Assembly: GCA_016210005.1 (NCBI GenBank)
Contig: JACQVA010000012.1
Location: 1-64,000 of the forward strand
Reading direction: 5' to 3'
DNA: 64,000 nucleotides
Source: Deltaproteobacteria bacterium
Lineage (GTDB): Bacteria > Desulfobacterota > Binatia > HRBIN30 > JACQVA1
A program made the translations under genes and the position numbers. Of the stretch, positions 1-64,000 are shown in pieces (positions within the stretch are counted from its first letter, which is position 1; the number at the start of each line of letters is the position of its first letter). The notes beneath the pieces were generated by a model. It saw only the letters and a list, made by a program, of their open reading frames with translations. It was not told the origin of the DNA and ran no database searches.

Positions 1-108
1 GGCCCTGGATGCCCGCCCCACGCCTTCGCGGGGGCAGGCTCTAAAGATTGCGGGCATGACGGAATACCCCTGTCGAGCTTTGGGTTGCGGGCTTCAGCCC
101 GCGCTAGG
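1..108. repeat. Non-coding edge with nested palindromes
   Basis: No gene is visible here. ATGCCCGC at 9-16 pairs perfectly with GCGGGCAT at 50-57, enclosing an imperfect GC-rich hairpin. A second hairpin, GCGGGC-TTCA-GCCCGC, lies at 87-102 just past the stop of the minus-strand gene ending at 109. No T-tract follows on the minus strand, so an intrinsic terminator is not supported. A REP-like dispersed palindrome is a reasonable guess. Confidence 0.4.
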
Positions 109-660
109 CTAGATCCCGAAGGGGCGGCTTAGCAAGACCGCTCCCTGCGGGCTAACCACGTAGAGGATGACGGTATCGAACGGCGACTGGCCGGGATCGT
201 GGGGGATGACCGCGTTGAGGCGCTCCCAGCGCTCGCTCAGCTCGATAGCTTCGCCGCTGGTCGGGGCGGAGCCGTGAAAATGGCCGCCGGCGGTGATGGC
301 TTGGCCGTATGCTTGCGGCGGCCAGATCGCCCACACGCGCGGGGTGACGTGATCATTGCGGGCGACTACGAAGACAAAGCCGACGCCGGACCCCGGCAGC
401 GTGCTGCGCAGCCGCAGGGAGACGTTGAGGCGCTCGCCATTGGCGCCGCGCTCCTGCCGGGCACTGAAGCGATCGAACTCGACTGCCGGCGGTGCGGCCG
501 GCTCCAGCGCTATCTGCCCGGACCCGGGGTGGCTCGGATCGAGCGCACGCGAGAGCGCGAGGTAGGCCAGCAGCAGGACCACTACCAGCGAGCTCGAGAA
601 CGCCGCCGGATGCGCCGCCCGGCGCCAGGGAATACGGCCGGAGATCGCCACGCCAATCAC
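109..660 (-). CDS. Hypothetical protein with one N-terminal membrane segment
   Basis: The product has 183 residues if the GTG at 660 is used. A basic, Arg-rich start is followed by a hydrophobic stretch (roughly residues 22-36, SSLVVVLLLAYLAL), then a soluble domain of about 140 residues that is probably periplasmic. I recognise no family. The soluble part is beta-strand-like and carries no obvious catalytic motif. The gene is divergent from the slipin gene at 742, with about 80 bp between them. It could be a membrane-anchored accessory protein. The start codon is uncertain. Confidence 0.6.
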   Translation of the reverse strand: MIGVAISGRIPWRRAAHPAAFSSSLVVVLLLAYLALSRALDPSHPGSGQIALEPAAPPAVEFDRFSARQERGANGERLNVSLRLRSTLPGSGVGFVFVVARNDHVTPRVWAIWPPQAYGQAITAGGHFHGSAPTSGEAIELSERWERLNAVIPHDPGQSPFDTVILYVVSPQGAVLLSRPFGI

Positions 661-741
661 CCTAGCACACGCGCCGCTGGCTCGCAGGGGTGGGTGCTCG
701 CCTGATTGCAGCCGAGTAACTCCCTCTGGTAGGGTGCGCGC

Positions 742-1488
742 ATGATCATTGGACCACTGGCGACAGTGCTGCTGCTGGTTGTTGTTGCGCTGGCGGCAGG
801 GGTCAAAGTGCTGAGCGAGTACGAACGCGGGGTGGTGTTCCGGCTCGGCCGCCTGGTGCCGGTGCGCGGACCCGGCATCATCTACGTCATCCCGCTGATC
901 GAGCAGTTGCAGCGCCTCGACTTACGCACGATCACGCTGGATGTGCCCTCCCAGGACGTGATCACGCGCGATAACGTGTCGGTGAAGGTCAGCGCCGTGC
1001 TGTACTTCCGCGTTGTTGATGCCGGGCGTGCGGTGGTCGAGGTCCAGAACTTCATGTATGCGACCTCGCAAATCGCGCAGACCACGTTGCGCAGCGTCTG
1101 CGGACAGGCGCACCTCGACGAGCTGCTGGCTGAGCGCGAGAAGTTCAACGCCCGCCTGCAAGAGATCATCGACATGCACACTGAGCCGTGGGGGGTCAAA
1201 GTGGTGTCGGTGGAGGTGAAGCACATCGACCTGCCGCTCGAGATGCAGCGGGCGATGGCGCGCCAGGCCGAGGCGGAACGGCTGCGGCGCTCCAAAGTAA
1301 TCAACGCCGAAGGCGAGTACCAGGCGGCTGCGCGCCTGGCGGAGGCCGCCGACGTGATGCAGGCCGAGCCGGTGGCAATCCAGCTGCGCTTGCTGCAGGC
1401 CCTGGCGCAGGTGGGCACCGAGCGCAATCACACGGTGGTGGTGCCCATCCCGATCGACGTGATCCGGGCGCTTATGGCTCGCCGCTGA
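742..1488 (+). CDS. Slipin / stomatin-like SPFH (band 7) membrane protein
   Basis: The product has 248 residues: an N-terminal membrane segment (residues 1-22), then a full SPFH/band 7 domain. The family pattern is clear: [12 protein letters not shown] near residue 28, [14 protein letters not shown] near 70, and a charged coiled-coil region after 165 containing the repeated Ala/Glu pattern of slipins. Slipins form oligomeric membrane scaffolds. The usual partner NfeD/ClpP-type protease gene is not adjacent: the left neighbour is unrelated and the right neighbour is a peptidase. The ATG start has a weak AGGGTG just upstream. Confidence 0.9.
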
Positions 1489-1531
1489 CAACCGCGGCCG
1501 TTGTTGCCCCGAGCTGGAATCGCCCTCAGCC

Positions 1532-2884
1532 ATGCCGATCGATCAGCAAACGCACGCGCAGCGGCGCCGTGCGGTTATGGACCGCATCGGTCCCGAGTCG
1601 GCTGCCCTATTCGTCGCCGCCCCGGTGGTGCTGCGCTCGCACGATACCGAGTATCGCCATCGCCAAGACAGCGACTTCTACTATCTCACGGGTGTGCTCG
1701 AACCCGACGCCGTCTGCCTGCTGCTGCCCGCGCAGCCGGAGGGCGAGGAGTTCGTGCTCTTCGTTCAGCCGCGTGATCCGGAGCGCGAGAGCTGGGCCGG
1801 GGCACGCATGGGGGTCGAGGGTGCAGTAGCGCGCTATGGCGCCAACGTGGCCTACACCCTAGACGAGTTGGATGAGAAGATTCTCGCCTACGTCGGCGCC
1901 CGCGAGCGCTTGTATTGCTGCCTGACGCAGCCCCCGGAGTTGACCGCCCGTATCTTGGGTTGGCTGCGGCAGTGGCGCCGGCAGCGCCCGCGCAGCGGTC
2001 AGGGGCCGGTGGCGCTCTGTGATCCGAGCACCGTCGTGCACGAGCTGCGCCTGTTCAAGGACGAGCAGGAGCTGGCGGCGATGCGGCGCGCCGCTGCCAT
2101 TGCCGCCGCGGCGCATCTGACGGCCATGCGCGCCGTGCGGCCCGGCGTGTGCGAGTACGAGATCGAAGCGCTGCTGGACTACACCTTTCGCAAACAGGGC
2201 GCCTGGGGACCCGCCTACCCCTCGATCGTGGCCTCGGGGAGCAATGCCACGGTGCTGCACTACACCGCCAATGATCGGGTGATGCAGGACGGCGATCTCG
2301 TCCTGATTGATGCCGGCGCCGAGTTCGAGGGCTACTGCTCTGATATCACGCGCACCTACCCGGTCGGCCCCGACTTCAGCGGGCCGCAACGTGACCTCTA
2401 CGAACTGGTGCTGCACGCGCAGCTGGCGGCAATCGAGATGATCCGGCCCGGCGTGCGGGTGGACGAAATCCATCAGCACACCGTCAAGCTGTTGGTGGAA
2501 GGCTTGGTGACGCTCGGCGTTCTCGCCGGCAACCCCGCCGAAATTATCGAGAAGGAAGAGTACAAGCAGCTGTACCTGCACCGTACCAGTCACTGGCTCG
2601 GTTTGGATGTGCACGATGCCGGCCTGTACAAGATCGCCGGCGAGTCGCGCTTGCTGGAGCCGGGCATGGTGCTGACGGTTGAGCCCGGCATCTACGCCGG
2701 CAACCAGGCTCAGAGTGTGGCGGCCAAATGGTCCGGCATCGGTGTGCGGATCGAGGACGATGTGTTGGTAACGGCGGCCGGGCACGAGGTGCTCTCCGCC
2801 GCCGTACCCAAGAGCCTCGCCGAGCTGGCAGCGGTGCGCCGCTGGAGCCGCCGGGCCCGGGCCACGCCCGGCGGCCAAGTGTGA
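1532..2884 (+). CDS. pepP: Xaa-Pro aminopeptidase (M24B)
   Basis: This 450-residue protein has the aminopeptidase P layout: an N-terminal creatinase-like domain (about 1-170), then the pita-bread catalytic domain. The five metal ligands are visible in order: Asp in LIDAGAEFEGY, Asp in CSDITRTYP, His in HRTSHWLGLDVHD, Glu in LTVEPGIY and Glu in VRIEDDV. It removes N-terminal residues that precede proline and should be cytoplasmic. It lies 43 bp after the slipin gene on the same strand. The length is normal for PepP. Confidence 0.93.
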   Translation: MPIDQQTHAQRRRAVMDRIGPESAALFVAAPVVLRSHDTEYRHRQDSDFYYLTGVLEPDAVCLLLPAQPEGEEFVLFVQPRDPERESWAGARMGVEGAVARYGANVAYTLDELDEKILAYVGARERLYCCLTQPPELTARILGWLRQWRRQRPRSGQGPVALCDPSTVVHELRLFKDEQELAAMRRAAAIAAAAHLTAMRAVRPGVCEYEIEALLDYTFRKQGAWGPAYPSIVASGSNATVLHYTANDRVMQDGDLVLIDAGAEFEGYCSDITRTYPVGPDFSGPQRDLYELVLHAQLAAIEMIRPGVRVDEIHQHTVKLLVEGLVTLGVLAGNPAEIIEKEEYKQLYLHRTSHWLGLDVHDAGLYKIAGESRLLEPGMVLTVEPGIYAGNQAQSVAAKWSGIGVRIEDDVLVTAAGHEVLSAAVPKSLAELAAVRRWSRRARATPGGQV

Positions 2885-2901
2885 GCGCAAACCCGCTGCC
2901 G

Positions 2902-3300
2902 CTACTGGGCGGCGACGGCGATTTTGCGCGGCTTCGCGGCCTCGGCCTTGGGTAACTCCAACTCGAGTACACCGTTGGTGATGCGGGCGGTGATGCGAGT
3001 ACTGTCAATGCGATCGGACAACGTGAAGCGCCGCTGGTAGTTGCCGACGCGATACTCGGTATAAACCGGGTTCAGGTTGTCATATTCCTGCAGCGCCACT
3101 TGGCCGGAGATAGCCAGGACGCCGTCGGCCAAGCTCACGTCGACGCTCTTCTCATCCACCCCCGGCATATCGGCCCAGAGCCAGAGCTTGTCGGGAGTCT
3201 CGTAGATATCCACGTCCGGCATGAACGTGCGGCCAGCGCGGGTGTGTTCTTCCTTGGCGAGTTCCTTCTTGGTGCGGACGCTCAGTTCTTGTTCTGTCAT
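2902..3300 (-). CDS. Hsp20 small heat-shock protein (second of tandem pair)
   Basis: The 132-residue alpha-crystallin-domain chaperone starts at 3300, where GGAGG lies just upstream. A longer reading to 3411 would run into the upstream gene and has no support. The core has the strand pattern of Hsp20 (DIYETPDKLWLWADMPGVDEKSV, with ADGVLAISG) and ends in the ELPKAEAAKPRKI segment with its conserved Leu-Pro-Lys. It is an ATP-independent holdase for unfolding proteins. It follows the other Hsp20 gene by 29 bp, so the two are probably cotranscribed. Their sequences differ enough to suggest mixed oligomers or distinct clients. Confidence 0.92.
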   Translation of the reverse strand: MTEQELSVRTKKELAKEEHTRAGRTFMPDVDIYETPDKLWLWADMPGVDEKSVDVSLADGVLAISGQVALQEYDNLNPVYTEYRVGNYQRRFTLSDRIDSTRITARITNGVLELELPKAEAAKPRKIAVAAQ

Positions 3301-3329
3301 GGCCGGTCCTCCGACGTCAGCGATTGCGT

Positions 3330-3776
3330 TCAGGCCGTTTGCACGGTGATTTGGCGCGGCTTGGCGGCTTCCCGCTTGGGGATGCGAATGGTGAGCAGGC
3401 CGTACTTGCAAAGCGCTTCGGCCTTGCCCGGATCAAGATCGGACGGCAGTTGTAGCGAACGAGAGAAGTTGCCCTCGCTACGTTCGCGGCGGTGGAAGCT
3501 GCCGTTGCCGGGGGTGTTCAGTGCGCGCCGGCCGCTGACACTGAGTGTGCGGCCATGGGCCTCGATCGTGATTTGGTCAGGTGCCACCCCCGGCACCTCC
3601 ATGCGGATGACGTAGCCGTCGTTGTCGCTGAAGACGTTGACCGGCGGAAACACCCCTCGCCCCGAGAGTCCGAAGTCGACACCGAGCGGATTCTCGAACA
3701 CGCGGTCGAGTTCACGTTGTAGGTTCAACAAGCTGCTGACCGGATCGAATTCCGGCCCGAAGCGCAGGAAAGCCAT
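3330..3776 (-). CDS. Hsp20 small heat-shock protein (first of tandem pair)
   Basis: This 148-residue protein opens with FDPVSSLLNLQRELDRVF, the N-terminal arm typical of bacterial class A Hsp20. The alpha-crystallin domain follows (VIRMEVPGV, then GNFSRSLQLPSDLD) and the end is LTIRIPKREAAKPRQI. A GAGGAGG ribosome-binding site sits just before the ATG at 3776. It is the promoter-proximal member of the pair. The 154 bp upstream (3777-3930) holds no gene, and I see no clear CIRCE or sigma-32 element there. Confidence 0.93.
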   Translation of the reverse strand: MAFLRFGPEFDPVSSLLNLQRELDRVFENPLGVDFGLSGRGVFPPVNVFSDNDGYVIRMEVPGVAPDQITIEAHGRTLSVSGRRALNTPGNGSFHRRERSEGNFSRSLQLPSDLDPGKAEALCKYGLLTIRIPKREAAKPRQITVQTA

Positions 3777-3930
3777 GATTGCCTCCTCAAAGGTTGTGCA
3801 ATTGGTGCTGCGTCTTGCGGGTGTCGACGGCCCGCTCGGGCGCGGCGTTCGGGTGCGAATCTAAGGCCGGCGTGCTCGCTGTCAAGGGCAGCGTCGAAGC
3901 CGGCAAGTGCAGTGGGGCGGCCGGTGCGGA

Positions 3931-5502
3931 TTAGGCGGCGCCGGCTTGGCCCCCGGCGCCGGCCGGCAGCATGCCGGCGGCGTCGGGGCGGGTGCGCAGC
4001 TCGGCGATCAGGCGATCGAGCTGCACCGAGATGTCGCGCACGTAGTCGTAAAGGTGCTTGTGAATCAGCGCTTGGGTCACCACGCAGCGCAGTTGGCTGG
4101 GGCAACGCCAGGCGGTCTCGATCATCAGCGACAGCGTCATCCACGCGCGCCGCGGCGAGGCCGCCAGAATGCACGTCCACAGCACGCGGAAGAAGATGCG
4201 CAGCTCGCGCGAATTCGAGATCATGCGCGAGCGGATCTCCGCGCCGCGGTTGAGCGCCAAGGCCATCGTGCGGGCGCGGAAGTTGCGGTAGTCGTACAAG
4301 CGGTGCAGCAGCCGGCGGTAGCCTTCATAGAGCTCGAGCCGCGACATGCCGTGCGGTAACACGTTGGTGAACACGAACTGATCGCCGACCGATTCTGCCA
4401 GCAGGCGCTTGGCTGCTTTTAGGCGGTTGTAAAGCGGCGTCTTGGGCAGGGCGTTGAGCATGCCGGTCATCGAGATCGGGATGCGGGCTTCCTGAATGAA
4501 GCGGAACTGCTCGTCGAAGATGCCGGCGTCGTCGTGGTCGAAGCCGACGATCATGCCGGCCATGACCTCGATGCCGGCGCGCTGGATGCGGTGCACGGCG
4601 CTCAGTAGATCTTCGCGCAGGTTTTGCGTCTTGTGGGTCTCTTGCAGGCTGGCGGCGCGCGGGGTCTCGATGCCGACGAAAATGGCGGTGAAATTGGCAG
4701 CGCGCATCAGCTGCAACAGCTCATCGTCTTGGGCGACGTTGAGCGTCACCTCGGTCATGAAGTCGATCGGATAGCCATGCGCAGCCTGCCACTCGGCGAT
4801 GGCCTTGAGCAGGGCCTTGGCGTCCTTCTTGTTGCCGATGAAATTATCGTCGACGACGAAGATGTTGTTGATGCCGAGATCATGGATGGCCTGCACCTCC
4901 GCCATCACTTGCGCCACCCCTTTGGTGCGCGGCTTGCGGCCGTACATCACGATGATGTCGCAGAACTCGCAGTTATAGGGGCAGCCGCGGGCGAACTGGA
5001 TGGTCATGGTGCGGTAGTGCTCGGTGCGCAACAGGTCGAAGCGGGGCAGGGGAGAGTCGTGCATGCTCGGCTTCTCCTCCTGGCGATACTCCGAATGCCA
5101 ACTGCCGGCGGCGTAGTCGCGCAGAAACTGCGGCCAGGTGTACTCGGCCTCATCGACGAAAACGACGTCGACGCGCTCGCGCAGCTCCTCCGGACACAAG
5201 GAGGCGAACGGCCCGCCCGCGACCACGAACTTGCCCCGCCGCTTGAAGCCGTCGATGATCTCGAACATGCGCTGCTTGTGGACGACGTAGCCGGTGATGC
5301 CGACGATGTCGGCGTCGGTGTCGAAGTCGATCGGTTCGACGTTTTCGTCGCACAGCACCAGCTCGTGCCCCGGCGGGGTGATGCCGGCCACGGTCGGCAG
5401 CGACAGATTGGGAAACAGGCACTTCTTGTTGAGGCTGGGCAAGATGCGATCGAAAGTCCAGAAGGACTCGGGGTTCTTCGGGGCAATCAGATATATCTTC
5501 AC
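3931..5502 (-). CDS. B12-binding radical SAM protein with DUF4070-type C-terminus
   Basis: The product has 523 residues when started at the GTG at 5502, which follows an AGGAAGGGAAGG ribosome-binding stretch. An in-frame extension to 5850 overlaps the next gene and looks non-coding. Residues 1-150 are a cobalamin-binding fold. The radical SAM cluster motif is in RGCPYNCEFCDII, a CxxxCxxC arrangement, followed by a TIM-barrel and a long C-terminal region of the DUF4070 type. Relatives include the hopanoid methylase HpnP, but many family members have no known substrate. Methylation or another B12-assisted radical reaction is likely. No hopanoid gene is in the window, so the substrate cannot be assigned. 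Confidence 0.85.
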   Translation of the reverse strand: MKIYLIAPKNPESFWTFDRILPSLNKKCLFPNLSLPTVAGITPPGHELVLCDENVEPIDFDTDADIVGITGYVVHKQRMFEIIDGFKRRGKFVVAGGPFASLCPEELRERVDVVFVDEAEYTWPQFLRDYAAGSWHSEYRQEEKPSMHDSPLPRFDLLRTEHYRTMTIQFARGCPYNCEFCDIIVMYGRKPRTKGVAQVMAEVQAIHDLGINNIFVVDDNFIGNKKDAKALLKAIAEWQAAHGYPIDFMTEVTLNVAQDDELLQLMRAANFTAIFVGIETPRAASLQETHKTQNLREDLLSAVHRIQRAGIEVMAGMIVGFDHDDAGIFDEQFRFIQEARIPISMTGMLNALPKTPLYNRLKAAKRLLAESVGDQFVFTNVLPHGMSRLELYEGYRRLLHRLYDYRNFRARTMALALNRGAEIRSRMISNSRELRIFFRVLWTCILAASPRRAWMTLSLMIETAWRCPSQLRCVVTQALIHKHLYDYVRDISVQLDRLIAELRTRPDAAGMLPAGAGGQAGAA

Positions 5503-5647
5503 ACGGCACCTTCCCTTCCTGCTCGCTCGCGCCGAGGGTGCGCGGCCGCGGGCGCTAGCCACGGGCGCACTTTGCTCTGCTGCACTACCGCTTGTACTGC
5601 ACGCAGCGGCGCTCGGCCAGTAGCAATTCGCCGCCGTGACACATCGG

Positions 5648-7132
5648 TTACAGGGCGGTGATGTATTGCAGAAGGGTGCGCGCGCCGAAGCCGGTGGCGC
5701 CGACTGGATGGGCCGGGAAGGGCTTGTCGGTGACGACGGTGCTGGAGAAGTCGATGTGTGCCCACGGCCGCTCGCCGACGAACTCGCGCAGGAACAGGCC
5801 GCCGATGATGGTGCCGGCGTAACCCTCGCCGGTGTTCTTGAGGTCGGCAATGCGGCTGTTGAGATCGGGGCGGTAGTCCTCCACTAGCGGGAGCTGCCAC
5901 AGGTTCTCCCCCGCGCGCTGGCCGGCAGCAATCAGAGCCGCAACCAGCTGCGGGTCGCTGCCCATGATGCCGGCGTAGCGCCGGCCGAGGGCGGCGCCGA
6001 CCGCGGCGGTCAGGGTGGCCAGGTCAATGATTACATCCGGCTTGCCCCGCGCCGCATAAGACAAAGCGTCGGCGAGGACCAGCCGGCCCTCGGCGTCGGT
6101 GTTGAGAACCTCGATCGTCTTGCCGTTGTAGGCTCGGACCACGTCGCCAGGCTTGAGCGCGCGCCCCCCGGGCATGTTTTCGGCCGCGGCGATGTAAGCG
6201 CGAACCTCAACCGGCGGGGCCAGCTGGGCGATTACACTCATTGCCCCAAGCACGGCGGCGCCGCCGGCCATATCGCGCTTCTGCGGTTGCATCGCTTCAG
6301 GGTTCTTGAGCGACAGGCCGCCGCTATCGAAGGTGATGCCTTTGCCGGCAATAGCCAGGCGGAGCTTGGCCCGTGTGCGTGGGCGGTAGACCAACTCGAT
6401 CAGCCGGGGCGGCTGCGCACTGCCCTGTGCCACCCCCAGTATCGCCCCCATGCGCAGGCGGGCCAGCGGGCCCGGACCGAGGATGCGCGCTTGCAGGTGC
6501 TGGCGCTGCGCCAAGCGGCGCGCCGCCCCAGCCAGCGCAGCCGGTGTCAGCGCCGCGGCCGGAGTCATGACCAAGTCGCGCGCGTAGCAGGCGGCGGCGG
6601 CGAACAGCTGGCCGCGCTCGAGTGCCGTGCGCCGGCCGGCGCCGGCGCGTGCGACGTGGATGTCAACACGCGCGGGATGGCTGGCCGGGCAAGGCCGTGA
6701 CTTGAAACGCTCGAAGCCGTACGCGCTCAGCGCTAGGCCCTCGGCGACGTGGAACACGGCTTCGGTCGATTCGAGGCCCTTGCCGAACGCCACCGCTGCG
6801 CCGTTCGCCTTCAGCTCGCGGGCGTGGCGGACTACCACGTCGGCCAGCTGATGCCAGGTGCGCGGGGACGCGGTGGGGGCGCAGCCGGCAAGGACGATGG
6901 TGTGCGGCGCGATCGCGCCGTGGGTTTGGAAGAGCAGGGTGGTGTCTTCGGCGCCTTTGAAGTCGGCGCGTTTCGTGGTCGCGCTCAGGTGGCCAGTCAG
7001 GGCCTGACCGAGCGAAGCAAGATCGCCCTGCACTCCGCTCACCGACGTAGCGATCACCAGCAGCTCGGCCTTGCTATCGGCTGGCCGGTTGGTGGCGAGT
7101 GTGAGCTGGGGTGAGGTGTGCGTGTCAGCCAC
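5648..7132 (-). CDS. pepA: Leucyl aminopeptidase (M17)
   Basis: The 494-residue protein has an N-terminal regulatory domain and a C-terminal M17 catalytic domain. The two-metal site is complete: Lys and Asp in AGKGITFDSGG, Asp in KRDMAGG, and Asp/Glu in the family signature NTDAEGRLVLAD. It is a cytoplasmic broad-specificity aminopeptidase. The GTG start at 7132 overlaps the stop of the upstream cytochrome gene by 8 nt, and a TGAGGCGG ribosome-binding site lies inside that gene, so translation is coupled. About 145 bp of non-coding DNA separates it from the radical SAM gene. Confidence 0.95.
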   Translation of the reverse strand: MADTHTSPQLTLATNRPADSKAELLVIATSVSGVQGDLASLGQALTGHLSATTKRADFKGAEDTTLLFQTHGAIAPHTIVLAGCAPTASPRTWHQLADVVVRHARELKANGAAVAFGKGLESTEAVFHVAEGLALSAYGFERFKSRPCPASHPARVDIHVARAGAGRRTALERGQLFAAAACYARDLVMTPAAALTPAALAGAARRLAQRQHLQARILGPGPLARLRMGAILGVAQGSAQPPRLIELVYRPRTRAKLRLAIAGKGITFDSGGLSLKNPEAMQPQKRDMAGGAAVLGAMSVIAQLAPPVEVRAYIAAAENMPGGRALKPGDVVRAYNGKTIEVLNTDAEGRLVLADALSYAARGKPDVIIDLATLTAAVGAALGRRYAGIMGSDPQLVAALIAAGQRAGENLWQLPLVEDYRPDLNSRIADLKNTGEGYAGTIIGGLFLREFVGERPWAHIDFSSTVVTDKPFPAHPVGATGFGARTLLQYITAL

Positions 7133-7403
7133 TATGCCGCCTCAGGTAGTCGAGAATGATTGCCATTTCTTCATCGGTCAGCGGCGCAACGCCGGCGCGC
7201 GCCAAGACGTCTTGCATACGGACTACCTGGTATTTCCACATCTCGTACTTCAGCAGTGTCGGCGCATATACCCGGTGGCAGTCATTGCTGCAGCGGGCAG
7301 CGTAGAGCTTGGCGCCGGGGGAATCGGCGTCCGGCAGCCGGGCGCAAGCCGCTAGCAGCACCACGCTTAGCGCGGCGTAACAGACTCCGCCCGCAGCTCG
7401 CAA
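7125..7403 (-). CDS. Small cytochrome c-like lipoprotein with CX3CH motif
   Basis: The 92-residue product starts at a TTG at 7403, five bases after the upstream gene ends. Longer starts would lie inside that gene. Residues 1-19 form a lipoprotein signal peptide ending in LLAAC. The mature part reads LYAARCSNDCHRVYAP, so the haem-like motif is C-SND-CH, one residue longer than the standard CXXCH. A Met is present in KYQVVRM as a possible sixth ligand, and the end (LTDEEMAIILDYLRRH) resembles the last helix of class I cytochromes c. It is likely a membrane-anchored periplasmic electron carrier if haem attaches. Confidence 0.75.
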   Translation of the reverse strand: MRAAGGVCYAALSVVLLAACARLPDADSPGAKLYAARCSNDCHRVYAPTLLKYEMWKYQVVRMQDVLARAGVAPLTDEEMAIILDYLRRHSG

Positions 7404-7407
7404 GGGC

Positions 7408-7896
7408 TCAGCCTTCTTCCCGGTAAGAGGCCGTTTGTCCGGTGGTCTCTTCGACGCCGATCTCGATCGCCTCGAGGCCTGCGATACCCTCGGCCTGCAA
7501 CTCCCGGCGCAGCTCGCCGGCGAGGTAGCGCGCCAGCTCTTCGGCCGAGGTGTGGACAATCGGCAGCAGCACCACATCGGTGCGGGGGATCCGAAACTCG
7601 TCCCGCTCGTAGCCCACGACCACGTGCGGCCCGTCCTCGCTGATCGTCAGGCAGTCGCTCTGGAGCGGTACCAACGTGCGCTCATTGAGCCGCTCGCACA
7701 GGCGGCGCGCGATGTTCTTGACCACCGCGAAATCAATGACGTAGCCGTTGGCGCCGAGCCGTCCCTGGACCTCGACCGAAACTCGGTAGTTGTGTCCGTG
7801 CAACTTCTCGCGAAACCCGGGATAGGCGATGAAATGGGCGGCCGAGAACTTGAGGTAGTCCTTGGTGACGTGAACCTTGAAGGACTCACGGGCCAT
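7408..7896 (-). CDS. 6-pyruvoyl-tetrahydropterin synthase / QueD family protein
   Basis: The 162-residue protein has the tunnelling-fold pattern of the PTPS/QueD family. Zinc ligands are in FSAAHF near residue 20 and HGHNY near 33. The pterin-anchoring Glu is in the C-terminal EIGVEETTG segment. The region before the HGH reads REKLHGH. The CxxxHGH catalytic Cys of QueD is therefore absent and an ExxHGH pattern is present instead, as described for the PTPS-III subgroup that can act in folate synthesis. It is first in a coupled minus-strand run with the cytochrome and pepA. No other queuosine or folate gene is in the window. Confidence 0.87.
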   Translation of the reverse strand: MARESFKVHVTKDYLKFSAAHFIAYPGFREKLHGHNYRVSVEVQGRLGANGYVIDFAVVKNIARRLCERLNERTLVPLQSDCLTISEDGPHVVVGYERDEFRIPRTDVVLLPIVHTSAEELARYLAGELRRELQAEGIAGLEAIEIGVEETTGQTASYREEG

Positions 7897-7978
7897 TGCC
7901 GGTCACGCTATCACGCCGTTGTGCACCTGCAAGCGGCGGCGTCATCGGATGCCGCCGGCGTCGCGGCCACAACCCTCT

Positions 7979-8947
7979 TCAGTGTTTGAGCTTCTCGATT
8001 TCTTCCTTGATCTCGGGGACGGCCTTGAAGAGATCGGCAACCAAGCCGTAATCGGCGACCTGGAAGATCGGCGCTTCCGCGTCCTTGTTGATCGCCACGA
8101 TGACTTTGGAATCCTTCATGCCGGCGAGGTGCTGAATCGCGCCGGAGATGCCGACGGCGATGTAGAGCTCGGGGGCAACCACTTTGCCGGTCTGACCGAC
8201 TTGGAGATCGTTGGGTACGAAGCCGGCGTCCACCGCTGCGCGGCTGGCGCCCATCGCAGCGCCCAGGCTGTCGGCCAGTGGCTCCAAAATGGTGGTAAAG
8301 CCCTCGGCACTCTTGAGACCGCGGCCGCCGGCCACGACGATGCGCGCCTCGGTCAGCACCGGCCGGTCGGACTTGCTTTCGTTGAAGCCGACGAACTTGA
8401 TCTTCGAACCCGCCGCAGCGGGTGCCGCCGCGAGCTTTTCGATCTCGGCGCTGCCGCCCTTTTGCGCCGCGTCGAAGGCCGTGGCGCGCACGCTGATGAC
8501 CTTCTTCTGCGACTCGAACTTCACCGTAGCAGTGGCGTTACCGGCGTACACCGGGCGCAGCACCGTCCCGTCGTCGTTGATGCCGATCACGTCGCTGGCC
8601 ATACCGGCGTCGAGACGGATGGCGACGCGGGGCAGCAAGTCCTTGCCCACGGCCGTCGCCGTGGCCAGGACGATGTCGGCGCCCTTGTCCTTGGCGATTT
8701 GCGTCAGCGTGGCCGCATAAGCGTCGGCGACGTAATGTTCGAGGGCCGGGCTATCGATCACCAACACCTTCTTGACGCCGTACTCGGCCAGAGTGGCGGC
8801 CAGGGCATCAAGCCCGTGGCCGAGCAAGACAGCGTAACACTCACCGCCGAATTTGGCCGCGGCTTGCTTGCCGGCGCTGAGTGCGACCAGCGTGGTCTTG
8901 GGAAACTTGCCGTGCGCGTGCTCGGCGAACACCAGAACGTTGCTCAT
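7979..8947 (-). CDS. etfA: Electron transfer flavoprotein alpha subunit
   Basis: This 322-residue protein has the N-terminal ETF domain and the C-terminal FAD-binding domain, recognisable from GQTGKVVAPELYIAVGISG and the following NKDAEAPIFQVADYG. It pairs with EtfB (24 bp upstream) to carry electrons from acyl-CoA dehydrogenases to ETF:quinone oxidoreductase. A GGAGCC ribosome-binding site precedes the ATG. No dehydrogenase is adjacent, so the electron donor is not shown here. The downstream gap to the pterin synthase gene is about 80 bp and is empty. Confidence 0.96.
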   Translation of the reverse strand: MSNVLVFAEHAHGKFPKTTLVALSAGKQAAAKFGGECYAVLLGHGLDALAATLAEYGVKKVLVIDSPALEHYVADAYAATLTQIAKDKGADIVLATATAVGKDLLPRVAIRLDAGMASDVIGINDDGTVLRPVYAGNATATVKFESQKKVISVRATAFDAAQKGGSAEIEKLAAAPAAAGSKIKFVGFNESKSDRPVLTEARIVVAGGRGLKSAEGFTTILEPLADSLGAAMGASRAAVDAGFVPNDLQVGQTGKVVAPELYIAVGISGAIQHLAGMKDSKVIVAINKDAEAPIFQVADYGLVADLFKAVPEIKEEIEKLKH

Positions 8948-8971
8948 GGGACGAGGCTCCTTGTTGCTACG

Positions 8972-9727
8972 CTAGATGACTTTGGCTTCGGTATGGAGCA
9001 GCTGGACCAGCTCGGGCACGGAACCTACCACTTTGCCAGCCTGGCGCTTGGGCGGCGGAGCGAGCGAAAGCAGCTTGAGCTTCGGTGCGACATCGACGCC
9101 GAGATCCGCCACCGGGATCTCTTTGAGCTCCTTCTTGCGCGCCTTCATGATGCCGGGCAATGAAGCGTAACGCGGCTCGTTCAGCCGCAGGTCCGCCGTG
9201 ATGATGCCGGGCAGGCCGAAAGCGACATCTTCGAGGCCGCCGTCCACCTCGCGCGTGACGGTGACGGACTTCTGGTCGGCGCTGAACTCGACCTTCGAGG
9301 CGAAGGTACCCTGCGGCCAACCGAGCAACTCCGCCAGCATCTGGCCCGCCTGGTTGGCGTCGTCGTCGATGGCCTGCTTGCCCAGCAAGACCAGGTCGGG
9401 ATTCTCGCTGCGGACCAGCTTTTCGAGGATGCGCGCGACGCCGACAGAGTCCAACTCCTGCTCGGCGATCACCAGAATGGCCCGGTCGGCACCCATCGCC
9501 AGCCCGGTGCGCAGTTGCTCCTGGCAGGCCTTGCCGCCGATACCAGCCAACACCACCTCGGTGCCGCTGACTTTCTCCTTGATGCGGAGGGCCTCTTCGA
9601 TGGCGATTTCGTCGAACGGGTTGACGACGTACTTGAGATTGTCGGTGACGATGCCGGTACCGTCCGGCTTGACCTTGATCGTGGCATTCGGGTCCGGGAC
9701 CCGCTTGGCGGCAACGATTATTTTCAC
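8972..9727 (-). CDS. etfB: Electron transfer flavoprotein beta subunit
   Basis: The product has 251 residues and begins MKIIVAAKRVPDPNA, with the conserved ETF-beta pattern (NPFDEIAIEEALR, then ANQAGQMLAELLGWPQ). A GTG start at 9727 follows a strong AGGAGGT. A longer open frame at 8967-9752 is a shadow in another frame. The beta subunit binds AMP and docks partner dehydrogenases. It is first in the etfBA operon. Only about 73 bp separates its start from the left target duplication of the insertion sequence, so the operon promoter either lies within that stretch or was displaced by the insertion. Confidence 0.96.
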   Translation of the reverse strand: MKIIVAAKRVPDPNATIKVKPDGTGIVTDNLKYVVNPFDEIAIEEALRIKEKVSGTEVVLAGIGGKACQEQLRTGLAMGADRAILVIAEQELDSVGVARILEKLVRSENPDLVLLGKQAIDDDANQAGQMLAELLGWPQGTFASKVEFSADQKSVTVTREVDGGLEDVAFGLPGIITADLRLNEPRYASLPGIMKARKKELKEIPVADLGVDVAPKLKLLSLAPPPKRQAGKVVGSVPELVQLLHTEAKVI

Positions 9728-9800
9728 GGGGACCTCCTCGGAGGGAATTCAAAAGCCGCGGCTTTGTACCATCCGGGCTCTGGTTGGGTCAAGGTAGCTG

Positions 9801-9809
9801 GGTTGCTAG
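9801..9809. repeat. Left target-site duplication (9 bp)
   Basis: GGTTGCTAG abuts the left end of the insertion sequence. An identical copy abuts the right end at 11647-11655, which is the expected product of transposition with a 9-bp staggered cut. Confidence 0.9.
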
Positions 9810-9833
9810 GGGCGCACGACAGGAACGTGAGAT
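9810..9833 (+). repeat. IS left inverted repeat
   Basis: The 24-bp left end matches the reverse complement of 11623-11646 at 18 of 24 positions: nine at the tip, two in the middle and seven at the inner edge. Confidence 0.88.
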
Positions 9834-9863
9834 CCGTGTCTGAGGCTGATTTGCCTTTGGCAG

Positions 9864-9888
9864 TCTTTCGGCATATGTTGCCGAAAGA
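9864..9888 (+). promoter_or_regulatory. Perfect hairpin in transposase leader
   Basis: TCTTTCGGCA and TGCCGAAAGA form a perfect 10-bp stem around a 5-base loop. The stem ends two bases before the GGAGGTG ribosome-binding site of the first IS frame. It has no T-tract. It may limit translation initiation, be part of a transposase-binding subterminal repeat, or block impinging transcription. Which of these applies is inference. Confidence 0.6.
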
Positions 9889-9901
9889 GCGGAGGTGAAG
9901 G

Positions 9902-10324
9902 ATGGCAGAGGACTCCAAGGTTCCCGAGGAACTCAGGCACCTTGCCGCCCAACTCGGGCGCCCGCGGGCGATGCGGCGAGCGTCGGTGTCGGAACGTTGG
10001 ATGAAATGTACCAAGGAGGCGTGCGCGTGCGGCAGCGATGAACACGCGCGCCACGGTCCCTATTTCAGCGTCACCTGGGCGGAGGCGGGGAAGACGCGGT
10101 CGCGGCTGGTCAGGGCCGAGCAACTGCCCGTGGTGCGCCAGCAAATTGAAGCCGATCGCGAGTTTCGTCGGGACGTGGCGGCCTATCGCCAGGCCAGCCA
10201 GCATTGGGCTGATGCTCAGCTCGCCGAGATCCTCCAGGAGGCCGCCTCGGACGAGGCGGCCAAAAAGGGGGGCTCAAAGAGGCATTCGCGAGCGAAGTCG
10301 CCGCCGAAATCGAGACGCTGGTAG
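9902..10324 (+). CDS. ISKra4-type first frame, DUF6788-like Zn-binding domain
   Basis: The product is 140 residues if read to its own stop. A Cys cluster (CTKEACACGSDEHARHGPY) followed by a conserved aromatic/Gly strand and a helical VRAEQLPVVRQQIEADREFRR segment resembles the DUF6788 proteins that precede ISKra4 transposases. It probably contributes DNA binding. A strong GGAGGTG lies before the ATG. The last 20 or so codons, after the A5G6 run, are Lys/Arg/Ser-rich and look like out-of-frame read-on. The functional product is therefore probably the fusion with the next frame. Confidence 0.85.
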   Translation: MAEDSKVPEELRHLAAQLGRPRAMRRASVSERWMKCTKEACACGSDEHARHGPYFSVTWAEAGKTRSRLVRAEQLPVVRQQIEADREFRRDVAAYRQASQHWADAQLAEILQEAASDEAAKKGGSKRHSRAKSPPKSRRW

Positions 10325-11637
10325 GTCCGGGGGCAGTTGACGGCCTCGACTTCGAGGCCATCGAGACCGCCGCGCGCCGCCAAGCCCTGCGCGTGGCCGC
10401 CCGGGTCATCGAGCGACGGTTCAACTCCGACACCTCGGATCATGCCGGGCCGGCGTTGCCGTGCGCATGCGGCCAGCCGGCGCGCTACGCCGGGCGTCAC
10501 AACAAGACGTTCACCACCGCGCTGGGCGAGCTGACGCTCTCACGCGCCTACTACTACTGCGAGCCGTGTGCGGCCGGCTTCTGTCCGCGCGACCGGGCGC
10601 TGGGACTGCAAGACAGCTCGCTTTCCCCGGCGACGACCCGCATGGTGGGCAAGTCCGCATCGATGGTCAGCTTCGGTGAGTCCAGTGAGTTGATGCACGA
10701 GTTGGCGGGCGTCAGCGTCGATGCCAAGCAGGTCGAGCGCACCGCCGAGGCGCTCGGACGCGAGATCGCTTGCGACGAACGCTCCGTGATCGAACCCTCG
10801 ATGCCCACAGCGCCGACGATGTATCTGGGAATGGACGGTACGGGAGTTCCAGTACGGACCTCGGAGCTCGAAGGACGCAAGGGCAAGCAGAGCGACGGCT
10901 CGGCCAAGACGCGCGAGGTCAAGCTCGTCACGACCTGGACCGCACAGCGCTATGACAAGGAGGGCGTGCCCGTGCGCGACCCAGGATCGGTCAGCTATTC
11001 GGCCGCCATCGAGAGTGCCGCCAGCCGCGATACCGACGACAGCCTGTCCGACTTCGCCCAGCGTGTCGAGCGCGAGGCGCGCCGCAGCGGCTTCGAGCAG
11101 GCCCAACGCCGTGTCGTCTTGGGCGACGGGGCGCCCTGGATCTGGAACCTCGCCGACGAACAGTTCCCCGGTGCCGTGCAGATCGTCGACCTCTTCCACG
11201 CCAAGGGCCACTTGTGGGACGCGGCCAAGGCCATCTACGGCGCCGCCAGTGAACTCGGGGTGCAATGGGGCAAAGAGCGGCGCGACGAACTGGAAGAGGG
11301 CAAGATCGACGCCGTACTTGCTGAGTTGCGGGTCCATGCGGCTGCCAACGACGAGGCCCGCAAGTGTGTAGGCTACCTCACCAACAACCGCCAGCGGATG
11401 CGCTACCCCGAGTTCCGCGCCCAAGGCCTGTGCACTTCGACCGGCGTCGTCGAAGCCGGCTGCAAGACGGTGGTAGGCACCCGGCTCAAGCGTGCTGGGA
11501 TGCGCTGGACTATCGCTGGCGCCGACGCGATCATCGCGCTGCGTTGCTGCGTGCTCTCTGGTCGCTTCGAGGATTTCTGGGAGCGACGCTCCGCGGCGGG
11601 CGCGAACGGGTGCACTGCGGTCATCTCACAAAATTGA
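10261..11637 (+). CDS. ISKra4 family transposase (second frame, DDE)
   Basis: The frame is open from the slippery run onward and reads as sensible protein (EAFASEVAAEIETLVG...) before its first GTG at 10393, which supports expression as a fusion. From that GTG the product is 414 residues. A zinc-ribbon-like CACGQ...CEPCAAGFCP segment comes first, then the DDE core: Asp in YLGMDGTGVPV, Asp in VVLGDGAPWIWNL, and Glu in STGVVEAGCKTVVG. The TGA stop lies inside the right inverted repeat. Nothing indicates decay. Confidence 0.92.
   Translation, partial: QKGGLKEAFASEVAAEIETLVGPGAVDGLDFEAIETAARRQALRVAARVIERRFNSDTSDHAGPALPCACGQPARYAGRHNKTFTTALGELTLSRAYYYCEPCAAGFCPRDRALGLQDSSLSPATTRMVGKSASMVSFGESSELMHELAGVSVDAKQVERTAEALGREIACDERSVIEPSMPTAPTMYLGMDGTGVPVRTSELEGRKGKQSDGSAKTREVKLVTTWTAQRYDKEGVPVRDPGSVSYSAAIESAASRDTDDSLSDFAQRVEREARRSGFEQAQRRVVLGDGAPWIWNLADEQFPGAVQIVDLFHAKGHLWDAAKAIYGAASELGVQWGKERRDELEEGKIDAVLAELRVHAAANDEARKCVGYLTNNRQRMRYPEFRAQGLCTSTGVVEAGCKTVVGTRLKRAGMRWTIAGADAIIALRCCVLSGRFEDFWERRSAAGANGCTAVISQN
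10262..10272 (+). other. Slippery A5G6 run joining the two transposase frames
   Basis: AAAAAGGGGGG lies where the first frame and the transposase frame are both open (overlap to 10324). Adding one G by transcriptional slippage, or a -1 ribosomal shift, moves the reading frame from the DUF6788-like domain into the transposase. ISKra4-family elements are known to use such fused expression. Confidence 0.75.
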
Positions 11638-11646
11638 CGTGCGCCC
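11623..11646 (-). repeat. IS right inverted repeat
   Basis: The outer nine bases (CGTGCGCCC on the plus strand) mirror the left end exactly. The transposase stop codon at 11635-11637 is embedded in this repeat. Confidence 0.88.
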
Positions 11647-11655
11647 GGTTGCTAG
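11647..11655. repeat. Right target-site duplication (9 bp)
   Basis: GGTTGCTAG is identical to 9801-9809 and lies nine bases before the stop codon of the larA-like gene. Confidence 0.9.
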
Positions 11656-11664
11656 CCTGCGATG

Positions 11665-12978
11665 TCACGCGGCATCGTCCAGCCAGGCGCGGCCGAGCGA
11701 TAGCTTGCGGCCGCGCACGGTGGCCAAAACGTACGGTCCTTGTGGTAGCACGGCCACGTGCGCCCCCGAACCGTGGCGCACCAGGCTGCGTTGCAGGGCT
11801 TCTTCCACGCTCGGGGCGTAATCGACCAGTAGGCCGCGCGCAACGTCTGCGCCGATCCCGTCGCTGACGAGCGTTACCTGCGCCTTGCGCAGCACCTGAC
11901 ACAAGTGCTGCACCATCCACTGGTCGATGCTGAAGTAACCGCGGGCGGTGATGCGGGCCATGAACTGCTCCGGGCTGCCGGCCTGGCGCAGCAGGTGCCG
12001 GAAGTCGGCACTGCCGATTCCTTCAGTAATGGCGGCGGCAAGGATGATGGAGCCGCCGCGGCGCACGATGTTCAGTGCCGCCACCATGCCCTTGATCGAC
12101 TGATAGTAGGTATCATCAAGCGGAAAGCCGCCGGCCGAGGCGATAACGATGTCGGCGGGGCGATCGAGTTCGGCACAGACCTCGTGCTCGATGAAGCGCA
12201 CGCCCGCGTCGTGGGCTCGTTCGAGATCACCGGCAAAGACGCCGGTGAGTTGGCGCTCGCGATCGAGGGTGACGTTGAACAGGAAGTCGATCCCGACGCG
12301 GTGCGCGATCTCCAGTAGATCGGCGTGGAACGGATTGCCCGCGATGATGCCCGGACCGACGTGGCCTTCGAGCATCTGGGCGCCGTGGGCGCTGCGCATG
12401 GTGTCGATTCCCGCCAGCCCCGGCGCCACGCCTTTGCGCCCGCCCGAATAGCCGGCCATCAGGTGCGGCTCGATGAGACCGGTGACGACCTTCAGACCCG
12501 CCGCGACATAGCCGCGATCGAGCCAGATCTCGGTGCCTCGCGTGGTGCGCCCGAGGTGAATGTGCTCCTCGGTGTTGCGCGCCACGTGATTGCGGAAGCG
12601 ATAGCGCTCGACCATCTCCGCGCTGGTCATCGCGACCAGCTCCTCGCGCGTGTTGGGACGGTGGAGGCCGGTGGCCACGAGAATCTCGATCCGATTGGGT
12701 GCAATCCCGGCGGCTTCGAGCGTGCGCAGAATCGGCGGCAGGATCAGCCCATTGGGCACCGGACGGGTCTTGTCCGAAATGACCACGACCGCGTCGTGCC
12801 GGCCGCTGGCCAGCTCCGCCAGCGGCCGTGCCCCCAGCGGGCTCGCTAGTGCCTGCTCGACGATCGCGAGCGGATCGGCGAGCGCGTGGCCTTTCGCCGG
12901 CCCTAAAACCGTCACGCGGAGCTGGTCCGGTAACCCAATGGTGAGGCGATCACGGCCATAGTCGAGTTGGACTTCCAT
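11665..12978 (-). CDS. LarA-like nickel-dependent racemase (DUF2088)
   Basis: The product has 437 residues from the ATG at 12978. A longer frame to 13296 antisense-overlaps the peptidase gene and is rejected. LarA motifs are present: SDKTRPVPN near the N-terminus, TGLHRP, then EPHLMAGYSGGRKGVAPG. In the last motif the His and the Lys ten residues later match the positions that hold the nickel-pincer cofactor in lactate racemase. Substrates in this family vary (2-hydroxyacids), so lactate is not assured. The cofactor genes larB, larC and larE are not nearby. The stop lies only nine bases from the IS target duplication. Confidence 0.85.
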   Translation of the reverse strand: MEVQLDYGRDRLTIGLPDQLRVTVLGPAKGHALADPLAIVEQALASPLGARPLAELASGRHDAVVVISDKTRPVPNGLILPPILRTLEAAGIAPNRIEILVATGLHRPNTREELVAMTSAEMVERYRFRNHVARNTEEHIHLGRTTRGTEIWLDRGYVAAGLKVVTGLIEPHLMAGYSGGRKGVAPGLAGIDTMRSAHGAQMLEGHVGPGIIAGNPFHADLLEIAHRVGIDFLFNVTLDRERQLTGVFAGDLERAHDAGVRFIEHEVCAELDRPADIVIASAGGFPLDDTYYQSIKGMVAALNIVRRGGSIILAAAITEGIGSADFRHLLRQAGSPEQFMARITARGYFSIDQWMVQHLCQVLRKAQVTLVSDGIGADVARGLLVDYAPSVEEALQRSLVRHGSGAHVAVLPQGPYVLATVRGRKLSLGRAWLDDAA

Positions 12979-13077
12979 CGTAAGAACAGCCACTTGGCTC
13001 TTTACCACCGGGGGCGCGGGAGGCAAGCCGGCGCCGACCCACTTGCGCCAGCATTTCATCCCGGCAAAGTTGACCCA

Positions 13078-14886
13078 ATGACTGAGCATGACGTGAGTGC
13101 CACAGGGGTGGCGTGGGACTTGGCTGATCTGTACCGAGGCCCGGATGACCCAGCGCTCCACGCCGACCTGGATGCGGCCACTGAGCGCGCGGCGGCGTTT
13201 GCCGCTAAGTACCGCGGGACTGTCAATGTGACGGACGGACCGGCTCCCGAGTGGGTGGCCGGCGCGCTGGTGGCGTTGGAATCGCTCGCCGAGCAAACCG
13301 CTCGACCGGCCATCTATGCCGGGTTATTGCACGCGGCTGACGTGCGCCCGCCGGAGCACGGCGCGCTGGTGGCGTTGACCCAAGCGCGCGGCAGCGAGAT
13401 CCGCAACCGCGTCCTCTTCTTCGAGCTGGAATGGATTGCCCTGGCCGACGAGCCGGCCCGTCGAGTGATCGAGTCAGCCGCCTGCCGTCACTACCGCCAC
13501 TTTCTCGCCAGCCTGCGTCGTTACCGCCCGCACACACTCACTGAGCCGGAGGAGAAGATCCTGGAAGAGAAAGCCAACACCGGCAGCCGCGCCTTCTCTC
13601 GGCTGTTCGACGAGTTGCTATCGTCGTTGCTCTTCGAGGTCGAACTCGACGGGCAGCGCCAAGCGCTGAACGAGAGCGCGCTGCTGGCGTTGCTTTACGA
13701 CTCGTGCCGCACCAGCCGGCAAGCGGCGGCCCAAGCTCTTACGGCCGGGCTGCGGGCCAACGCGCTGGTGATCACTTCCATCTTCAACACTCTGGTGCAG
13801 GACCACGCTATTGACGACCGCTTGCGTTCATACGACGACCCGATGGCGGCGCGCCACCTCGCCAATGAGATCGATGCCCGCACCGTTGAGGCGCTGATGG
13901 CGGCGGCCGAAGCCGGTGGCGGCGTGGTGCACGATTACTACCAGCTCAAGCGCCGCCTGCTCGGACTGGATGTGCTCTACGATTATGACCGCTACGCGCC
14001 GGTCTTTCCGGACGCGCCGGCGGTGGGCTGGCCGGCGTGCCGCGAGTTGGTACTGGCGGCCTATGCGGACTTCTCCCCGGCTATGAGCGAGGTGGCGGCG
14101 CGATTCTTCGCCGAACGCTGGATTGATGCCGAGCCGCGCGACGGCAAACGCGGCGGCGCCTTCAGTGCCGCCACGGTAGCGAGCGCGCATCCTTACGTGC
14201 TGGTGAACTACACCGGGCGCGCCCGCGACGTCATGACGGTGGCCCACGAACTCGGGCACGGCGTGCATCAGTATCTGGCGCGCGAGCGCGGTTTCTTGCA
14301 GATGAATACCGCGCTCACCATGGCCGAAACCGCCTCGGTCTTCGGCGAGATGTTGGTGTTCGATCGCCTGCGCCGCCAGCAGCATGATGCCAAAGCCAAG
14401 CTCGCTCTGCTCTGCGGCAAGATCGAGGACACCTTCGCAACCGTGTTCCGCCAGATCGCGCTCACCCGTTTCGAGCAGGCGCTGCACGCCGCGCGGCGCC
14501 AACAGGGCGAGCTCGCCGCCGCGCGTATCGGCGAGCTGTGGTTGCAGTCGAATGCTGCCGTGTACGGCGATTCGGTAACCCTAACCGGCGACTACGCCTG
14601 GTGGTGGGGCTACATCCCGCACTTCGTGCACTCGCCGTTCTACTGCTACGCCTACGGCTTCGGTGAGTTGCTGGTGCTGGCCCTGTACGAGATCTACCGG
14701 CGCGAGGGCGCGGCCTTCGTGCCGAAGTACCTCGACCTCCTTGCCGCCGGCGGCAGTGAGGCGCCGGCCACGCTGCTCGAGCGCATCGGGGTCGACGTCA
14801 GCCAGCCGGAGTTCTGGCAACTCGGCTTGCGCCCGATCCGGGCGATGGTCGACGAGGCCGCGGCCTTGGCGGCGGCGCTCAGCTGA
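13078..14886 (+). CDS. pepF: M3 family oligoendopeptidase (PepF-type)
   Basis: The product has 602 residues from the ATG at 13078, beginning with the family-like VAWDLADLYRGPDDPAL. The zinc site is VAHELGHGVHQY (HExxH), with the third ligand Glu about 25 residues later in MAETASVFGEM. It is a cytoplasmic metallopeptidase that cleaves oligopeptides. It is divergent from larA with about 99 bp between the starts. Its stop overlaps the end of the convergent acyltransferase gene by 8 bp. The length matches the pepF/M3 clade. Confidence 0.94.
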   Translation: MTEHDVSATGVAWDLADLYRGPDDPALHADLDAATERAAAFAAKYRGTVNVTDGPAPEWVAGALVALESLAEQTARPAIYAGLLHAADVRPPEHGALVALTQARGSEIRNRVLFFELEWIALADEPARRVIESAACRHYRHFLASLRRYRPHTLTEPEEKILEEKANTGSRAFSRLFDELLSSLLFEVELDGQRQALNESALLALLYDSCRTSRQAAAQALTAGLRANALVITSIFNTLVQDHAIDDRLRSYDDPMAARHLANEIDARTVEALMAAAEAGGGVVHDYYQLKRRLLGLDVLYDYDRYAPVFPDAPAVGWPACRELVLAAYADFSPAMSEVAARFFAERWIDAEPRDGKRGGAFSAATVASAHPYVLVNYTGRARDVMTVAHELGHGVHQYLARERGFLQMNTALTMAETASVFGEMLVFDRLRRQQHDAKAKLALLCGKIEDTFATVFRQIALTRFEQALHAARRQQGELAAARIGELWLQSNAAVYGDSVTLTGDYAWWWGYIPHFVHSPFYCYAYGFGELLVLALYEIYRREGAAFVPKYLDLLAAGGSEAPATLLERIGVDVSQPEFWQLGLRPIRAMVDEAAALAAALS

Positions 14887-15313
14887 CCTCGAACCGGCGC
14901 ACCACTTGTGCCGGTACGCCACAAGCGTAGCTGAAGGGCGGCACGTCGGTTTCAACTACCGCGCCCGCTCCCACCACCGCGCCTTCACCAATAGTGACCC
15001 CGGGCAGCACGATCGCTCCGGCATAGAGCGCGGCGTCACGACCGATCACCACCGGCGCGCGCTGCTCCCCGAGCAGCGGCAGCAGGCGGTCGCCGGGGCG
15101 GTTGTGCGCCAGAATGATTACGCCGATGCCGATGCGGGCGTGATCGTGGATCTCGATCAGCTCCGGATGAAGAAGATCGATGTTCACATCCGAGGCCAGG
15201 TAGACCTGTTGACCGATGCGCACCCCCTTGGCGCGCTGGCAGGCAATGCGCCAGCCGTTGACGGGCAAGAGCTTGGCCAACAGGTCCAAAATGCGGCGGA
15301 ACAGATGCGTCAT
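14879..15313 (-). CDS. Left-handed beta-helix acyltransferase (serine acetyltransferase-like)
   Basis: This protein has 144 residues from the ATG at 15313. The C-terminal two thirds show hexapeptide repeats (VVIGRDAALYAGAIVLPGVTIGEGAVVGAGAVV) ending in PPFSYACGVPAQVVR, as in CysE/WbbJ/maltose-type acetyltransferases. A His in IILAHNRP is a candidate catalytic base. The acceptor is unknown. The gene is convergent with pepF and stands outside the polysaccharide locus, but could serve it. It is short for CysE, lacking its helical N-terminal domain. Confidence 0.8.
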   Translation of the reverse strand: MTHLFRRILDLLAKLLPVNGWRIACQRAKGVRIGQQVYLASDVNIDLLHPELIEIHDHARIGIGVIILAHNRPGDRLLPLLGEQRAPVVIGRDAALYAGAIVLPGVTIGEGAVVGAGAVVETDVPPFSYACGVPAQVVRRFEVS

Positions 15314-15391
15314 TGTGATTGCATAGCCGGCGGTTGCGCTGCGGGTCAACCGGTCGCCGACTCCCGTTGACTCGCGGGCGCACTTCGCAGT

Positions 15392-16165
15392 ATGCGCTCA
15401 CTCATGACATGGCGAACGGCAATCGTAACCGGAGCTGCCAGCGGCATTGGCCGCTGCTTTGCGGAAACGCTGGCAGGGCAGGGCGCGGCAGTCGGACTTG
15501 TGGACGTGGCGGCTACGGCTTTGACGGCCATGGCCGAGACGCTGCGCGGCCGTGGTTTCGCAGCCGAGTCTCGTGTTGCCGATGTGAGTGCGGCCGACCA
15601 GGTCGAGGCGGCGGTGCACGAGTTGGTCGGCAAACTCGGCGGCCTCGACCTGTTGGTGAACTGCGCGGCGATCCTCGGGCCTGGGCGCTTGGCGCAGCAA
15701 CCGGCGGACGAGTTCGAGCGCACGATCCGTATCGACTTGTTCGGCACCGCAAACGTCCTGCGCGCCGCCTTGCCGGCGTTGCGCCAGAGCCGCGGTGCGG
15801 CGGTGTGCATCGCTTCGACCGCGGCCGTGCACGGCTGGCCGAACATGGCGGCGTACTCCTCGGCCAAGTTCGGCGTCGCCGGCTTCTGCGACGCGGTGCG
15901 GCCGGAACTCGCGCGGGACGGCGTGCTGCTCACCTGCGTGTTTCCGCTGCTGATCGACACGCCCTTGCTGCAAGGCGCCGACCGGGCACCGATCCTGCGG
16001 CAAGGCAAACCGATCCCGCCGGCGGCCGTGGTGGCGAAGACGCTGGCCGGGGTGCGCAAGCGGCGCGCGCGCGTCTTCGTGCCCGAGACCGTACGGCTCG
16101 TCGCCGCGATCCACGGCCTGGCGCCGTCGTTACTGGATTGGTACGGCCGCCGCTTCGGGATGTAG
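15392..16165 (+). CDS. Short-chain dehydrogenase/reductase
   Basis: The 257-residue classical SDR has the cofactor loop TGAASGIG, the NCAA structural motif, the catalytic Ser in IASTAAVHG and the YSSAK Tyr-Lys pair. A second in-frame ATG at 15404 (MTWRTAIVTG) is an equally plausible start. The acidic residue after the second strand (GLVDVA) suggests NAD preference. The C-terminus is hydrophobic/basic (LLDWYGRRFGM). The substrate is not identifiable. The gene stands alone, with 207 bp of non-coding DNA after it. Confidence 0.88.
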   Translation: MRSLMTWRTAIVTGAASGIGRCFAETLAGQGAAVGLVDVAATALTAMAETLRGRGFAAESRVADVSAADQVEAAVHELVGKLGGLDLLVNCAAILGPGRLAQQPADEFERTIRIDLFGTANVLRAALPALRQSRGAAVCIASTAAVHGWPNMAAYSSAKFGVAGFCDAVRPELARDGVLLTCVFPLLIDTPLLQGADRAPILRQGKPIPPAAVVAKTLAGVRKRRARVFVPETVRLVAAIHGLAPSLLDWYGRRFGM

Positions 16166-16372
16166 GCCGCAGCGCCGCGTCTGCGCTTGGTCGCAGGCGA
16201 TTTCGCCAGTCATACGGCGACAAAGCGACGACGTTTTCGCCCGAAGTGGCAAGATCACGGCGGCCAGCACGTGCGCTTCGCGCGTGTAGCGCGCAAGGCG
16301 CCTTGACGAACTTGGCTTTTTTTCATCGCAAATATGGTCGCGGCTGGCGCGGCTGTTGCTCGCCACTAGGAC
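16166..16372. other. Intergenic stretch before the first sensor kinase
   Basis: There is no gene here. A 12-bp palindrome CAAGGCGCCTTG (16294-16305) is followed 11 bases later by seven Ts (16317-16323). That spacing is too long for an intrinsic terminator. The stretch probably holds the promoter of the kinase gene, but I cannot place it. Confidence 0.4.
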
Positions 16373-18997
16373 GTGCGTTCAGCCGCTCATAAAGACGCAG
16401 CGGCTTGCTTCCTCTCTCCCGATGCTTTCGGCGGGGACTTGCAGCCCATTGCGGCCCGTACGCCGGCCAGCGCTGGCCCGCTGCGGCCGTTGCGCCTGCT
16501 GCTGATCGAAGACTGCGCCGACGATGCCGAGTTGATCGTTCACGAGCTGAGCCAGGGGGGCTACCAGCCGGTGTGTACGCGTGTGGAGACCGCGGAAGAG
16601 ATGGAGCGAGCGCTGGCACAAGAGGCCTGGGACCTGGTCATCAGCGACCATCAGATGCCGCACTTCAGCGCACCCGCCGCGCTGGCGGTGCTGCACGCCA
16701 GCGGCCAGGATCTGCCCTTTGTGATCGTCTCCGGCACCATCGACGAGGCGATCGCCGTGGCCGCGATGAAAGCCGGCGCCCACGACTGCATCAGCAAGGA
16801 TCGGCTCGGGCGTTTGGTGCCGGCGGTCACACGTGAGCTAGCCGACGTCGAAGCTCGGCGCGAGCGGCAACGCGCACAGCAGGAGCTGCAAGCCAGCGAG
16901 GAGCGCTACCGCACCTTGGTCGAGAACGCCAACGATGTGGTTTATACCCACGATCTTGCCGGCATTTTCACCTCGATGAACGCCGCCGGAGAACGGTTGA
17001 CGGGCTACACCCGCGACGAGGTGTTGCGCATCAACATGGCACAGCTCATTGCCCCCGAGCATGTGGAACGAGCGATTCTCACCACGCGGCGACAGCTCGC
17101 AGGTGATATGCCGCCGGCGTACGAGTTGGACATTGTCACGAAGGATGGCCGGCGCGTCACCCTCGAAGTCAACGCCCGCCTGATGTACCAAGGCGGCGTG
17201 CCAATCGCGGTGCAGGGGATCGCCCGTGACATCAGTGCGCGCCGGCGTGCGGAGCAGAAGACGGCGGCTTTGTTGGAGGTCGCGGAAGCGATCAGCGGCA
17301 CGCTGGAAGTCGAGGAGCTGATTGCGCGCGTGCAACAACGCACGGCCGAGATCCTGCCGTGTGATCGCGTCTGCACCTACTGCCTCGACGAAGTCACCGG
17401 CGTGGTTCGGCTGATCGCCCACCACGGCGTTCCCGCCGAGTTGGTGGGCGACGCCCAAGCCCTGGAGTTCCCCCGCGCCGCCCTGCACTGGGCGGATCGT
17501 ACGGTGGTGATGAACGACATGGCGGCCCAGCCCTGGCTGGCACCGGAGATCTACACCCACTTCTGCATCGCCGCGATGGTGGCGGTGCCGCTGCAACTGC
17601 ACGGGCGCTACCTCGGCAACCTCGTGGCCATAAGGAATGCGGCGGGACGGCCCTTTGATTCCGGCCAAGTCGCGTTGGGCGAGGGTATCGCCCGCCAACT
17701 GGCGGTGGCGCTCGGGGCCACCGAGCTCTACCGCGGACAACGCGATCAGGCCGAGGTGGCCACGGCGCTGGCGCAGGTGGGGCGCGAACTCATTGCCGTT
17801 GTCGATACCTCGGAACTGCTCGAACGCTTGTGCCGCCTGACCGCCGAAGCGCTCGGCTGCGATGCTAGCCACGTCTTCTTACGCCAAGAGGGTGAAGCGG
17901 TGCTCGCCGGTGCCTCCAGCTACGGCTACTCCCCCGAGGGCGCCGAGATGCTGCGCGCCCTGACGGTGCCGGTGGAGGTGGTGGCGGAGCTGCTGGCGCG
18001 GCTGGAGGCTGACGACGTTAGGCAAGCCAGCACCGCAGCGGAAGCTGATTCTGTCATCGGCGGTTTGCAGCGCGAGTACGGCATCACCACGGCGCTCTAT
18101 GCCGCGCTGCGGCGCGGAGTGGACCTGATCGGGACTTTGGTTGCTTGTTACCACGGCCGCACCCGCCCGTTCACCGCGCAGCAGCAGCGTATCATCCGCG
18201 GCATCGGCCAACTGGCGTCGCTGGCGCTGGAGAACGCCCGCCTGGTCGAGCAGCTCGAACACGCCAACCGCGTGAAATCCGACTTTGTCGCCACCATGTC
18301 GCACGAACTGCGCACGCCGCTGAATATCATAATCGGTTACAACGACCTGCTGTTGGAAGGCATCTTTGGGCCGCTCAACTCCGATCAGGAAGACAGTTTG
18401 CGGCGCATGCTCAAGAGCGAATCGGAACTGCTGGAACTGATCAGCACCACCCTCGACCTCAGCCGCTTGGAAGCAGGCCGACTGCCGGTGGAGTGCCAGC
18501 CGCTCGATCTAAACGCGCTCCTAGCAGAGCTGCGCGCCGATGCTCCGGCGGTATGGGCCAAGCCGGGCGTCCGCATGCAGTGGCAGGTGGCGGGCGAGCT
18601 ACCGCCGTTGCGCAGCGATGCCGTGAAACTCAAAGCTGTGCTGAAGAACGTGATCGCCAACGCCGTCAAGTTCACCGATGACGGCAGCGTCACAGTGCGT
18701 GTGTGCCCGCGCGACGGCGGGGTCGAGATTGCCGTAAGCGACACCGGGGTCGGCATCGGGGCCGAAGCGCTGCCGATAATCTTCGAGCCCTTTCGCCAAG
18801 CCGACAGTTCCGCCACCCGCCGCTTCGGCGGCGTGGGTCTGGGCCTGTATATCGTGCGCCGTCTGCTCGACATGCTCCACGGCAGCATCGGCGTCGAGAG
18901 CGAACTCGGGCGCGGCTCTACCTTTCGAGTTGCCATTCCTGCCGACGTTGCCCCTGCTCCAGCCCCGGCGCCGGCGGAGGTTGCCGACGCCGCCTGA
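16373..18997 (+). CDS. REC-PAS-GAF-GAF hybrid sensor histidine kinase
   Basis: The 874-residue soluble protein starts at a GTG at 16373, the only plausible in-frame start. Domain order is REC (about 40-165, phospho-acceptor Asp92 in VISDHQMP), PAS (about 175-290), two GAF domains (about 300-450 and 460-625), HisKA (His644 in MSHELRTPLN) and HATPase (about 745-860, with DTGVGIG and GGVGLGLYIVRR). There is no membrane segment. The N-terminal receiver suggests input by phosphotransfer from another kinase. No separate response regulator or sigma-54 activator is adjacent. It is followed by a close paralogue and then the export operon, so control of polysaccharide output is a fair inference. The Pro/Ala tail is low-complexity. 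Confidence 0.93.
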   Translation: MRSAAHKDAAACFLSPDAFGGDLQPIAARTPASAGPLRPLRLLLIEDCADDAELIVHELSQGGYQPVCTRVETAEEMERALAQEAWDLVISDHQMPHFSAPAALAVLHASGQDLPFVIVSGTIDEAIAVAAMKAGAHDCISKDRLGRLVPAVTRELADVEARRERQRAQQELQASEERYRTLVENANDVVYTHDLAGIFTSMNAAGERLTGYTRDEVLRINMAQLIAPEHVERAILTTRRQLAGDMPPAYELDIVTKDGRRVTLEVNARLMYQGGVPIAVQGIARDISARRRAEQKTAALLEVAEAISGTLEVEELIARVQQRTAEILPCDRVCTYCLDEVTGVVRLIAHHGVPAELVGDAQALEFPRAALHWADRTVVMNDMAAQPWLAPEIYTHFCIAAMVAVPLQLHGRYLGNLVAIRNAAGRPFDSGQVALGEGIARQLAVALGATELYRGQRDQAEVATALAQVGRELIAVVDTSELLERLCRLTAEALGCDASHVFLRQEGEAVLAGASSYGYSPEGAEMLRALTVPVEVVAELLARLEADDVRQASTAAEADSVIGGLQREYGITTALYAALRRGVDLIGTLVACYHGRTRPFTAQQQRIIRGIGQLASLALENARLVEQLEHANRVKSDFVATMSHELRTPLNIIIGYNDLLLEGIFGPLNSDQEDSLRRMLKSESELLELISTTLDLSRLEAGRLPVECQPLDLNALLAELRADAPAVWAKPGVRMQWQVAGELPPLRSDAVKLKAVLKNVIANAVKFTDDGSVTVRVCPRDGGVEIAVSDTGVGIGAEALPIIFEPFRQADSSATRRFGGVGLGLYIVRRLLDMLHGSIGVESELGRGSTFRVAIPADVAPAPAPAPAEVADAA

Positions 18998-19311
18998 TGC
19001 GGGGGCCGCCGCTCGGAGAGATGGTTGGCGGTGCGCGGGCGTAAGCATTCCACTGTAGGCGATCTTCCGACCCGATGTCGCCGGGCTCCTGCCACTGAGC
19101 TGTGGCCCCCGCGGTGTCTGCGCCGAGTCAGCCGCGAGAATTCGCACTCCCCACGCTCTGGAATGCGGGAAGCGGCACGCAACGGAGGCAGCGTGGGCGT
19201 AAGCTAATTCCTCTGGTGCAACAGTTGCTCCGGCTAGACCAGCCGTTAACCGTGTGCCGAGCCAGTAATCCAGCACGGATCAGAGCGAAGGGAACGAGGC
19301 GAGCAAGCAGC
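18998..19311. other. Intergenic stretch between the two kinases
   Basis: This 314-bp stretch has no supported gene. One frame of the downstream gene stays open back to 19102, but that extension has no similarity to the paralogous N-terminus. No promoter, repeat or terminator is recognisable. Confidence 0.5.
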
Positions 19312-22029
19312 ATGAGCAGTGCAGTAGCAAGCGGTGCGGTCAAGGCGGCGGCGGACGGGCCGGTACGTTTGCGCCAACCGCTGCCGTTGCGGGTTTTGTT
19401 GATCGAAGACTCCGCCGATGATGCCGCGCTGCTGCTGCGCACGCTGCGCCGGGCCGGCTACGAGTTGAGCTGCGTCAGGGTCGAAACCGCCGGCGACATG
19501 ACCAGGGCGCTGGCCGAGGGCAGTTGGGATGTTGTCATCTCCGACTACTCGTTGCCTCAGTTCAGCGCTCCCGAAGCACTCGCGGTGCTACACGATAGCG
19601 GCCTCGACCTGCCGTTCATCATCGTGTCCGGCGCCATCGGCGAGGAGACCGCGGTTGCGGCCATGAAGGCCGGCGCCCACGACTACGTGGCGAAAGACCG
19701 TATCGTGCGGCTGCTGCCGGCGATCGAGCGCGAGTTGCGCGACGCCGAGGTGCGGCGTGCCCGCCGCCAGGTGGAGCAGGCGTTGCACTACCGTGTCGAG
19801 TTCGAGCGGCTACTGACCACCGTTTCGACGCACTTCATCAACCTGCAGCCGAGTGAGATCGACGCCGGGCTCGATTATGCGTTGCGCGTTATCGGCGAAT
19901 TCGTTCGCGTCGACCACAGCTTCATCTGCCGGCTAGTGGACGGGGCGAAGGTGCGCATGACGCACGAATGGTGCGGACCGGGCCGGCGATCGCTGATTGA
20001 CAATTTCGCGGGGCGGCCCATGGCGGCGCAACCCTGGATCATGGCGGGGTTGAAGCGCGGCGCCGGTGTCTACGTTGCGCGGGTAGCGGACTTGCCGGAC
20101 GAGGCAGCGGCGGCCAAGGCTCTACTGGACTCGCTCGGCATCCAATCCTTTATCGTGGCACCGATGATGGTTGCGGGGCAGCTGGTGGGATTTCTCGGCC
20201 TTGATTCGCAGCAGACGCAATGGGCGTGGCCCGAAGAGGTGGCGACCAATCTCAAGCTGGTCGCCGAGATGTTCGTCAACGCACTTGAGCGCCGGCGCGC
20301 CGAGCGGCGCACTGCCGTGCTGCTCGATGTGGCGCGCGAAGTCAGCGCCACGCTCGACTTGCAGGCCGTACTCGACCGCATCCAGCGGCGCACCGCCGAG
20401 GTGTTGCCGTGCGACCATGTCGCCACCTTTTATCTCGATAGCGGCCGCGACATTGTCCGTATGCGGGCAGACCACAATATCCCGCAGCAGCTGCTGGCAG
20501 CCGCCGCCCAACTGGAGTTCGGTCCCAAGGAGCCGTCGGGTGGTGTGATCGAGAGCGGGCACACCCTGGTTGTCGATGTTGCCAGCGACTCACCCTCGGT
20601 GGTGACACAGCTATGCGCCGCTTTCGACCTCGGCGCGGTGATTGCGGTCCCCCTGCGGGTGCGCGGCCATTACATTGGTGCGCTGGTGGCGGCCAATGCC
20701 GCCGGCCAGGGCTCGTTCGACGCCGGCCAGGTGGCGCTTTGCGAAGGTATCGCTCGGCAATTGGGCCTGGCCATCGAAGCGGCCGATCTCTACCGCGCCG
20801 AGCAAGAGGAAGTCGAAGTGTCGGCGGCGTTGGTGCAAGTGGCGCGCGCGCTGATATCGGCGCTCAACACGCCCGCGCTGCTCGGGCGCCTGTGTCAGTT
20901 GACCACCGAGGTGTTCGCCTGCGCTGCCAGCTACACCGCCCTGTGGAAGTCGGCGGAGCATGTCTACGAGGTGGTATCGAGCTATGGCTTTCCGCCGGAT
21001 CAGGCAGAAGGGCTGCGCGTCCTCAAGATCCCGGATAGCTTACTCGCGCAGATGCTCGCTGAGCTGCCGCCGGACGCTGTCGCACAGGTGAGCACGGCTC
21101 AATCGGCCGATGCGGCGCTACGGGAGCTGCAGCACCGATTCGGCATTTCCGCTTCCCTCTACGCGCCGCTGTACTGCGGCCATGAGCGCATCGGCGTGCA
21201 CGTGGCCTGCGCCCGTGGCGAGACGCCGCCGTTCACGGTACTGCAAGAGCGCATCGCCGGCGGGATTGCGCAGCTGGCCTCACTGGCGCTGGAGCATGCG
21301 CGTGTGGTCGAGGAACTCGAGCACGCCAACCGGCTGAAGTCAGAGTTTGTCGCGACGATGTCCCACGAGCTGCGCACGCCGCTCAATATCATCACCGGCT
21401 ACAATGGGCTGTTGCTCGAAGGTGCCCTGGGCAATCTGAACGCCGAGCAGCGCGACGCCGCCCAGCGCGTTCAGCGCAACGCCGGCGAGTTGCTCAATCT
21501 CATCGGGGCCACGCTCGATCTGAGCCGCCTCGAAGCTGGGCGGGTGGTCCTGCAAAGCTGCGAGGTGAACCTGCCGGCGCTACTCGGCGAGATCGACGCG
21601 GATACGCGTGAGCTGCGCGAGAAACCTGACATCGAATGCGTCTGGGATGTCAGTGCAGATCTGCCGCGGCTGCACACCGACGCGATGAAGCTCAAGACCG
21701 TGCTCAAGAACCTGATTGCCAACGCCCTCAAGTTCACCGAGCGCGGCAGGGTCACGATTACCGCCCGAGCAGCGCAGAACGGGGTCGAGTTCCTGGTTGG
21801 CGACACCGGGGCCGGCATCGCCCCCGAGATCCTGCCGATCATCTTCGATGCCTTTCGTCAGGGCGACAGCTCGATGACCCGCAAGCACGGCGGAGTCGGG
21901 CTCGGGCTGCATATCGTGCGCCGCTTGCTGGAGTTGCTCGGTGGCACGGTGAGTGTGGCAAGCGTCGTCGGCCGGGGTACGACGTTTCGCGTGTGGTTGC
22001 CGCTGCACGCCGGCGAGCCGAATTCTTAA
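19312..22029 (+). CDS. REC-GAF-GAF-GAF hybrid sensor histidine kinase (paralogue)
   Basis: The product has 905 residues from the ATG at 19312, chosen because similarity to the preceding kinase begins there. REC has Asp78 in VISDYSLP. Three GAF-type domains follow (about 155-325, 335-490 and 495-660), then HisKA with His685 in MSHELRTPLN, and an HATPase ending in GLGLHIVRRLLELLGG. REC, the last two GAF domains and the kinase core align along the whole length with the upstream gene, whereas the first sensor module is GAF here and PAS there. The pair therefore looks like a tandem duplication with exchange of the first sensor. It is a soluble cytoplasmic protein. Confidence 0.92.
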   Translation: MSSAVASGAVKAAADGPVRLRQPLPLRVLLIEDSADDAALLLRTLRRAGYELSCVRVETAGDMTRALAEGSWDVVISDYSLPQFSAPEALAVLHDSGLDLPFIIVSGAIGEETAVAAMKAGAHDYVAKDRIVRLLPAIERELRDAEVRRARRQVEQALHYRVEFERLLTTVSTHFINLQPSEIDAGLDYALRVIGEFVRVDHSFICRLVDGAKVRMTHEWCGPGRRSLIDNFAGRPMAAQPWIMAGLKRGAGVYVARVADLPDEAAAAKALLDSLGIQSFIVAPMMVAGQLVGFLGLDSQQTQWAWPEEVATNLKLVAEMFVNALERRRAERRTAVLLDVAREVSATLDLQAVLDRIQRRTAEVLPCDHVATFYLDSGRDIVRMRADHNIPQQLLAAAAQLEFGPKEPSGGVIESGHTLVVDVASDSPSVVTQLCAAFDLGAVIAVPLRVRGHYIGALVAANAAGQGSFDAGQVALCEGIARQLGLAIEAADLYRAEQEEVEVSAALVQVARALISALNTPALLGRLCQLTTEVFACAASYTALWKSAEHVYEVVSSYGFPPDQAEGLRVLKIPDSLLAQMLAELPPDAVAQVSTAQSADAALRELQHRFGISASLYAPLYCGHERIGVHVACARGETPPFTVLQERIAGGIAQLASLALEHARVVEELEHANRLKSEFVATMSHELRTPLNIITGYNGLLLEGALGNLNAEQRDAAQRVQRNAGELLNLIGATLDLSRLEAGRVVLQSCEVNLPALLGEIDADTRELREKPDIECVWDVSADLPRLHTDAMKLKTVLKNLIANALKFTERGRVTITARAAQNGVEFLVGDTGAGIAPEILPIIFDAFRQGDSSMTRKHGGVGLGLHIVRRLLELLGGTVSVASVVGRGTTFRVWLPLHAGEPNS

Positions 22030-22502
22030 GCCGCAGGCGGTGCCTGTCACCAAGCGGCGCCGCCGCAGGGCGTGCACACGCGCGCACCAATGGTTCGCCG
22101 CCACCCGCGCTGCGGTTGGAAGTTGCAGTGGTGCGCTTGCTCGAGACGAGCGGCGCGCGGTGTCCAATGCACAATGCCATACCCGAGTCGGGCGATTCGG
22201 CGATTCGTTGGCGCGCGCCTAAAGGGGAATGCGGTAGCGGGTGTCCGGCGCACGTGTAGGAAAAGTGCGAATTGGAATTAGGAACGCTTTCTCGGCTTTG
22301 CGCATGACGGGCGGGGATTGCGAGATGAATGAAGCACGCCTCACGATGGCACACGCGCTGCATCACATGCCGCCTACCGAAACGAGAGGTTACCTCAGGT
22401 GGCAAGAATGTTTGACGTTGCGTTTCCCGAGACATGCTCATTTCACGCGGTGAGAGCTGTAGAAATGCTTTCCCGGTGTGGGAGAGACGGACTGACAAGA
22501 AG
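22030..22502. other. Long leader region upstream of the export operon
   Basis: About 470 bp lies between the second kinase and the export gene. No convincing gene is present. It contains a sigma-54-like site (22347-22362) and, further upstream, TGCGGTAGC at 22230-22238, one mismatch from the ops core GGCGGTAGC. It is the natural place for the main promoter of the locus. Confidence 0.6.
22347..22362 (+). promoter_or_regulatory. Candidate sigma-54 (-24/-12) promoter
   Basis: TGGCAC-N5-CTGCA matches the sigma-54 consensus elements with the required GG-N10-GC spacing. It would start transcription near 22374, about 130 nt before the export gene. This is pattern matching by eye only. No enhancer-binding activator gene is in the window. 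Confidence 0.45.
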
Positions 22503-23609
22503 ATGCGTCAGCGCCAAGCGAGCGTGGTAATCATCGCCAGCGCGCTCACGCTGGCGGCGTGTGCTGCGAGACCGGTTGCCACTAAGGTTGCGGCACCACC
22601 CAGCGACCGCAGCGCTATCAACGGCAACGAGGAGCGCTTGCGCGCGCTGGTGGCGGCGCGCCAACAAACGGAGCGGGACAGCGAGTACGTGATCGCGCCG
22701 GGCGACCTGCTGGTGATTACGATCTACAATTTCCGGCCGGGCGGCGGCAATTTCGAGTCTGAAGTGCGCGTCGACGATCGCGGGGACATCAGCGTGCCGT
22801 TCATGGATCCGTTGCCGGCCGCCGGCCTCAGCCTGGCGCAACTGCGTGCGGCTTTCGTGCGTGGATTGCGTGAAAGTCGTGTGCTTAACGAACCGCTGGT
22901 GAGCGTGTTTCTCAAGGAGTATCAAGGGCAACGGGTGATCATCCTGGGCGCGGTGGCGCGCCCGGGCCAGTACCATCTCTCGCGCGGCCAGCAGACGCTG
23001 GTGGACGTGCTGTCGATGGCCGGCGGGCTCAGCGACCGCGCCGGCAACTACATGCTGTGCCGGCCGTCGTCGCCCGGCCAGGTTGCTGCGGCCGCCAATG
23101 ACTCGATCGTGCAAGACTACGCACTGCACGCGGCCTCGGCCGTTGCTCCGCCTGCGCGCGCGCCTGCCGACATGGTCGTGTTCCGTTTGGACAGTGCCGG
23201 TGGTGGGACCAATCCGGCGTTGCTGACTCTACCGGTGCGCGGCGGTGATCTCTTCATCGTTCCCGAAGCCGGTCAGGCGTTCATCGAAGGCGAAATCGAA
23301 AAGCCGGGATCCTACCCGCTCAGCCGCGGGATGACCTTGACTCAGCTGATCACCAGCGCCGGCGGTCTGGCCTATCCGGCCAATCGCCGTCGCGTCACGC
23401 TGATCCGCCAAACTGGATCGGGGCCGAGCGCCGAGTGGGCACTTGATGTGGACCGGATACGCGAGGGGGAAGAGGGCGACGTCCTGCTCGAGCCCAGCGA
23501 TCGGGTAGTGGTGCCCGCCACCGTCGGGCGCAAGATCGCTCACGGCGCCTACCGGACTTTCACCGCACTTGTCCACTTCACTGTCGGTGGGGTTGCGAGC
23601 GTGTTCTAG
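22503..23609 (+). CDS. Wza-like polysaccharide export lipoprotein (SLBB)
   Basis: The product has 368 residues from the ATG at 22503. A longer start at 22434 would bury the signal peptide. The lipoprotein signal is RQASVVIIASALTLAAC. The poly-export domain follows (YVIAPGDLLVITIYN near residue 65, a hallmark), then two SLBB domains (VIILGAVARPGQY and FIEGEIEKPGSY). It forms the outer-membrane or periplasmic exit channel for polysaccharide together with the Wzc-like protein encoded 7 bp downstream. It is first in the export operon. Confidence 0.93.
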   Translation: MRQRQASVVIIASALTLAACAARPVATKVAAPPSDRSAINGNEERLRALVAARQQTERDSEYVIAPGDLLVITIYNFRPGGGNFESEVRVDDRGDISVPFMDPLPAAGLSLAQLRAAFVRGLRESRVLNEPLVSVFLKEYQGQRVIILGAVARPGQYHLSRGQQTLVDVLSMAGGLSDRAGNYMLCRPSSPGQVAAAANDSIVQDYALHAASAVAPPARAPADMVVFRLDSAGGGTNPALLTLPVRGGDLFIVPEAGQAFIEGEIEKPGSYPLSRGMTLTQLITSAGGLAYPANRRRVTLIRQTGSGPSAEWALDVDRIREGEEGDVLLEPSDRVVVPATVGRKIAHGAYRTFTALVHFTVGGVASVF

Positions 23610-23616
23610 AGGAAGC

Positions 23617-26061
23617 ATGAGCGACCATCAGATCATTCGTGGCAATCGCGGTACCGTGGCGGCGCTTGCCGGCAACGGGGGCAGCGCGAACGGCGCCGGG
23701 AGCGAGCACGAATTCGTGCTGCCACGCGGGGCGGCGGCCGAGCCGGAAGCTGACCTGCACTACTATTGGCGGCTGGTCTACGGCCGGCGCTGGCTGTTAC
23801 TGGCGACCGCCATGCTGGGGTTAGCCATTGCCACCGTCACCACTTTCCGCCAGCCGCGCCTCTACGTCGCGCAGGCGACGGTCGAGTTTAAGCCGGCGCT
23901 GGCGCCGGGCAAGGACCTCGACATCCTCGGCCGCACGGTTGCGCTCCCGCCGGAACTCGCCAAACGGCTTCTGAGCACCAAGATCCTTGCCGCCCGTGTC
24001 ATCAACACCGAGCGTACCAACGGCCAGGCCGCATTTGCCCCCCCAGCGAACGGTGGGGAGTCTCGCAACGTCCTCGCTGCCGCTTGGGCCGGGATTGGTA
24101 GCGCTATCTCCAGCGCGGCCAACCTGGCGCGAGTGATGCTGGCGCCGGCCGCCGCTGCCCCCGCGGATGATGCGGCTGCTGAGCCTAAGCAGTGGGACGG
24201 CGTCGCGCTCAACACCATCAATATGTACTACGCGCATACGGCGGTGGTGCCGGTGCGCGGCACTTCGCTGGCCGACATTGTCGTCACCCACTCCGATCCG
24301 GTGCTCGCGGCGCGCATTGCCAACCTGCACGCGCAGACCTTCATCGACATGGACGTCGAGACCAAGGTCGCCTCACTCTCCGATGCCCAAGGCCTCTTGG
24401 GTCGCCAGCTCAAGGAAGTACGCGAACGGCTGGAGAACTCACGCGCGGCGCTTACCGACTACCAGCTCAAGCACGGCATCTTGAACCTGCCCAAGGACAG
24501 CGGCACGCTCACGCGCCAGTCCCTCCAGCAACTCAATACCCTACTCACCGAAGCCCAAGGCGAGCGCATCGTTGCCGAAGCCGCCTACCGCAACGCCGCC
24601 GGCATGACACTGGCGCAGCTAGGCGCGACACTGCCTGACAAGGGCTTACAAAGCGTGCGCGAGGAAATCCTGTCGCAGGAAGCCCGTTATCGCGCCGACA
24701 TGCGCAACTTCGGCGCCAATCACCCCGACATGATTGCGCTGCGCGCCCGCATCGAAGCCATGAGCGGGCAGCTGGAAACCGCGGCGGGTGAGTCGCGGGG
24801 GCGCCTGCGCGCCGTCTTCGAGGCCGCCCGTGCCAAGGAGGACGAGCTGCGCAGCAGCTTGCAGAAGATAAGTCTTGCCGCCAGCAACGAGGACCGCGAG
24901 TTGGTGCAGCTGTCGATCTTGCAGCGTGACGTTGATAGCAACGAGCAGCTCTACGGCACCTTGCTGGGGCAGGCCAAGGAAGTGGACCTAACCAGCGGCG
25001 CGTATCAATGGACCAATGTTAAGCTCGTCGATCGGGCGGTTGCGCCGAGCGTGCCGAGCTACCCGCGCACCAGCCGCAACTTGATGTTCGGTCTACTTCT
25101 GGGCTTGCTCGGCGGCGCGCTCGGCTGCGTGCTGATCGAGCGGCTCGATACCACCGTCAATACCCCGGACGATATCGTGGCGGTGCTGGACCTGCCGGCG
25201 TTTGGGATGATTCCTGACTTTCAGCGCCTGCCGGCCGCTGCCAGTCACGGGCGCTCGCTGGTTGACGCGGCCCAGGTTGACGCCGCCGGCCGCGAGCTGG
25301 TCACCCTGCTGCAACCGGCCTCGCTGGTCAGCGAAGCCTATCGCAGTGTGCGCACCAATCTGATGTTTTCGTCTCCCGACAACCCGCCCAAGTGTGTGCT
25401 GATCACCAGCAGCCAGCCCGACGAAGGCAAGACCGTCACCGTGATCAACCTGGCCGTCACCTTGGTGTTGTCGGGCTCGCGCGTGTTGGTGGTGGATGCC
25501 GATCTGCGCAAACCCTCGTGTCACACGGCGTTGCGGGTGGATCGCGAGCCCGGGCTCAGCAACGTGCTCACCGGTCGCGCCGAGCTACAGCAGGCGATCG
25601 TGCGCTCGCCGCTGTCGCCGCAGCTGTGGAGCTCGCAAAATGGCTGCGGCCTCTTCGTTCTTCCGGCTGGGCGGGTGCCGCCCAACCCCGCCGAGCTGCT
25701 TGGCTCGCACAAGATGACGGCGTTGCTGGAGCAATTGAAGGAGCAGTTCGATTTTGTCTTGGTCGACTCGCCCCCGATCATCCCGGTCACGGACAGCGTC
25801 GTTATCGCCACCAAAGTTGACGGCGTGTTGATGGTCGTTAGGGGCGGCGAGTGGGGCCGCGACGTGATCTCCAAGGCACTGGCGCAGCTCACGGCTGTGC
25901 GCGCACACCTGCTCGGCGCCGTGCTCAATAGCGTCAACGTCACTCGCGGTGGATATTCCTATTACTACTACCGGCACTACTACGGCTACGGCGCTCACTA
26001 CGGGAAAGCCTACGGCGCTGCCTACGGGCAACCGGCGGAGCCGGAGGGTACGCCCTCCTAA
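23617..26061 (+). CDS. Wzc-like chain-length regulator fused to BY-kinase
   Basis: This 814-residue protein starts at the ATG at 23617 behind AGAGGAAG. A Wzz domain with its first membrane segment (about 60-80) is followed by a long coiled-coil periplasmic region and a GNVR-like part. The second membrane segment lies near residues 490-510. The cytoplasmic kinase has Walker A SSQPDEGKTVTVINLA, Walker A' VVDADLRKP and Walker B-like FVLVDSPP. The C-terminus is a Tyr cluster (YSYYYYRHYYGYGAHYG) typical of autophosphorylating BY-kinases. It controls polymer length and export with the Wza-like protein. Confidence 0.94.
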   Translation: MSDHQIIRGNRGTVAALAGNGGSANGAGSEHEFVLPRGAAAEPEADLHYYWRLVYGRRWLLLATAMLGLAIATVTTFRQPRLYVAQATVEFKPALAPGKDLDILGRTVALPPELAKRLLSTKILAARVINTERTNGQAAFAPPANGGESRNVLAAAWAGIGSAISSAANLARVMLAPAAAAPADDAAAEPKQWDGVALNTINMYYAHTAVVPVRGTSLADIVVTHSDPVLAARIANLHAQTFIDMDVETKVASLSDAQGLLGRQLKEVRERLENSRAALTDYQLKHGILNLPKDSGTLTRQSLQQLNTLLTEAQGERIVAEAAYRNAAGMTLAQLGATLPDKGLQSVREEILSQEARYRADMRNFGANHPDMIALRARIEAMSGQLETAAGESRGRLRAVFEAARAKEDELRSSLQKISLAASNEDRELVQLSILQRDVDSNEQLYGTLLGQAKEVDLTSGAYQWTNVKLVDRAVAPSVPSYPRTSRNLMFGLLLGLLGGALGCVLIERLDTTVNTPDDIVAVLDLPAFGMIPDFQRLPAAASHGRSLVDAAQVDAAGRELVTLLQPASLVSEAYRSVRTNLMFSSPDNPPKCVLITSSQPDEGKTVTVINLAVTLVLSGSRVLVVDADLRKPSCHTALRVDREPGLSNVLTGRAELQQAIVRSPLSPQLWSSQNGCGLFVLPAGRVPPNPAELLGSHKMTALLEQLKEQFDFVLVDSPPIIPVTDSVVIATKVDGVLMVVRGGEWGRDVISKALAQLTAVRAHLLGAVLNSVNVTRGGYSYYYYRHYYGYGAHYGKAYGAAYGQPAEPEGTPS

Positions 26062-26332
26062 AGCAGAAGGGCGGGCGGCGCGGGCATGAGGAGCGATCCG
26101 GAGGGCGCGGCGTTGCGTTAGTCGTTTGCGCGCGTGACGTGTCGGCCCAGCTGCGGCCCGGCTAGCCCGGGCCCGGCCGAGCCAAAGAGCCTGATCACCA
26201 GTGGTGAAGGCGGGCATCAAGTTGAAATTGCCGCTGGCGGGAAGTGATTACCCACCCGAATGGCGGTAGCCTGCCTGAATGAGTCCGGCGGTTCAGGCCC
26301 GCCCCAGGGCGAAATTGGAAGCAGTACGGCTG
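26062..26332. other. Gap before the NusG-like gene
   Basis: Roughly 270 bp contains no confident gene and carries an ops-like sequence at 26262-26272. An in-frame upstream ATG for the next gene exists at 26279. Confidence 0.45.
26262..26272 (+). promoter_or_regulatory. ops-like pause/recruitment element
   Basis: GGCGGTAGCCT fits the E. coli ops core GGCGGTAGnnT that recruits RfaH, and lies just upstream of a NusG/RfaH-like gene. The same 11-mer also occurs inside an unrelated gene at 4314-4324, so a chance match is quite possible. Confidence 0.35.
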
Positions 26333-26839
26333 ATGATCGACACAGGCGCAACCTGGTATGCGGTACAAACCCAGCCGCGGCGAGAGGAGGCGGCGGCAGC
26401 GAACGTGCGCCGCATAGGCGCGCTGGTGTCGTGCCCCTATTACCGCCAGCGCGTCATTCTGCACGGGTACCGGCGCGAGGTTACCCGCCCGCTGTTTCCC
26501 GGGTACATATTTGCCGCGTTTGATCTGGCGCGCGACTTCCGCGCCGTCCATTACGCGCACGGCGTTCGCGGGTTGGTGAGGTTCGGAGGAGTACCCGCAG
26601 AGGTGCCGTGTGATTTCCTTGCCGGGATCGAAGCGCGGATGCAAAACGGATACGTGGTGATCGAGCCCACGCCGTTGGAGCCAGGTGACCGAGTGGAGAT
26701 AGTAGCCGGCAGTTTCCGCGGCTACACGGGAATATTTCAAGCGGGGGCGAAGGGCTCGGAGCGTGTCACGATTCTGCTCGAAGCGTTGAAATACCAGGCT
26801 CGCCTGGTGCTAGATCGAACTGCGGTGGCTGCGCTCTGA
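26333..26839 (+). CDS. NusG/RfaH-type transcription antitermination factor
   Basis: The product has 168 residues from the ATG at 26333 (186 from 26279). The NGN domain begins WYAVQTQPRREEAAAANVRR and contains the conserved RPLFPGYIFAAFDL. A short linker leads to a KOW domain (LEPGDRVEIVAGSFRGYTGIFQ). The sequence is closer to operon-specific paralogues such as RfaH than to housekeeping NusG, which is normally beside secE and rplK. Its position directly after the export genes suggests it helps RNA polymerase traverse this roughly 40-kb locus. Confidence 0.9.
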   Translation: MIDTGATWYAVQTQPRREEAAAANVRRIGALVSCPYYRQRVILHGYRREVTRPLFPGYIFAAFDLARDFRAVHYAHGVRGLVRFGGVPAEVPCDFLAGIEARMQNGYVVIEPTPLEPGDRVEIVAGSFRGYTGIFQAGAKGSERVTILLEALKYQARLVLDRTAVAAL

Positions 26840-26925
26840 TCGCGCTCGGAATGCCTTGATGTGGCCGCCGAGTGTGCGGTGAAACGGGCCCCGACCGGTT
26901 GTGCAGCGGAACTAGTTGTGTGCGA

Positions 26926-26955
26926 TTGCAATTATTGACCTTTTTGGGCTACATT
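26926..26955 (+). promoter_or_regulatory. Candidate sigma-70 promoter for exported-protein gene
   Basis: TTGCAA and TACATT are separated by 18 bp in an AT-rich patch unusual for this window, about 45 bp before the start codon of the next gene. The match is moderate. Confidence 0.4.
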
Positions 26956-26999
26956 GTCTCGGTCAAGATCGTACCGTTTCGGAAAGGGAGGGAACCGCA

Positions 27000-28160
27000 A
27001 TGAGGCATCGTGAATTCGGTGTGGTCAGCGCCGTGGGGCTCATGCTTGCCATGGCACATTGGTCGCCGCTTGCCGCCAACGAAATCGTCAATGGTGGTTT
27101 CGAGACCGGGAATTTCAGCGGGTGGGCGTTGCAGCGGCATTCGGCCAACGCCCCGGGCGGCGGCTCGATGATGACCGGCGGCCAGGTTCTCACCGGCGAC
27201 GACTTCTTCGCCGACGGCAGCGTGCAGCCCGGTATTTTGCCGCCCGGCGGTAACTACTTCGCCTTCATCTCGTCGATGCCGAGTATACCAGCGGACCAAC
27301 CGCCGGGCTGCCCGACGACGCAATCCGTACTTCGCGTGCCGCCGGACAACGTAGACGGAGACGCCTTCTCGGAACGGGACGTCACCGTCTTGCGGCAGGA
27401 TATCGTGGTTGACTCGGTGCCGGCGCATGTCGGTTTCACGTGGAGTTTTCTGCGCGGGGAATTCGGGGACATCGCTTTGCACGATGATTTCTACGTAACC
27501 CTGACGCGGATGAGCCCGCCCGGGCCGACGATACAGGTTATGGGCGACACGGCCGGCAACGATTCGTATCCAATCCCTTACATTGGTTCGTTTCGGTTTC
27601 TCGACCCCAGCTTGTTCGACGGACACACGTACGAGGTCCTGACCGACCCGCCGGGGGGGCCAACGGATTGCCACTACTCGTCCTTCGGACGGACGTCATT
27701 TCAGACCTCGTCGGCGGCGATCCCGACGGTCGGGACATGGCGCTTAAGCTTCTTCTTCGGCGACGACGGCGGCGACGCGCGGTGGGATAGCGGCGTGCTG
27801 ATTGATGATGTCCGGTTTGTCTCCGTGGCGGCCGCTCCGGCGTTGTCCGCGACCGGTCGGGTGGCGGTTGTACTCTTGCTGGGAACCGTCGCGCTTTTCG
27901 GCCTGGCGGCTCAGAGCAAGCGCGAGCGCTTGCGTGGAGCCGGCTTGCTGCTTGGAGTGGTTTGCCTCGTCGGCGCAGGCGTGGTGTTGTTGCGCTCACA
28001 GCCGGCGGTCGGATCGGCTCCGGTTGGGGAAGAGCTGCGCTCGCGAACCGGCGATGAGCACGCGGACGAGATGCTCTTGGCGGATCGCCGAACGCCGCGC
28101 AAGCCGACACCGGCAAAGACGCGAAAGCCTAAGAAGACGCAGACGCCGATCGTATCCTGA
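27000..28160 (+). CDS. Exported protein with CBM-like domain and sorting-signal-like C-terminus
   Basis: The product has 386 residues from the ATG at 27000, which has GGGAGGG upstream. The signal peptide ends near SPLAANE. The mature start NEIVNGGFETGNFSGW is the pattern seen at the front of many PEP-CTERM-type surface proteins with a beta-sandwich domain. Near residue 280, APALSATGRVAVVLLLGTVA resembles the IPTL/PEP-CTERM class of motif plus membrane helix plus basic residues. Unlike ordinary sorting tags, it continues with a second hydrophobic helix (about 314-333) and a 50-residue basic tail rich in Lys, Thr and Pro. No exosortase gene is in the window. Function is unknown; it could be a surface protein tied to the polymer. 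Confidence 0.75.
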   Translation: MRHREFGVVSAVGLMLAMAHWSPLAANEIVNGGFETGNFSGWALQRHSANAPGGGSMMTGGQVLTGDDFFADGSVQPGILPPGGNYFAFISSMPSIPADQPPGCPTTQSVLRVPPDNVDGDAFSERDVTVLRQDIVVDSVPAHVGFTWSFLRGEFGDIALHDDFYVTLTRMSPPGPTIQVMGDTAGNDSYPIPYIGSFRFLDPSLFDGHTYEVLTDPPGGPTDCHYSSFGRTSFQTSSAAIPTVGTWRLSFFFGDDGGDARWDSGVLIDDVRFVSVAAAPALSATGRVAVVLLLGTVALFGLAAQSKRERLRGAGLLLGVVCLVGAGVVLLRSQPAVGSAPVGEELRSRTGDEHADEMLLADRRTPRKPTPAKTRKPKKTQTPIVS

Positions 28161-28208
28161 TTTAGCAACGCAGGCGCTGAGCCTGCGCGACGGCGAAGAT
28201 CAGCGGGC

Positions 28209-30437
28209 ATGCCGCGATGGCTGTGTGATACGGCGGCCCGACTGGTGCCGGCGCTGCTGGCCGCCGCTTGCGTCCTCTCGCTCGGGGCTGGGCACTACTG
28301 GGGATGCGCACTGATTCAGCTCAGCGGTGCCGCCCTCGGAGTGCTTTGGGCTCTGCGGCTCGCGATGAGCTCCAGTCCCAGTGCTCAGCAAGGGCCTCGG
28401 CCGGCGCCGGCGAGTTGCGCGGTGATGCTCGCCGGCCTGCTGGTCGCGCCGCTGGTGCCGCTGCCGCCGCCGCTGCTGGCATGGCTCTCGCCCCGAGCCT
28501 TTATGCTGGCGAGCGCAGCCCTGCCGGGCTGGCCGGAGCGAGTACCCTTCGATGACTTGCGCCAAACACTCGATCTGCAGCCAGCGCGCCTTGCCTTGGC
28601 GCTACAGCTCCCGCCAGCAGGCGCGTGGCGCCCACTGGCCCTGGTGCCGCACGGTTCACTGCTGACGCTCTCGATCGGTGTGGCCTACGCGCTCATTGCC
28701 GCGGCGCTAGCCCGCTACCCGTGGTCAGACGGGGGCGACCGGGCAGTCGCGGGTTTGCTCAGCTGCCTGATAGCGGTGGGATTCTTCGAGGCGCTCTACG
28801 GCTTGTTGCAGGTAGCCAGCGGTCACACCCGGATCTACTGGTTCGAGTGCCCGCGGCCTGGGTGCATGGGAACATACGTGAACAAGGATCACTACGCCGG
28901 TCTCCTGGAGATGATCTTTCCGATCACGCTGGCGCGCACGGCGACTTGGTATGTCGCCCTCAGGCGTGCCGCCGCCGCCCTGCGCCAGCGCTCGGGATCG
29001 GCCCGCGCGCGCGTGTTTCTCGATCTGCACTCGGCTGCACTGGGGCGGCTGATCTGCGCCGCGGCGATAGCGCTGCTCATGCTGGTTGCCCTGGCGGTCT
29101 CGGGATCGCGCTCGGCGTTTGCGGCAACCGTTGGGGCGTTGCTGGCTTTGCTGCCGTTTGTGCCCGCGACGCAGCGGCCGCAGCGTTGGGTCCGCGCCGG
29201 CGGAGCGGCAGCCGTGGCGGTGCTGGTTGTCCTCTGGCTCAGTTTCCCACAGCTATCCGGCCGGCTGTCGAAGGGAGACGCCCTGCGTCCGCTGATGGCT
29301 GGCGACACCTTGGCGATGGCCCGCGACTTTCCGTTGCTAGGGGTGGGCGCGGGTAACTTCGCCTCGACGTTTCCCTATTACCGCGAGCGCAGCGTGGCGC
29401 TATGGGAGTTCGGGGTGAGCAACGCCCACTGTGATTACCTCGAATGGCTGGCGGAGGTAGGCGTGGCGGCTGCGCTGTTGTCGTTACTCCTGTTGGTCGG
29501 TCTTGGGCGGCGTGTGTTGCGGGCCCTGCGCTCGGCGCAAAGCTGGACTCCACAAGCCGTCAACCGCTGGGGGCTCGCGGTCGGCGTGATGGCGCTGCTG
29601 CTTCACTCGTTGACGGATTTCAATCTGCACGTCCCCGCCAATGCCGTGGTGTTTGCGCTGATGACCGGTGCGCTGATTCGGCTGACGCGGCCGGCAACCG
29701 CCGCAATAGTCACGCCCTCGATGTCGGAAAGCCAGCAAGCAACGGAAGGCCAAGCGGGCGCTCGGCCGTGGGCTGTTGCCTCCCGCCGGCTCATTGCAGG
29801 CGTGGCTGTGCCGCTGTGCGTGGTGTGGGCGGCGTTCACGTGGCGCCAGTGGCAGGCGGCGGCGGCGTACCATCGGATTTATCCGGATCTGCGTCTGCGA
29901 AGCCTGATTACTGCGGCGGCGGAGCCGGCCGGCGGTGAATCTCTGCGCCTGACGCAACGCGCAGCCGCGCTGGCTCCTGAGGTGCCGCAGTTCCAAGTTG
30001 GCCTGGGGGAACAACTTGTGGCACGGGCTCTTGACGAGTCCACTAGCGATTCGGAGGCGGCCGGCCTGCTTGATGCGGCGATCGTCGCCTACATCCGCTC
30101 ACTCTGGGCGGCACCGCTGCAACCACGCGCCTTGCTCGGCTTGGTGGCGGCAGCGGAACCGATCTATGAACCCAATCCCGGGTCGGAGCCCGGAGTATTG
30201 TACGATCTGGTGGGACGCGCAGCCGCGCTGGCGCCGCACGAGGCCGGGCTGCAGTTGACCGTGGCCGAGTGGTACCTCGACCGCTGGGACAGCATTCCGG
30301 AAATGCGCCGCGCGGAGGCGCGCAGCCGTGTCGAAGCGGCTTTGTCGGTGGCCGAGATGGGAGCCGAATTGCAGTCGCAGCTCAGCAGCGTCAAAGCAAA
30401 GTGCCGGCACACAGCCGGTGACGTGCGCGGCTGCTAA
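28209..30437 (+). CDS. O-antigen ligase/polymerase-like membrane protein (Wzy_C)
   Basis: The 742-residue protein has about 11-12 membrane segments. The Wzy_C signature region includes ALAVSGSRSAF, then GDTLAMARDFPLLGVGAGNF and NAHCDYLEWLAEVG, with the periplasmic loop Arg and His residues typical of WaaL/Wzy enzymes. A TPR-like soluble C-terminal domain of about 190 residues follows the last membrane pair. It should either polymerise repeat units or ligate the glycan to an acceptor. It follows the exported protein by about 48 bp. A second polymerase candidate is at 53134. Confidence 0.85.
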   Translation: MPRWLCDTAARLVPALLAAACVLSLGAGHYWGCALIQLSGAALGVLWALRLAMSSSPSAQQGPRPAPASCAVMLAGLLVAPLVPLPPPLLAWLSPRAFMLASAALPGWPERVPFDDLRQTLDLQPARLALALQLPPAGAWRPLALVPHGSLLTLSIGVAYALIAAALARYPWSDGGDRAVAGLLSCLIAVGFFEALYGLLQVASGHTRIYWFECPRPGCMGTYVNKDHYAGLLEMIFPITLARTATWYVALRRAAAALRQRSGSARARVFLDLHSAALGRLICAAAIALLMLVALAVSGSRSAFAATVGALLALLPFVPATQRPQRWVRAGGAAAVAVLVVLWLSFPQLSGRLSKGDALRPLMAGDTLAMARDFPLLGVGAGNFASTFPYYRERSVALWEFGVSNAHCDYLEWLAEVGVAAALLSLLLLVGLGRRVLRALRSAQSWTPQAVNRWGLAVGVMALLLHSLTDFNLHVPANAVVFALMTGALIRLTRPATAAIVTPSMSESQQATEGQAGARPWAVASRRLIAGVAVPLCVVWAAFTWRQWQAAAAYHRIYPDLRLRSLITAAAEPAGGESLRLTQRAAALAPEVPQFQVGLGEQLVARALDESTSDSEAAGLLDAAIVAYIRSLWAAPLQPRALLGLVAAAEPIYEPNPGSEPGVLYDLVGRAAALAPHEAGLQLTVAEWYLDRWDSIPEMRRAEARSRVEAALSVAEMGAELQSQLSSVKAKCRHTAGDVRGC

Positions 30438-30470
30438 GGCTCTTCGCTGTCGCTTCGAGTTTTCGAAGAC

Positions 30471-30523
30471 GAGCCCCTTACCCTCGCCCTCTCCCCGGCG
30501 AAGACCAGCGGGGAGAGCGCGCG
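30471..30523 (+). repeat. Dispersed palindromic repeat, copy A
   Basis: It begins GAGCCCCTTACCCTCGCC. CTCTCCCC (30489-30496) and GGGGAGAG (30510-30517) form a perfect 8-bp stem. It closely resembles copy B at 40628-40675, and both are intergenic in the polysaccharide locus. Confidence 0.75.
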
Positions 30524-30603
30524 GATCCGCAATGGGATATTCGACGGAACGTCACCCTATTTGTGAAGAGCGCTACCTAGATGCAGCAGCTGTCCGAGCT
30601 TCA

Positions 30604-31452
30604 ATGACGGTCTCAACCGCGGAGATAACTTACAGCCATCGCCCACGAACAGGCTTGGGCCTGTCGGCGTGGGCGGAAATGGGCCGCGAGCTGTGGGCCA
30701 GCCGGGAGCTGACCTGGCGGCTGTTCCAGCGCGACTTCTCCGCCCGCTACCGCCAAAGCGTGCTGGGATACCTGTGGGCGGTGGTGCCCGTGCTCGTCGC
30801 AGTTGCTACCTTCACTTGGCTCAACCGGGCCAAGGTGTTGCCGATCGCGGGAACGGTGCTGCCGTATCCGGTGTTCCTACTACTCGGCCTAACGGTGTGG
30901 CAGCTCTTCGCCAGTGGCCTGACCAGCGCAACGCAGAGTTTGGTCAACGCCGGTTCACTCATAGCCAAGATCAACTTCCCTCGCGAGACGTTGGTGTTGG
31001 CGGCCACCGGGCAGGCGCTCGTCGAGTTTCTCATCCGCGCCGCTTTGGTGGCGCTGGCGTTTGCGCTCTATCGGACTTGGCCGCCATGGACCATCGTTCT
31101 GGTTCCGTTCGCGGTTATCCCGCTGTGTCTGTTCACCATCGGGCTTGGTTACGTCTGCGCCCTGGGCAACGGAATTCTACGCGACACCGGGCAAACCATA
31201 ACGCTGGTCCTTACGTTCTGGATGTTTCTGACCCCGGTGGTGTATCCGCCGCCCAGCGGCGCCGGTGCGACATTGGTCAATGTGCTCAACCCCATAAGCC
31301 CATTTGTAATCGCCGCCCAGGATCTCGCCACGCACGGCTACCTCACGCAGCCCGGCGGCTACGCGAGCGCGTGTGCGGCCGCACTGGTCGTGTTTCTGCT
31401 GGGGTGGCGTGTGTTTCATCTGACCGAGCCGCGCATCGCGGAACGGGTGTGA
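30604..31452 (+). CDS. ABC-2 polysaccharide exporter permease (Wzm/TagG-like)
   Basis: The product has 282 residues from the ATG at 30604; an in-frame ATG at 30532 is possible. The cytoplasmic N-terminus ELTWRLFQRDFSARYRQSVLGYLW is the classic Wzm/RfbA/KpsM lead-in, followed by six membrane segments. It pairs with the ATP-binding protein encoded 21 bp downstream to move a completed glycan across the inner membrane. The upstream gap contains a dispersed palindrome, so there may be partial transcription termination before this gene. Confidence 0.92.
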   Translation: MTVSTAEITYSHRPRTGLGLSAWAEMGRELWASRELTWRLFQRDFSARYRQSVLGYLWAVVPVLVAVATFTWLNRAKVLPIAGTVLPYPVFLLLGLTVWQLFASGLTSATQSLVNAGSLIAKINFPRETLVLAATGQALVEFLIRAALVALAFALYRTWPPWTIVLVPFAVIPLCLFTIGLGYVCALGNGILRDTGQTITLVLTFWMFLTPVVYPPPSGAGATLVNVLNPISPFVIAAQDLATHGYLTQPGGYASACAAALVVFLLGWRVFHLTEPRIAERV

Positions 31453-31473
31453 GTGCTACCGGCGGAGTGCCTA

Positions 31474-32757
31474 ATGCCGCGAACAGTGGTCGCCCTCGAG
31501 CGGGTCTCGAAGAAGTTCTGCCGCAGCTTGAAGCACAGTATGGCTTACGCCGCCTGCGACGTCGCGCGCGACTTGCTCGGCCTGCCGAGTGCGAGCGCAA
31601 CGCTGCGCCCGGCGGAGTTCTGGTCGGTGAGCGACCTCTCCTTTGAACTGAAGCCGGGCGAGTCGCTCGGGATCATCGGCGCCAATGGAGCCGGTAAGAC
31701 GACCGTGCTCAGGATGATCAGCGGCATCATCCGGCCCGACAAGGGACAAGTTCGGGTCAACGGCCGCGTCGGGGCGTTAATCGACGTCGGCGTGGGTTTT
31801 CATCCGCTGCTGACCGGTCGCGAAAACATCTACGTCAACGGTGCCATCCTGGGGATGACGAAGCGCGAGATTGACGCCAAGTTCGACACTATCGTGGAGT
31901 TCTCCGGACTGGAGGCGAGCGTGCTCGAAGCCCCCGTGAAGACCTACAGTAGCGGGATGTACGTTCGCCTGGGCTTCGCGGTGGCCACGCATGCCGAGGC
32001 CGAGATCCTGCTGATTGACGAAGTTTTGGCCGTCGGCGACGCCAACTTCTACAGCAAGTGCTACCGCCGCCTGCACGCCCTGCAGCAGCAAGGCGTATCG
32101 ATCATTCTGGTCAGCCACAACAACGTGGCGCAGCAAGAGATCTGCGGGCGCGCTCTGCTGCTCGAAGCCGGCAGGCCGATTGCGCTTGGCCCGACGACCG
32201 AGGTGGTCAACCTCTACCGCTCACGCCTGGCGGCTGGGAACAACGGAGCGGGCGGGGTTGGGCCCAATCTCGTGGAGCAGCCGGAGGCCGTGCGTATAGG
32301 ACCTATTCGGCTCGTCGATGACACCGGCAGTGTTGTGGCCGAGCCTTACAGCGGCCAGCGCCTGGCACTCACGTTCAGTGTCGAGTGCGCGCAGCCGCTT
32401 GCTCAGCCGCACTATCAGGTCGGGTTCTACGCGAGCGAGGGCCCGCTGTTCACCTCCTTTGCCACAGACTGGGAGGGGATAGAGCCGCCTGCACTGCATG
32501 TGGGCAAGACGGAAGTGACGCTGAATATACGGGAGCTTTGCCTGCCGGTGGGCGGCTACGCCATCGTGGCCCTCGTCGGGGACGGTAGCACGGTTAAGCG
32601 CATCGCTTGCCGCGACAAGATCGAGCGCATCTTCGTTCGCCAACCGCCGCGCGTGCGTGGCGATCTTGCCATGCCCCATTCGTGGGAGTGGGATATCTCA
32701 GCAGACACCGCCGGCAAGATGCGCTTCGCTTGCGCGCCCGCGGCGCTCGTCCGCTAG
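31474..32757 (+). CDS. ABC polysaccharide exporter ATPase with Wzt C-domain
   Basis: The product has 427 residues from the ATG at 31474, with GGAG at the right spacing; a GTG at 31453 is a weaker alternative. The ATPase domain has Walker A GANGAGKTT, signature YSSGMYVRLGFAVA and Walker B ILLIDEVLAVGDANF. After residue 265 a beta-sandwich of about 150 residues matches the Wzt carbohydrate-binding domain position. In Wzt proteins, that domain recognises the terminal modification of the finished chain. The phosphonate genes directly downstream make a modified chain end an attractive ligand here. Confidence 0.93.
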   Translation: MPRTVVALERVSKKFCRSLKHSMAYAACDVARDLLGLPSASATLRPAEFWSVSDLSFELKPGESLGIIGANGAGKTTVLRMISGIIRPDKGQVRVNGRVGALIDVGVGFHPLLTGRENIYVNGAILGMTKREIDAKFDTIVEFSGLEASVLEAPVKTYSSGMYVRLGFAVATHAEAEILLIDEVLAVGDANFYSKCYRRLHALQQQGVSIILVSHNNVAQQEICGRALLLEAGRPIALGPTTEVVNLYRSRLAAGNNGAGGVGPNLVEQPEAVRIGPIRLVDDTGSVVAEPYSGQRLALTFSVECAQPLAQPHYQVGFYASEGPLFTSFATDWEGIEPPALHVGKTEVTLNIRELCLPVGGYAIVALVGDGSTVKRIACRDKIERIFVRQPPRVRGDLAMPHSWEWDISADTAGKMRFACAPAALVR

Positions 32758-32886
32758 TGGTCTCTGACGGCAGCCGTTGCTACTCACGTCGCCGCGGCCG
32801 GATCTTGGCTTCGCCGAGGGGCTTCGCAGACTACGTCTGTTCTCTGGAAGTGATCCCGTCTCTGCACGGGGAAGGGCCGAATCTTT

Positions 32887-34251
32887 ATGCTGTCGCGCAG
32901 CGAGCCACAAGAAATCACGCGGGGCTGTAGGCTGGGTCCGGCGACGCGGACTCACAAGACCGTCTACGTCGCCATGAGCGCAGACGTGGTGCATCCCGGC
33001 CACATGAACATCCTGAAGATCGCCCGAGCTTATGGCGAGGTGGTCGTTGGTCTGCTGACCGACGAGGCGATCGCCAGCTACAAGCGGCTGCCTTACATGA
33101 CCTACGAGCAGCGCAAATGCGTGGTCGAGAACATCCAAGGGGTAGCGCGGGTGATTCCGCAGACGCAGCTGGACTACGTGCCTAACCTCCTCGCGCTCAA
33201 ACCTGACTATGTCGTTCACGGCGATGATTGGAGAACGGGTGTGCAGGCATCGGTTCGGCAGCGGGTGCTCGAAACCCTGGCGCAGTGGGGCGGCCAGCTG
33301 GTCGAACCCAGTTACACCAAGGGGGTGTCGTCGACGAAGGTGATTCACGCGCTGCAAGAAATCGGGGTGACGCCCGATATCCGCCGCCGCAGGTTGCGAC
33401 GGCTGCTGACGGCCAAGCCGCTGGTCACGACCATCGAGGCCCACAACGGGCTAACCGGCTTGATCGCCGAACACGCCAGCGAGTCACGCGATGGCGTGCC
33501 GGTGGAGTTCGACGCCATCTGGCTCAGCAGCCTGACCGACTCGACCGCCAAGGGACGCCCGGACATCGAATACGTCGACCTCACCTCCAGAATGAGCACG
33601 CTCCAGGATATTCTTGAAGTCACCACTAAGCCGGTCATCTACGACGGCGATTCCGGCGGGCAGTCCGAGCACTTCGCGTTTGCGGTCAAGACCCTCGAAC
33701 GGCTGGGCGTGTCGGCGGTGATCATAGAAGACAAGGTCGGCCTCAAGCGTAACTCGATGTTTGGGACCGAAGCAGCGCAGGTGCAGGACACGATCGACAA
33801 CTTCTGCCACAAGATCCATGCCGGCAAGAAGGCGCAGGTGACGGACGACTTCATGGTGGTCGCGCGCATCGAGTCGTTGATCCTCGAGCAAGGGGTGGAT
33901 GACGCGCTGGAGCGGGCGCAGGCCTACGTCGCCGCCGGCGCCGACGGCATCATGATCCACAGCCGGGAGAAGTCGCCCGCGGAGATCTTCCAATTCGCTG
34001 CCGCCTATCGCCAGTTCAAGCTGCGGGCTCCGCTCGTGGTCGCGCCCACGATGTTCAACGCGGTCACCGAAGAAGAACTCAAGCAGCGCGGGGTGCAGAT
34101 CGTGATCTACGCCAACCACCTTCTGCGCAGCGCTTACCCGAGCATGCTGGCAACTGCGAAGACGATCCTCAGGCACGGCCGCTCGCTGGAGGCGGACGAG
34201 CGCATGATGCCGATCCAGGAGATCTTGACCCTCATCCCGGGAAGCATCTAG
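32887..34251 (+). CDS. aepX: PEP phosphomutase with N-terminal cytidylyltransferase domain
   Basis: This 454-residue fusion has a nucleotidyltransferase at residues 17-155, with HPGH at about 37-40 and KGVSSTK near 150. It is of the type that activates phosphonates or polyols with CTP. Residues 170-450 are PEP mutase: the YDGDSGG metal loop and the [11 protein letters not shown] catalytic motif of true phosphomutases (EDKxG) near residue 280. The mutase converts PEP to phosphonopyruvate, forming the C-P bond. GGGGAAGGG precedes the ATG. The next gene follows after 2 bp. The cytidylyl substrate is inferred to be the phosphonate end product of this operon. Confidence 0.93.
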
Positions 34252-34253
34252 CC

Positions 34254-35381
34254 ATGCTCGACTGTGCCGTGATCTTTCGCGCGTTCGCCGATGCCGCCGT
34301 AACGTTCTTCGCCGGAGTGCCCGACTCCGTACTCAAGCACCTGTGCGCGTACATCGCGGACCACGCGGATGCCGGGCGCCACATCATTGCTGCCAATGAA
34401 GGCGGCGCGATCGCCGTGGCCGCAGGACACTACCTGGCCACCGGCCAATGCGCCTGCGTTTACAGTCAGAACGCCGGGCAGGGCAACACGATTAACCCGC
34501 TCACCTCTCTGGCGGATCCGCAGGTGCACGGCATTCCGCTACTGCTGCTGCTGGGATGGCGTGGCGAACCAGAGCGGCATGATGAGCCCCAGCACCTCAA
34601 ACAGGGCAGGGTGACGATCCCGCTGCTGCAGACTCTCGAGATCCCATGGGACATCCTGCCCGAGGGCGAAGGAGCGGCGGCGGCTTGCCTGCAGCGAATC
34701 GTCAAGACGGCGATCGCGCGCAGCGGCCCGGCGGCCGTCGTTGTACGCGACGGTGCGTTTGCGCCCTATCAGCGCCGGCACAAGGAGGCCGACCGCTACG
34801 CGCTGTCACGTGAGGAGGCGCTGAAGTTGATCGTCGGCAGTGCTGGGCCGCACGATATCCTGGTTTCGAGCACCGGCAAGATGTCACGCGAGCTCTACGA
34901 ATACCGCGTGCAACGCGGGGAGAATCCCGGCCGAGATTTCCTTTGCGTCGGCGCGATGGGGCACGCCTCGCAAATCGCCTTGGGTATAGCCATGGCCAAG
35001 CCGCAGCGGCGCGTGCTCTGCCTCGACGGCGACGGGGCACTGCTCATGCACATGGGGTCACTGGCAGTAATTGGCCAGCAGGGGCCGGCAAACTTCGTGC
35101 ACGTTGTGCTCAACAACGGTGCCCACGAGTCGGTCGGCGGACAGCCCACGGCCGGCTTCAGCACCGACCTGCCTGGGGTAGCGAGAAGCTGCGGATACAG
35201 GATCGTCGCCAGTGCCGACAATGCCCCAAAACTCGTCGCAGCCCTGGAGCAATTGAAGTCAAGCGCCGGCCCGCAGCTCTTGGAAGTGCGAGTTGCATTG
35301 GGAGCGCGCGCCGACCTCGGCCGGCCGGCAACCAGCCCGCGGCAGAACAAGCAGCAGTTCATGGAATTTCTCCAGGCATGA
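34254..35381 (+). CDS. aepY: Phosphonopyruvate decarboxylase (TPP-dependent)
   Basis: The 375-residue enzyme has the split PYR/PP layout. The N-terminal part holds the catalytic Glu in IIAANEGGAIAVAAG, and the TPP-binding motif near residue 258 reads GDGALLMHMGSL...NNGAHESVGGQPT. It makes phosphonoacetaldehyde and pulls the unfavourable mutase step forward. It is encoded 2 bp after aepX, and its stop overlaps the next start (ATGA). The length and both motifs match characterised Ppd enzymes. Confidence 0.95.
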   Translation: MLDCAVIFRAFADAAVTFFAGVPDSVLKHLCAYIADHADAGRHIIAANEGGAIAVAAGHYLATGQCACVYSQNAGQGNTINPLTSLADPQVHGIPLLLLLGWRGEPERHDEPQHLKQGRVTIPLLQTLEIPWDILPEGEGAAAACLQRIVKTAIARSGPAAVVVRDGAFAPYQRRHKEADRYALSREEALKLIVGSAGPHDILVSSTGKMSRELYEYRVQRGENPGRDFLCVGAMGHASQIALGIAMAKPQRRVLCLDGDGALLMHMGSLAVIGQQGPANFVHVVLNNGAHESVGGQPTAGFSTDLPGVARSCGYRIVASADNAPKLVAALEQLKSSAGPQLLEVRVALGARADLGRPATSPRQNKQQFMEFLQA

Positions 35382-36514
35382 CCCAAGCGGTGCATCTCGG
35401 TACTGGTGCTGTTCTGCAGTTGCGGGCCACCCTGGAGCGGCTCAATGCCCGCTCCGTCTTTCTGGTCACCGGTAAGGCTTCGTTTGAGTTGTCTGGGGCA
35501 GCGGCCCAGGTGCACGGTCAGTTGAGCGAAATCGAGGTGTGGCAGTTCAACAATTTCTCTCGCAACCCCGAGGCCCCAGAGGTCGAGCGGGGCTTGGCCG
35601 AGTTCCACAGGCAGACGGCCGACGCCGTGGTGGCAGTCGGCGGCGGCAGCACCTTGGATGTGGCGAAGTTGATCGCGCTCGGCGCAGCTCAGGGGCAGCA
35701 GGCCGGCGCCATTTGGCGCCAGGGCCAAGCGCCGCGCCTTGACGCCGTCCCGGTCGTCGCGATCCCCACGACTGCCGGATCCGGCAGTGAGGCGACGCAC
35801 TTCGCGACGGTGTACGCCGGCGGGAAGAAGCGCTCGGTGGCCCATCCATCAATGTTGCCGGTTGCCGCACTGGTGGACCCGGCGCTGACGGCGAGCGCGA
35901 GCCCGAAGCTGACGGCCGTCACGGGACTGGATGCCTTCTCTCAGGCGGTGGAGTCGTTCTGGTCGGTTCATTCAACCGCCGAGTCGCGAGGCTACTCGCG
36001 CCAGGCCATTACCTTGGTGCAGCGCCACCTGCTGAGTTGTGTGCGCCGGCCGGCGCCCGAGCACCGCGCGGCCATGTGCCAGGCTGCGCACTTGGCCGGC
36101 AAGGCGATCAACATAACCAAGACGACCGCGCCGCACGCGCTCTCCTACGCTTTGACGTCGCGCTGGAACGTGCCGCACGGGCACGCCGCGGCTCTAACCC
36201 TGGGCGCGATGCTCGTCTTCAACAGCAAGGTAACGAAGGCCGATGTCGCCGATCCGCGCGGCGACGAGCACGTGCGCGCAACGATGGCCGAGCTGTTCGA
36301 GCTGCTGGGTTGCGACAGCGCTGAGGCTTGCCGGGAGAAGATCGCCACACTGATGCGGGATGTCGGGCTCGCCACCCGCCTCGGCGAAGTCGGCGTACGC
36401 ACGCCCGGGCAGCGCGGCTTCCTGGTGGAGCAAGTCAACCTCGAGCGCTTGCACAACAACCCGCGCGCGCTGGATCGCCGGCAGCTGCGGGAGGTCTTGG
36501 AGTCGGTTGCATGA
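35378..36514 (+). CDS. Iron-containing alcohol dehydrogenase, probable phosphonoacetaldehyde reductase
   Basis: The product has 378 residues from the ATG at 35378, overlapping the aepY stop by 4 nt. The cofactor loop is VAVGGGSTLDVAKLIA. Group III ADH metal ligands are visible: the Asp/His set in TGLDAFSQAVES and HGHAAALTLG. After PEP mutase and Ppd, this family (PhpC-like) reduces phosphonoacetaldehyde to 2-hydroxyethylphosphonate. No aminotransferase (PhnW/AEPT) is present, which argues against aminoethylphosphonate as the product. The substrate assignment rests on context. Confidence 0.87.
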   Translation: MTQAVHLGTGAVLQLRATLERLNARSVFLVTGKASFELSGAAAQVHGQLSEIEVWQFNNFSRNPEAPEVERGLAEFHRQTADAVVAVGGGSTLDVAKLIALGAAQGQQAGAIWRQGQAPRLDAVPVVAIPTTAGSGSEATHFATVYAGGKKRSVAHPSMLPVAALVDPALTASASPKLTAVTGLDAFSQAVESFWSVHSTAESRGYSRQAITLVQRHLLSCVRRPAPEHRAAMCQAAHLAGKAINITKTTAPHALSYALTSRWNVPHGHAAALTLGAMLVFNSKVTKADVADPRGDEHVRATMAELFELLGCDSAEACREKIATLMRDVGLATRLGEVGVRTPGQRGFLVEQVNLERLHNNPRALDRRQLREVLESVA

Positions 36515-37746
36515 TGCAGGTACCGGCCGGAGCATTACGGGCGGCAGATAAGTCGCCCGCGCCCACGGCGCGCGCCGCCAGCGTGGGCCACCTCGACTTT
36601 TATCACTACGACTCGATGGACGTGCTCAGCTACGAGCCGATTTGCAGGTACCTCGACAACGCCGCGCTGGTGGCGCCCGCCAGCGACGGTGTGTTGGACT
36701 TCGCGCGCGCCGAACTCTACTTCCGCCAGCGCGGTCTGACATTCCAAACCGAGCCCAGTGGCGATGCCGCGGCCGTTGTCGGAACCCAGTACTTCTGGAC
36801 CTTGGGGCGCCCGCAGTACAAGCGCGTGCCCGTGCTCAGGTTGATGTACAGCCTGTCGGAAAAGGGCGGTGCGGCTCACGGCAAGGAATGGAGCGACTGG
36901 TTCGACGCCGTGCTCTGCCCGGGCCCGTATTCGCAGCGGCTGCTGCAACGCTGGGGACGGCGCGCCATCATCGTGGGCTTCCCCAAATACGACGATTACT
37001 TCCGCGGCCGCTACCGCGCCGGGGCGGTGCGGGCCAAGTTCGGCCTCGACGCCAAGCGCAAGTGCGCCTTGTACTTGCCGACGTGGGCGCACCATTCGTC
37101 GGTCGACCGATTCGCTGCCGCCATCCGCGAGCTGGCGCACGGTGGCGAATACCAAGTGCTCTACAAGCCGCACACCGTGACCACTCGCCTGGAGCGCCAC
37201 CGCATCGAGTGCTTCCGCAGCGAGATCGAGGCCGGCCAGCTCGTTTGCATCGAAGAGCAGAGCAACATGGCCGAGTTGTTATTGGTGGCCGACGTCGTGC
37301 TGGCGGACGGGATGAGCGGCGCTTTTTGGGAAGCGGTCATCGTCTCCGACCGGCCGGTGCTGGCGCTGCACGTGCACGGGGAGTTCGAACGGGTGCTGAT
37401 GGACGCGCGCGTGGAGGACTTCGCCCCGGTGTGTGACGAGCCCGCCGCGCTGCGCAGGAGCATCGAGCGGGCTACGTGCGCGCACGTCATCCAGCCGTCG
37501 CCGCGCGTTCTGCTTGCTAACGAGTTACTCTCTTATCGCGATGGCAGCGCTGGCCAGCGCGCGGCGGAGGTGATCGCGGAGCTGGCGGCTGAGGAAGACA
37601 GCCGCTCCTGGGCCGTGCTCAGGCGGGAGGTGCGCTATCGGACATGGCGCGCGGTGCATGCAGCTCGTAGCGACCGCTCATTGCAGCGCCTGCGCCACCC
37701 CGTCCTCACGGTACGGAATGGCTTGCGGCGCTTGGTGCAAACATGA
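36511..37746 (+). CDS. CDP-glycerol glycerophosphotransferase-like (TagF/TagB family) transferase
   Basis: The 411-residue protein starts at the ATG overlapping the dehydrogenase stop. It has a GT-B-like fold signature of the teichoic acid family: ALYLPTWAHHSS, then LYKPHTVTT and the C-terminal ADVVLADGMSGAFWEAV, which corresponds to the TagF ADxxxxDxS site. TagF relatives move a phospho-alcohol from its CDP-activated form to a glycan or polymer. In this operon the likely donor is CMP-activated hydroxyethylphosphonate made by the AepX cytidylyl domain. There is no membrane segment. Confidence 0.8.
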   Translation: MMQVPAGALRAADKSPAPTARAASVGHLDFYHYDSMDVLSYEPICRYLDNAALVAPASDGVLDFARAELYFRQRGLTFQTEPSGDAAAVVGTQYFWTLGRPQYKRVPVLRLMYSLSEKGGAAHGKEWSDWFDAVLCPGPYSQRLLQRWGRRAIIVGFPKYDDYFRGRYRAGAVRAKFGLDAKRKCALYLPTWAHHSSVDRFAAAIRELAHGGEYQVLYKPHTVTTRLERHRIECFRSEIEAGQLVCIEEQSNMAELLLVADVVLADGMSGAFWEAVIVSDRPVLALHVHGEFERVLMDARVEDFAPVCDEPAALRRSIERATCAHVIQPSPRVLLANELLSYRDGSAGQRAAEVIAELAAEEDSRSWAVLRREVRYRTWRAVHAARSDRSLQRLRHPVLTVRNGLRRLVQT

Positions 37747-39431
37747 CCGGCGGACAGGGGCGGGAGCGAACAGTGCTCGGGAACGTGCAGGTGCCATTGC
37801 GGCAGTGGGGCAAGGCCGTTCTCGGACCGCGCGTGACCCACGCGCTGCGGCAATGGGAGGGCGACTTCCGGCGCGCCGTCCGGCGCCACCGTCTCGGCGA
37901 TCGCTCCTCGATGTCTTACGACCGGGCACTGGAATGGGCGAAGCGGCATTCCGGCTTGGGTGGCGGCATCAGTCAGACCAGCAGGCGCCGGGCGCCGTAT
38001 CCGGAGGTGACCGGCTACTTCATCCCCACCTTGCTCGACTTCGGCGAGCGGGCGCTGGCGCTGCGGCACGCGCGCTGGCTGGCGGCTCAGGCTCGCAGTG
38101 ACGGCGCCATCCTCGGTCCCGATGGCTGCCCGTACACCTTCGACACCGCTCAGGCATTGCGCGGATTTCTCGCCGCTTGCCCGGACGACCCGTCGCTGCA
38201 GTCCGCTACCATCGCCGCGGCCGACTTTGTCGCCAGCCGGATCGGCGGCGACGGCACTATCGACCCATGTACGCGTGACACCTACCTGTGGAGTAACGGC
38301 CACGGTCTACCGCCGGGATACCTCTTGTATGCCTTGCCGCCGCTGCTCGAAGCCAGCCGCGTGTTCGGTCGCGCCGACTGGGGTCGTGCGGTCGAGCGGG
38401 TGCTGGCGGCGGTACGTCATGATCCGGTGGTGTTGGATGCCGGGCAGCTGTCGCACTTCTATGCCTACGCTCTCGATGCCCTGATCGACCTCGGCGAGGC
38501 CGAGCGCGTGCGGCGGGCGGTGACGCGACTGTTCGAGTCGATGCGGCCGGACGGTTCACTACCGGCCTATCCTGGGGTCTCGTGGACGTGCTCGCCGGGG
38601 AGCATTCAGTTCGCCGTTATCGCTTACAAATTGGGCATGTGGCAGTCCGCGGAGCAGCTCTATCGCTGGGCCGAACGGGTGCAGGAAGCCGGCGGCGGCT
38701 TCCTCGGCAGTTACGGCAGCGGTGCCGAGTACTCCGGTGATGAAGAAGTCAGCTGGGCGGTGAAGTATTTCTTGGATGCGACCCTGTGGCGGGTGAAGAC
38801 GAGCTTCAACGCGGAAACCGCGCTCCATCCGGAGGTGGTGGAACCGAGCGACCCGCGCTTGGTGATCCTACTCGCCCGTCTGGGGGAGGTCGGCAGTAGC
38901 CGCGTGCTTGATCTCGGATGCGGCAAAGGCCGCTTCGGCAAGCAGCTACTGTTCCAGCATCCCGGCTGCGCCCTCACCGGGGTCGATGCGTCGGAGGAAA
39001 TGCTGCGCGGCGTTGCCGGGGCCTTTCCGGCACAGCGCGCTTCCATCCTGCGGCTGCCTTTCGAGCCTGACTCATTCCATGCCGCGTATGCGGTGGAGAG
39101 CTTCGAGCACGTGCTGAACCTAGAGGGAGCGTTCCGTGAGGTCCACCGCTGCCTCAAGCCCGGTGGCCGGCTGGTGGTCATCGACAAGAACGTGAGCAGT
39201 TTGGGCATTCTCGATCTCGCCCCCTGGGAGAAGTGGTTCGATCCCGCGCGGCTGCTGGAGATGGCCGAGTGCGCCGGCTTCGCGACGGTCGAGGCCAAGA
39301 ATTTCGAACTTGCGCCGGGTAACGATTCACCGACCTTCTTCGCCGCGTCGTTCGAGAAGCGCGCAGCGGCGCGGAACGGCCAAGACGCCACCGGCCCCGG
39401 GCCGCGCGCGGGACTGCTTGCGCAGCAGTAG
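37743..39431 (+). CDS. Alpha/alpha-toroid domain fused to SAM methyltransferase
   Basis: The product has 562 residues and its ATG overlaps the previous stop by 4 nt. Residues about 50-345 form a helical-repeat region with paired motifs (YTFDTAQALRGFLA, SNGHGLPPGYLLYALPPLLEAS, FYAYALDALIDLGE, GSIQFAVIAYKLGMWQSAE). It resembles alpha/alpha-barrel glycosidases or lyases, though I cannot name the family. Residues 385-545 are a class I methyltransferase (VLDLGCGKGRFGKQL, FHAAYAVESFEHVLN). Coupling to the phosphonate genes suggests it acts on the same glycan or its terminus. Confidence 0.75.
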   Translation: MTGGQGRERTVLGNVQVPLRQWGKAVLGPRVTHALRQWEGDFRRAVRRHRLGDRSSMSYDRALEWAKRHSGLGGGISQTSRRRAPYPEVTGYFIPTLLDFGERALALRHARWLAAQARSDGAILGPDGCPYTFDTAQALRGFLAACPDDPSLQSATIAAADFVASRIGGDGTIDPCTRDTYLWSNGHGLPPGYLLYALPPLLEASRVFGRADWGRAVERVLAAVRHDPVVLDAGQLSHFYAYALDALIDLGEAERVRRAVTRLFESMRPDGSLPAYPGVSWTCSPGSIQFAVIAYKLGMWQSAEQLYRWAERVQEAGGGFLGSYGSGAEYSGDEEVSWAVKYFLDATLWRVKTSFNAETALHPEVVEPSDPRLVILLARLGEVGSSRVLDLGCGKGRFGKQLLFQHPGCALTGVDASEEMLRGVAGAFPAQRASILRLPFEPDSFHAAYAVESFEHVLNLEGAFREVHRCLKPGGRLVVIDKNVSSLGILDLAPWEKWFDPARLLEMAECAGFATVEAKNFELAPGNDSPTFFAASFEKRAAARNGQDATGPGPRAGLLAQQ

Positions 39432-39438
39432 TGATGAT

Positions 39439-40590
39439 ATGAAGCTGCTGGTCATACCGCACGCCTATTCGTCGCACTTGGTCGTGCGCGAGATCGAGTT
39501 GGCGCGCTGCTGGGCGCGCTCGCACGAGGTGTACGTGGCGCGTCCTCCGGTCTTGAACGGGGCCCGCGGCCTGCTCGACAAACTGCGCTTCCACGCCGGT
39601 GCGCTGTGGACGAACATCGAGCCGTGGCCCGGCGGCTGGCACTGGCTCACCATGCCCGGATACTATCATCTGCCGGCGCTGCAGGGCGGAGTAACCAGCT
39701 GGGCAATTCGGTCGGTGCTCAAGCGTTTCCACTTCGATGCGGTCATCAACGCCTCCTATCTGGGGGACGCCGCGACGCCGGGATGCCTGGGCGCGGAAAT
39801 ACCGCCGGGAGGCTATCGCTACCTCTACGACCTGGTCGATGATCACGCCGGTGGCTGTCAGCTCTATGGCCACCCCGAAGAGGCGGAGCGCACCGACGAT
39901 GTCATCCGCCGAGAGATCGCTAAGGCGGATCATGTGATCGCTGTTACCCCGTACCTGCGGGAGGTGTGTCGCGGCCGATACGGGAAGGACGCCACCGTGA
40001 TCCCGAATGGCTTCCAGCCCCCGCCGATGCCCGTAGATGAGGCGAGGACGGCGCGCCTGCGGGCGGAACTTGGCCTGCACCCCGGTCGGGTCATCGGCTA
40101 CATCGGCAGCCTCGACGGCTGGGTCGACGTGGATTTCATGGTGCGCGTGCTGCACCAGCTCCGTGAGCGCGACGGCACAGCGCAGCTGTTGATCGTGGGT
40201 GGGGGAGAGCGGCTGAGCGCGCTGCGCGCCCGCTACGCACGCGTGCCCGGTCTGATCTTCAGCGGCTGGGTGCCGCGCGAGCGTGTCGAGCACTACTTCC
40301 GCCTGATCGACCTCGGGCTGATCCCCTTTGCCGAAAACGCCCTCACCCACGCAGCGCTGCCGATCAAGGCGCTCGAGTACGGTGCCTACGGCAAGCCCGT
40401 CCTCGCATCCGCGCTCAGCGGCCTGCGCCAGCTCAACCTCTCTTGGGTGACGTGCAAGTCGATGGCCGTCAACGACTGGTGCCGCGAGATCAACGAGCGG
40501 CTAAGCCGGCGAAGCTCACCGCCGACACACAAGGAGTTGGCGGCGTACCGCTGGGACGCTCTCGCCAAGGCCATCGAGCGGCTGTTCTAA
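39439..40590 (+). CDS. Glycosyltransferase (GT-B, family 1/4-like)
   Basis: The product has 383 residues from the ATG at 39439, 7 bp after the toroid-methyltransferase gene. A longer frame from 39310 runs into that gene. The donor half shows VIGYIGSLDGWVDVDFMV, LLIVGGGERLS, and LIPFAENALTHAALPIKALEYGAYGKPVLAS, a GT4-like nucleotide-sugar site. It is a cytoplasmic enzyme that adds one sugar to the growing glycan. Neither donor nor acceptor can be read from sequence. Confidence 0.85.
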   Translation: MKLLVIPHAYSSHLVVREIELARCWARSHEVYVARPPVLNGARGLLDKLRFHAGALWTNIEPWPGGWHWLTMPGYYHLPALQGGVTSWAIRSVLKRFHFDAVINASYLGDAATPGCLGAEIPPGGYRYLYDLVDDHAGGCQLYGHPEEAERTDDVIRREIAKADHVIAVTPYLREVCRGRYGKDATVIPNGFQPPPMPVDEARTARLRAELGLHPGRVIGYIGSLDGWVDVDFMVRVLHQLRERDGTAQLLIVGGGERLSALRARYARVPGLIFSGWVPRERVEHYFRLIDLGLIPFAENALTHAALPIKALEYGAYGKPVLASALSGLRQLNLSWVTCKSMAVNDWCREINERLSRRSSPPTHKELAAYRWDALAKAIERLF

Positions 40591-40627
40591 CTCAAAGTGA
40601 ACGAAAGGGCCGGGACGGCTTCCAATT

Positions 40628-40675
40628 GAGCCCCTCACCCCAGCCCTCTCTTCGCAAAAGGATGCGGGGAGAGGG
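40628..40675 (+). repeat. Dispersed palindromic repeat, copy B
   Basis: It begins GAGCCCCTCACCCCAGCC and can form a 12-bp stem CCCTCTCTTCGC/GCGGGGAGAGGG with two G-U pairs. It shares its layout and most bases with copy A at 30471. Confidence 0.75.
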
Positions 40676-40769
40676 ATCGACATGCGAAGCGATGGCGGTC
40701 GGGCGATGGCGCCGAGACCGCCGTCGAGTTTCAGGTCAGTGAGCCGGTCGGGCTTGGCAAGAAAGCGCA

Positions 40770-41615
40770 ATGTCCTGCTTCCAACAGCTCGCGCTACAAG
40801 CAGACATCTATGACCGCAAGGAAGCGGCGGGCCAACTCCTGAGCCCGCAGCTGGCGCCGCGCCTGGGTCGTTTTCCGGATCTGCTGCTCACCTACCGTGA
40901 ACATGCTCGTCAGGCGCGCAAGATGAAGCTGCAGCCAGGGGCGCGGGTGCTGGAGCTCGGATGTTCGACCGGCACTTTCCTGCGCAGCCTGCAGCGCGAG
41001 TACGGCGTCGAAGCGCACGGCGTGGATGTCTCGCAGCGCAGCGTGAGTCATGCCCGGCGGTTGTGTCCTTCCGGTTACTGGTATCGCGCCAGCGCCACGG
41101 CGCTGCCGTTTCACGATCGCTCTTTCGACGCGGTGCTCGCGTTCGACGTGCTCGAGCACGTGGGTGATTATGCCTCGGTGCTACGGGCGCTGGCGCGCTT
41201 ACTCCGCCCCGGCGGGCGAGTGCTGCTGCACGTGCCGGTGGCTGACATCGCCGGCAGCTGCGATGCCTTGTGGCAGCGCTATCGCAGCGAACGCTACCAG
41301 GCCGAACAGATCGAGGCGGGGCACTTCTCCGAGAACCTCGCCTCCAAGTCCGAACTGCTCGCTGCCTGCGCCGGGGCCGGGCTGCAGGTGGAAGGCGCCC
41401 GGCGCTTCAACGTCATGTTCCAGAATCTGTTCGATTATCGCAGCCGGCACCGGGTGCTCGGCCGGCTCTTCAACGGCTGGCGGCTGCCGTTCGCGCTTTA
41501 TCACAGCCTGGTGGCACCGGTGGTCGAGCTGTTCACCGTCGTCCCGGACCGCGCGCTGGCGGGAGCGCTGGACATCGGCGCGTCGCTCTACGTGCACGCG
41601 CGGCGCTGCGGCTGA
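40770..41615 (+). CDS. Class I SAM-dependent methyltransferase
   Basis: This 281-residue protein carries motif I VLELGCSTGTFLRSL near residue 60, the acidic post-I strand AHGVDVS, and the Methyltransf_11 block FDAVLAFDVLEHVGD. The C-terminal part is hydrophobic and may lie on the membrane. It probably O-methylates a sugar or a glycan intermediate. It is preceded by about 180 bp of non-coding DNA containing palindrome copy B and followed by a glycosyltransferase 50 bp on. Confidence 0.87.
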   Translation: MSCFQQLALQADIYDRKEAAGQLLSPQLAPRLGRFPDLLLTYREHARQARKMKLQPGARVLELGCSTGTFLRSLQREYGVEAHGVDVSQRSVSHARRLCPSGYWYRASATALPFHDRSFDAVLAFDVLEHVGDYASVLRALARLLRPGGRVLLHVPVADIAGSCDALWQRYRSERYQAEQIEAGHFSENLASKSELLAACAGAGLQVEGARRFNVMFQNLFDYRSRHRVLGRLFNGWRLPFALYHSLVAPVVELFTVVPDRALAGALDIGASLYVHARRCG

Positions 41616-41665
41616 GTGCCCTGCGGCACAAGTATGGCAACCAATAGGCTCCTCTCGTTCGACTC

Positions 41666-42862
41666 ATGCGAATCGGCATCATTGCTCACGATCTGACTCA
41701 GGCGGCCGTACGTGGCTGGTCGCGCTATGCCGCCGGGCTGGTGCGCGCGCTGGCTGCGACCGGCAGTGCCGAGGTCGTGCTGTTTGCGCGCCGGCCGCTT
41801 GCCCCGATCTACGACGACCTGCCGGGACGGCGCTGCATCTGGCCGGGGCGCCGGGAAGTCGTGTGGGAGCAGTGGGAGTTGCCACGGCGCGCGGCGGCCC
41901 GCGGAGTTGACGTGCTGCACGCGCCCTCGAACCGTGGCCTGTGTGCGTTCGCGCCGTGTCCCACGGTGGTCACGCGGCACGATGCCATCGAGCGCATGTT
42001 TGCGCCGGACTTCCCCGGCTCGCTGCGGAGTCGCCTGCGTCTGTACTACGCCGACGCCGTCGCGATGCGCCGCGCCTCCGCGATCGCCACGGTGTCGGAG
42101 ACCTCTAAGCGGGACATCGTGAAGACTTGGAGCCTCGATGGCGCGCGCGTCGTGGTTGCGGGCGAAGGCATTGACGACCGGTTCTTCATGGGGGCCACGC
42201 GAGCAGAGCGCGAGCGAGTGCGCGGGTACTATGGCTTGGAGGGGCCGTATCTCCTCTATCTCGGCGGGATGGACCGCCGCAAGGACGTGGTTACGCTGGT
42301 CGACGCCTATGCCGCTTGGGGCCGGCGCGACATTCCCTGCCTCATCGCCGGCTCGACGCGAGGCGAGTCGCAGCCAGTCAACGAGCGCGTCGCCCGTTAC
42401 GGCCTGGCGAGCTGCGTACGGGTGCTCGGCGAAATCGCTGAGGACGATGTGCGCGGTCTATACGCCGGCGCCGCCGCCTTTGCGTATCCTTCGCGCTACG
42501 AAGGTTTCGGCCTGCAAGCGGTCGAAGCGATGGCGATGGGCGTGCCGGCCGTCGTCTCCGACGGCGGCGCGCTGCCCGAGGTGGTGGGTGACGCCGCACT
42601 GGTGTTTCGCGCCGGTGACGCGAGCGCATTGGCGAATTGCCTGGATCGGCTCTTTGCTGACGAACAGCTGCGCTACCGCTTGATCGAGCGGGGCTGGCGG
42701 CGGGCCAGCCGCTTTCGTTGGGAACACGTCATTGCGCGATATCTGTCGCTCTACCGGAATCTGGGGGCGCAGCCCGCGCCGCAAGCGGCCAAGATCGTCG
42801 AGCGAGCGCCTTCGCGGGTGCGAACGGCAGCGATTGCGCCAACCAATGTGTTGCCGCGATAA
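41666..42862 (+). CDS. Family 4 glycosyltransferase
   Basis: The product has 398 residues. N-terminal acceptor half begins MRIGIIAHDLTQAAVRGWSR. The donor half has LLYLGGMDRRKDVVTLVDAY and the E-x7-E element in YPSRYEGFGLQAVEAMAMG, followed by ALPEVVGDAALVF, all diagnostic of GT4 retaining enzymes. The C-terminal 30 residues are a loose Ala/Pro/Arg tail. It is encoded 10 bp before another GT4 gene. Confidence 0.92.
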   Translation: MRIGIIAHDLTQAAVRGWSRYAAGLVRALAATGSAEVVLFARRPLAPIYDDLPGRRCIWPGRREVVWEQWELPRRAAARGVDVLHAPSNRGLCAFAPCPTVVTRHDAIERMFAPDFPGSLRSRLRLYYADAVAMRRASAIATVSETSKRDIVKTWSLDGARVVVAGEGIDDRFFMGATRAERERVRGYYGLEGPYLLYLGGMDRRKDVVTLVDAYAAWGRRDIPCLIAGSTRGESQPVNERVARYGLASCVRVLGEIAEDDVRGLYAGAAAFAYPSRYEGFGLQAVEAMAMGVPAVVSDGGALPEVVGDAALVFRAGDASALANCLDRLFADEQLRYRLIERGWRRASRFRWEHVIARYLSLYRNLGAQPAPQAAKIVERAPSRVRTAAIAPTNVLPR

Positions 42863-42872
42863 AAGGCCAGCT

Positions 42873-44102
42873 GTGAAGATCCTAGTTCTTCTTCCCGACT
42901 CTCCCGATCCGTGGAGCAACACGGCAGCGCGCTATTACGGGCCGGTGTTGAAGGCGCTCGCGGAGTTGGGTCACGACCTAACCGTGCTCGCGGTACGGCG
43001 GCCCGGCGCCGACGGGCTAGAGTATTTCGGCCACACCACGATTCACTTCCGGTTCCTTGACCAGCCCGAGGCCAAGCCGTTTGTCGAGCGGAAACTCCGC
43101 AGTCTTTGGCGCGGCGGCTGGGAGCTGGCGGCGTCAGAGTTCGGACGAGCGGCGCGTCAGGAAGCGGCGCGAGACTACGACGTGATCCTGGCCGAGGAAC
43201 CTGCGGCCGCGCGGGCGCTCGAGAACGACCCGCGCACCGTGCTCTCGCTTCTGTGTCTTCGCTACGTCGATCTGGAGGTTGGCGAAGGGGATGAAGCGGA
43301 CATCGGCTGGCGAGAACAGCTCCAAGCACGCAGGGCGGAGTTGTCGACGTGCCGCCGGGTTCCGGTAATCCGCGTCGTCTCCGAGCGCCTTGAACGGCTG
43401 CTTCGTAATGAGAGCGTCGGCGGACTCATTCGGGTGATTCCCCTGTGCATCGACCCGGCGCTGTATGATTGGCAGCCCGCGCCGGCGGTCCCGACCGTGG
43501 GAGTTCTCGGGTCGATGTTCTGGCCGCCCAGTCGTCGGGCGGCCAGACACTTCCTCGAACATCTGGTGCCACGGATTCGTGCGGCGCAGCCCGGAGTACG
43601 GTTTGTGGTTGGAGGTTGGCAGGCGGAACACTATCTGCGGCATTTGGTGCGGGACAGTGACGTGGAAATCCTCGACAGTTTTCGCAGCCCGGCCGGGGCG
43701 TTCTCCCGGTTGAGCGTGCTGGTGTACGCGCCGCCCGTCGGCACCGGCATGAAAGTGAAGGTGCTGGAGGCAATGGCATACGGAGTTCCGGCGGTCGTCA
43801 ACTCCGAAGGCTTCGAGGGGTTGGAGGCCGACCCTGACCCGCCGGTTCGGCTGGCGAACTCGGATGACGAGATTGTCGAGCAGGTCAGCGAGTTGCTCCA
43901 GGATCCCGCTGCGCGACGCCGCGCTGCCGAGGAAGGGCGTCGTTGTGTCGACCGATCCTTCTGCCCGGAGGCCGTCGCGAGGGCGCTGATTGGGCTGTTC
44001 CACGAGCGGGACGATGGCCGGGTCGGCAGACACGCCCGCGGAGTCGCCGGTCTGGGTGAAAGATCGGGAGATCGGGTAGTGCTGCCCTTACACCGCCAAT
44101 AG
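42873..44102 (+). CDS. Family 4-like glycosyltransferase
   Basis: The product has 409 residues from a GTG at 42873 with AAGG upstream. It opens VKILVLLPDSPDPWSNTAARYY. The donor domain has VGVLGSMFWPPSRRAARHFLEHL, FVVGGW, and VYAPPVGTGMKVKVLEAMAYGVPAVVN, the pattern of GT4 enzymes that transfer onto polysaccharide intermediates. It overlaps nothing and has a 24-bp gap to the next gene. Confidence 0.88.
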   Translation: MKILVLLPDSPDPWSNTAARYYGPVLKALAELGHDLTVLAVRRPGADGLEYFGHTTIHFRFLDQPEAKPFVERKLRSLWRGGWELAASEFGRAARQEAARDYDVILAEEPAAARALENDPRTVLSLLCLRYVDLEVGEGDEADIGWREQLQARRAELSTCRRVPVIRVVSERLERLLRNESVGGLIRVIPLCIDPALYDWQPAPAVPTVGVLGSMFWPPSRRAARHFLEHLVPRIRAAQPGVRFVVGGWQAEHYLRHLVRDSDVEILDSFRSPAGAFSRLSVLVYAPPVGTGMKVKVLEAMAYGVPAVVNSEGFEGLEADPDPPVRLANSDDEIVEQVSELLQDPAARRRAAEEGRRCVDRSFCPEAVARALIGLFHERDDGRVGRHARGVAGLGERSGDRVVLPLHRQ

Positions 44103-44126
44103 TTCCGACGACGCGCAGTAGCCACC

Positions 44127-45653
44127 ATGCAACCCCGCGCTCTTGCCCGGCACATCCTCGTAGCTGTTTGCTGCGGAGCCATCGCGAATCTCGCTTGGTG
44201 GGCTGTCGATGGGCTTGGTGCCCCGCTGTTCTGGGACGATACCGCCACGGTCGATTGCGCGCGCGACCTCGCTGCGCACCCGCTGCCGTCGCCCGAGTGG
44301 GGCTATGTCCTGGCGACGGGCACCCACCCGCCCTACGCGTACATCGTCCATTGGCTGATCTACTACCTGTGGCCAGCTCACTTCGTCGGTCTAGCACACG
44401 CTTGGCAACTGCTGATGCTAGCAGTCCTCTGCGGGGCTGCCTTTTATGTCTGTGAAGCCACCAGCGGTCGAGCCAGCGCTATCCTGGCCCTGGGCCTGTT
44501 CGCGTCGTGGCCGATCGTGCCGGCGGCTGCCCGCCAGATCGTCAACGACTTGCCCGTTGCCACCTTCGGGCTGCTGGCGTTGGTGTTGTGGTGGCGTGGC
44601 CATCGGCGTTGGGCGGTGGTGTGCTACGGAGTGGCGTGCTCTTTGAAGCTGACGGGGGTCGGCTTCTTGCCCGCGATGTTGTGGCTGAACCGTCGCCATC
44701 CCGCCGCGCATCCCCGCCGGGTTGCCTTGATCATGGGCGCGCTCAGTCTGCTGCCGGTGTTACCGATACTCGTCGGCCTGTTACAGGGGAACCCGAGCCC
44801 GAATATCGGCACCTACCAGCGCAGCTTGAGCGCCTCAGCAACTACGCTTTGGGGCCTAGTCAGACTGCCGGTAGTCGGCGCGCTGCGCCATCTTCTCGAG
44901 CTGTGTGTCTATGATGGGCGATGGGCACTATCGCTGGCTATCGTATTCCCTCTAGCCGGCTGGCTCCGCGCCGGAAGAGGAAGCCAGGGGGGCGCGTCTG
45001 CCGGCGCCGGCGGGCGTGAGCAGAGGCAGGTCATTGTTCAGCCTCTTGCCCTGGCGATGATCGGAGTCCTGTTCGTCGCAACGGTGTTTGGGGCAGTGAG
45101 CCTGCAGCGCTACTTGGTGCCACTGGCGATGCCCGTGGCGTGGCTGACCGCGCTGTGGCTGCTCCAGAGCCGGTCGTCGGTTTCTGCTTTGTGCGCGGCG
45201 GCCGCGATCGTGCAAGGGGTTTTGATATCGCACGATCTGGCCCCCGGGCTATACGGTTACGAAACCAAGATCGCCGCTAAGATCCCGGGCTTCGGCCGTG
45301 GAATCGACAGCAAGCCGGCATGGATGAAAGAATTCGTCGAGACCCAAGGGGAAGCGATCAAGTTCCTGCAAGCGAACGGGAGCGCGGCAAGTATCGGCGC
45401 CGACTGGCCGGCGCATTTCGCTCTCAGCGAGCCGGCGTTCGGCTACGTCGAGACGGCGTTGGATGTGCAGTGGTGGAAACCGGGCGAGCCTACCGGTGGG
45501 CTGGAGATCGTGTGGGTGGACGTGTGGAAGAGCGGTCTTGTCCCCGTGGAGCACGAATGGCGGCGGGAGTTCGGCCGGCGCTATCCGGTGGTTCTCTTCG
45601 GACTCAGAAACGGCAGCCTAACGGAGCGCGTACAAGCGGAGGAACGCACATGA
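44127..45653 (+). CDS. GT-C (family 39-like) membrane glycosyltransferase
   Basis: This 508-residue protein has roughly ten membrane segments. The first periplasmic loop has the paired acidic residues LFWDDTATVDCARDL, and then THPPYAYIVHWLIYYLW, which is the arrangement of ArnT/PMT-type enzymes using polyprenyl-phosphate sugars. A soluble C-terminal part of about 130 residues follows. It likely adds a sugar to the glycan or a lipid on the periplasmic side, with the GT2 at 49948 a possible maker of the lipid-phosphate donor. Its stop overlaps the rfbF start. Confidence 0.82.
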   Translation: MQPRALARHILVAVCCGAIANLAWWAVDGLGAPLFWDDTATVDCARDLAAHPLPSPEWGYVLATGTHPPYAYIVHWLIYYLWPAHFVGLAHAWQLLMLAVLCGAAFYVCEATSGRASAILALGLFASWPIVPAAARQIVNDLPVATFGLLALVLWWRGHRRWAVVCYGVACSLKLTGVGFLPAMLWLNRRHPAAHPRRVALIMGALSLLPVLPILVGLLQGNPSPNIGTYQRSLSASATTLWGLVRLPVVGALRHLLELCVYDGRWALSLAIVFPLAGWLRAGRGSQGGASAGAGGREQRQVIVQPLALAMIGVLFVATVFGAVSLQRYLVPLAMPVAWLTALWLLQSRSSVSALCAAAAIVQGVLISHDLAPGLYGYETKIAAKIPGFGRGIDSKPAWMKEFVETQGEAIKFLQANGSAASIGADWPAHFALSEPAFGYVETALDVQWWKPGEPTGGLEIVWVDVWKSGLVPVEHEWRREFGRRYPVVLFGLRNGSLTERVQAEERT

Positions 45654-46489
45654 AACTGGTCATCTTCTGTGGCGGTCTTGGCACCAGGTTGCGAGAAGAG
45701 ACGGAATTTCGGCCCAAGCCCTTGGTCGATATCGGTGGGCGCCCGATTCTCTGGCACATCATGAAACTCTACGCCCACTACGGGTTTCACGAATTCATTC
45801 TCGCTCTGGGTTACCGCGGCAACATGATCAAGCAGTACTTCCTCAACTACGAGGCGATGAACAACGACTTCACCATTTGCCTCGGGCGCCACAACACCGT
45901 CAATTACCACGGTGCCCACAACGAGCAGGACTTCTTGCTGACGCTGGCTGATACCGGCGCCCACACGATGACAGGGGGGCGCTTGCGGCGGCTGCAGGGG
46001 TACGTCCATGACAGCACATTCATGGTGACCTACGGCGACGGGGTTGCCGATCTCGATGTCCGGGCACTCCTCGACTTTCATCGTGCCCATGGCCGCATGG
46101 CCACCGTGACTACGGTTCGTCCGACCTCGCGCTTCGGCGTAGTCGACACCGACGCGGCGAGTCGCGTCTTGTCTTTCAAAGAGAAGCCAGACGTGGACGG
46201 CTGGGTCAGTGCTGGCTTCTTTGTCTTCGAGCGCGGCGTGTTCGACTACCTCGGCGGCGATGACTGCGTGTTGGAGCAACAGCCGCTGGAGCAGCTGGCG
46301 CGGGAAGAACAACTCATGGCCTATCGCCACGACGGCTTCTTCTACGCGATGGATACCTATCGCGAGTACCAGTACCTCAATGAACTGTGGAGCAGCGGCA
46401 AGGCCCCGTGGGCGGTGTGGTCCTCCGCCCCACGACTGCGTTGGACAGCCGAATGGAACAGTGTCTCCCAGACCAGCAGGCTCCAATGA
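45650..46489 (+). CDS. rfbF: Glucose-1-phosphate cytidylyltransferase
   Basis: The product has 279 residues from the ATG at 45650, with GGAGG upstream and a 4-nt overlap with the previous gene. It begins [21 protein letters not shown], the CTP-binding signature of Rfb[15 protein letters not shown] and [17 protein letters not shown] follow, with the usual [22 protein letters not shown] near the end. It makes CDP-glucose. The last 18 or so residues extend beyond typical RfbF and read into the next start region, giving a longer tail. Confidence 0.95.
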
Positions 46490-47598
46490 ATAGTGCGTTC
46501 TGGACCGATCGTCCAACCCTGGTCACCGGCGCAACCGGCTTGCTCGGCAGCTGGTTGGTCCGCCGGCTGCTCGCGGCCGGGGCTCAGGTGGTCTGTGTCA
46601 TTCGCGATTGGGTGCCGCAATCCGAGCTGGTGCGCAGCAATTTCCTCGACAGCGCGACGGTCGTGCGCGGCGACGTCTGCGACCAGGTCCTTCTCGAACG
46701 GGCGTTGGGTGAATACGAGATCGACACCGTCTTTCACCTCGCGGCACAAACCATTGTCACGATCGCGAACCGCAACCCCGTCTCCACCTTTGCCAGCAAC
46801 ATTCAGGGGACCTGGGCACTCCTGGAGGCGTGCCGGCGCAGTGCCACTGTCGGGCGCGTGGTTGTAGCCTCGTCGGACAAGGCATACGGCGACAGCAAGG
46901 AGCTGCCGTACACTGAGGACGCCCCACTGCAGGGCCGGCACCCGTACGATGTGAGCAAGTCGTGCGCGGATTTGATCGCCCAAAGCTACGCCGTGACCTA
47001 TCGCCTCCCGGTCGTGATCACGCGCTGTGGCAATCTATATGGAGGCGGCGACCTCAACTGGAACCGCATCGTTCCGGGCACGATTCGCTCGCTCCTGCGC
47101 GGCGAGCGGCCGGTCATCCGCTCAGACGGTAAACAGGTGCGGGACTATTTCTACGTGGAGGATGCAACGGCGGCGTACATGCTGCTGGCGGAGCGGTTCG
47201 CCACCAGCCCAGATCTGGCCGGCTTGGCGTTCAATTTCTCCAACGAGCTGCAGCTCACGGTGCTGGAGCTGGTGCAGCGGATCCAATCATCGCTGGCCTC
47301 CGGTCTCGAACCGCTGATTCGCAACCAGGCCAGCAACGAGATCCCCCGCCAGTATCTCAGCGCGGCCAGGGCCCGTGAGCTGCTCGGATGGACGCCGCTG
47401 TTCACCCTCGATCAGGGCCTGGATGCCACCATCGACTGGTATCGACGATTCTTCGGCGACACGGGGCAGCAGCAGGCGCCGGCGGCACAACCGGCACGGA
47501 CACTGCGCAGCAGCGCCCACCAACGGTCATTCGCAGGCGCCGATTCGCGGAGCGCGTCCGCTCGGCATGAGCGCAATCCCGATGCTCGAGACAACTGA
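46486..47598 (+). CDS. rfbG: CDP-glucose 4,6-dehydratase-like SDR
   Basis: The product has 370 residues and its ATG overlaps the rfbF stop. The NAD loop is [12 protein letters not shown]. Catalytic Ser/Asp-Lys region ASSDKAYGD and YDVSK match the 4,6-dehydratase clade, and HRGNLYGG-like [12 protein letters not shown] follows. It should convert CDP-glucose to CDP-4-keto-6-deoxyglucose. The last 40 residues are a low-complexity Ala/Arg/Ser tail, and the final 32 bp overlap the next gene. No RfbH (3-dehydrase) is present, so 3,6-dideoxysugars are not expected. Confidence 0.92.
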
Positions 47599-48910
47599 AG
47601 TCACCTGGTGCGAGGTCTGCGGCGGCGCCGGCCTGATCTCGGTGTTGGATCTCGGTAGCCATCCCCTGTGCGACGATCTGGTTCGGGTCGGCGACGCACG
47701 CCTCTGCCGGGAGTACCCCATCGAGATACTCTTTTGCGAGCGCTGCGCCACCGCGCATCAGCGCTTCCAGGTGCCTAATCGCGAGCTGTTCCGGAAGTCG
47801 TATCACTACCGATCGCGTTTTACCGCGGACGTGCTGCGAGGAATGGAGGCGCTGGTGGAGTCCTGCGAACGGCAGCTCGGGCCGCTGAACGGCAAGCTCG
47901 TGCTGGACATCGGTTGTAACGACAGCAGCCTGCTGGATGTCTTTGCGCGCAAAGGATGCCGGACAATCGGCATCGAGCCGACCGGCGCCTGTGCCGACGG
48001 GCTCAATCGCGGTCACCAGCTTTACAACGCGTTCTTCACCGAGGAGTCGGCTGAGGTCATTCTCCGAGATCATGGCTGTCCTGATATTATTACGTTCACA
48101 AACGTCTTTGCTCATATCGAGAACTTGCCCGGCGTTATTCGCGCGTTGAAGATGCTGATGTCTGCCAAGACCGTTCTTGTCATCGAGAACCACTATCTCG
48201 GAGCCATTCTCGATCGTAGCCAGTTTGACACCTTCTACCACGAGCATCCCCGGACCTACAGCGTGTGCTCATTCTTGCACATCGCCAGGAGCTTGGAGAG
48301 CGGCGTGGGCGCAGTAGAGTTCCCGTCCCGCTACGGTGGCAACATCCGAGTCTTCATGGGGCAACGATTTCCGGACCGGATCGGCCCCGCAGTGGCCGCG
48401 GCGCTGGCGAACGAGGCGTCGTTCGTCCAGCGCTTTGCTGACCTGCGGGCGAACGCGTCGAGCTGGAGGACCATCGCCGGCCGGCGCCTGGTGTATCTGG
48501 TCGCTAAGCACGGGCCGCTTTCCGCGAAGGCGTTTCCCGGCCGGGCGGCGATTCTTGTCAAGATGCTGGCGCTAGACGAGGCTTCGATCGCCGTCGTCTA
48601 TGAGAAGCCCGGATCGATGAAGATCGGGCATTATCTGCCGGGTACGAGGATACCTATTCGATCAGATGAGGAGTTGTTTGCGCTCGCAACCAAGCCGCCG
48701 ATCATCCTCAATCTGGCATGGCACATCTCAGGCGAGATCAGGCAGTATCTGAGCGAGCACCGGTATCGGGGAGAGGTCGTCGACATCTTGGATCCCAGCG
48801 ATCTTCCCATCGACCCGGCTTCGAGACGGCCGCCGCGCACCCCGCTGGATCTGAGCGGGGTTGATGAGCGCTCTGACTTGGCAAGTCCACCGTCTCTCAG
48901 CAGGAGGTAG
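47567..48910 (+). CDS. Sugar C-methyltransferase (NovU/TylC3/EvaC type)
   Basis: The product has 447 residues from the ATG at 47567; an ATG at 47582 is also possible. The N-terminal zinc site is CEVCGG and CERCAT. The central SAM domain has [15 protein letters not shown]. The C-terminal C-methyltransferase domain includes YHEHPRTYS, equivalent to the catalytic YHEH of this family, and a second Rossmann region. Members methylate carbon 3 or 5 of 4-keto sugars. With RfbF/RfbG upstream, the expected substrate is CDP-4-keto-6-deoxyglucose, giving a branched sugar. Confidence 0.9.
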
Positions 48911-48912
48911 CC

Positions 48913-49905
48913 TTGTTTACGATTGTCGGGTCAGGATTCGGGCTCTACGGCTATCTTCCCGCCTTGGTCGACGGCCTCGGCCTGCCGGTGCTGCTACCGC
49001 GGAGCTATGAGCCGAAGGTGCTGGCTAGGCCCGAGCTGCGTGGATACTTGGACGCCATCCGCTGGGCTCCGGATGCGGAGGCGGCCCTAGCGGCCGCGAG
49101 CGGCGTCGTCATCGCCACGCGGCCAGCCGTCCAACGACAGATCGTTGCTGAGTGTTCGCGTCGTCCGGCGCTCGGGACCTTAGTTCTGGAGAAGCCGCTT
49201 GCTGTGCACCCGCGCGCGGCGGATGAAATCCTCGACCAGCTCCGCCGATCTGGGAAGGCCTTCCGATTGGGCTATACGTTCTTGGAGACGGACTGGGCAC
49301 GGAGCCTGATTGAGCGAAAAGAACTCGGGGGCCCCTCATGCTGCCTGCGTATCGCCTGGCGCTTTATGGCGCACCACTTCGCTCACGACGTCGCCAGCTG
49401 GAAGCGTCGTGCGTCAGAGGGCGGGGGAGTGGTGCGTTTTTTCGGTGTTCACGTCGTCGCGCTCCTTGCCCGACTAGGCTACGTCGAGGTCGGCGACTCC
49501 TCAGTCTATGGCCGGACACGCGAGGAGCTGGAGAAGTGGGAGGCAATGTTTTCGGGTCCGGGGTTGCCAACCTGCGTCGTGCAGCTCGATAGCAGATCGG
49601 TGGAACGCTGTTTCGTGATCGAGCTTGAATCCGGCGGGGTAAGCCGGCGGCTGGTGGACCTGGGCGACCCGTTTGCAATGGCCCTCCCAACGGGGCCGGC
49701 GGTTACGCTCGACCGTCGGGTCGCCGTCCTGAAACGACTGCTCGGGACGTTCCGGGCGGAAGATGCCAGTGCGTTTTACCAGCTCTACTCGCGAGTGAAC
49801 TGGCTCTGGGCGAAGGCGGAGGCCGTATCCGCTTTTTGCCCCACCGACCTCGGCTCGGGCCGACAACTCAATGAGCAGCAGCGAGTTCCTGGAACCTTGC
49901 AGTGA
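48913..49905 (+). CDS. Gfo/Idh/MocA-family sugar oxidoreductase
   Basis: The 330-residue protein starts at a TTG that has a perfect AGGAGGT six bases upstream, which decides the start. The Rossmann loop is IVGSGFGLYGY, and LVLEKPLAV carries the family EKP Lys. In the catalytic segment EGGGVVRFFGVHVVALL the His is kept but the Asp usually three residues after it is Ala. It lies 2 bp after the C-methyltransferase gene. The likely role is reducing the 4-keto group of the branched sugar. Confidence 0.85.
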   Translation: MFTIVGSGFGLYGYLPALVDGLGLPVLLPRSYEPKVLARPELRGYLDAIRWAPDAEAALAAASGVVIATRPAVQRQIVAECSRRPALGTLVLEKPLAVHPRAADEILDQLRRSGKAFRLGYTFLETDWARSLIERKELGGPSCCLRIAWRFMAHHFAHDVASWKRRASEGGGVVRFFGVHVVALLARLGYVEVGDSSVYGRTREELEKWEAMFSGPGLPTCVVQLDSRSVERCFVIELESGGVSRRLVDLGDPFAMALPTGPAVTLDRRVAVLKRLLGTFRAEDASAFYQLYSRVNWLWAKAEAVSAFCPTDLGSGRQLNEQQRVPGTLQ

Positions 49906-49947
49906 AAGCAAGAGCTGTCGGTCTCACATTTTGGGGGTAATCGCGAC

Positions 49948-51036
49948 ATGGCCAAGACCATCAGCATAGTGACGCCGTGCTTCAACGAGGAGGCATCGAT
50001 TCGCGAGTGCTACGACGAAGTCAAGCGGGTCATGGACGCGGAACTAGGTGATTACAAGCGAGAGCACATTTTCTGTGACAACTCGTCGACCGACCGCACG
50101 CTCCAGATACTGCGCGAGATCGCAGCGACGGACGCCAGCGTAAAGGTGATCGTGAATGCGCGCAACTTCGGGATCCTGCGGAGCAACTACAATGGCGTCA
50201 TGAGCGCCACCGGCGATGCGGTGATCCTGTTCATGCCGGCGGACTTGCAGGACCCGCCCGAGCTCATCGCCACTTTCGTGCGTTATTGGGAAGCCGGCAA
50301 CGAGATCGTCTACGGCATCCGCGCCCAGCGGGAAGAGAGCCTGCTGATGCGCAGCAGCCGGCGGCTGTACTACCAGCTGCTGAGCCGGCTCTCGTACGTC
50401 AATTACCCGCCCAACGTCGGCGACTTTCAGCTGGTCGACCGCCGCGTCATCGAAGCGATGAGAAGGATCGAAGACGCGCAGCCGTTCATGCGCATGATGC
50501 CGTTTGAGGTCGGCTTTCGCGCCGTTGGCGTGCCCTACACCTGGCGCGCGCGCAAGCACGGCGTCTCGCGCAACGGGTTCACTCAGCTCATCGACCAGGG
50601 CCTGAACGGGCTGATGAGCTTCAGTCACGCACCGGTACGGATGGCCCTGCTGGCTGGCTGCCTAATCTCCGGCATGAGTCTGCTATACACGGCTACTATC
50701 CTGGTCATGACCCTGCTTGGCCTGGTGCACAGCCAGGCGGGAGTGCCGACCGTGATCATTGCGATCTTCTTCTTTGGTGGAGTCCAATTGCTGTTTCTCG
50801 GCGTGATCGGGGAGTACATCCTGGCGATTTTCAATCAGGTCCGCCGCCGCCCAATCGTGTTCGAGAAGGAGCGCATCAACTTCGAACGCAGCCCGCAACA
50901 GTGGCCGGACGAGTCCCGGCTAAACCGCTTCTTGAGCGGCAGTGCGGTAGCCTCTGGCGCCGAGCCCGGGAGCTGGCCCGCTCGGGGTGCGGGCGGGCGG
51001 CGCCTGCGCCGGTGGCCCGCTGCGCCGTCATCGTAG
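49948..51036 (+). CDS. Family 2 glycosyltransferase (GtrB/ArnC/DPM1-like)
   Basis: The product has 362 residues. GT-A core motifs are SIVTPCFNEEASIRECYDEV, the DNSSTDRT segment and a DxD-like ADLQDPPELI. Two C-terminal membrane helices (about 232-260 and 268-295) follow, as in polyprenyl-phosphate glycosyltransferases. It probably builds a lipid-phosphate-sugar donor used by the GT-C enzyme encoded upstream, or transfers a sugar directly. The last 45 residues are disordered Arg/Ala/Gly-rich sequence. Confidence 0.9.
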   Translation: MAKTISIVTPCFNEEASIRECYDEVKRVMDAELGDYKREHIFCDNSSTDRTLQILREIAATDASVKVIVNARNFGILRSNYNGVMSATGDAVILFMPADLQDPPELIATFVRYWEAGNEIVYGIRAQREESLLMRSSRRLYYQLLSRLSYVNYPPNVGDFQLVDRRVIEAMRRIEDAQPFMRMMPFEVGFRAVGVPYTWRARKHGVSRNGFTQLIDQGLNGLMSFSHAPVRMALLAGCLISGMSLLYTATILVMTLLGLVHSQAGVPTVIIAIFFFGGVQLLFLGVIGEYILAIFNQVRRRPIVFEKERINFERSPQQWPDESRLNRFLSGSAVASGAEPGSWPARGAGGRRLRRWPAAPSS

Positions 51037-51119
51037 CGAGAGGCACGGCATTATCTTGCGTCACCGCGGCCGCGCGGACGGCCGCTGGCGCTGCGCACAC
51101 AACGAGCCGAGGAGGTCTT

Positions 51120-52094
51120 ATGCGATTTCTGATCACAGGTGGTGCCGGGTTCATCGGCAGTCACCTCGCGGAGTACCTACTGGGTGCCGGCGAGTCGGTG
51201 GTGGTGCTGGACAACCTTTCCACCGGCCGCTTCGACAATATCCGCCACCTCGTCGGCCAGCCGTCGTTCAGCTACTTCATCGGCTCGGTCGAGGATCCGG
51301 CGCTCCTCACTGAGGCTGGACGCCAGTGCGATGCGATCTTTCACCTGGCGGCGGCGGTCGGTGTTGAGTTGATCGTGCGCGACCCGGTGGGAACGATCGA
51401 GACCAACATCAACGGAACGGAAGCGGTGCTGCGGTTCGCGGTGCGCTATGGCAAGCGGGTGCTGGTAACCTCTTCGTCGGAGGTGTACGGCAAGACGGCC
51501 AAGCTCCCGTTTCGGGAAGAGGACGATGTGACCTACGGCGCGACCTCGCGGCCGCGCTGGGCTTATGCGATTTCCAAGGCGGTCGATGAATTCCTCGTAC
51601 GCGCCTACGTCGAGTCGAAAGGTCTGCCCGGGATCGTCGCGCGATTGTTCAACACCGTCGGACCACGGCAAGTGGGCCACTACGGCATGGTCATCCCGCG
51701 CTTTGTCGACCAGGCGTTGCGCGGCGGGCCGCTGCTGGTCTACGGCGACGGCCGGCAAACGCGCTGTTTCGCCCACGTCGCCGATATCGTCGCCGCGCTC
51801 TACGAGCTGATCCGCTTGCCGCAGCTCAACGCCGAGATCGTCAACCTCGGGGGCAAGGAGCGCGTCTCGATCCGACACCTGGCCGAGCGCGTGCGCGATC
51901 GAGTGAATCCGCGCCTCGATATCCAGCACGTGCCGTACGAGAGTGTCTTTGGCGCCTCCTTCGAAGACATGCGCGACCGCGACCCTGACCTGCAACGTGC
52001 GCGCAAGCTCATCGGCTATGCCCCCCGTTATGACCTCAACCGAATCCTCGATGACGTTATCGGCGACCGCCGGCGCGAACGCCAAGCCGCTTGA
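51120..52094 (+). CDS. NAD-dependent nucleotide-sugar epimerase/dehydratase (extended SDR)
   Basis: The product has 324 residues from the ATG at 51120, with GGAGGT just upstream. A longer frame from 50901 overlaps the previous gene. The NAD loop is ITGGAGFIGSHLAEYLL, the Ser site is VTSSSEVYG and the Tyr-Lys pair YAISK. RLFNTVGPRQ and LLVYGDGRQTRCFAHV place it among GalE/UXS-like enzymes. The exact activity (4-epimerase or UDP-glucuronate decarboxylase) cannot be told from sequence alone. Confidence 0.9.
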   Translation: MRFLITGGAGFIGSHLAEYLLGAGESVVVLDNLSTGRFDNIRHLVGQPSFSYFIGSVEDPALLTEAGRQCDAIFHLAAAVGVELIVRDPVGTIETNINGTEAVLRFAVRYGKRVLVTSSSEVYGKTAKLPFREEDDVTYGATSRPRWAYAISKAVDEFLVRAYVESKGLPGIVARLFNTVGPRQVGHYGMVIPRFVDQALRGGPLLVYGDGRQTRCFAHVADIVAALYELIRLPQLNAEIVNLGGKERVSIRHLAERVRDRVNPRLDIQHVPYESVFGASFEDMRDRDPDLQRARKLIGYAPRYDLNRILDDVIGDRRRERQAA

Positions 52095-53118
52095 GCTCGA
52101 GCCGCCGGCGGTAATTGGCGCGCCCGCCGGCACGGCGGACAGCGGTTGGGAACACACCGCGTGTGCCGTTTGCGAGACGCAAAGCGCAGAAGCGGTGCTC
52201 GTGCTGCCACATTCCGATGCCCCACGCGGCTGGACGGCAATTGTGCGCTGTACGCGCTGCGGGCTGCAGCGCCTTGATCCGCGGCCGGGAGCAGCGATGA
52301 TCAACCGCTACTACGAAGACGACTACGGCGCCTATGCCGGGCGCCGGCGCGGGCGCGTGAAGCAGGCGTTGTGGGAGCTGCTGCGGGACGTTTCCTCGAC
52401 AGCGCCCGGGTGGGGCGAGCACTTGCGCCCGTTGCGCCCGCTCGCCCGCCGGCTCGCCGCCGCGGTCTTCGACATCAATGTTCCACTCGAGGGTGCGCAG
52501 CCACTACGCGTGTTGGACGTCGGCTGCGGCTACGGCGATGTGCTGCGCTACCTTCAGTCGCGTGGCTGTCTGGTGCAGGGCGTGGATTTCGACCCGCGTG
52601 CGGCGGCGCACGGGTTGCAGCACGGCACCCCAATCCACATCGGGCGGATGCAGGACCTGGGGTTGCCGCCGGACTCGGTCGATGTGGCGATCTTGTGCCA
52701 CAGCCTAGAGCATCTTCCCGAGCCCGCACAAACCGTGGCAGCTCTGAGCCGGGTCGTGAAACCGGGCGGGCGCGTGCACATTGCCGTACCCAACGGACGA
52801 GCAGTGGGCTTGCAGCAAGAAGGGGAGGGGTGGGGCGCCTTGTTCCTCCCGATTCATTTCTGGTTCTTCGATGCTGCTGCTCTTACCGCTCTCCTTGGCA
52901 AGCATGGCTTCAGAGTGGCCTCGGTTGGCTACGCCACGCTGTGGCGGAATCACTGGCAGCTGTGGCGCTCCCGCGTGCGCGGGAGCGGGCGTGCTGCGGT
53001 TGCACTTCAGGCATGGCGTTTCTGCCTCCGCTCCCTCTGCGATCGAGAGGGGGGCGATGTCGTGCGGGTTACGGCGGTGAAACTGGTCTCAGCAGCAGGC
53101 GGCGTGTGCGCCGTCTGA
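52051..53118 (+). CDS. SAM-dependent methyltransferase with N-terminal zinc ribbon
   Basis: The product has about 355 residues from the ATG at 52051. Several in-frame ATGs exist (52018, 52030) and the start is uncertain; all overlap the epimerase gene. The zinc ribbon is CAVCETQ and CTRCGLQRLDPRP, followed by motif I VLDVGCGYGDVLRYL and CHSLEHLPEPAQTVAAL. This architecture is common in polysaccharide loci for O-methylation of sugars. A C-terminal hydrophobic, Arg-rich region may touch the membrane. Confidence 0.87.
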   Translation: MTLSATAGANAKPLELEPPAVIGAPAGTADSGWEHTACAVCETQSAEAVLVLPHSDAPRGWTAIVRCTRCGLQRLDPRPGAAMINRYYEDDYGAYAGRRRGRVKQALWELLRDVSSTAPGWGEHLRPLRPLARRLAAAVFDINVPLEGAQPLRVLDVGCGYGDVLRYLQSRGCLVQGVDFDPRAAAHGLQHGTPIHIGRMQDLGLPPDSVDVAILCHSLEHLPEPAQTVAALSRVVKPGGRVHIAVPNGRAVGLQQEGEGWGALFLPIHFWFFDAAALTALLGKHGFRVASVGYATLWRNHWQLWRSRVRGSGRAAVALQAWRFCLRSLCDREGGDVVRVTAVKLVSAAGGVCAV

Positions 53119-53133
53119 GGGCGAGTTGCGGTG

Positions 53134-54528
53134 ATGAGCGCCAATTACTTCGGTTTGGCTGCAGACGCATACACCTGGGCGCTCGCCGGCGCTCTCGGCG
53201 TTGGCTGGGCTGCGAGCCTGAGATTGTGCCCCGCCTGGCGCCGCGCCGGTCTCTGGGCCGTGCCGATGTCGCTGTTCGGCTGTGTCTGGCTCGGTTTCGG
53301 CGTCGATTTTGTCCTGCGCTTCGCCATCCTCGCTTACGACAGTGTTACGTTCGGCAACGCGACCTACCGGCTCGCCAATCGTCCGGCGCGCGTCATCAAC
53401 GATACGCTGCTGCTGACCGTGGGCTTTTGGATGAGCCTGTGCATCGGCTTTGCCTGCGGAGTGCGCCGCCGGAGCAGCGGGCCGTACCGCGCCCTCACCG
53501 CCGTCGCGCCGCCCGCTGCAATGTCATCTGCGCCGGCAGTAACCGTGGCGGCTTCGCTCTGCCTGCTGCTGGCGTATGGCCCGATCGAAACGGTCGCCGC
53601 CTTGTTTACCCCCCTGGTCACGGTTGGGCGGCTGTGGACGGTCCCCGCTACGCTGGTGTGGTGGGAGTATCTGCACACGGGCAAAGGCTCGACGCTGCGC
53701 TGGCTGGTGTTGCTGCCGGGCGTGTTGCACGCCTGGTTCAGCCCGTATCGCGAGCACCTGGTGCTCATTGTGCTGGTGCCGTTCCTAGCCGCCGTCTTCG
53801 CCGGCAGACGCTTTCGGCTCTCTACGCTAGCACTGGCGACAGCGATCTTGCTCGTGGTCAGCACCGCGCTCATCGAGGTCGGGCGGGAGCTGGCCTGGAG
53901 CGGCAAGAACATGGAGACTGCGCTCAGCGACACCGGTTGGAACCGCTGGGGCGAGGATCCCGAGTTATCGCCATGGGTCAAGGTGGTGCGGCGCTTTCAT
54001 GGGCTGGACTCCTTCTTGTTGACGGTCGATCTTGTGCCGAGTGCATTCGAGCACTCCGATAGAGAGGTCTTTCTGAGCTCTCTTACGCGCGGCCTAGTGC
54101 CGCGGCTCCTCAATCCGGAGAAGGAAGGCAGCACGCGCGCGCTGGATTTCTCTCAGTCGATCTGGGTGGAAGACGGCGCTGGATCGCCCGCCGCGATCGC
54201 GCCCTCGATGCCCGGCGATCTCTACGAGGCGGGCGGGCCCCTCTACGTCCTGCTCGGGGGCTTACTCTGGGGATTGGTCGTAGGGCTCTGTGACGGCTGG
54301 AACAAACACACGCCGCCACGGATAGCGGCTGTGGTCACGGCGGTGTTCGCCTCCTCGTGCGCCTTCAGTAGTGAGCGGGACTTCGCCCACACGGTCTCTA
54401 CGCTGATTCAGACGCACCTGGTCATGATTGCCGTGGCTTTGGCCATGATCGGCAGGACGCAGATCCAGCGGCTGCGCTCCGGTGCGCGCGCTCCCACGGT
54501 AGTTCAATCCGGCCGGCTCGGCGCTTGA
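53134..54528 (+). CDS. Polytopic membrane protein, probable Wzy-type polymerase
   Basis: The product has 464 residues from the ATG at 53134; a GTG directly precedes it. There are about ten hydrophobic segments and a large extracytoplasmic loop (about 255-355). Near the end, SPAAIAPSMPGDLYEAGGP then LYVLLGGLLWGLVVG is reminiscent of O-antigen polymerases, where a Pro/Gly-rich loop with a Glu precedes a late membrane helix. Sequence identity in this class is always low, so the call rests on topology, this motif and locus context. It is the second polymerase-like gene in the window. Confidence 0.65.
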   Translation: MSANYFGLAADAYTWALAGALGVGWAASLRLCPAWRRAGLWAVPMSLFGCVWLGFGVDFVLRFAILAYDSVTFGNATYRLANRPARVINDTLLLTVGFWMSLCIGFACGVRRRSSGPYRALTAVAPPAAMSSAPAVTVAASLCLLLAYGPIETVAALFTPLVTVGRLWTVPATLVWWEYLHTGKGSTLRWLVLLPGVLHAWFSPYREHLVLIVLVPFLAAVFAGRRFRLSTLALATAILLVVSTALIEVGRELAWSGKNMETALSDTGWNRWGEDPELSPWVKVVRRFHGLDSFLLTVDLVPSAFEHSDREVFLSSLTRGLVPRLLNPEKEGSTRALDFSQSIWVEDGAGSPAAIAPSMPGDLYEAGGPLYVLLGGLLWGLVVGLCDGWNKHTPPRIAAVVTAVFASSCAFSSERDFAHTVSTLIQTHLVMIAVALAMIGRTQIQRLRSGARAPTVVQSGRLGA

Positions 54529-54677
54529 AGGGGTGCGACGCTTATCCGCGGGGCAGGCGCCTAAGGCGCGGAGGCAAGTGCTGCGAGTTCACGGGATGAC
54601 GGCGGGATCGTGAGGCCTGGAATTACCGGACGTGAGTTGACCCCTGTGCTCGAGATGATGGGGGCGTCGAGGTCGTA

Positions 54678-55718
54678 GTGGCGAAGACAGGGCGCATTCA
54701 AGCGGTGGATGCACTGCGCGGTATCGCGGCCATTTCCGTGGCTTGGTTCCACTTTACCCAGAATGGGGGGATGCTTGGAGACGGTTGGGTGAAGGCCATA
54801 AGCGCCTACGGCTGGCTCGGCGTCGAGGTGTTCTTCGTCATTTCCGGATTCATTCTGCCGCACGCCTTACACCAAGGAAGCTACAAGTTGCGAGACTATC
54901 CGCGTTTCATCGCCCGCCGGCTGATTCGTCTCGAGCCCCCTTACCTCGCTTCGCTCGCCGTCGCCATCGCGCTCGGCTACGCCACCAACCTGGTTCCAGG
55001 TTTCCGCGGCCGGCAGTTCGAGACCTCGGCGAGCGACGTGCTGCTGCACGTCGGTTACTTGGCGCCGCTCTTCGGCGTTGAGTGGATCGTTCCAGCGTAT
55101 TGGTCGCTCGCGATCGAGTTCCAGTATTATCTGCTGATCGGCCTCGTGTTTCCGGCGATCTCACACACACGGCCCATTGTCCGGGTGGCGGGGTTCGCGT
55201 TCCTGAGCGCACTGTGCGTGACGGTCCCCTCCCAGTTGTGCGTATCGCATTGGATACCGCTGTTCGCGCTCGGGATCATCGTCTACCAGTTGCGTGTCGG
55301 GCTTCTCCCACCGCGCATCTTCCCGGCCGTGTTGGCGATCGCGGCGTGCGCCGCATGGTTGAAGCTCGGGATCCTGGTGGCGCTTGTGGGCACGGCCTCG
55401 GCCGTCGCAATCGCGTACTTGCAGCTGCGTAGCCCGTTGGCCTGCTGGCTCGGCGACGTGTCCTACTCTCTGTACCTGCTCCATGTTCCTTTGGGTGAGC
55501 GAGTGGCGCTGGCTAGCCGGCGGATTGCCAATGCCCACGGGATCGCGGCCTCGGTCGTCGCGTTGCTCGTGTCACTCGCGGGCGCCTACTTGCTGAATCG
55601 GTTGGTAGAAGAGCCCGCTCAGCGTGCGGCCGCCGGCCTCCGCTATGCCGGCGGTGGCGGCAGATACTCAGCAGGACAGACCGCCTCTGACTCGCCTGCG
55701 GTTCTGCAGCACGGGTGA
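54678..55718 (+). CDS. Acyltransferase 3 family (OafA-like) O-acyltransferase
   Basis: The 346-residue polytopic protein starts at a GTG at 54678 with GAGG upstream. Family motifs are RIQAVDALRGIAAISVAWFHF, with the conserved Arg and catalytic His, GWLGVEVFFVISGFIL, and RFIARRLIRLEPPY. It has about ten membrane segments and no SGNH extension. It acetylates or otherwise acylates sugars using a cytoplasmic acyl donor. An SGNH-type gene at the right edge of the window could be a functional partner. The 149 bp before it is empty apart from a small GCGCCT/AGGCGC palindrome. Confidence 0.92.
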   Translation: MAKTGRIQAVDALRGIAAISVAWFHFTQNGGMLGDGWVKAISAYGWLGVEVFFVISGFILPHALHQGSYKLRDYPRFIARRLIRLEPPYLASLAVAIALGYATNLVPGFRGRQFETSASDVLLHVGYLAPLFGVEWIVPAYWSLAIEFQYYLLIGLVFPAISHTRPIVRVAGFAFLSALCVTVPSQLCVSHWIPLFALGIIVYQLRVGLLPPRIFPAVLAIAACAAWLKLGILVALVGTASAVAIAYLQLRSPLACWLGDVSYSLYLLHVPLGERVALASRRIANAHGIAASVVALLVSLAGAYLLNRLVEEPAQRAAAGLRYAGGGGRYSAGQTASDSPAVLQHG

Positions 55719-55742
55719 AATCGCCGCGCTGCCGCTGCCTGC

Positions 55743-56945
55743 ATGATCCGTTCTGCAATGGGTGCGAAACACTCCCAGTCCGGCGGCGTGAGCCGCCGAG
55801 TATTGTACGCGCAATATGCGGCCTCCGGAGGATATCCGCCGCTGCTTCACAGCGCGCGGATGCTGGTCCGGAGCGGTTGGGAAGTCAGGTGTCTTGCGGT
55901 CGGAGCCTATGGCACGGAGCGTTTGCGGTTGGAAGGTGACGCGGGAATACAGGTCACCGAACTACAGTACTGTCCACCCGGCTGGTGGCAGAAGCTTCAC
56001 TACCTCGCGTTTTGCTTCCGGACTATTCTCATGACGTGCGTGTGGCGCCCCAGTTGGCTCTACGCTTCGGACTTGTTGGCATGTCCCGCAGCACTGGTGG
56101 CCAGTTACCTGCCACCCCTCCGGGTGATCTATCACGAGCACGACTCACCCAATGGCAGCGAGCGATCAATCCTGCTGCGGGCCTGCCTCTGGACCCGGCG
56201 CCAGCTGGCGCGGCGGGCGGAACTGTGCATCTTGCCGAACCAGCGGCGGGCGGAAGTGTTTGCGCACACCACCGGCCGCCGCCAAGCGGCGGTGGTGTGG
56301 AATTGCCCCCTACGCAGCGACGTCCCCGCGGCGCCGCTCGCGCCGCACGGTGCGAGCAGTGATGGATTGTTGCTGTACTTCCACGGGTCGGTGAATCCAG
56401 TACGCCTCCCCGAAGCGACACTGACTGCACTCGCCAACACTCCGCGGTGCGTAAGACTCCGAGTCGTCGGGTACGAGACGATTGGGCATACCGGTTATGT
56501 TGCCAGGCTCCAGGAGGTAACGCGCGAACTGGGAATTTCAGACCGCGTGGAATTCCTGGGTGCGGTTCCGCGCGAGCGGCTGTTTGGCTTGGCGTCGGAG
56601 TGTCATGTGGGGCTGGCCTTCATGCCGACCGCGTCAAACGACGTAAACCACCGGCACATGGCTGGAGCGTCCAACAAGCCGTTCGAGTATCTCGCTTGCG
56701 GCCTCGCGCTGCTGGTGTCCGATCTGCCGGACTGGCGGGAATGTTACGTTGAGCCGGGATACGGCCGGGCGTGCGATCCGCAAAACCCGAGGAGTGTGGC
56801 GGAGGCGCTGCGTTGGTTCCTGGCGCACCAGGGCGAGACGCGAGCGATGGGGCAGCGCGGTCGCGAGAGAATTCTGGCGGAGTGGAACTACGAAAGGGAG
56901 TTTGCCGCGGTCATGCAGCGGATGAACGATGGGGCACGCCCGTGA
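55743..56945 (+). CDS. Glycosyltransferase (GT-B, GT4-like)
   Basis: The product has 400 residues from the ATG at 55743; ATG 55758 is an alternative. The N-terminal half reads VLYAQYAASGGYPPLLHSARML. The donor half has LLYFHGSVNPVRLPEATL, RLRVVGYETIG and HMAGASNKPFEYLACGLALLVSD, matching the E-containing GT4 nucleotide-sugar site. It is a cytoplasmic transferase of the polysaccharide pathway with unknown specificity. Confidence 0.87.
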   Translation: MIRSAMGAKHSQSGGVSRRVLYAQYAASGGYPPLLHSARMLVRSGWEVRCLAVGAYGTERLRLEGDAGIQVTELQYCPPGWWQKLHYLAFCFRTILMTCVWRPSWLYASDLLACPAALVASYLPPLRVIYHEHDSPNGSERSILLRACLWTRRQLARRAELCILPNQRRAEVFAHTTGRRQAAVVWNCPLRSDVPAAPLAPHGASSDGLLLYFHGSVNPVRLPEATLTALANTPRCVRLRVVGYETIGHTGYVARLQEVTRELGISDRVEFLGAVPRERLFGLASECHVGLAFMPTASNDVNHRHMAGASNKPFEYLACGLALLVSDLPDWRECYVEPGYGRACDPQNPRSVAEALRWFLAHQGETRAMGQRGRERILAEWNYEREFAAVMQRMNDGARP

Positions 56946-57038
56946 TGGCGTCACGCAGGCGGCCAACGCCGTCGTGCTAGCGTACGTCGCACCGGCGACC
57001 CTGCCGTTGGATCACTGTCAGTGTTCGAGGAACGCACG

Positions 57039-58073
57039 ATGTCGAACAGGCGGGTCTTGTTGATTGGCCCATTCGGCCCCGGACAGCTCCCGGAGAGCTT
57101 TGCCCGCGCCTTCGAGCGGCTGGGCTACGAGGTGTTCCGCTTCGACTCCGACCGCGCCTACTTCGAGGCGGGGCCCGGGCCAGGCAATCGCTTCGTCCGC
57201 CGCCTGCTGCGCCGCGTGTTATGGGAGCGGATGAACCGCAGCACGTGCGAGATCATCCGCTGTGTGCGGCCGCGGTTCGTGCTGACGGTGAAGGGCACCT
57301 ACCTGCACGCCGAGACCGTTGCCCGGGTGCGGCGAGAGCTGGGCGTGCCGTTCGTGAACTACTACGCCGACAATCCCTATTGTGGCGTGCCGTGGAATCC
57401 TCGCAAGTCATCCACCCAACGGCGCGATCTAATCGCAGTCCTGCGCGAGTACACGCAAGTCTGGATCTGGGAGCGCGGCATGGCTCAGCGCTTGGTCACC
57501 GACGGGGTGGCGGCGGGCTACTTGCCGTTTGCCGTCGATCCGGAGATCTCACGACCGCTGACCCCGGCGGCTTGTGCCGAATGCGGCACACGTCACGAAG
57601 TGATCTTTATCGGCCAGCACTGCGAGAAACGCCAAGCGCACATCGGCGCAGTACGCCAGCACTCCGTGGCACTGTGGGGAAGTCGTTGGCAGCGCGCAGC
57701 AGCAGCCCTCAACGGGCAAGCGCGCATTCACCAGGGAGCGGTATTCGGCGCCGATTGCGCCGCGCTTTACTCGAGCGCGGCCCTGGCGCTGAACGTCGTG
57801 GACGACCTCAACATGCCCGGACACAACATGCGCACCTTCGAGATCACCGGCAGCGGCGGCCTCATGCTGTCGACCTACACGGCCGAGCAAGCCGAGTTCT
57901 TTCCCGAAGATCAAGCAGCGCTCTACTACCGCGAGCCGGCGGAGATCGATGACAAGATCGAGCGGATCCGGGGCGACCGGCCTTGGGCCGCACGGCTACG
58001 AAAGAACGCGCTCGCGCTCGCTGCCGGCCACCAGTACACCGAGCGCGCGCAAACGATTGCCGCCAATCTATGA
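57039..58073 (+). CDS. CgeB-like glycosyltransferase family protein
   Basis: The product has 344 residues from the ATG at 57039, with GAGG eight bases upstream; a GTG at 57021 is less likely. It opens VLLIGPFGPGQLPESFARAFERLG. The pattern FVLTVKGTYLHAETV, FVNYYADNPY, then GHNMRTFEITGSGGLMLSTYT is that of CgeB/GT-B proteins found in spore-coat and polysaccharide loci. The stop overlaps the next start (ATGA), so the two are coupled. Confidence 0.82.
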   Translation: MSNRRVLLIGPFGPGQLPESFARAFERLGYEVFRFDSDRAYFEAGPGPGNRFVRRLLRRVLWERMNRSTCEIIRCVRPRFVLTVKGTYLHAETVARVRRELGVPFVNYYADNPYCGVPWNPRKSSTQRRDLIAVLREYTQVWIWERGMAQRLVTDGVAAGYLPFAVDPEISRPLTPAACAECGTRHEVIFIGQHCEKRQAHIGAVRQHSVALWGSRWQRAAAALNGQARIHQGAVFGADCAALYSSAALALNVVDDLNMPGHNMRTFEITGSGGLMLSTYTAEQAEFFPEDQAALYYREPAEIDDKIERIRGDRPWAARLRKNALALAAGHQYTERAQTIAANL

Positions 58074-59242
58074 CGATGACGCCTGCGGCAGGAAATATCC
58101 TGGTATTCGTCAACAGCCCGGCGGGTACTGCGCTGAGTGAGCGCGGGTTGCAAGTCGCGCGTGCGGCCGCGCCGGCGAAGGTCCTGCACCGAGAGCAAGG
58201 CCGTCTCAAGGCCATCGCCGGGTTCTGCGGCGCGGTTGCCCGCGAACGACCCGAGACCGTTTACGGCATCGATAACGCGCTCGCGGTCGTCTGCGGTGCC
58301 CTGGTCGGTCGCCTCCTGTGGGGCAGCCAGTTCATCCTCGACAGCGGAGATGCGGTTGGTCCACTGCGGGCAAAGCTGGCGCGGGGTAACCTGATCGGCG
58401 GCACGCTGGGATCGCTGCTGGAGAAGACCGGTTACCTTCTCGCCACAACCGTCGTAGCCCGATCCTCAGGCCTTGCCGAGCGAGTGCGCTCGCTCAGCCG
58501 CAAGCCCGTAGTGGTGATACCGGACGGGTTCGATAGCGCGCAGCTGCCCGCCGCGAATGGCGATGAGAGCAGGCGCCGGTGGGGATGGAGCGCGGCGCAC
58601 CTGGTCGTGGGCGTAATTGGTTCTGCCGTGTGGAACGAGCGCCTGAACTGGTGCTACGGCCGCGATGTCATCGAGGCGGTTGCGCGAACGAAACGAGACG
58701 AGGTGCGCGGCGCCCTGATCGTGCGCGGGAACGGCGTGCCGCGATTGCGCGAGCTGGCGGCGCAGCTGGGCGTGGCGGACCGCGTCGTCTTCGAAACCCC
58801 GTTCGACGGCTACGCGGTTTACGAACAGATTCGCGGCTTCGATGTCGGCCTGTCGACGCAGACCAACGACGCGGTCGGCCAGTGCCGAACCAGCGGCAAG
58901 CTGGTGCAATATCTCGCGGCCGGCGTCTACATCCTCGCCAGCCGCGTCGGGGAAGCCGCCCGCGTACTGCCGGATGCCATGACCGTCCCGTACGAAGGCG
59001 CCTGGGACGAGCAGTACTTCGCCAGGTTGGCGCAGCGCATCGATGGCTTGCCGGCCCGTCCCGCTCGTCCCGCGCTGCGTCAGCTCGCTGCCGCCGTCAA
59101 CCACAGCCTGAGTGAGCGCTTCGAGTACGCCGGCTTGAGACTACGCTGGGGCGAGCTGCTACGCGCGCCCAAATGGCCGCTCGAGGCGGCTGCGGACAGC
59201 CCCTTCAGCCCCATTGGCAGCGGCGGCAAGGAACCTGCCTGA
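58070..59242 (+). CDS. Glycosyltransferase (GT-B, family 1/4-like)
   Basis: The product has 390 residues, starting inside the stop of the CgeB-like gene. The donor half contains VVGVIGSAVWNERLNWCYG, ALIVRGNGVPRLRELAAQLGVADRVVFETP and STQTNDAVGQCRTSGKLVQYLAAG, a GT4-like site in which Lys-Leu-x-x-Tyr replaces the usual Glu segment. The acceptor half is short. It ends 10 bp before the Asn-synthetase fusion. Confidence 0.82.
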   Translation: MTMTPAAGNILVFVNSPAGTALSERGLQVARAAAPAKVLHREQGRLKAIAGFCGAVARERPETVYGIDNALAVVCGALVGRLLWGSQFILDSGDAVGPLRAKLARGNLIGGTLGSLLEKTGYLLATTVVARSSGLAERVRSLSRKPVVVIPDGFDSAQLPAANGDESRRRWGWSAAHLVVGVIGSAVWNERLNWCYGRDVIEAVARTKRDEVRGALIVRGNGVPRLRELAAQLGVADRVVFETPFDGYAVYEQIRGFDVGLSTQTNDAVGQCRTSGKLVQYLAAGVYILASRVGEAARVLPDAMTVPYEGAWDEQYFARLAQRIDGLPARPARPALRQLAAAVNHSLSERFEYAGLRLRWGELLRAPKWPLEAAADSPFSPIGSGGKEPA

Positions 59243-59252
59243 GCTAACTTGC

Positions 59253-62200
59253 ATGTGCGGCATCGCAGGAATCCTCGGCGGGGGCGCAGGCGCCCGCGAA
59301 CAGGTTGGCGTCATGGTCAACGCCCTGGTGCACCGCGGCCCCGACGGGGAAGGCTCCTTCAGCGACCCCTGGGTGGCACTCGGCATGCGGCGGCTGGCCA
59401 TCATCGACGTGGCCGGCGGACAACAACCGCAATCGAACGAGAACGGCGCTGTCTGGATCGTGTTCAACGGAGAGATTTACAACCACGCCGAGTTGCGCGG
59501 CGAGCTGGTGACGCACGGGCACGTCTTTCGCACCGGTAGTGATACCGAGGTCATCGTCCACGGCTACGAGCAGTGGGGCATTGACGGCTGCCTCGAACGT
59601 CTGCGCGGCATGTTCGCCCTACTGCTTTGGGATGCGCCGCGGCGGGAGCTCTTCGCCGCCCGCGATCGGCTGGGGATCAAGCCCTTGTACTACACGCAAG
59701 TGGGCCGGCAGTGGTTCTTCGCCTCCGAGATCAAGGCCCTGCTCGCCTGTGCCGGCGTGCCACGCGCGGTCAACAGCAACGCCATCGCTCCCTATCTCCT
59801 GCGCCAGTACGTGCCGGCACCGGAGACCTTCTTCGAAGGGATCAACAAGCTGCTTCCTGGACATTACCTGCGACTGGACCCGAGCGGGGCACCGTCGCTG
59901 CGGCCGTTCTGGTGTCTTTCGTTCGGCGGCGGCCAGGATGGGCCTGCTTTTGGCGCCGCCGCTGCCGCCTTGCGCCAGCAGGTGATTGAGGCGGTGCAGT
60001 CACACCTGGTTAGTGACGTGCCCGTTGGCTGTCTGCTTTCCGGCGGCCTCGACTCGGCGATTGTCACGGCGGTCATGGCTCAGCTCAACCGGCAGCCGGT
60101 GCGGACCTACACCGTCGGATTCCCCGAAGTGCCGGCGCTCGACGAGCGCCGCTATGCGCGCCTGGTCGCTACCCAGTACCGGACGAAGCACACGGAGCTA
60201 GAGGTGTCGCTCGCTGCCGCCGATCTCCTTCGCCGGGTGGCTTCGCACCTCGACGAGCCGCTGGCGGACGCCGCCGCACTGCCGACTTATGCAATCTGTA
60301 ACGCGGCGCGCCAGCACGTCACCGTGCTGCTGACCGGCGAAGGGGGTGACGAGCTGTTCGCGGGCTATCCGCGGTACTGGCTCAGCCGGATTGCCGACCG
60401 GCTTTGCCGGCTTCCCGCTCGCCCCCGGCAGGCCGTGCTTGGGGCATTGGCCGCGCTCATGCCCGATGGGCGCGCTCGCAATGCCTGGCGCAAGCTGGCG
60501 TATGCTGCTGACGACCCGCTGGCTCGCAATGCCTTGTGGACGGGCGTGTTCTCTCCCGCCGAGGTGGCGCACTTGCGGGGCGGTCAGGAACCCGCTGTTC
60601 TGGCTGATCCAGATAGCCCCGCTTGGCCCTACTGCAACGACACGCCACCGCGAGATGGGCTGCATCGCCTGTTGTACTGGGACCTGCGCCAGTGGCTCGT
60701 CGATGACGTATTGATGAAGGTGGACAAGATGAGCATGGCCGCCTCGGTCGAGGCCCGCGTGCCTTTCCTTGATCACCGTTTGGTCGAGTACGCCGCGCAG
60801 CTGGCCCCCGAGTACAAGCTGCGCCGGGGGCGCGGTAAGGCCGTGCTGCGCGCGGCGTTCCGCGATTGGCTGCCGGCGGAAACCGCGGCTCGCGGCAAGA
60901 CCGCTTTTCGCTTGCCGCTGGACGAGTGGTTCCGAGCCGATCTTGGCCGTTGGCTTGCCCAGGTGGCGAGCGCCGGCGGCTCCTTTTGCCGCAGCTTCCT
61001 CGACCACCGTGCCGTTGAGGGCATGATCGCGGATCACGTGATGGGAGCGGCCGCCAACGGGCAACGGTTGTGGACGCTGCTGTGCGCTGAGCTCTGGTAC
61101 GCTCAATGGTTTGGCCCACAACGGCGGGCTGACGAAAGCCGAGCCGGTGCCCAGCGGGAGCGCGGGGTGTTGGTCGTGGCCGATCTACCGTGCGAGCGCT
61201 GGCCCAGCATGGATCGGTATGCGCAGGCGTTGCTGGGGCATCTTGACGGCGTCGGGCGCGATTACGTGGTGTCGGCCGCACCGGTCAACGGCCACAACGG
61301 GGCCGCCCCCGTGAGCGCACCGCGGCGCTACTGGAACCGGCTGGTGGCTTACCCGTCCAGTCTGCGCGGCTACCGGCCCGATGCAGTTCACGTCCTCGAT
61401 CATACTTACGCCCACATCCTGGCGCGCTTTCCCGGCTGCCCGAGCCTGCTGACCATCCACGACCTCTGGCCTTTGCGCCGCGAGCGGCAGCGCTCCGCTC
61501 GCCAACTCGTCCTTGACGAGCTGACCCGCCGGATGGTTGAGGGAATGCGCGCCGCCACGCTCCTGTGTGCCGACTCCGGCTTTTCCAAGCGCGAAGCGTG
61601 CGCGCTCGCGGGCATACCGCCGGAGCGCGTTCGTGTCATACCGCTTGGGCTTGACGGCGCATTCCTTACACTCATAGCGGCTGCGCGCGTGCAGGAATTT
61701 GCCCAGCGGGTGTTTGCGGCGGCGGCGCCGCGCCTGCTGCACGTCGGGAGCTGCGACGCTCGCAAGAACATCGAGGGGTTGCTGCATATTGTCGCTGAGC
61801 TTCGCCGAATCAGCCCGCGGACGCGCCTGTTGCAGATCGGCGGCCGGTTCTCAGCCGCGCAGCTGCTTCTGATCGCGCAGTTGCAGCTTGAGGGGGTGGT
61901 GCAGCAGCATCCGCAGGTGAGCGAGCAGGATCTCCTGTTGGCCTACCGCGCCGCGGACGCGCTACTCCTGCCCAGTTTGTACGAGGGCTTCGGTTTCCCC
62001 GTGCTCGAAGCGCAGGCAGCCGGTCTGCCCGTGCTCTGCAGCAACCGCGCTTCGCTGCCGGAGGTCGCCGGGGACGGCGCAGTGATCCTCGATCCGGAGC
62101 AGCCAAGTACGTGGGTCGCCGCCATGCTCGATCTCCTCGAAAGTCGGGACCGGCGTGAACGTCTGGTTGATTGCGGCCTCGGCAACGCGCGCCAGTACAC

Positions 62201-62258
62201 CTGGCAGCGCACGGCCGCCGCCGTGGCCTCGCTCTATGAAGAACTTCTCAATCACTGA
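59253..62258 (+). CDS. AsnB-type glutamine amidotransferase fused to GT4 glycosyltransferase
   Basis: This 1001-residue protein starts at the ATG at 59253, because the class II amidotransferase nucleophile must be Cys2 (MCGIAGILGG). Residues 1-210 are the glutaminase domain (RGPDGEGSF, FNGEIYNH). Residues 240-615 are the ATP-dependent synthetase domain with the PP-loop SGGLDSAIVTAVM near 263, GEGGDELFAGYPRY and the MAASVEARVPFLDH block. After a 20-residue linker, residues 637-1001 are a full GT4 enzyme (LLTIHDLWPLRRER, LHVGSCDARKNIEGLL, PSLYEGFGFPVLEAQAAG). AsnB homologues in O-antigen loci (WbpS, WbtH) amidate uronic acids. The fusion may couple amidation and transfer of one sugar. Confidence 0.92.
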   Translation: MCGIAGILGGGAGAREQVGVMVNALVHRGPDGEGSFSDPWVALGMRRLAIIDVAGGQQPQSNENGAVWIVFNGEIYNHAELRGELVTHGHVFRTGSDTEVIVHGYEQWGIDGCLERLRGMFALLLWDAPRRELFAARDRLGIKPLYYTQVGRQWFFASEIKALLACAGVPRAVNSNAIAPYLLRQYVPAPETFFEGINKLLPGHYLRLDPSGAPSLRPFWCLSFGGGQDGPAFGAAAAALRQQVIEAVQSHLVSDVPVGCLLSGGLDSAIVTAVMAQLNRQPVRTYTVGFPEVPALDERRYARLVATQYRTKHTELEVSLAAADLLRRVASHLDEPLADAAALPTYAICNAARQHVTVLLTGEGGDELFAGYPRYWLSRIADRLCRLPARPRQAVLGALAALMPDGRARNAWRKLAYAADDPLARNALWTGVFSPAEVAHLRGGQEPAVLADPDSPAWPYCNDTPPRDGLHRLLYWDLRQWLVDDVLMKVDKMSMAASVEARVPFLDHRLVEYAAQLAPEYKLRRGRGKAVLRAAFRDWLPAETAARGKTAFRLPLDEWFRADLGRWLAQVASAGGSFCRSFLDHRAVEGMIADHVMGAAANGQRLWTLLCAELWYAQWFGPQRRADESRAGAQRERGVLVVADLPCERWPSMDRYAQALLGHLDGVGRDYVVSAAPVNGHNGAAPVSAPRRYWNRLVAYPSSLRGYRPDAVHVLDHTYAHILARFPGCPSLLTIHDLWPLRRERQRSARQLVLDELTRRMVEGMRAATLLCADSGFSKREACALAGIPPERVRVIPLGLDGAFLTLIAAARVQEFAQRVFAAAAPRLLHVGSCDARKNIEGLLHIVAELRRISPRTRLLQIGGRFSAAQLLLIAQLQLEGVVQQHPQVSEQDLLLAYRAADALLLPSLYEGFGFPVLEAQAAGLPVLCSNRASLPEVAGDGAVILDPEQPSTWVAAMLDLLESRDRRERLVDCGLGNARQYTWQRTAAAVASLYEELLNH

Positions 62259-63573
62259 GACATCCGCCGTCGAGCCGCCGATGTCCAAACCCGCCGGCGG
62301 CTGCCGCGTAACGGTGATGTCGCCCGGTGCGGAACTCGGCGGTGCGGAGAGAAGCTTGCTGGCGTTTCTGCAAGCCAGCGGGGCGTACGGGCTTGAGACC
62401 TCGGTCATCCTGCCGCGCGGCGGGGCCTTGGCGCTGGCGCTGGCGTCGCAAGGGCGGCAAGGAAGGGTCGTGCAGCCGCCGCGGGCACTGCTGCGGCAAT
62501 CTCGGCATCTACATCCGGTCAGCCTGGCGATGGCGACGCTGTTGCCGGTAGCGGTACCGCGCTATCTGGCACGGCTGGCGGCGGCAATCCGCGCCGAAGC
62601 TCCGGACGTGCTCTATTCCAACGGCGTCAAGGCGCACTTGCTGGCAAGCGCGCTCGGACCGTGGCTCGGCGTGCCGGTGGTGTGGCACGTGCGCGACTTC
62701 CTCGATGGGCCGCTGCTGACGCGCCTTGCGGACAAAGTGCCACAGCGGGTGATCGCGAATTCCGAAGCCGTGGCTGCGCACCTGTCTCGGGGCATGCGCC
62801 AGCCGCACAAGGTCTGCGCCATCCACAACGCCGTCGATTTGAACGAGTTCTCGCCGGCCGGGCGGTCTAGCAGTGCGGCAATGCGTTACCCGGCCCCCTA
62901 TCGTGTCGGGCTGCCCGCGGTGCTGGCGCGCTGGAAGGGCCAGCTCCTGTTCCTCGATGCCGTCGAGCGCATCCGCCAGCACTGCCCCGGCACCCTGTTC
63001 TTCATCATCGGCGGCAGCATCTACGACACCACCAGCGAATGGGGCTATGAACGCGAGTTGCGGGGCGAGATCGCCCGCCGCCGGCTGGATGAAGTGGTTG
63101 TTATCACCGGCTTCCAACGCGACATGGCGCCATGGTACCGCGCGCTGGACGTCTGCGTGCACGCCTCGACTCGACCCGAGCCGTTCGGCCGCACGGTGAT
63201 GGAAGCGATGGCCTGCGGCCGCGCGCTGGTGGCGGCCCGTGCCGGTGGAATTCCCGAGTTGGTTAGCCATGGACAAAATGGTCTCCTCTATCCCATGGGC
63301 GACGCCCGCGCCCTCGCCGATGCCGTGGTCATGCTCTTGAGCAATCCGCGCGAGCGGCTCCGCTTGGGTGTGGCGGCGAGAGCGGCGGCCGTCGAGCGCT
63401 TCTCACCCGAACGCTACGCGGCCAGCATTGCTTCAGTGCTACGGGCGGCAGCGGATAGTAAGACCAGGTGTGTGTACAACGGATTAGACAGATCGAACGG
63501 ATTCTGCGGAGAGACCCGGGCGCGGATCTCACCGGATCTCAGAGGATCCGAACGCTCCGGTCAATCCGCCTAA
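62236..63573 (+). CDS. Family 4 glycosyltransferase with repeat-derived tail
   Basis: The product has 445 residues from the ATG at 62236, overlapping the fusion gene by 23 bp (ATG 62281 is an alternative). The N-terminal half has SPGAELGGAERSLLAFLQ and the acceptor cleft motif VVWHVRDFLDGPL. The donor half has LPAVLARWKGQLLFLDAV, FIIGGS, and STRPEPFGRTVMEAMACGRALVA with its E-x7-E. The catalytic part ends by about residue 410. The last 32 residues are encoded by a palindromic element and are unlikely to be functional. Confidence 0.9.
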   Translation: MKNFSITETSAVEPPMSKPAGGCRVTVMSPGAELGGAERSLLAFLQASGAYGLETSVILPRGGALALALASQGRQGRVVQPPRALLRQSRHLHPVSLAMATLLPVAVPRYLARLAAAIRAEAPDVLYSNGVKAHLLASALGPWLGVPVVWHVRDFLDGPLLTRLADKVPQRVIANSEAVAAHLSRGMRQPHKVCAIHNAVDLNEFSPAGRSSSAAMRYPAPYRVGLPAVLARWKGQLLFLDAVERIRQHCPGTLFFIIGGSIYDTTSEWGYERELRGEIARRRLDEVVVITGFQRDMAPWYRALDVCVHASTRPEPFGRTVMEAMACGRALVAARAGGIPELVSHGQNGLLYPMGDARALADAVVMLLSNPRERLRLGVAARAAAVERFSPERYAASIASVLRAAADSKTRCVYNGLDRSNGFCGETRARISPDLRGSERSGQSA

Positions 63574-63591
63574 TCCGTTCAATCCGTTGTA
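63475..63591. repeat. Long imperfect palindromic element
   Basis: TACAACGGATT (63475-63485) and AATCCGTTGTA (63581-63591) are perfect 11-bp inverted ends. GAACGGATT (63495-63503) mirrors AATCCGTTC (63572-63580), with a GC-rich centre. The stop codon of the glycosyltransferase (63571-63573) lies within it. Confidence 0.8.
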
Positions 63592-63612
63592 GCATCACCG
63601 CCAAGGCGTAGG

Positions 63613-64000
63613 ATGCACCGGCAACTGCACCAGTATCACCCGATCATCGGCTATCACTTCGTCCCGGGAGTGAAGGCCCGCGTGGAGCACGAGGGCGGGG
63701 GCTATCTCGTGCGGGTCAACCAGGCCGGCTTTCGTTGCGACCACGAGTTCGTGCCGCACAAGCGGCCCGGTACGTTTCGCGTCCTGCTGTTCGGTGACTC
63801 CTACACCGCCGGTGACGGGGTGAGCAACCGCTATCGTTACGGCAACCTCATGGAGCGCGCCATTGCGGACCTCGAGGTCTACAACTTCGGTCTCTCAGGG
63901 ACCGGAACCGATCAGCAGTACCTGATCTTCCGTCAGATGGCGGCGGACATCGAGCATGATCTCATCGTCATCAGCGTGTTCGTCGAAAACATCCGCCGGG
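63613..64000 (+). CDS. SGNH-hydrolase-like protein (truncated by window end)
   Basis: A frame opens at the ATG at 63613 (GTAGG upstream) and runs off the right edge after 129 codons. It reads HPIIGYHFVPG, then an RVLLFGDSYTAGDGV block that is SGNH motif I with its Ser, and YNFGLSGTGTDQQYLIF, matching the Gly/Asn blocks II-III region. Proteins of this type in polysaccharide loci act as acyl-esterases or O-acetyl transfer partners. Only the N-terminal part is visible, with no signal peptide, so location is uncertain. Confidence 0.8.
   Translation, partial: MHRQLHQYHPIIGYHFVPGVKARVEHEGGGYLVRVNQAGFRCDHEFVPHKRPGTFRVLLFGDSYTAGDGVSNRYRYGNLMERAIADLEVYNFGLSGTGTDQQYLIFRQMAADIEHDLIVISVFVENIRR

Follow-up and report, generated by a model that had tools for sequence, protein, structure and literature searches.

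Described systems and the locus

Few terminators are known for how bacteria end and mark their polysaccharides before ABC export. Phosphorylation and methylation of the chain end are known from WbdD of E. coli O9a (PMC3482155) and from ORF6 of the K. pneumoniae O7 locus (PMC11231755). Phosphonoglycan (Pnt) pathways include ones in which PEP mutase and a cytidylyltransferase make up a single protein, Fom1 being an example (PMC6697681). A further point of comparison is MmpH, the methylmannose polysaccharide hydrolase of M. hassiacum, for which the accessible text gives Glu262 as catalytic base and Asp47/Asp50 as acids (PMC9883506).

In this work, we analysed a gene encoding an N-terminal barrel fused to a methyltransferase within the window, i.e. 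the whole stretch of 64,000 nucleotides under study (Table 1). The boundaries proposed for it in a preliminary description are correct, the frame being open throughout, and homologues at 34-42% identity have the same two-domain architecture, so the open reading frame is not a chance one. As in the WbdD and O7 ORF6 systems, a SAM-dependent methyltransferase accompanies polysaccharide assembly that relies on an ABC transporter whose Wzt is of the glycan-binding kind. Unlike those proteins, the window protein has a barrel and no kinase domain that profile searches of the window proteins could find.

Table 1. Features of the fusion gene and its surroundings (positions in the window)
Feature	Position	Strand	Evidence
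Wzm-like ABC-2 permease	30532..31452	+	PF01061
Wzt-like ABC ATPase with C-terminal domain	31474..32757	+	PF14524, 32.3 bits (cut-off 30.4)
Cytidylyltransferase-PEP mutase fusion (AepX/Fom1-like)	32974..34251	+	TIGR02320, above cut-off
Phosphonopyruvate decarboxylase	34254..35381	+	TIGR03297, above cut-off
Iron-containing alcohol dehydrogenase	35378..36514	+	Best NCBIfam match the phosphonate enzyme PsrA, 183.9 bits, below cut-off 423.7
TagF-like transferase, 4-base overlap with fusion gene	36511..37746	+	PF04464, 43.5 bits (cut-off 22.1)
Barrel-methyltransferase fusion gene, 562 aa, ATG start	37743..39431	+	Open reading frame, methyltransferase profile match, homologue alignment
N-terminal (alpha/alpha)6 barrel (predicted), residues about 55-352	37905..38798	+	AlphaFold2 model, structural matches, conserved motifs
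Class I SAM-dependent methyltransferase domain, residues about 363-524	38829..39314	+	Pfam match, motifs
Glycosyltransferase, start 7 bases after fusion gene	39439..40590	+	Profile match
Separate SAM methyltransferase gene	40770..41615	+	Profile match

The genes for AepX, the decarboxylase, the dehydrogenase, the TagF-like transferase and the fusion protein are arranged in tandem at spacings of +2, -4, -4 and -4 bases, the start of the fusion gene lying over the stop of the TagF-like gene, as had been reported. A surface-glycan context for the fusion gene is also supported. The C-terminal half is assigned to the class I SAM-dependent methyltransferases on the basis of a Pfam match (Methyltransf_11, residues about 377-503, E 7.8e-19, 68.6 bits for a cut-off of 21.2) and of the motifs VLDLGCGKGR (glycine-rich motif I), ESFEH and IDKN, which bears out the earlier claim of a complete methyltransferase.

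Fold and conserved rim of the barrel

A single-sequence model of the full-length protein gave no usable geometry between the two active sites (pLDDT 39.1, pTM 0.30). Residues 41-355 were considered through an AlphaFold2 model whose alignment comprised the window barrel and seven phage relatives, two of these near-copies; it is an all-helical barrel (pLDDT 83.1, pTM 0.85). Foldseek returned 167 PDB matches at E<=0.001, many of them glycan enzymes and terpene cyclases, the first being MmpH (PDB 7qsj, E 2.9e-9). Structural comparison with MmpH gave Z 28.7 and 3.2 A over 301 residues at 15% identity, tied with dextran dextrinase (9ju0, Z 28.6) and followed in the structural ranking by GH88 enzymes, glucoamylases and cellobiose 2-epimerases; the GH15, GH88 and cellobiose 2-epimerase barrels reached Z 24-29. 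The model thus places the window barrel in the (alpha/alpha)6 barrel superfamily, and the likeness to carbohydrate enzymes first suspected from the helical pattern holds, the fold being common also to type II terpene cyclases, which match up to Z 25.

MmpH has a barrel of similar length and acts on an O-methylated polysaccharide, and it has acidic residues on the loop between its first two barrel helices, the region in which Glu88 of the window barrel also lies; this comparison is one of structural ranges. Apart from the low identity, the window protein differs from it by its fused methyltransferase, none being mentioned for MmpH in the available part of the source. The likeness to GH15, GH88 and cellobiose 2-epimerase enzymes is likewise one of fold, whereas the window barrel has no sequence-family match (no Pfam family at E<=1, including GH15, GH88, GH127, pectate lyase and C5-epimerase), and 7qsj was not among the matches listed by three profile searches of solved-structure sequences.

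Sequence profiles pointed to squalene-hopene cyclases, which were the best profile matches in the PDB (E 1.8e-14) and whose C-terminal Pfam model was matched at E<=1 by 13 of 14 barrel family members. Together with the structural matches to cyclases, and with the name that NCBI gives to the relatives from haloarchaea ('prenyltransferase/squalene oxidase repeat-containing protein'), this would suit a terpene-cyclase-like domain with the polyprenyl carrier lipid, not the sugar, as its substrate. DxDD is the catalytic motif of type II terpene cyclases. Three of the 70 barrels have it; the other 67, among them that of the window, lack it, and barrel neighbourhoods are glycosyltransferase clusters wherever they were checked. 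A terpene cyclase identity is disfavoured on both counts, and we regard it as very improbable; in our reading, the sequence signal common to barrel and cyclases is mostly that of a common helical repeat. No literature linking the squalene oxidase repeat name with exopolysaccharide and glycosyltransferase was found. VpsJ is a possible relative of the barrel.

The fusion-gene barrel carries the motifs YPEVTGY, FDTAQ, SHFYAY, WTC..G..Q and SWAVK. In 26 aligned barrels, the rim of the pocket holds the invariant residues Tyr86, Tyr92, His238, Tyr242, Cys283, Gln289 and Trp338 and the near-invariant Glu88 (25/26) and Lys341, and is rich in Tyr, His, Cys and Lys. Among 46 conserved positions, 23 fall within the 90 positions near the N-terminal ends of the inner helices, i.e. 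the six alternating helices of the model taken as inner (hypergeometric p 0.0007), and only four near the ends of the other six. As for conserved acidic residues, Glu88 is near-invariant on the rim, and position 134 varies between Asp and Asn (Asn in 7/9 stand-alone forms). One near-invariant carboxylate and an Asp/Asn position do not readily suggest a classical two-carboxylate hydrolase.

These residues bear on the possibility that the barrel is itself an active glycan enzyme (hydrolase, lyase or epimerase) that trims, edits or epimerises the chain, the methyltransferase performing an independent second step on a shared acceptor. The invariant set is enzyme-like and might suit Tyr/His acid-base chemistry; some relatives give partial Pfam matches (among the 14 family members, pectate lyase 4, GH127 4, GH88 3 and C5-epimerase 3); both haloarchaeal barrels have a sulfatase gene in their neighbourhood, accompanied in one case by a gene of the alginate lyase family; and MmpH hydrolyses a methylated polysaccharide (PMC9883506). 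Against this stand the lack of any Pfam family for the window barrel and the need of MmpH, according to the same text, for both its Glu and its Asp residues, where the barrels keep one near-invariant Glu and often have Asn for Asp. We hold this alternative to be possible but rather doubtful.

Pairing with methyltransferases across bacteria and phages

In the barrel tree, the C-terminal fusion forms one clade (13/13 rows, support 99/97) drawn from four phylum samples. A methyltransferase gene lies directly upstream of the phage barrels in 6/6 distinct contigs, within glycosyltransferase cassettes, and in a third clade it is upstream or N-terminally fused in 9/10 rows. The tree leaves out the divergent or weak rows L149, L150 and L223, its label 'none' also covers contigs cut near the barrel, and a mixed full-length alignment was set aside, phage barrels being misplaced in it. 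The set of 62 bacterial or archaeal loci leaves out L149 and L150. In the counts, L119 also stands for L118, L120-L123 and duplicate copies. For the relatives' genomes, the longest open frames were taken as genes, with flank lengths varying where contigs end.

Methyltransferases were detected with a custom profile (E<=1e-4), some fused and phage methyltransferases being among its training sequences. Pfam independently supports the call in the window, L215, L216, L217, the six phage contigs, L113, L115 and all nine third-clade methyltransferases, the phage and third-clade ones passing the Pfam cut-off and L120 counting as a copy of L119; in L103-L111 the call relies on alignment and motifs, motif I and E..EH not being found in L111, whose second half has an inserted stretch. 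The profile detected no methyltransferase within 3 kb of 39 of the 70 barrels, which is an upper bound because some contigs end nearby and because it missed an annotated methyltransferase on L159, 5 kb from the barrel.

Other searches added no barrel: scans of viral sequences with alignments of fused and of stand-alone barrels, the window barrel against plasmids and phages, two phage barrels against a phage collection and three against PHROGs gave no match; nine genomes reached through methyltransferase loci held none; and a full-protein contig scan returned methyltransferase relatives, tblastn with 14 barrels finding no barrel in its 80 loci.

That the barrel is repeatedly paired with a methyltransferase, whether before or after it, would also be expected of a non-catalytic glycan-binding module that fixes the acceptor, and the K. 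pneumoniae O7 terminator has an extra carbohydrate-binding domain beside its methyltransferase-kinase (PMC11231755). A mere binding surface, however, seldom conserves as many polar residues as are invariant here from bacteria to haloarchaea and phages, and for many barrels there is no detected methyltransferase to serve; we therefore give this explanation very little credence.

The neighbours of the fused genes differ from those of other barrels. An APH-like kinase protein is encoded near 7/13 fused loci and 0/49 others, which extends the likeness to WbdD and O7 ORF6; the count represents about three lineages, not seven, since L103-L106 and L107-L108 are close relatives, and the methyltransferase half of this kinase-like neighbour scores below Pfam cut-offs. 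A TagF-like transferase is present near 4/13 fused loci, window included, and 0/49 others. In L216, it matches that of the window (E 6e-38; PF04464 21.6 bits, just below the cut-off of 22.1) and is adjoined by a nucleotidyltransferase gene. Genes for Wzm, Wzt, a pyruvyltransferase, the kinase-like protein and the barrel-methyltransferase follow one another in this order in L107, in L108 and, from another phylum sample, in L215. Wzt was seen near 5/13 fused loci and 1/49 others, a contrast in favour of a role in surface-glycan tailoring; that Wzm/Wzt were seen near only 5/13 fused genes counts against export-coupled capping.

The phosphonate link and a proposed role

As in Pnt pathways, genes for a PEP mutase fusion, a decarboxylase and a TagF-like transferase are present in the window, immediately preceding the barrel-methyltransferase gene. 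The preliminary description accordingly had the TagF-like enzyme add CMP-activated 2-hydroxyethylphosphonate and the fusion protein methylate this cap, a reading favoured by the tightly spaced gene run and by the distribution of the TagF-like genes, including the match in L216. Across relatives, however, a PEP mutase was found near 1/62 bacterial or archaeal barrel loci, i.e. the window only, and above cut-off in 1/14 barrel-positive genomes, that of the window. Conversely, the barrel-methyltransferase gene was not found at five other PEP mutase loci examined; four AepX clusters sharing the two-domain type of the window's lacked a barrel over the 13-20 kb covered. In 394 other genomes of the phylum, the barrel occurred in seven (single-sequence query with at most five candidates scored per genome, less sensitive than the other barrel scan) and PEP mutase at E<=1e-70 in 14, none being shared among the matches listed; this is weak alone because about 0.25 shared genomes would be expected by chance, the two scans being taken as the same genome draw from their listed identifiers. 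The barrel thus has no regular association with PEP mutase within the sampled genomes, and the coupling to phosphonate genes was rejected as a general rule. The link is local; at most, an enzyme of broader role has been put to this use here, and a phosphonate-specific cap appears unlikely.

We consider it an even chance that the fusion protein is a cytosolic surface-glycan tailoring enzyme, probably terminating or capping. Since relatives of the barrel-methyltransferase pair recur in phages and in the surface-sugar clusters of unrelated bacteria, the protein probably completes or modifies sugar chains. The polysaccharide, while growing or by its end, would enter the cavity at the barrel mouth, where the barrel might either bind the chain or make a small change; the fused methyltransferase could then O-methylate a sugar or an attached phosph(on)ate group, possibly at the chain end, and the Wzm/Wzt transporter would export the modified chain. 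The many barrels that must work without an adjacent methyltransferase (39/70 lack a detected one) count against tailoring by the pair, and favour a barrel that is an enzyme in its own right.

More tentatively, barrel and methyltransferase may constitute a chain-terminating or tailoring module that comes in three or more arrangements (methyltransferase fused C-terminally; fused N-terminally or encoded upstream; paired genes in phages), acting on bacterial surface polysaccharides and phage virion glycans, the window version being wired to a phosphonate-adding branch. We found no description of this module or of the barrel family in the literature, which is not proof of absence. If true, this would define a new and testable class of enzymes that finish glycans, recurring with kinase-like proteins, TagF-like transferases, Wzt and phage glycosyltransferase cassettes, and would give a function to proteins now labelled 'squalene oxidase repeat'.

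Domain structure and fold of the fusion protein

The window encodes a real two-domain protein. SAM methyltransferase (MTase) models matched residues about 377-503 far over cut-off (Methyltransf_11, E 7.8e-19), and the 315-residue barrel stretch had no Pfam match at E<=1, i.e. the window sequence matched no Pfam entry for the barrel family. A barrel model built from the window sequence and seven phage relatives (pLDDT 83.1, pTM 0.85) gave 167 Foldseek matches in the PDB at E<=0.001, headed by MmpH (7qsj, E 2.9e-9). A second aligner placed 7qsj (Z 28.7 over 301 residues at 3.2 A) level with dextran dextrinase (Z 28.6), ahead of a glycosidase (Z 26.9) and GH88 (Z 26.6); cellobiose 2-epimerases and type II terpene cyclases scored near 25. 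The alpha/alpha barrel proposed in the preliminary description was thereby borne out. The modelled fold by itself cannot discriminate between chemistry on glycans and on terpenes. Stand-alone barrels on two haloarchaeal plasmids (L159, L160) are annotated as ‘prenyltransferase/squalene oxidase repeat-containing protein’, a label that is probably misleading; sulfatase and glycosyltransferase genes adjoin both, and L159 also carries an alginate-lyase-family gene.

Conserved residues were surveyed in an alignment of 26 barrels, of which 10 were fused, 9 stand-alone and 7 from phages. The polar or aromatic residues that are invariant or nearly so include, in protein numbering, Tyr86, Glu88 (kept in 25 of the 26), Tyr92, Tyr196, His238, Tyr242, Cys283, Gln289, Trp338 and Lys341; residue 134 is Asp in fused and phage barrels and Asn in 7 of the 9 stand-alone ones. 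With inner and outer helices assigned from helix order rather than coordinates, 23 of 46 conserved positions lay close to the N-termini of the six putative inner helices (90 positions; hypergeometric p 0.0007) and 4/46 close to the other six. This clustering looks like an active or binding site at one of the barrel's mouths. In MmpH, catalysis involves Glu262 together with Asp47/Asp50, according to PMC9883506.

Coordinates of the features discussed (L-numbers denote loci in other genomes or phages)
Locus	Coordinates	Strand	Feature	Remarks
Window	37743-39431	+	Barrel-MTase fusion ORF	562 residues
Window	47480-48910		Sugar C-methyltransferase-like gene	PF08421, PF08484 over cut-off
L103	11165-15817		Kinase-like neighbour	Part of a ~1500-residue protein
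L105	11328-15815		Kinase-like neighbour	Part of a ~1500-residue protein with three GT2 stretches
L105	3602-7279		TagF-like, then ATP-sulfurylase, then pyruvate kinase	Odd set beside glycan cluster
L107	10131-11627		Kinase-like neighbour	
L111	8161-11376		Relative with MTase domain flanking barrel on both sides	1072 residues; inserted stretch ahead of second MTase domain
L154	1953-3040		Part of phage glycan cassette carrying barrel	
L215	10055-11527		Kinase-like neighbour	
L217	8512-10827		Relative with order GT2 domain, barrel, MTase	772 residues; three glycan-related modules in one protein

Distribution and pairing of barrel and methyltransferase

Fused relatives were found in 9 other genomes of the window's phylum and once in each of three further phylum samples (L215, L216, L217). 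With one sequence as query, the barrel occurred in 8/395 genomes of the phylum; the frequency was 12/148 in the class and 1/145, 31/299, 1/249 and 7/188 in four other phylum samples. Among 70 loci scanned jointly, 18 barrels were fused to an MTase (C-terminal to the barrel in 13, N-terminal in 5) and 13 others, six of them from phages, had a same-strand MTase gene within 800 bases; for the remaining 39, an upper bound, no MTase was detected within 3 kb. In a tree of 67 barrels, all 13 C-terminal fusions formed one clade (support 99/97), joined (100/100) to a clade of the six phage barrels (100/98). Upstream or N-terminal MTase pairings made up a separate clade (10 rows, one cut by a contig end; 100/99), whose MTases were over the Pfam cut-off in 9/9 cases. 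Pairing of barrel and MTase is therefore seen in three gene orders and at a minimum of two distinct places in the tree.

Barrel genes were present on six distinct IMG/VR contigs (L116, L117, L119, L124, L128, L154), near-copies not being counted apart and L120 being scanned as the copy of L119. All six carried an MTase over the Pfam cut-off directly upstream of the barrel and at least one glycosyltransferase over cut-off. In the Pfam test behind the glycosyltransferase count, seven of nine further cassette genes were over cut-off and two, on L120 and L117, had no match; in a separate Pfam scan, one L128 cassette gene had no match and another a sub-threshold GT2 alone. A major head protein lies upstream on L116 (Pfam) and on L120 (PHROGs), the latter also encoding a head-tail adaptor and a tape measure protein downstream; L117 and L128 share this head-gene layout, as judged by eye. 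Virion glycosylation would be the natural reading of these cassettes. On L154, the barrel is followed by what we take to be a DUF115/MptE-like gene and a TagD-like nucleotidyltransferase.

Genomic context of the fusions

The window's AepX, decarboxylase, dehydrogenase, TagF-like and fusion genes are consecutive (gaps +2, -4, -4 and -4 bases), the overlap described between the last two measuring 4 bases. PEP mutase and phosphonopyruvate decarboxylase were both over NCBIfam cut-offs; the best match of the dehydrogenase, PsrA, was under it. Wzm-like and Wzt-like genes lie upstream, the latter encoding a C-terminal domain barely above the Pfam cut-off. Given the sugar C-methyltransferase-like gene, the polysaccharide may bear a branched deoxysugar.

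Neighbours of the 13 C-terminal fusions were compared with those of 49 other barrels (Fisher test). Kinase-like proteins (7/13 vs 0/49, p 3.5e-6), TagF-like genes (4/13 vs 0/49, p 0.0013) and Wzt (5/13 vs 1/49, p 0.0011) were enriched, with p-values that overstate independence since the kinase matches come from about three lineages; PEP mutase was not (1/13 vs 0/49, p 0.21). A kinase-like or TagF-like gene was present near 10 of the 13. In L107, L108 and L215, the last from a different phylum sample, the genes run in one shared order: Wzm, Wzt, pyruvyltransferase, kinase-like protein, barrel-MTase and then, as judged by eye, a GT2-like gene. The kinase-like neighbour was over the APH cut-off, with a sub-threshold MTase half; this protein, with its APH/protein-kinase-like N-terminus, is conserved across L107, L215, L103 and L105. 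It looks like a terminator-polymerase of the WbdD or O7 ORF6 type. The loci with the shared order resemble WbdD, in which the chain is terminated by a kinase together with an MTase (PMC3482155), and Klebsiella pneumoniae O7 ORF6, an MTase-kinase with glycosyltransferase modules; for the O7 system the authors describe a module on Wzt that binds the finished chain end (PMC11231755).

Among the 14 genomes carrying the barrel, a single one scored above the TIGR02320 cut-off. Across the 394 phylum genomes other than the window's own, the barrel occurred in 7 and PEP mutase (E<=1e-70) in 14, never together (about 0.25 expected by chance). Four other cytidylyltransferase-PEP mutase fusion clusters (L176-L179) contained the decarboxylase (4/4), the dehydrogenase (3/4) and, on L177 alone, a TagF-like gene; within the 13-20 kb covered, the barrel was absent from all four, and it was also absent from L180, where PEP mutase lacks the cytidylyltransferase fusion. 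The coupling to phosphonate genes put forward earlier thus holds as an operon-like run in the window and not as a family property: the phosphonate setting of the fusion gene is local. The protein itself most likely acts as an enzyme that tailors or caps glycans.

Follow-up and report, generated by a model that had tools for sequence, protein, structure and literature searches.

The window, a 64,000-nucleotide stretch at the start of contig C12 of a draft assembly (268 contigs, 4.5% contamination), contains a surface-polysaccharide locus. By Pfam and NCBIfam matches, an export protein, a Wzc-like protein, a Wzy_C protein, and an ABC-2 transporter with a Wzt_C domain are encoded around the gene considered here, together with several GT4 glycosyltransferases, one GT2 glycosyltransferase, and genes for CDP-glucose and methyl-sugars. 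The gene itself occupies positions 59253–62258 of the forward strand and, upon translation, yields 1001 residues with a single, terminal stop and an N-terminus reading MCGIAG, bearing out the uninterrupted frame of the original prediction. This frame is not a product of chance. An alternative, earlier start is provided by a TTG at 59214; translation most likely begins at the Met at 59253, given that Cys2 has to serve as N-terminal nucleophile. Pfam assigns GATase_7 to residues 46–165, Asn_synthase to 240–616 (E 2e-100, 337 bits), Glyco_transf_4 to 688–801, and Glycos_transf_1 to 822–972 (E 2e-25), the GT4 matches all being above cut-off. Upstream, an open reading frame for a weakly matching GT4-like protein (Pfam; 57983–59242, forward strand) ends 10 bases 5′ of the ATG of the fused gene. 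Downstream lies a separate GT4 glycosyltransferase (open reading frame and Pfam; 62206–63573, forward strand), whose frame is already open 5′ of 62206 and whose start is approximate. Further downstream on the contig, beyond the window, a carbamoyltransferase, another GT4, and a WecA-like protein follow.

The AsnB-type amidotransferase half comprises residues 1–620 (59253–61112, forward strand), an N-terminal glutaminase with Cys2 and a PP-loop synthetase, as delimited by Pfam, NCBIfam, alignment, and structure model. Alignment with E. coli AsnB and five relatives revealed that the residues conserved among these proteins are retained: Cys2, R47, NGE at 72–74, D97, the PP-loop SGGLDS of the synthetase domain at 263–268 (60039–60056, forward strand), a GEGGDE motif ending at E367, and K549. 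The Cys2 nucleophile, glutamine-binding residues, a PP-loop SGGxDS, and a synthetase domain, which mark an AsnB-type class II glutamine amidotransferase/synthetase, are present. In the first structure model, built from a mixed AsnB/GT4 alignment, the AsnB half alone was folded, and the GT half was then modelled separately. AlphaFold gives the AsnB half a pLDDT mostly above 90, and Foldseek matches it to TsnB9 and E. coli AsnB (1CT9). Fold and catalytic residues are shared with the E. coli enzyme at 33% identity, whereas the protein described here is much longer, lies in a glycosyltransferase-rich context, and fails the canonical AsnB model NF006949 (310 bits, cut-off 499). Its best NCBIfam model is TIGR03108 (XrtA/PEP-CTERM amidotransferase, eps_aminotran_1) with 557 bits, short of the cut-off of 816.9, while E. 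coli AsnB displays the reverse pattern (1050 bits for NF006949 and 245 bits for TIGR03108). The broad asn_synth_AEB model is passed with 485 bits (cut-off 267).

P. aeruginosa WbpS and E. coli O121 WbqG, both described as belonging to the TIGR03108 family, have been tied to uronamide formation, and so has P. gingivalis PGN_1234 through deletion (PMC7468200). A wbpS mutant of H. pullorum produces a truncated glycan, read by its authors as a replacement of uronamide by uronate (PMC6025236). The AsnB half has the architecture of WbpS, WbqG, and PGN_1234, with a Cys2 glutaminase and a PP-loop synthetase, and likewise resides in a polysaccharide locus. In contrast to these proteins, it scores below the family cut-off, carries a C-terminal GT4, and is encoded on a contig with no exosortase match. 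Exosortase matches in this genome are confined to contigs C53, C172, and C101, and a linkage of the fused gene to an XrtA/PEP-CTERM system was rejected on the grounds that C12 has none. Judged by sequence, the best guess for the AsnB half is a WbpS-like sugar amidotransferase. The earlier statement that its kin amidate uronic acids is thereby upheld insofar as the WbpS/eps_aminotran_1 kind is the nearest one, with the reservation that TIGR03108 membership is not attained. A paralogue of the AsnB half on contig C140 is found in a cluster of nucleotide-sugar dehydrogenase, GT4, GT4, AsnB, and carbamoyltransferase genes. The dehydrogenase in this cluster supports a uronic-acid substrate for the paralogue and suggests one for the fused AsnB half; because the paralogue lies beside a dehydrogenase gene on C140, amidation of a uronic acid by the fused protein may be taken as a reasonable guess. 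PF03721 nucleotide-sugar dehydrogenases, whose presence in the locus would support a WbpS-type enzyme without strictly defining it, have no match on C12 and five elsewhere in the genome.

The GT4 half comprises residues 639–1001 and the stop codon (61167–62258, forward strand) and was assigned by Pfam, alignment, and model to a subfamily named here after its WPSMD signature. Translation and alignment place an EX7E motif (SLYEGFGFPVLEA, E911 and E919; 61983–62009, forward strand) in the donor-binding domain. The AlphaFold model of this half (pTM 0.83) matches MshA (3C4Q), with which it has the GT-B fold and the EX7E motif in common, and other GT4s in Foldseek. Its first 59 residues are modelled poorly. 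The N-terminal β-α unit VLVVADLPCERWPSMDRYAQALL aligns with stand-alone GT4s, and it is on this alignment, the model being unreliable over that segment, that the N-terminus of the half is judged complete. The hallmarks of a GT4 enzyme, a GT-B fold, an EX7E motif, and both Rossmann domains, are thus established by Pfam, model, and Foldseek, and by alignment for the first 59 residues. A full AsnB and a full GT4 joined by about 20 residues, as originally described, are therefore confirmed by Pfam, active-site alignment, and structure models.

The nearest relatives of the GT half are stand-alone WPSMD GT4s from 15 different genomes of its own class, which are 33–36% identical to it and share its GT-B fold, EX7E motif, and WPSMD N-terminus; they are separate proteins there, whereas the enzyme is fused here. 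They display an N-terminal signature of the type A/S/C-D-x-x-E-E-x-W-P-S-M-D and begin approximately where the GT begins in the fused gene. No AsnB was found within flanks of about 1.5 kb of the WPSMD loci in these 15 genomes, nor in larger flanks of three of them (L151, L153, and L159); this GT4 therefore occurs in relatives without a coupled amidotransferase. At the latter three loci, the WPSMD GT4 is adjoined by a second GT4 with a start like RVxHxGKxYPxHxGG, an apparent counterpart of which is encoded some 4.5 kb on the downstream side of the fused gene (L198:2769–3956). The EExWPSMD subfamily (loci L200–L220, L151, L153, and L159) belongs mostly to one family (f12) of the class.

The join consists of 20 codons, residues 619–638 (61107–61166, forward strand). 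It holds no in-frame stop, a single substitution would suffice to turn any of six of these codons into one, and a TGA at 61130 lies in another frame. The AsnB frame aligns correctly up to the conserved end ELWYAQWF, and the codon-position GC pattern is alike on either side of the join. Relatives of AsnB end at a median of 18 residues past the position of the conserved W615, and the GT4 starts 24 residues past W615 here, so that the join extends little beyond a normal AsnB tail. At 61156–61169 (forward strand), inspection for motifs revealed GGGAG (61156–61160) followed after six bases by a GTG (61167–61169, residue 639), a possible vestigial or working GT4 start. This GTG precedes the W of WPSMD by 11 residues and falls inside the span over which candidate starts occur in stand-alone relatives. 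A Shine-Dalgarno-like GGGAG with a GTG at the expected GT start gives the impression that just one stop codon has disappeared. Of the 20-codon stretches in this gene's two other frames, 60–73% are free of stops. An open join of this length is therefore unsurprising in GC-rich DNA, and the loss of one stop between two genes in the same frame would suffice.

Further AsnB–GT4 fusions were sought in partly overlapping draws totalling about 1,300 genomes, with thresholds set where a fused relative should exceed them. No second fusion was found in 58 relatives, 148 genomes of the class, 395 genomes of the phylum, 396 genomes of the phylum of a Terriglobia genome, or 399 genomes of the phylum of Proteobacteria bacterium 005FR1, the last draw having been searched without a positive control. 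The same was true for the best 80 of 586 relatives in a GTDB contig collection and for 642 plasmid and 23 phage records matched at 80% coverage. This sampling was non-exhaustive and may have passed over a fusion whose AsnB half has diverged or whose GT4 is a different one. Relatives of AsnB are almost everywhere stand-alone in the sampled genomes, and no further genome among them showed the same architecture, as would be expected of a conserved fusion family. Seven loci matching residues 1 to about 999 were rejected, as AsnB and GT4 share a frame in none of them. The long AsnB frames of L012/L161, L013, L182/L195, and L194 were likewise discarded, Pfam identifying AsnB alone and their N-terminal extensions being out-of-frame GC-rich read-through. 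The original prediction had held that relatives always encoding two separate proteins would speak against it, and this is what was encountered as far as the sampled genomes, plasmids, and phages extend. Its remark that the fusion was not known to it as a described architecture agrees with the literature search, in which no AsnB–GT4 fusion was found.

Two other AsnB frames do continue into a second protein. One, L082:5239–9081 from a Gammaproteobacteria MAG, enters a GINT1_N-type domain; the other, L193:5690–10792 from an Acidobacteria contig, runs into a Zn-dehydrogenase/GFO_IDH_MocA protein. Both were rejected as AsnB–GT4 fusions, their C-terminal partners being real but not GT4s. In L193, the AsnB tail becomes LICFRPGPSAPRGRSRRRRP and is followed by a dehydrogenase with its own Met start, and a run of unknown bases lies upstream; the extension is evidently a frameshift and likely an artefact. 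The fused gene has in common with these two cases an AsnB frame entering a second domain, and the partner differs each time (GT4, GINT1_N, dehydrogenase), which argues for occasional merging of AsnB with whatever gene is downstream, be it natural or artefactual. In the contig collection, 20 of 89 AsnB genes have a GT4 as same-strand neighbour, downstream in 8 cases and upstream in 12. On a rough estimate, this is just mildly above the expectation from the GT4 density of such loci. Adjacency makes a merger easy; a shared substrate does not follow from it.

Since the two halves are separate proteins in all relatives examined, the fusion appears to be private to this genome, or an unnoticed error in its sequence, and not the mark of a novel enzyme class. 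With modest confidence, we favour a merger private to this lineage of two neighbouring operon genes through loss of the AsnB stop, each half keeping its usual role. This reading is based on the completeness of both domains, the preference for TIGR03108, the stand-alone WPSMD relatives, the GTG/GGGAG site, the AsnB-tail-like join, and the adjacency of 20 in 89. In a surface-polysaccharide operon, the gene for a WPSMD-type GT4 would have lain next to that for a glutamine amidotransferase of the WbpS/XrtA-like kind, and loss of the amidotransferase stop codon would have merged them into one frame in this lineage. The AsnB half would use ammonia from glutamine, together with ATP, to convert the carboxylate of a sugar precursor (a hexuronate linked to a nucleotide or lipid is the best guess) to an amide, and the GT4 half would extend the glycan by a sugar. 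What we observe is the reading frame, the two domains with intact active-site motifs, relatives in which they are separate, and an internal site resembling a start; the substrates, the order of reactions, and the form of the product (one chain, two, or both) we infer. Against a merger stands its occurrence in one genome alone, and the picture would be identical if the join had been misassembled or a base in it miscalled. Such an artefact, in which the two genes are in reality separate neighbours and miscalled bases, mixed strains, or misassembly erased a stop or shifted the frame within the join, is rather unlikely but deserves to be taken seriously. It would account for a fusion seen once, in a draft genome with contamination and with a start-like GTG and GGGAG at the expected GT start, and it has a comparable case in the contig of another genome, L193. 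Unlike in L193, however, the AsnB frame is correct through ELWYAQWF, and the equal codon-position GC pattern on both sides means that any error would be confined to the join itself.

The original prediction had gone further in suggesting that the same sugar is amidated and transferred on one polypeptide, a possible arrangement for which no specific support emerged, given that the GT4 subfamily is stand-alone, nearly all AsnB relatives are too, and C12 is devoid of a nucleotide-sugar dehydrogenase match. A dedicated bifunctional enzyme, its AsnB half amidating a uronic acid and its GT4 half transferring that amidated sugar, would agree with the two intact active sites, with the clustering of the C140 paralogue with a nucleotide-sugar dehydrogenase, two GT4s, and a carbamoyltransferase, and with the five dehydrogenase genes of the genome; it is nonetheless improbable, as the sampled genomes offer no further fusion, the GT4 relatives have no AsnB nearby, and the minimal join resembles an AsnB tail followed by a GT start. 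A genuine, expressed bifunctional enzyme that would amidate a hexuronate precursor and transfer the resulting sugar, the first AsnB–GT4 fusion, its GT4 perhaps produced separately as well from the GTG at 61167, is just as hard to credit, if not harder. AsnB-family enzymes amidate diverse carboxylates. The AsnB half might hence make another amide, such as asparagine, an amidated peptidoglycan precursor, or an amino-acid substituent of a glycan, and have been joined to the GT4 by accident; the passing score with asn_synth_AEB is in keeping with this, but the failure with NF006949, the top score with TIGR03108, and the polysaccharide locus render it very improbable. Were the frame real and translated into one protein, amide formation would be physically linked to glycosyl transfer, and a direct clue to the donor of this GT4 subfamily would be at hand. 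Should the frame prove artefactual or the merger private, caution is called for in deducing how a pathway works from a single apparent fusion in a GC-rich draft genome, where a lost stop readily opens into the next gene.

Two further gene groups were noted in the window. At 32887–37746, a cytidylyltransferase–PEP mutase fusion with an EDKxxxxxNS motif, a phosphonopyruvate decarboxylase (TIGR03297, 472 bits, above cut-off), an iron alcohol dehydrogenase, and a CDP-glycerol-transferase-like protein constitute a phosphonate tailoring set, which suggests CMP-hydroxyethylphosphonate decoration of the polysaccharide (compare PMC6697681). At 45653–48910, a glucose-1-phosphate cytidylyltransferase (above the TIGR02623 cut-off), a CDP-glucose 4,6-dehydratase-like protein, and a C-methyltransferase probably provide a CDP-linked, C-methyl-branched deoxysugar. 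Finally, 29 viral-labelled contigs from IMG/VR (L109–L137) contain AsnB relatives, many of them at the very contig end; these may represent either host sequence at the margins of proviruses or sugar-modifying genes of viruses.
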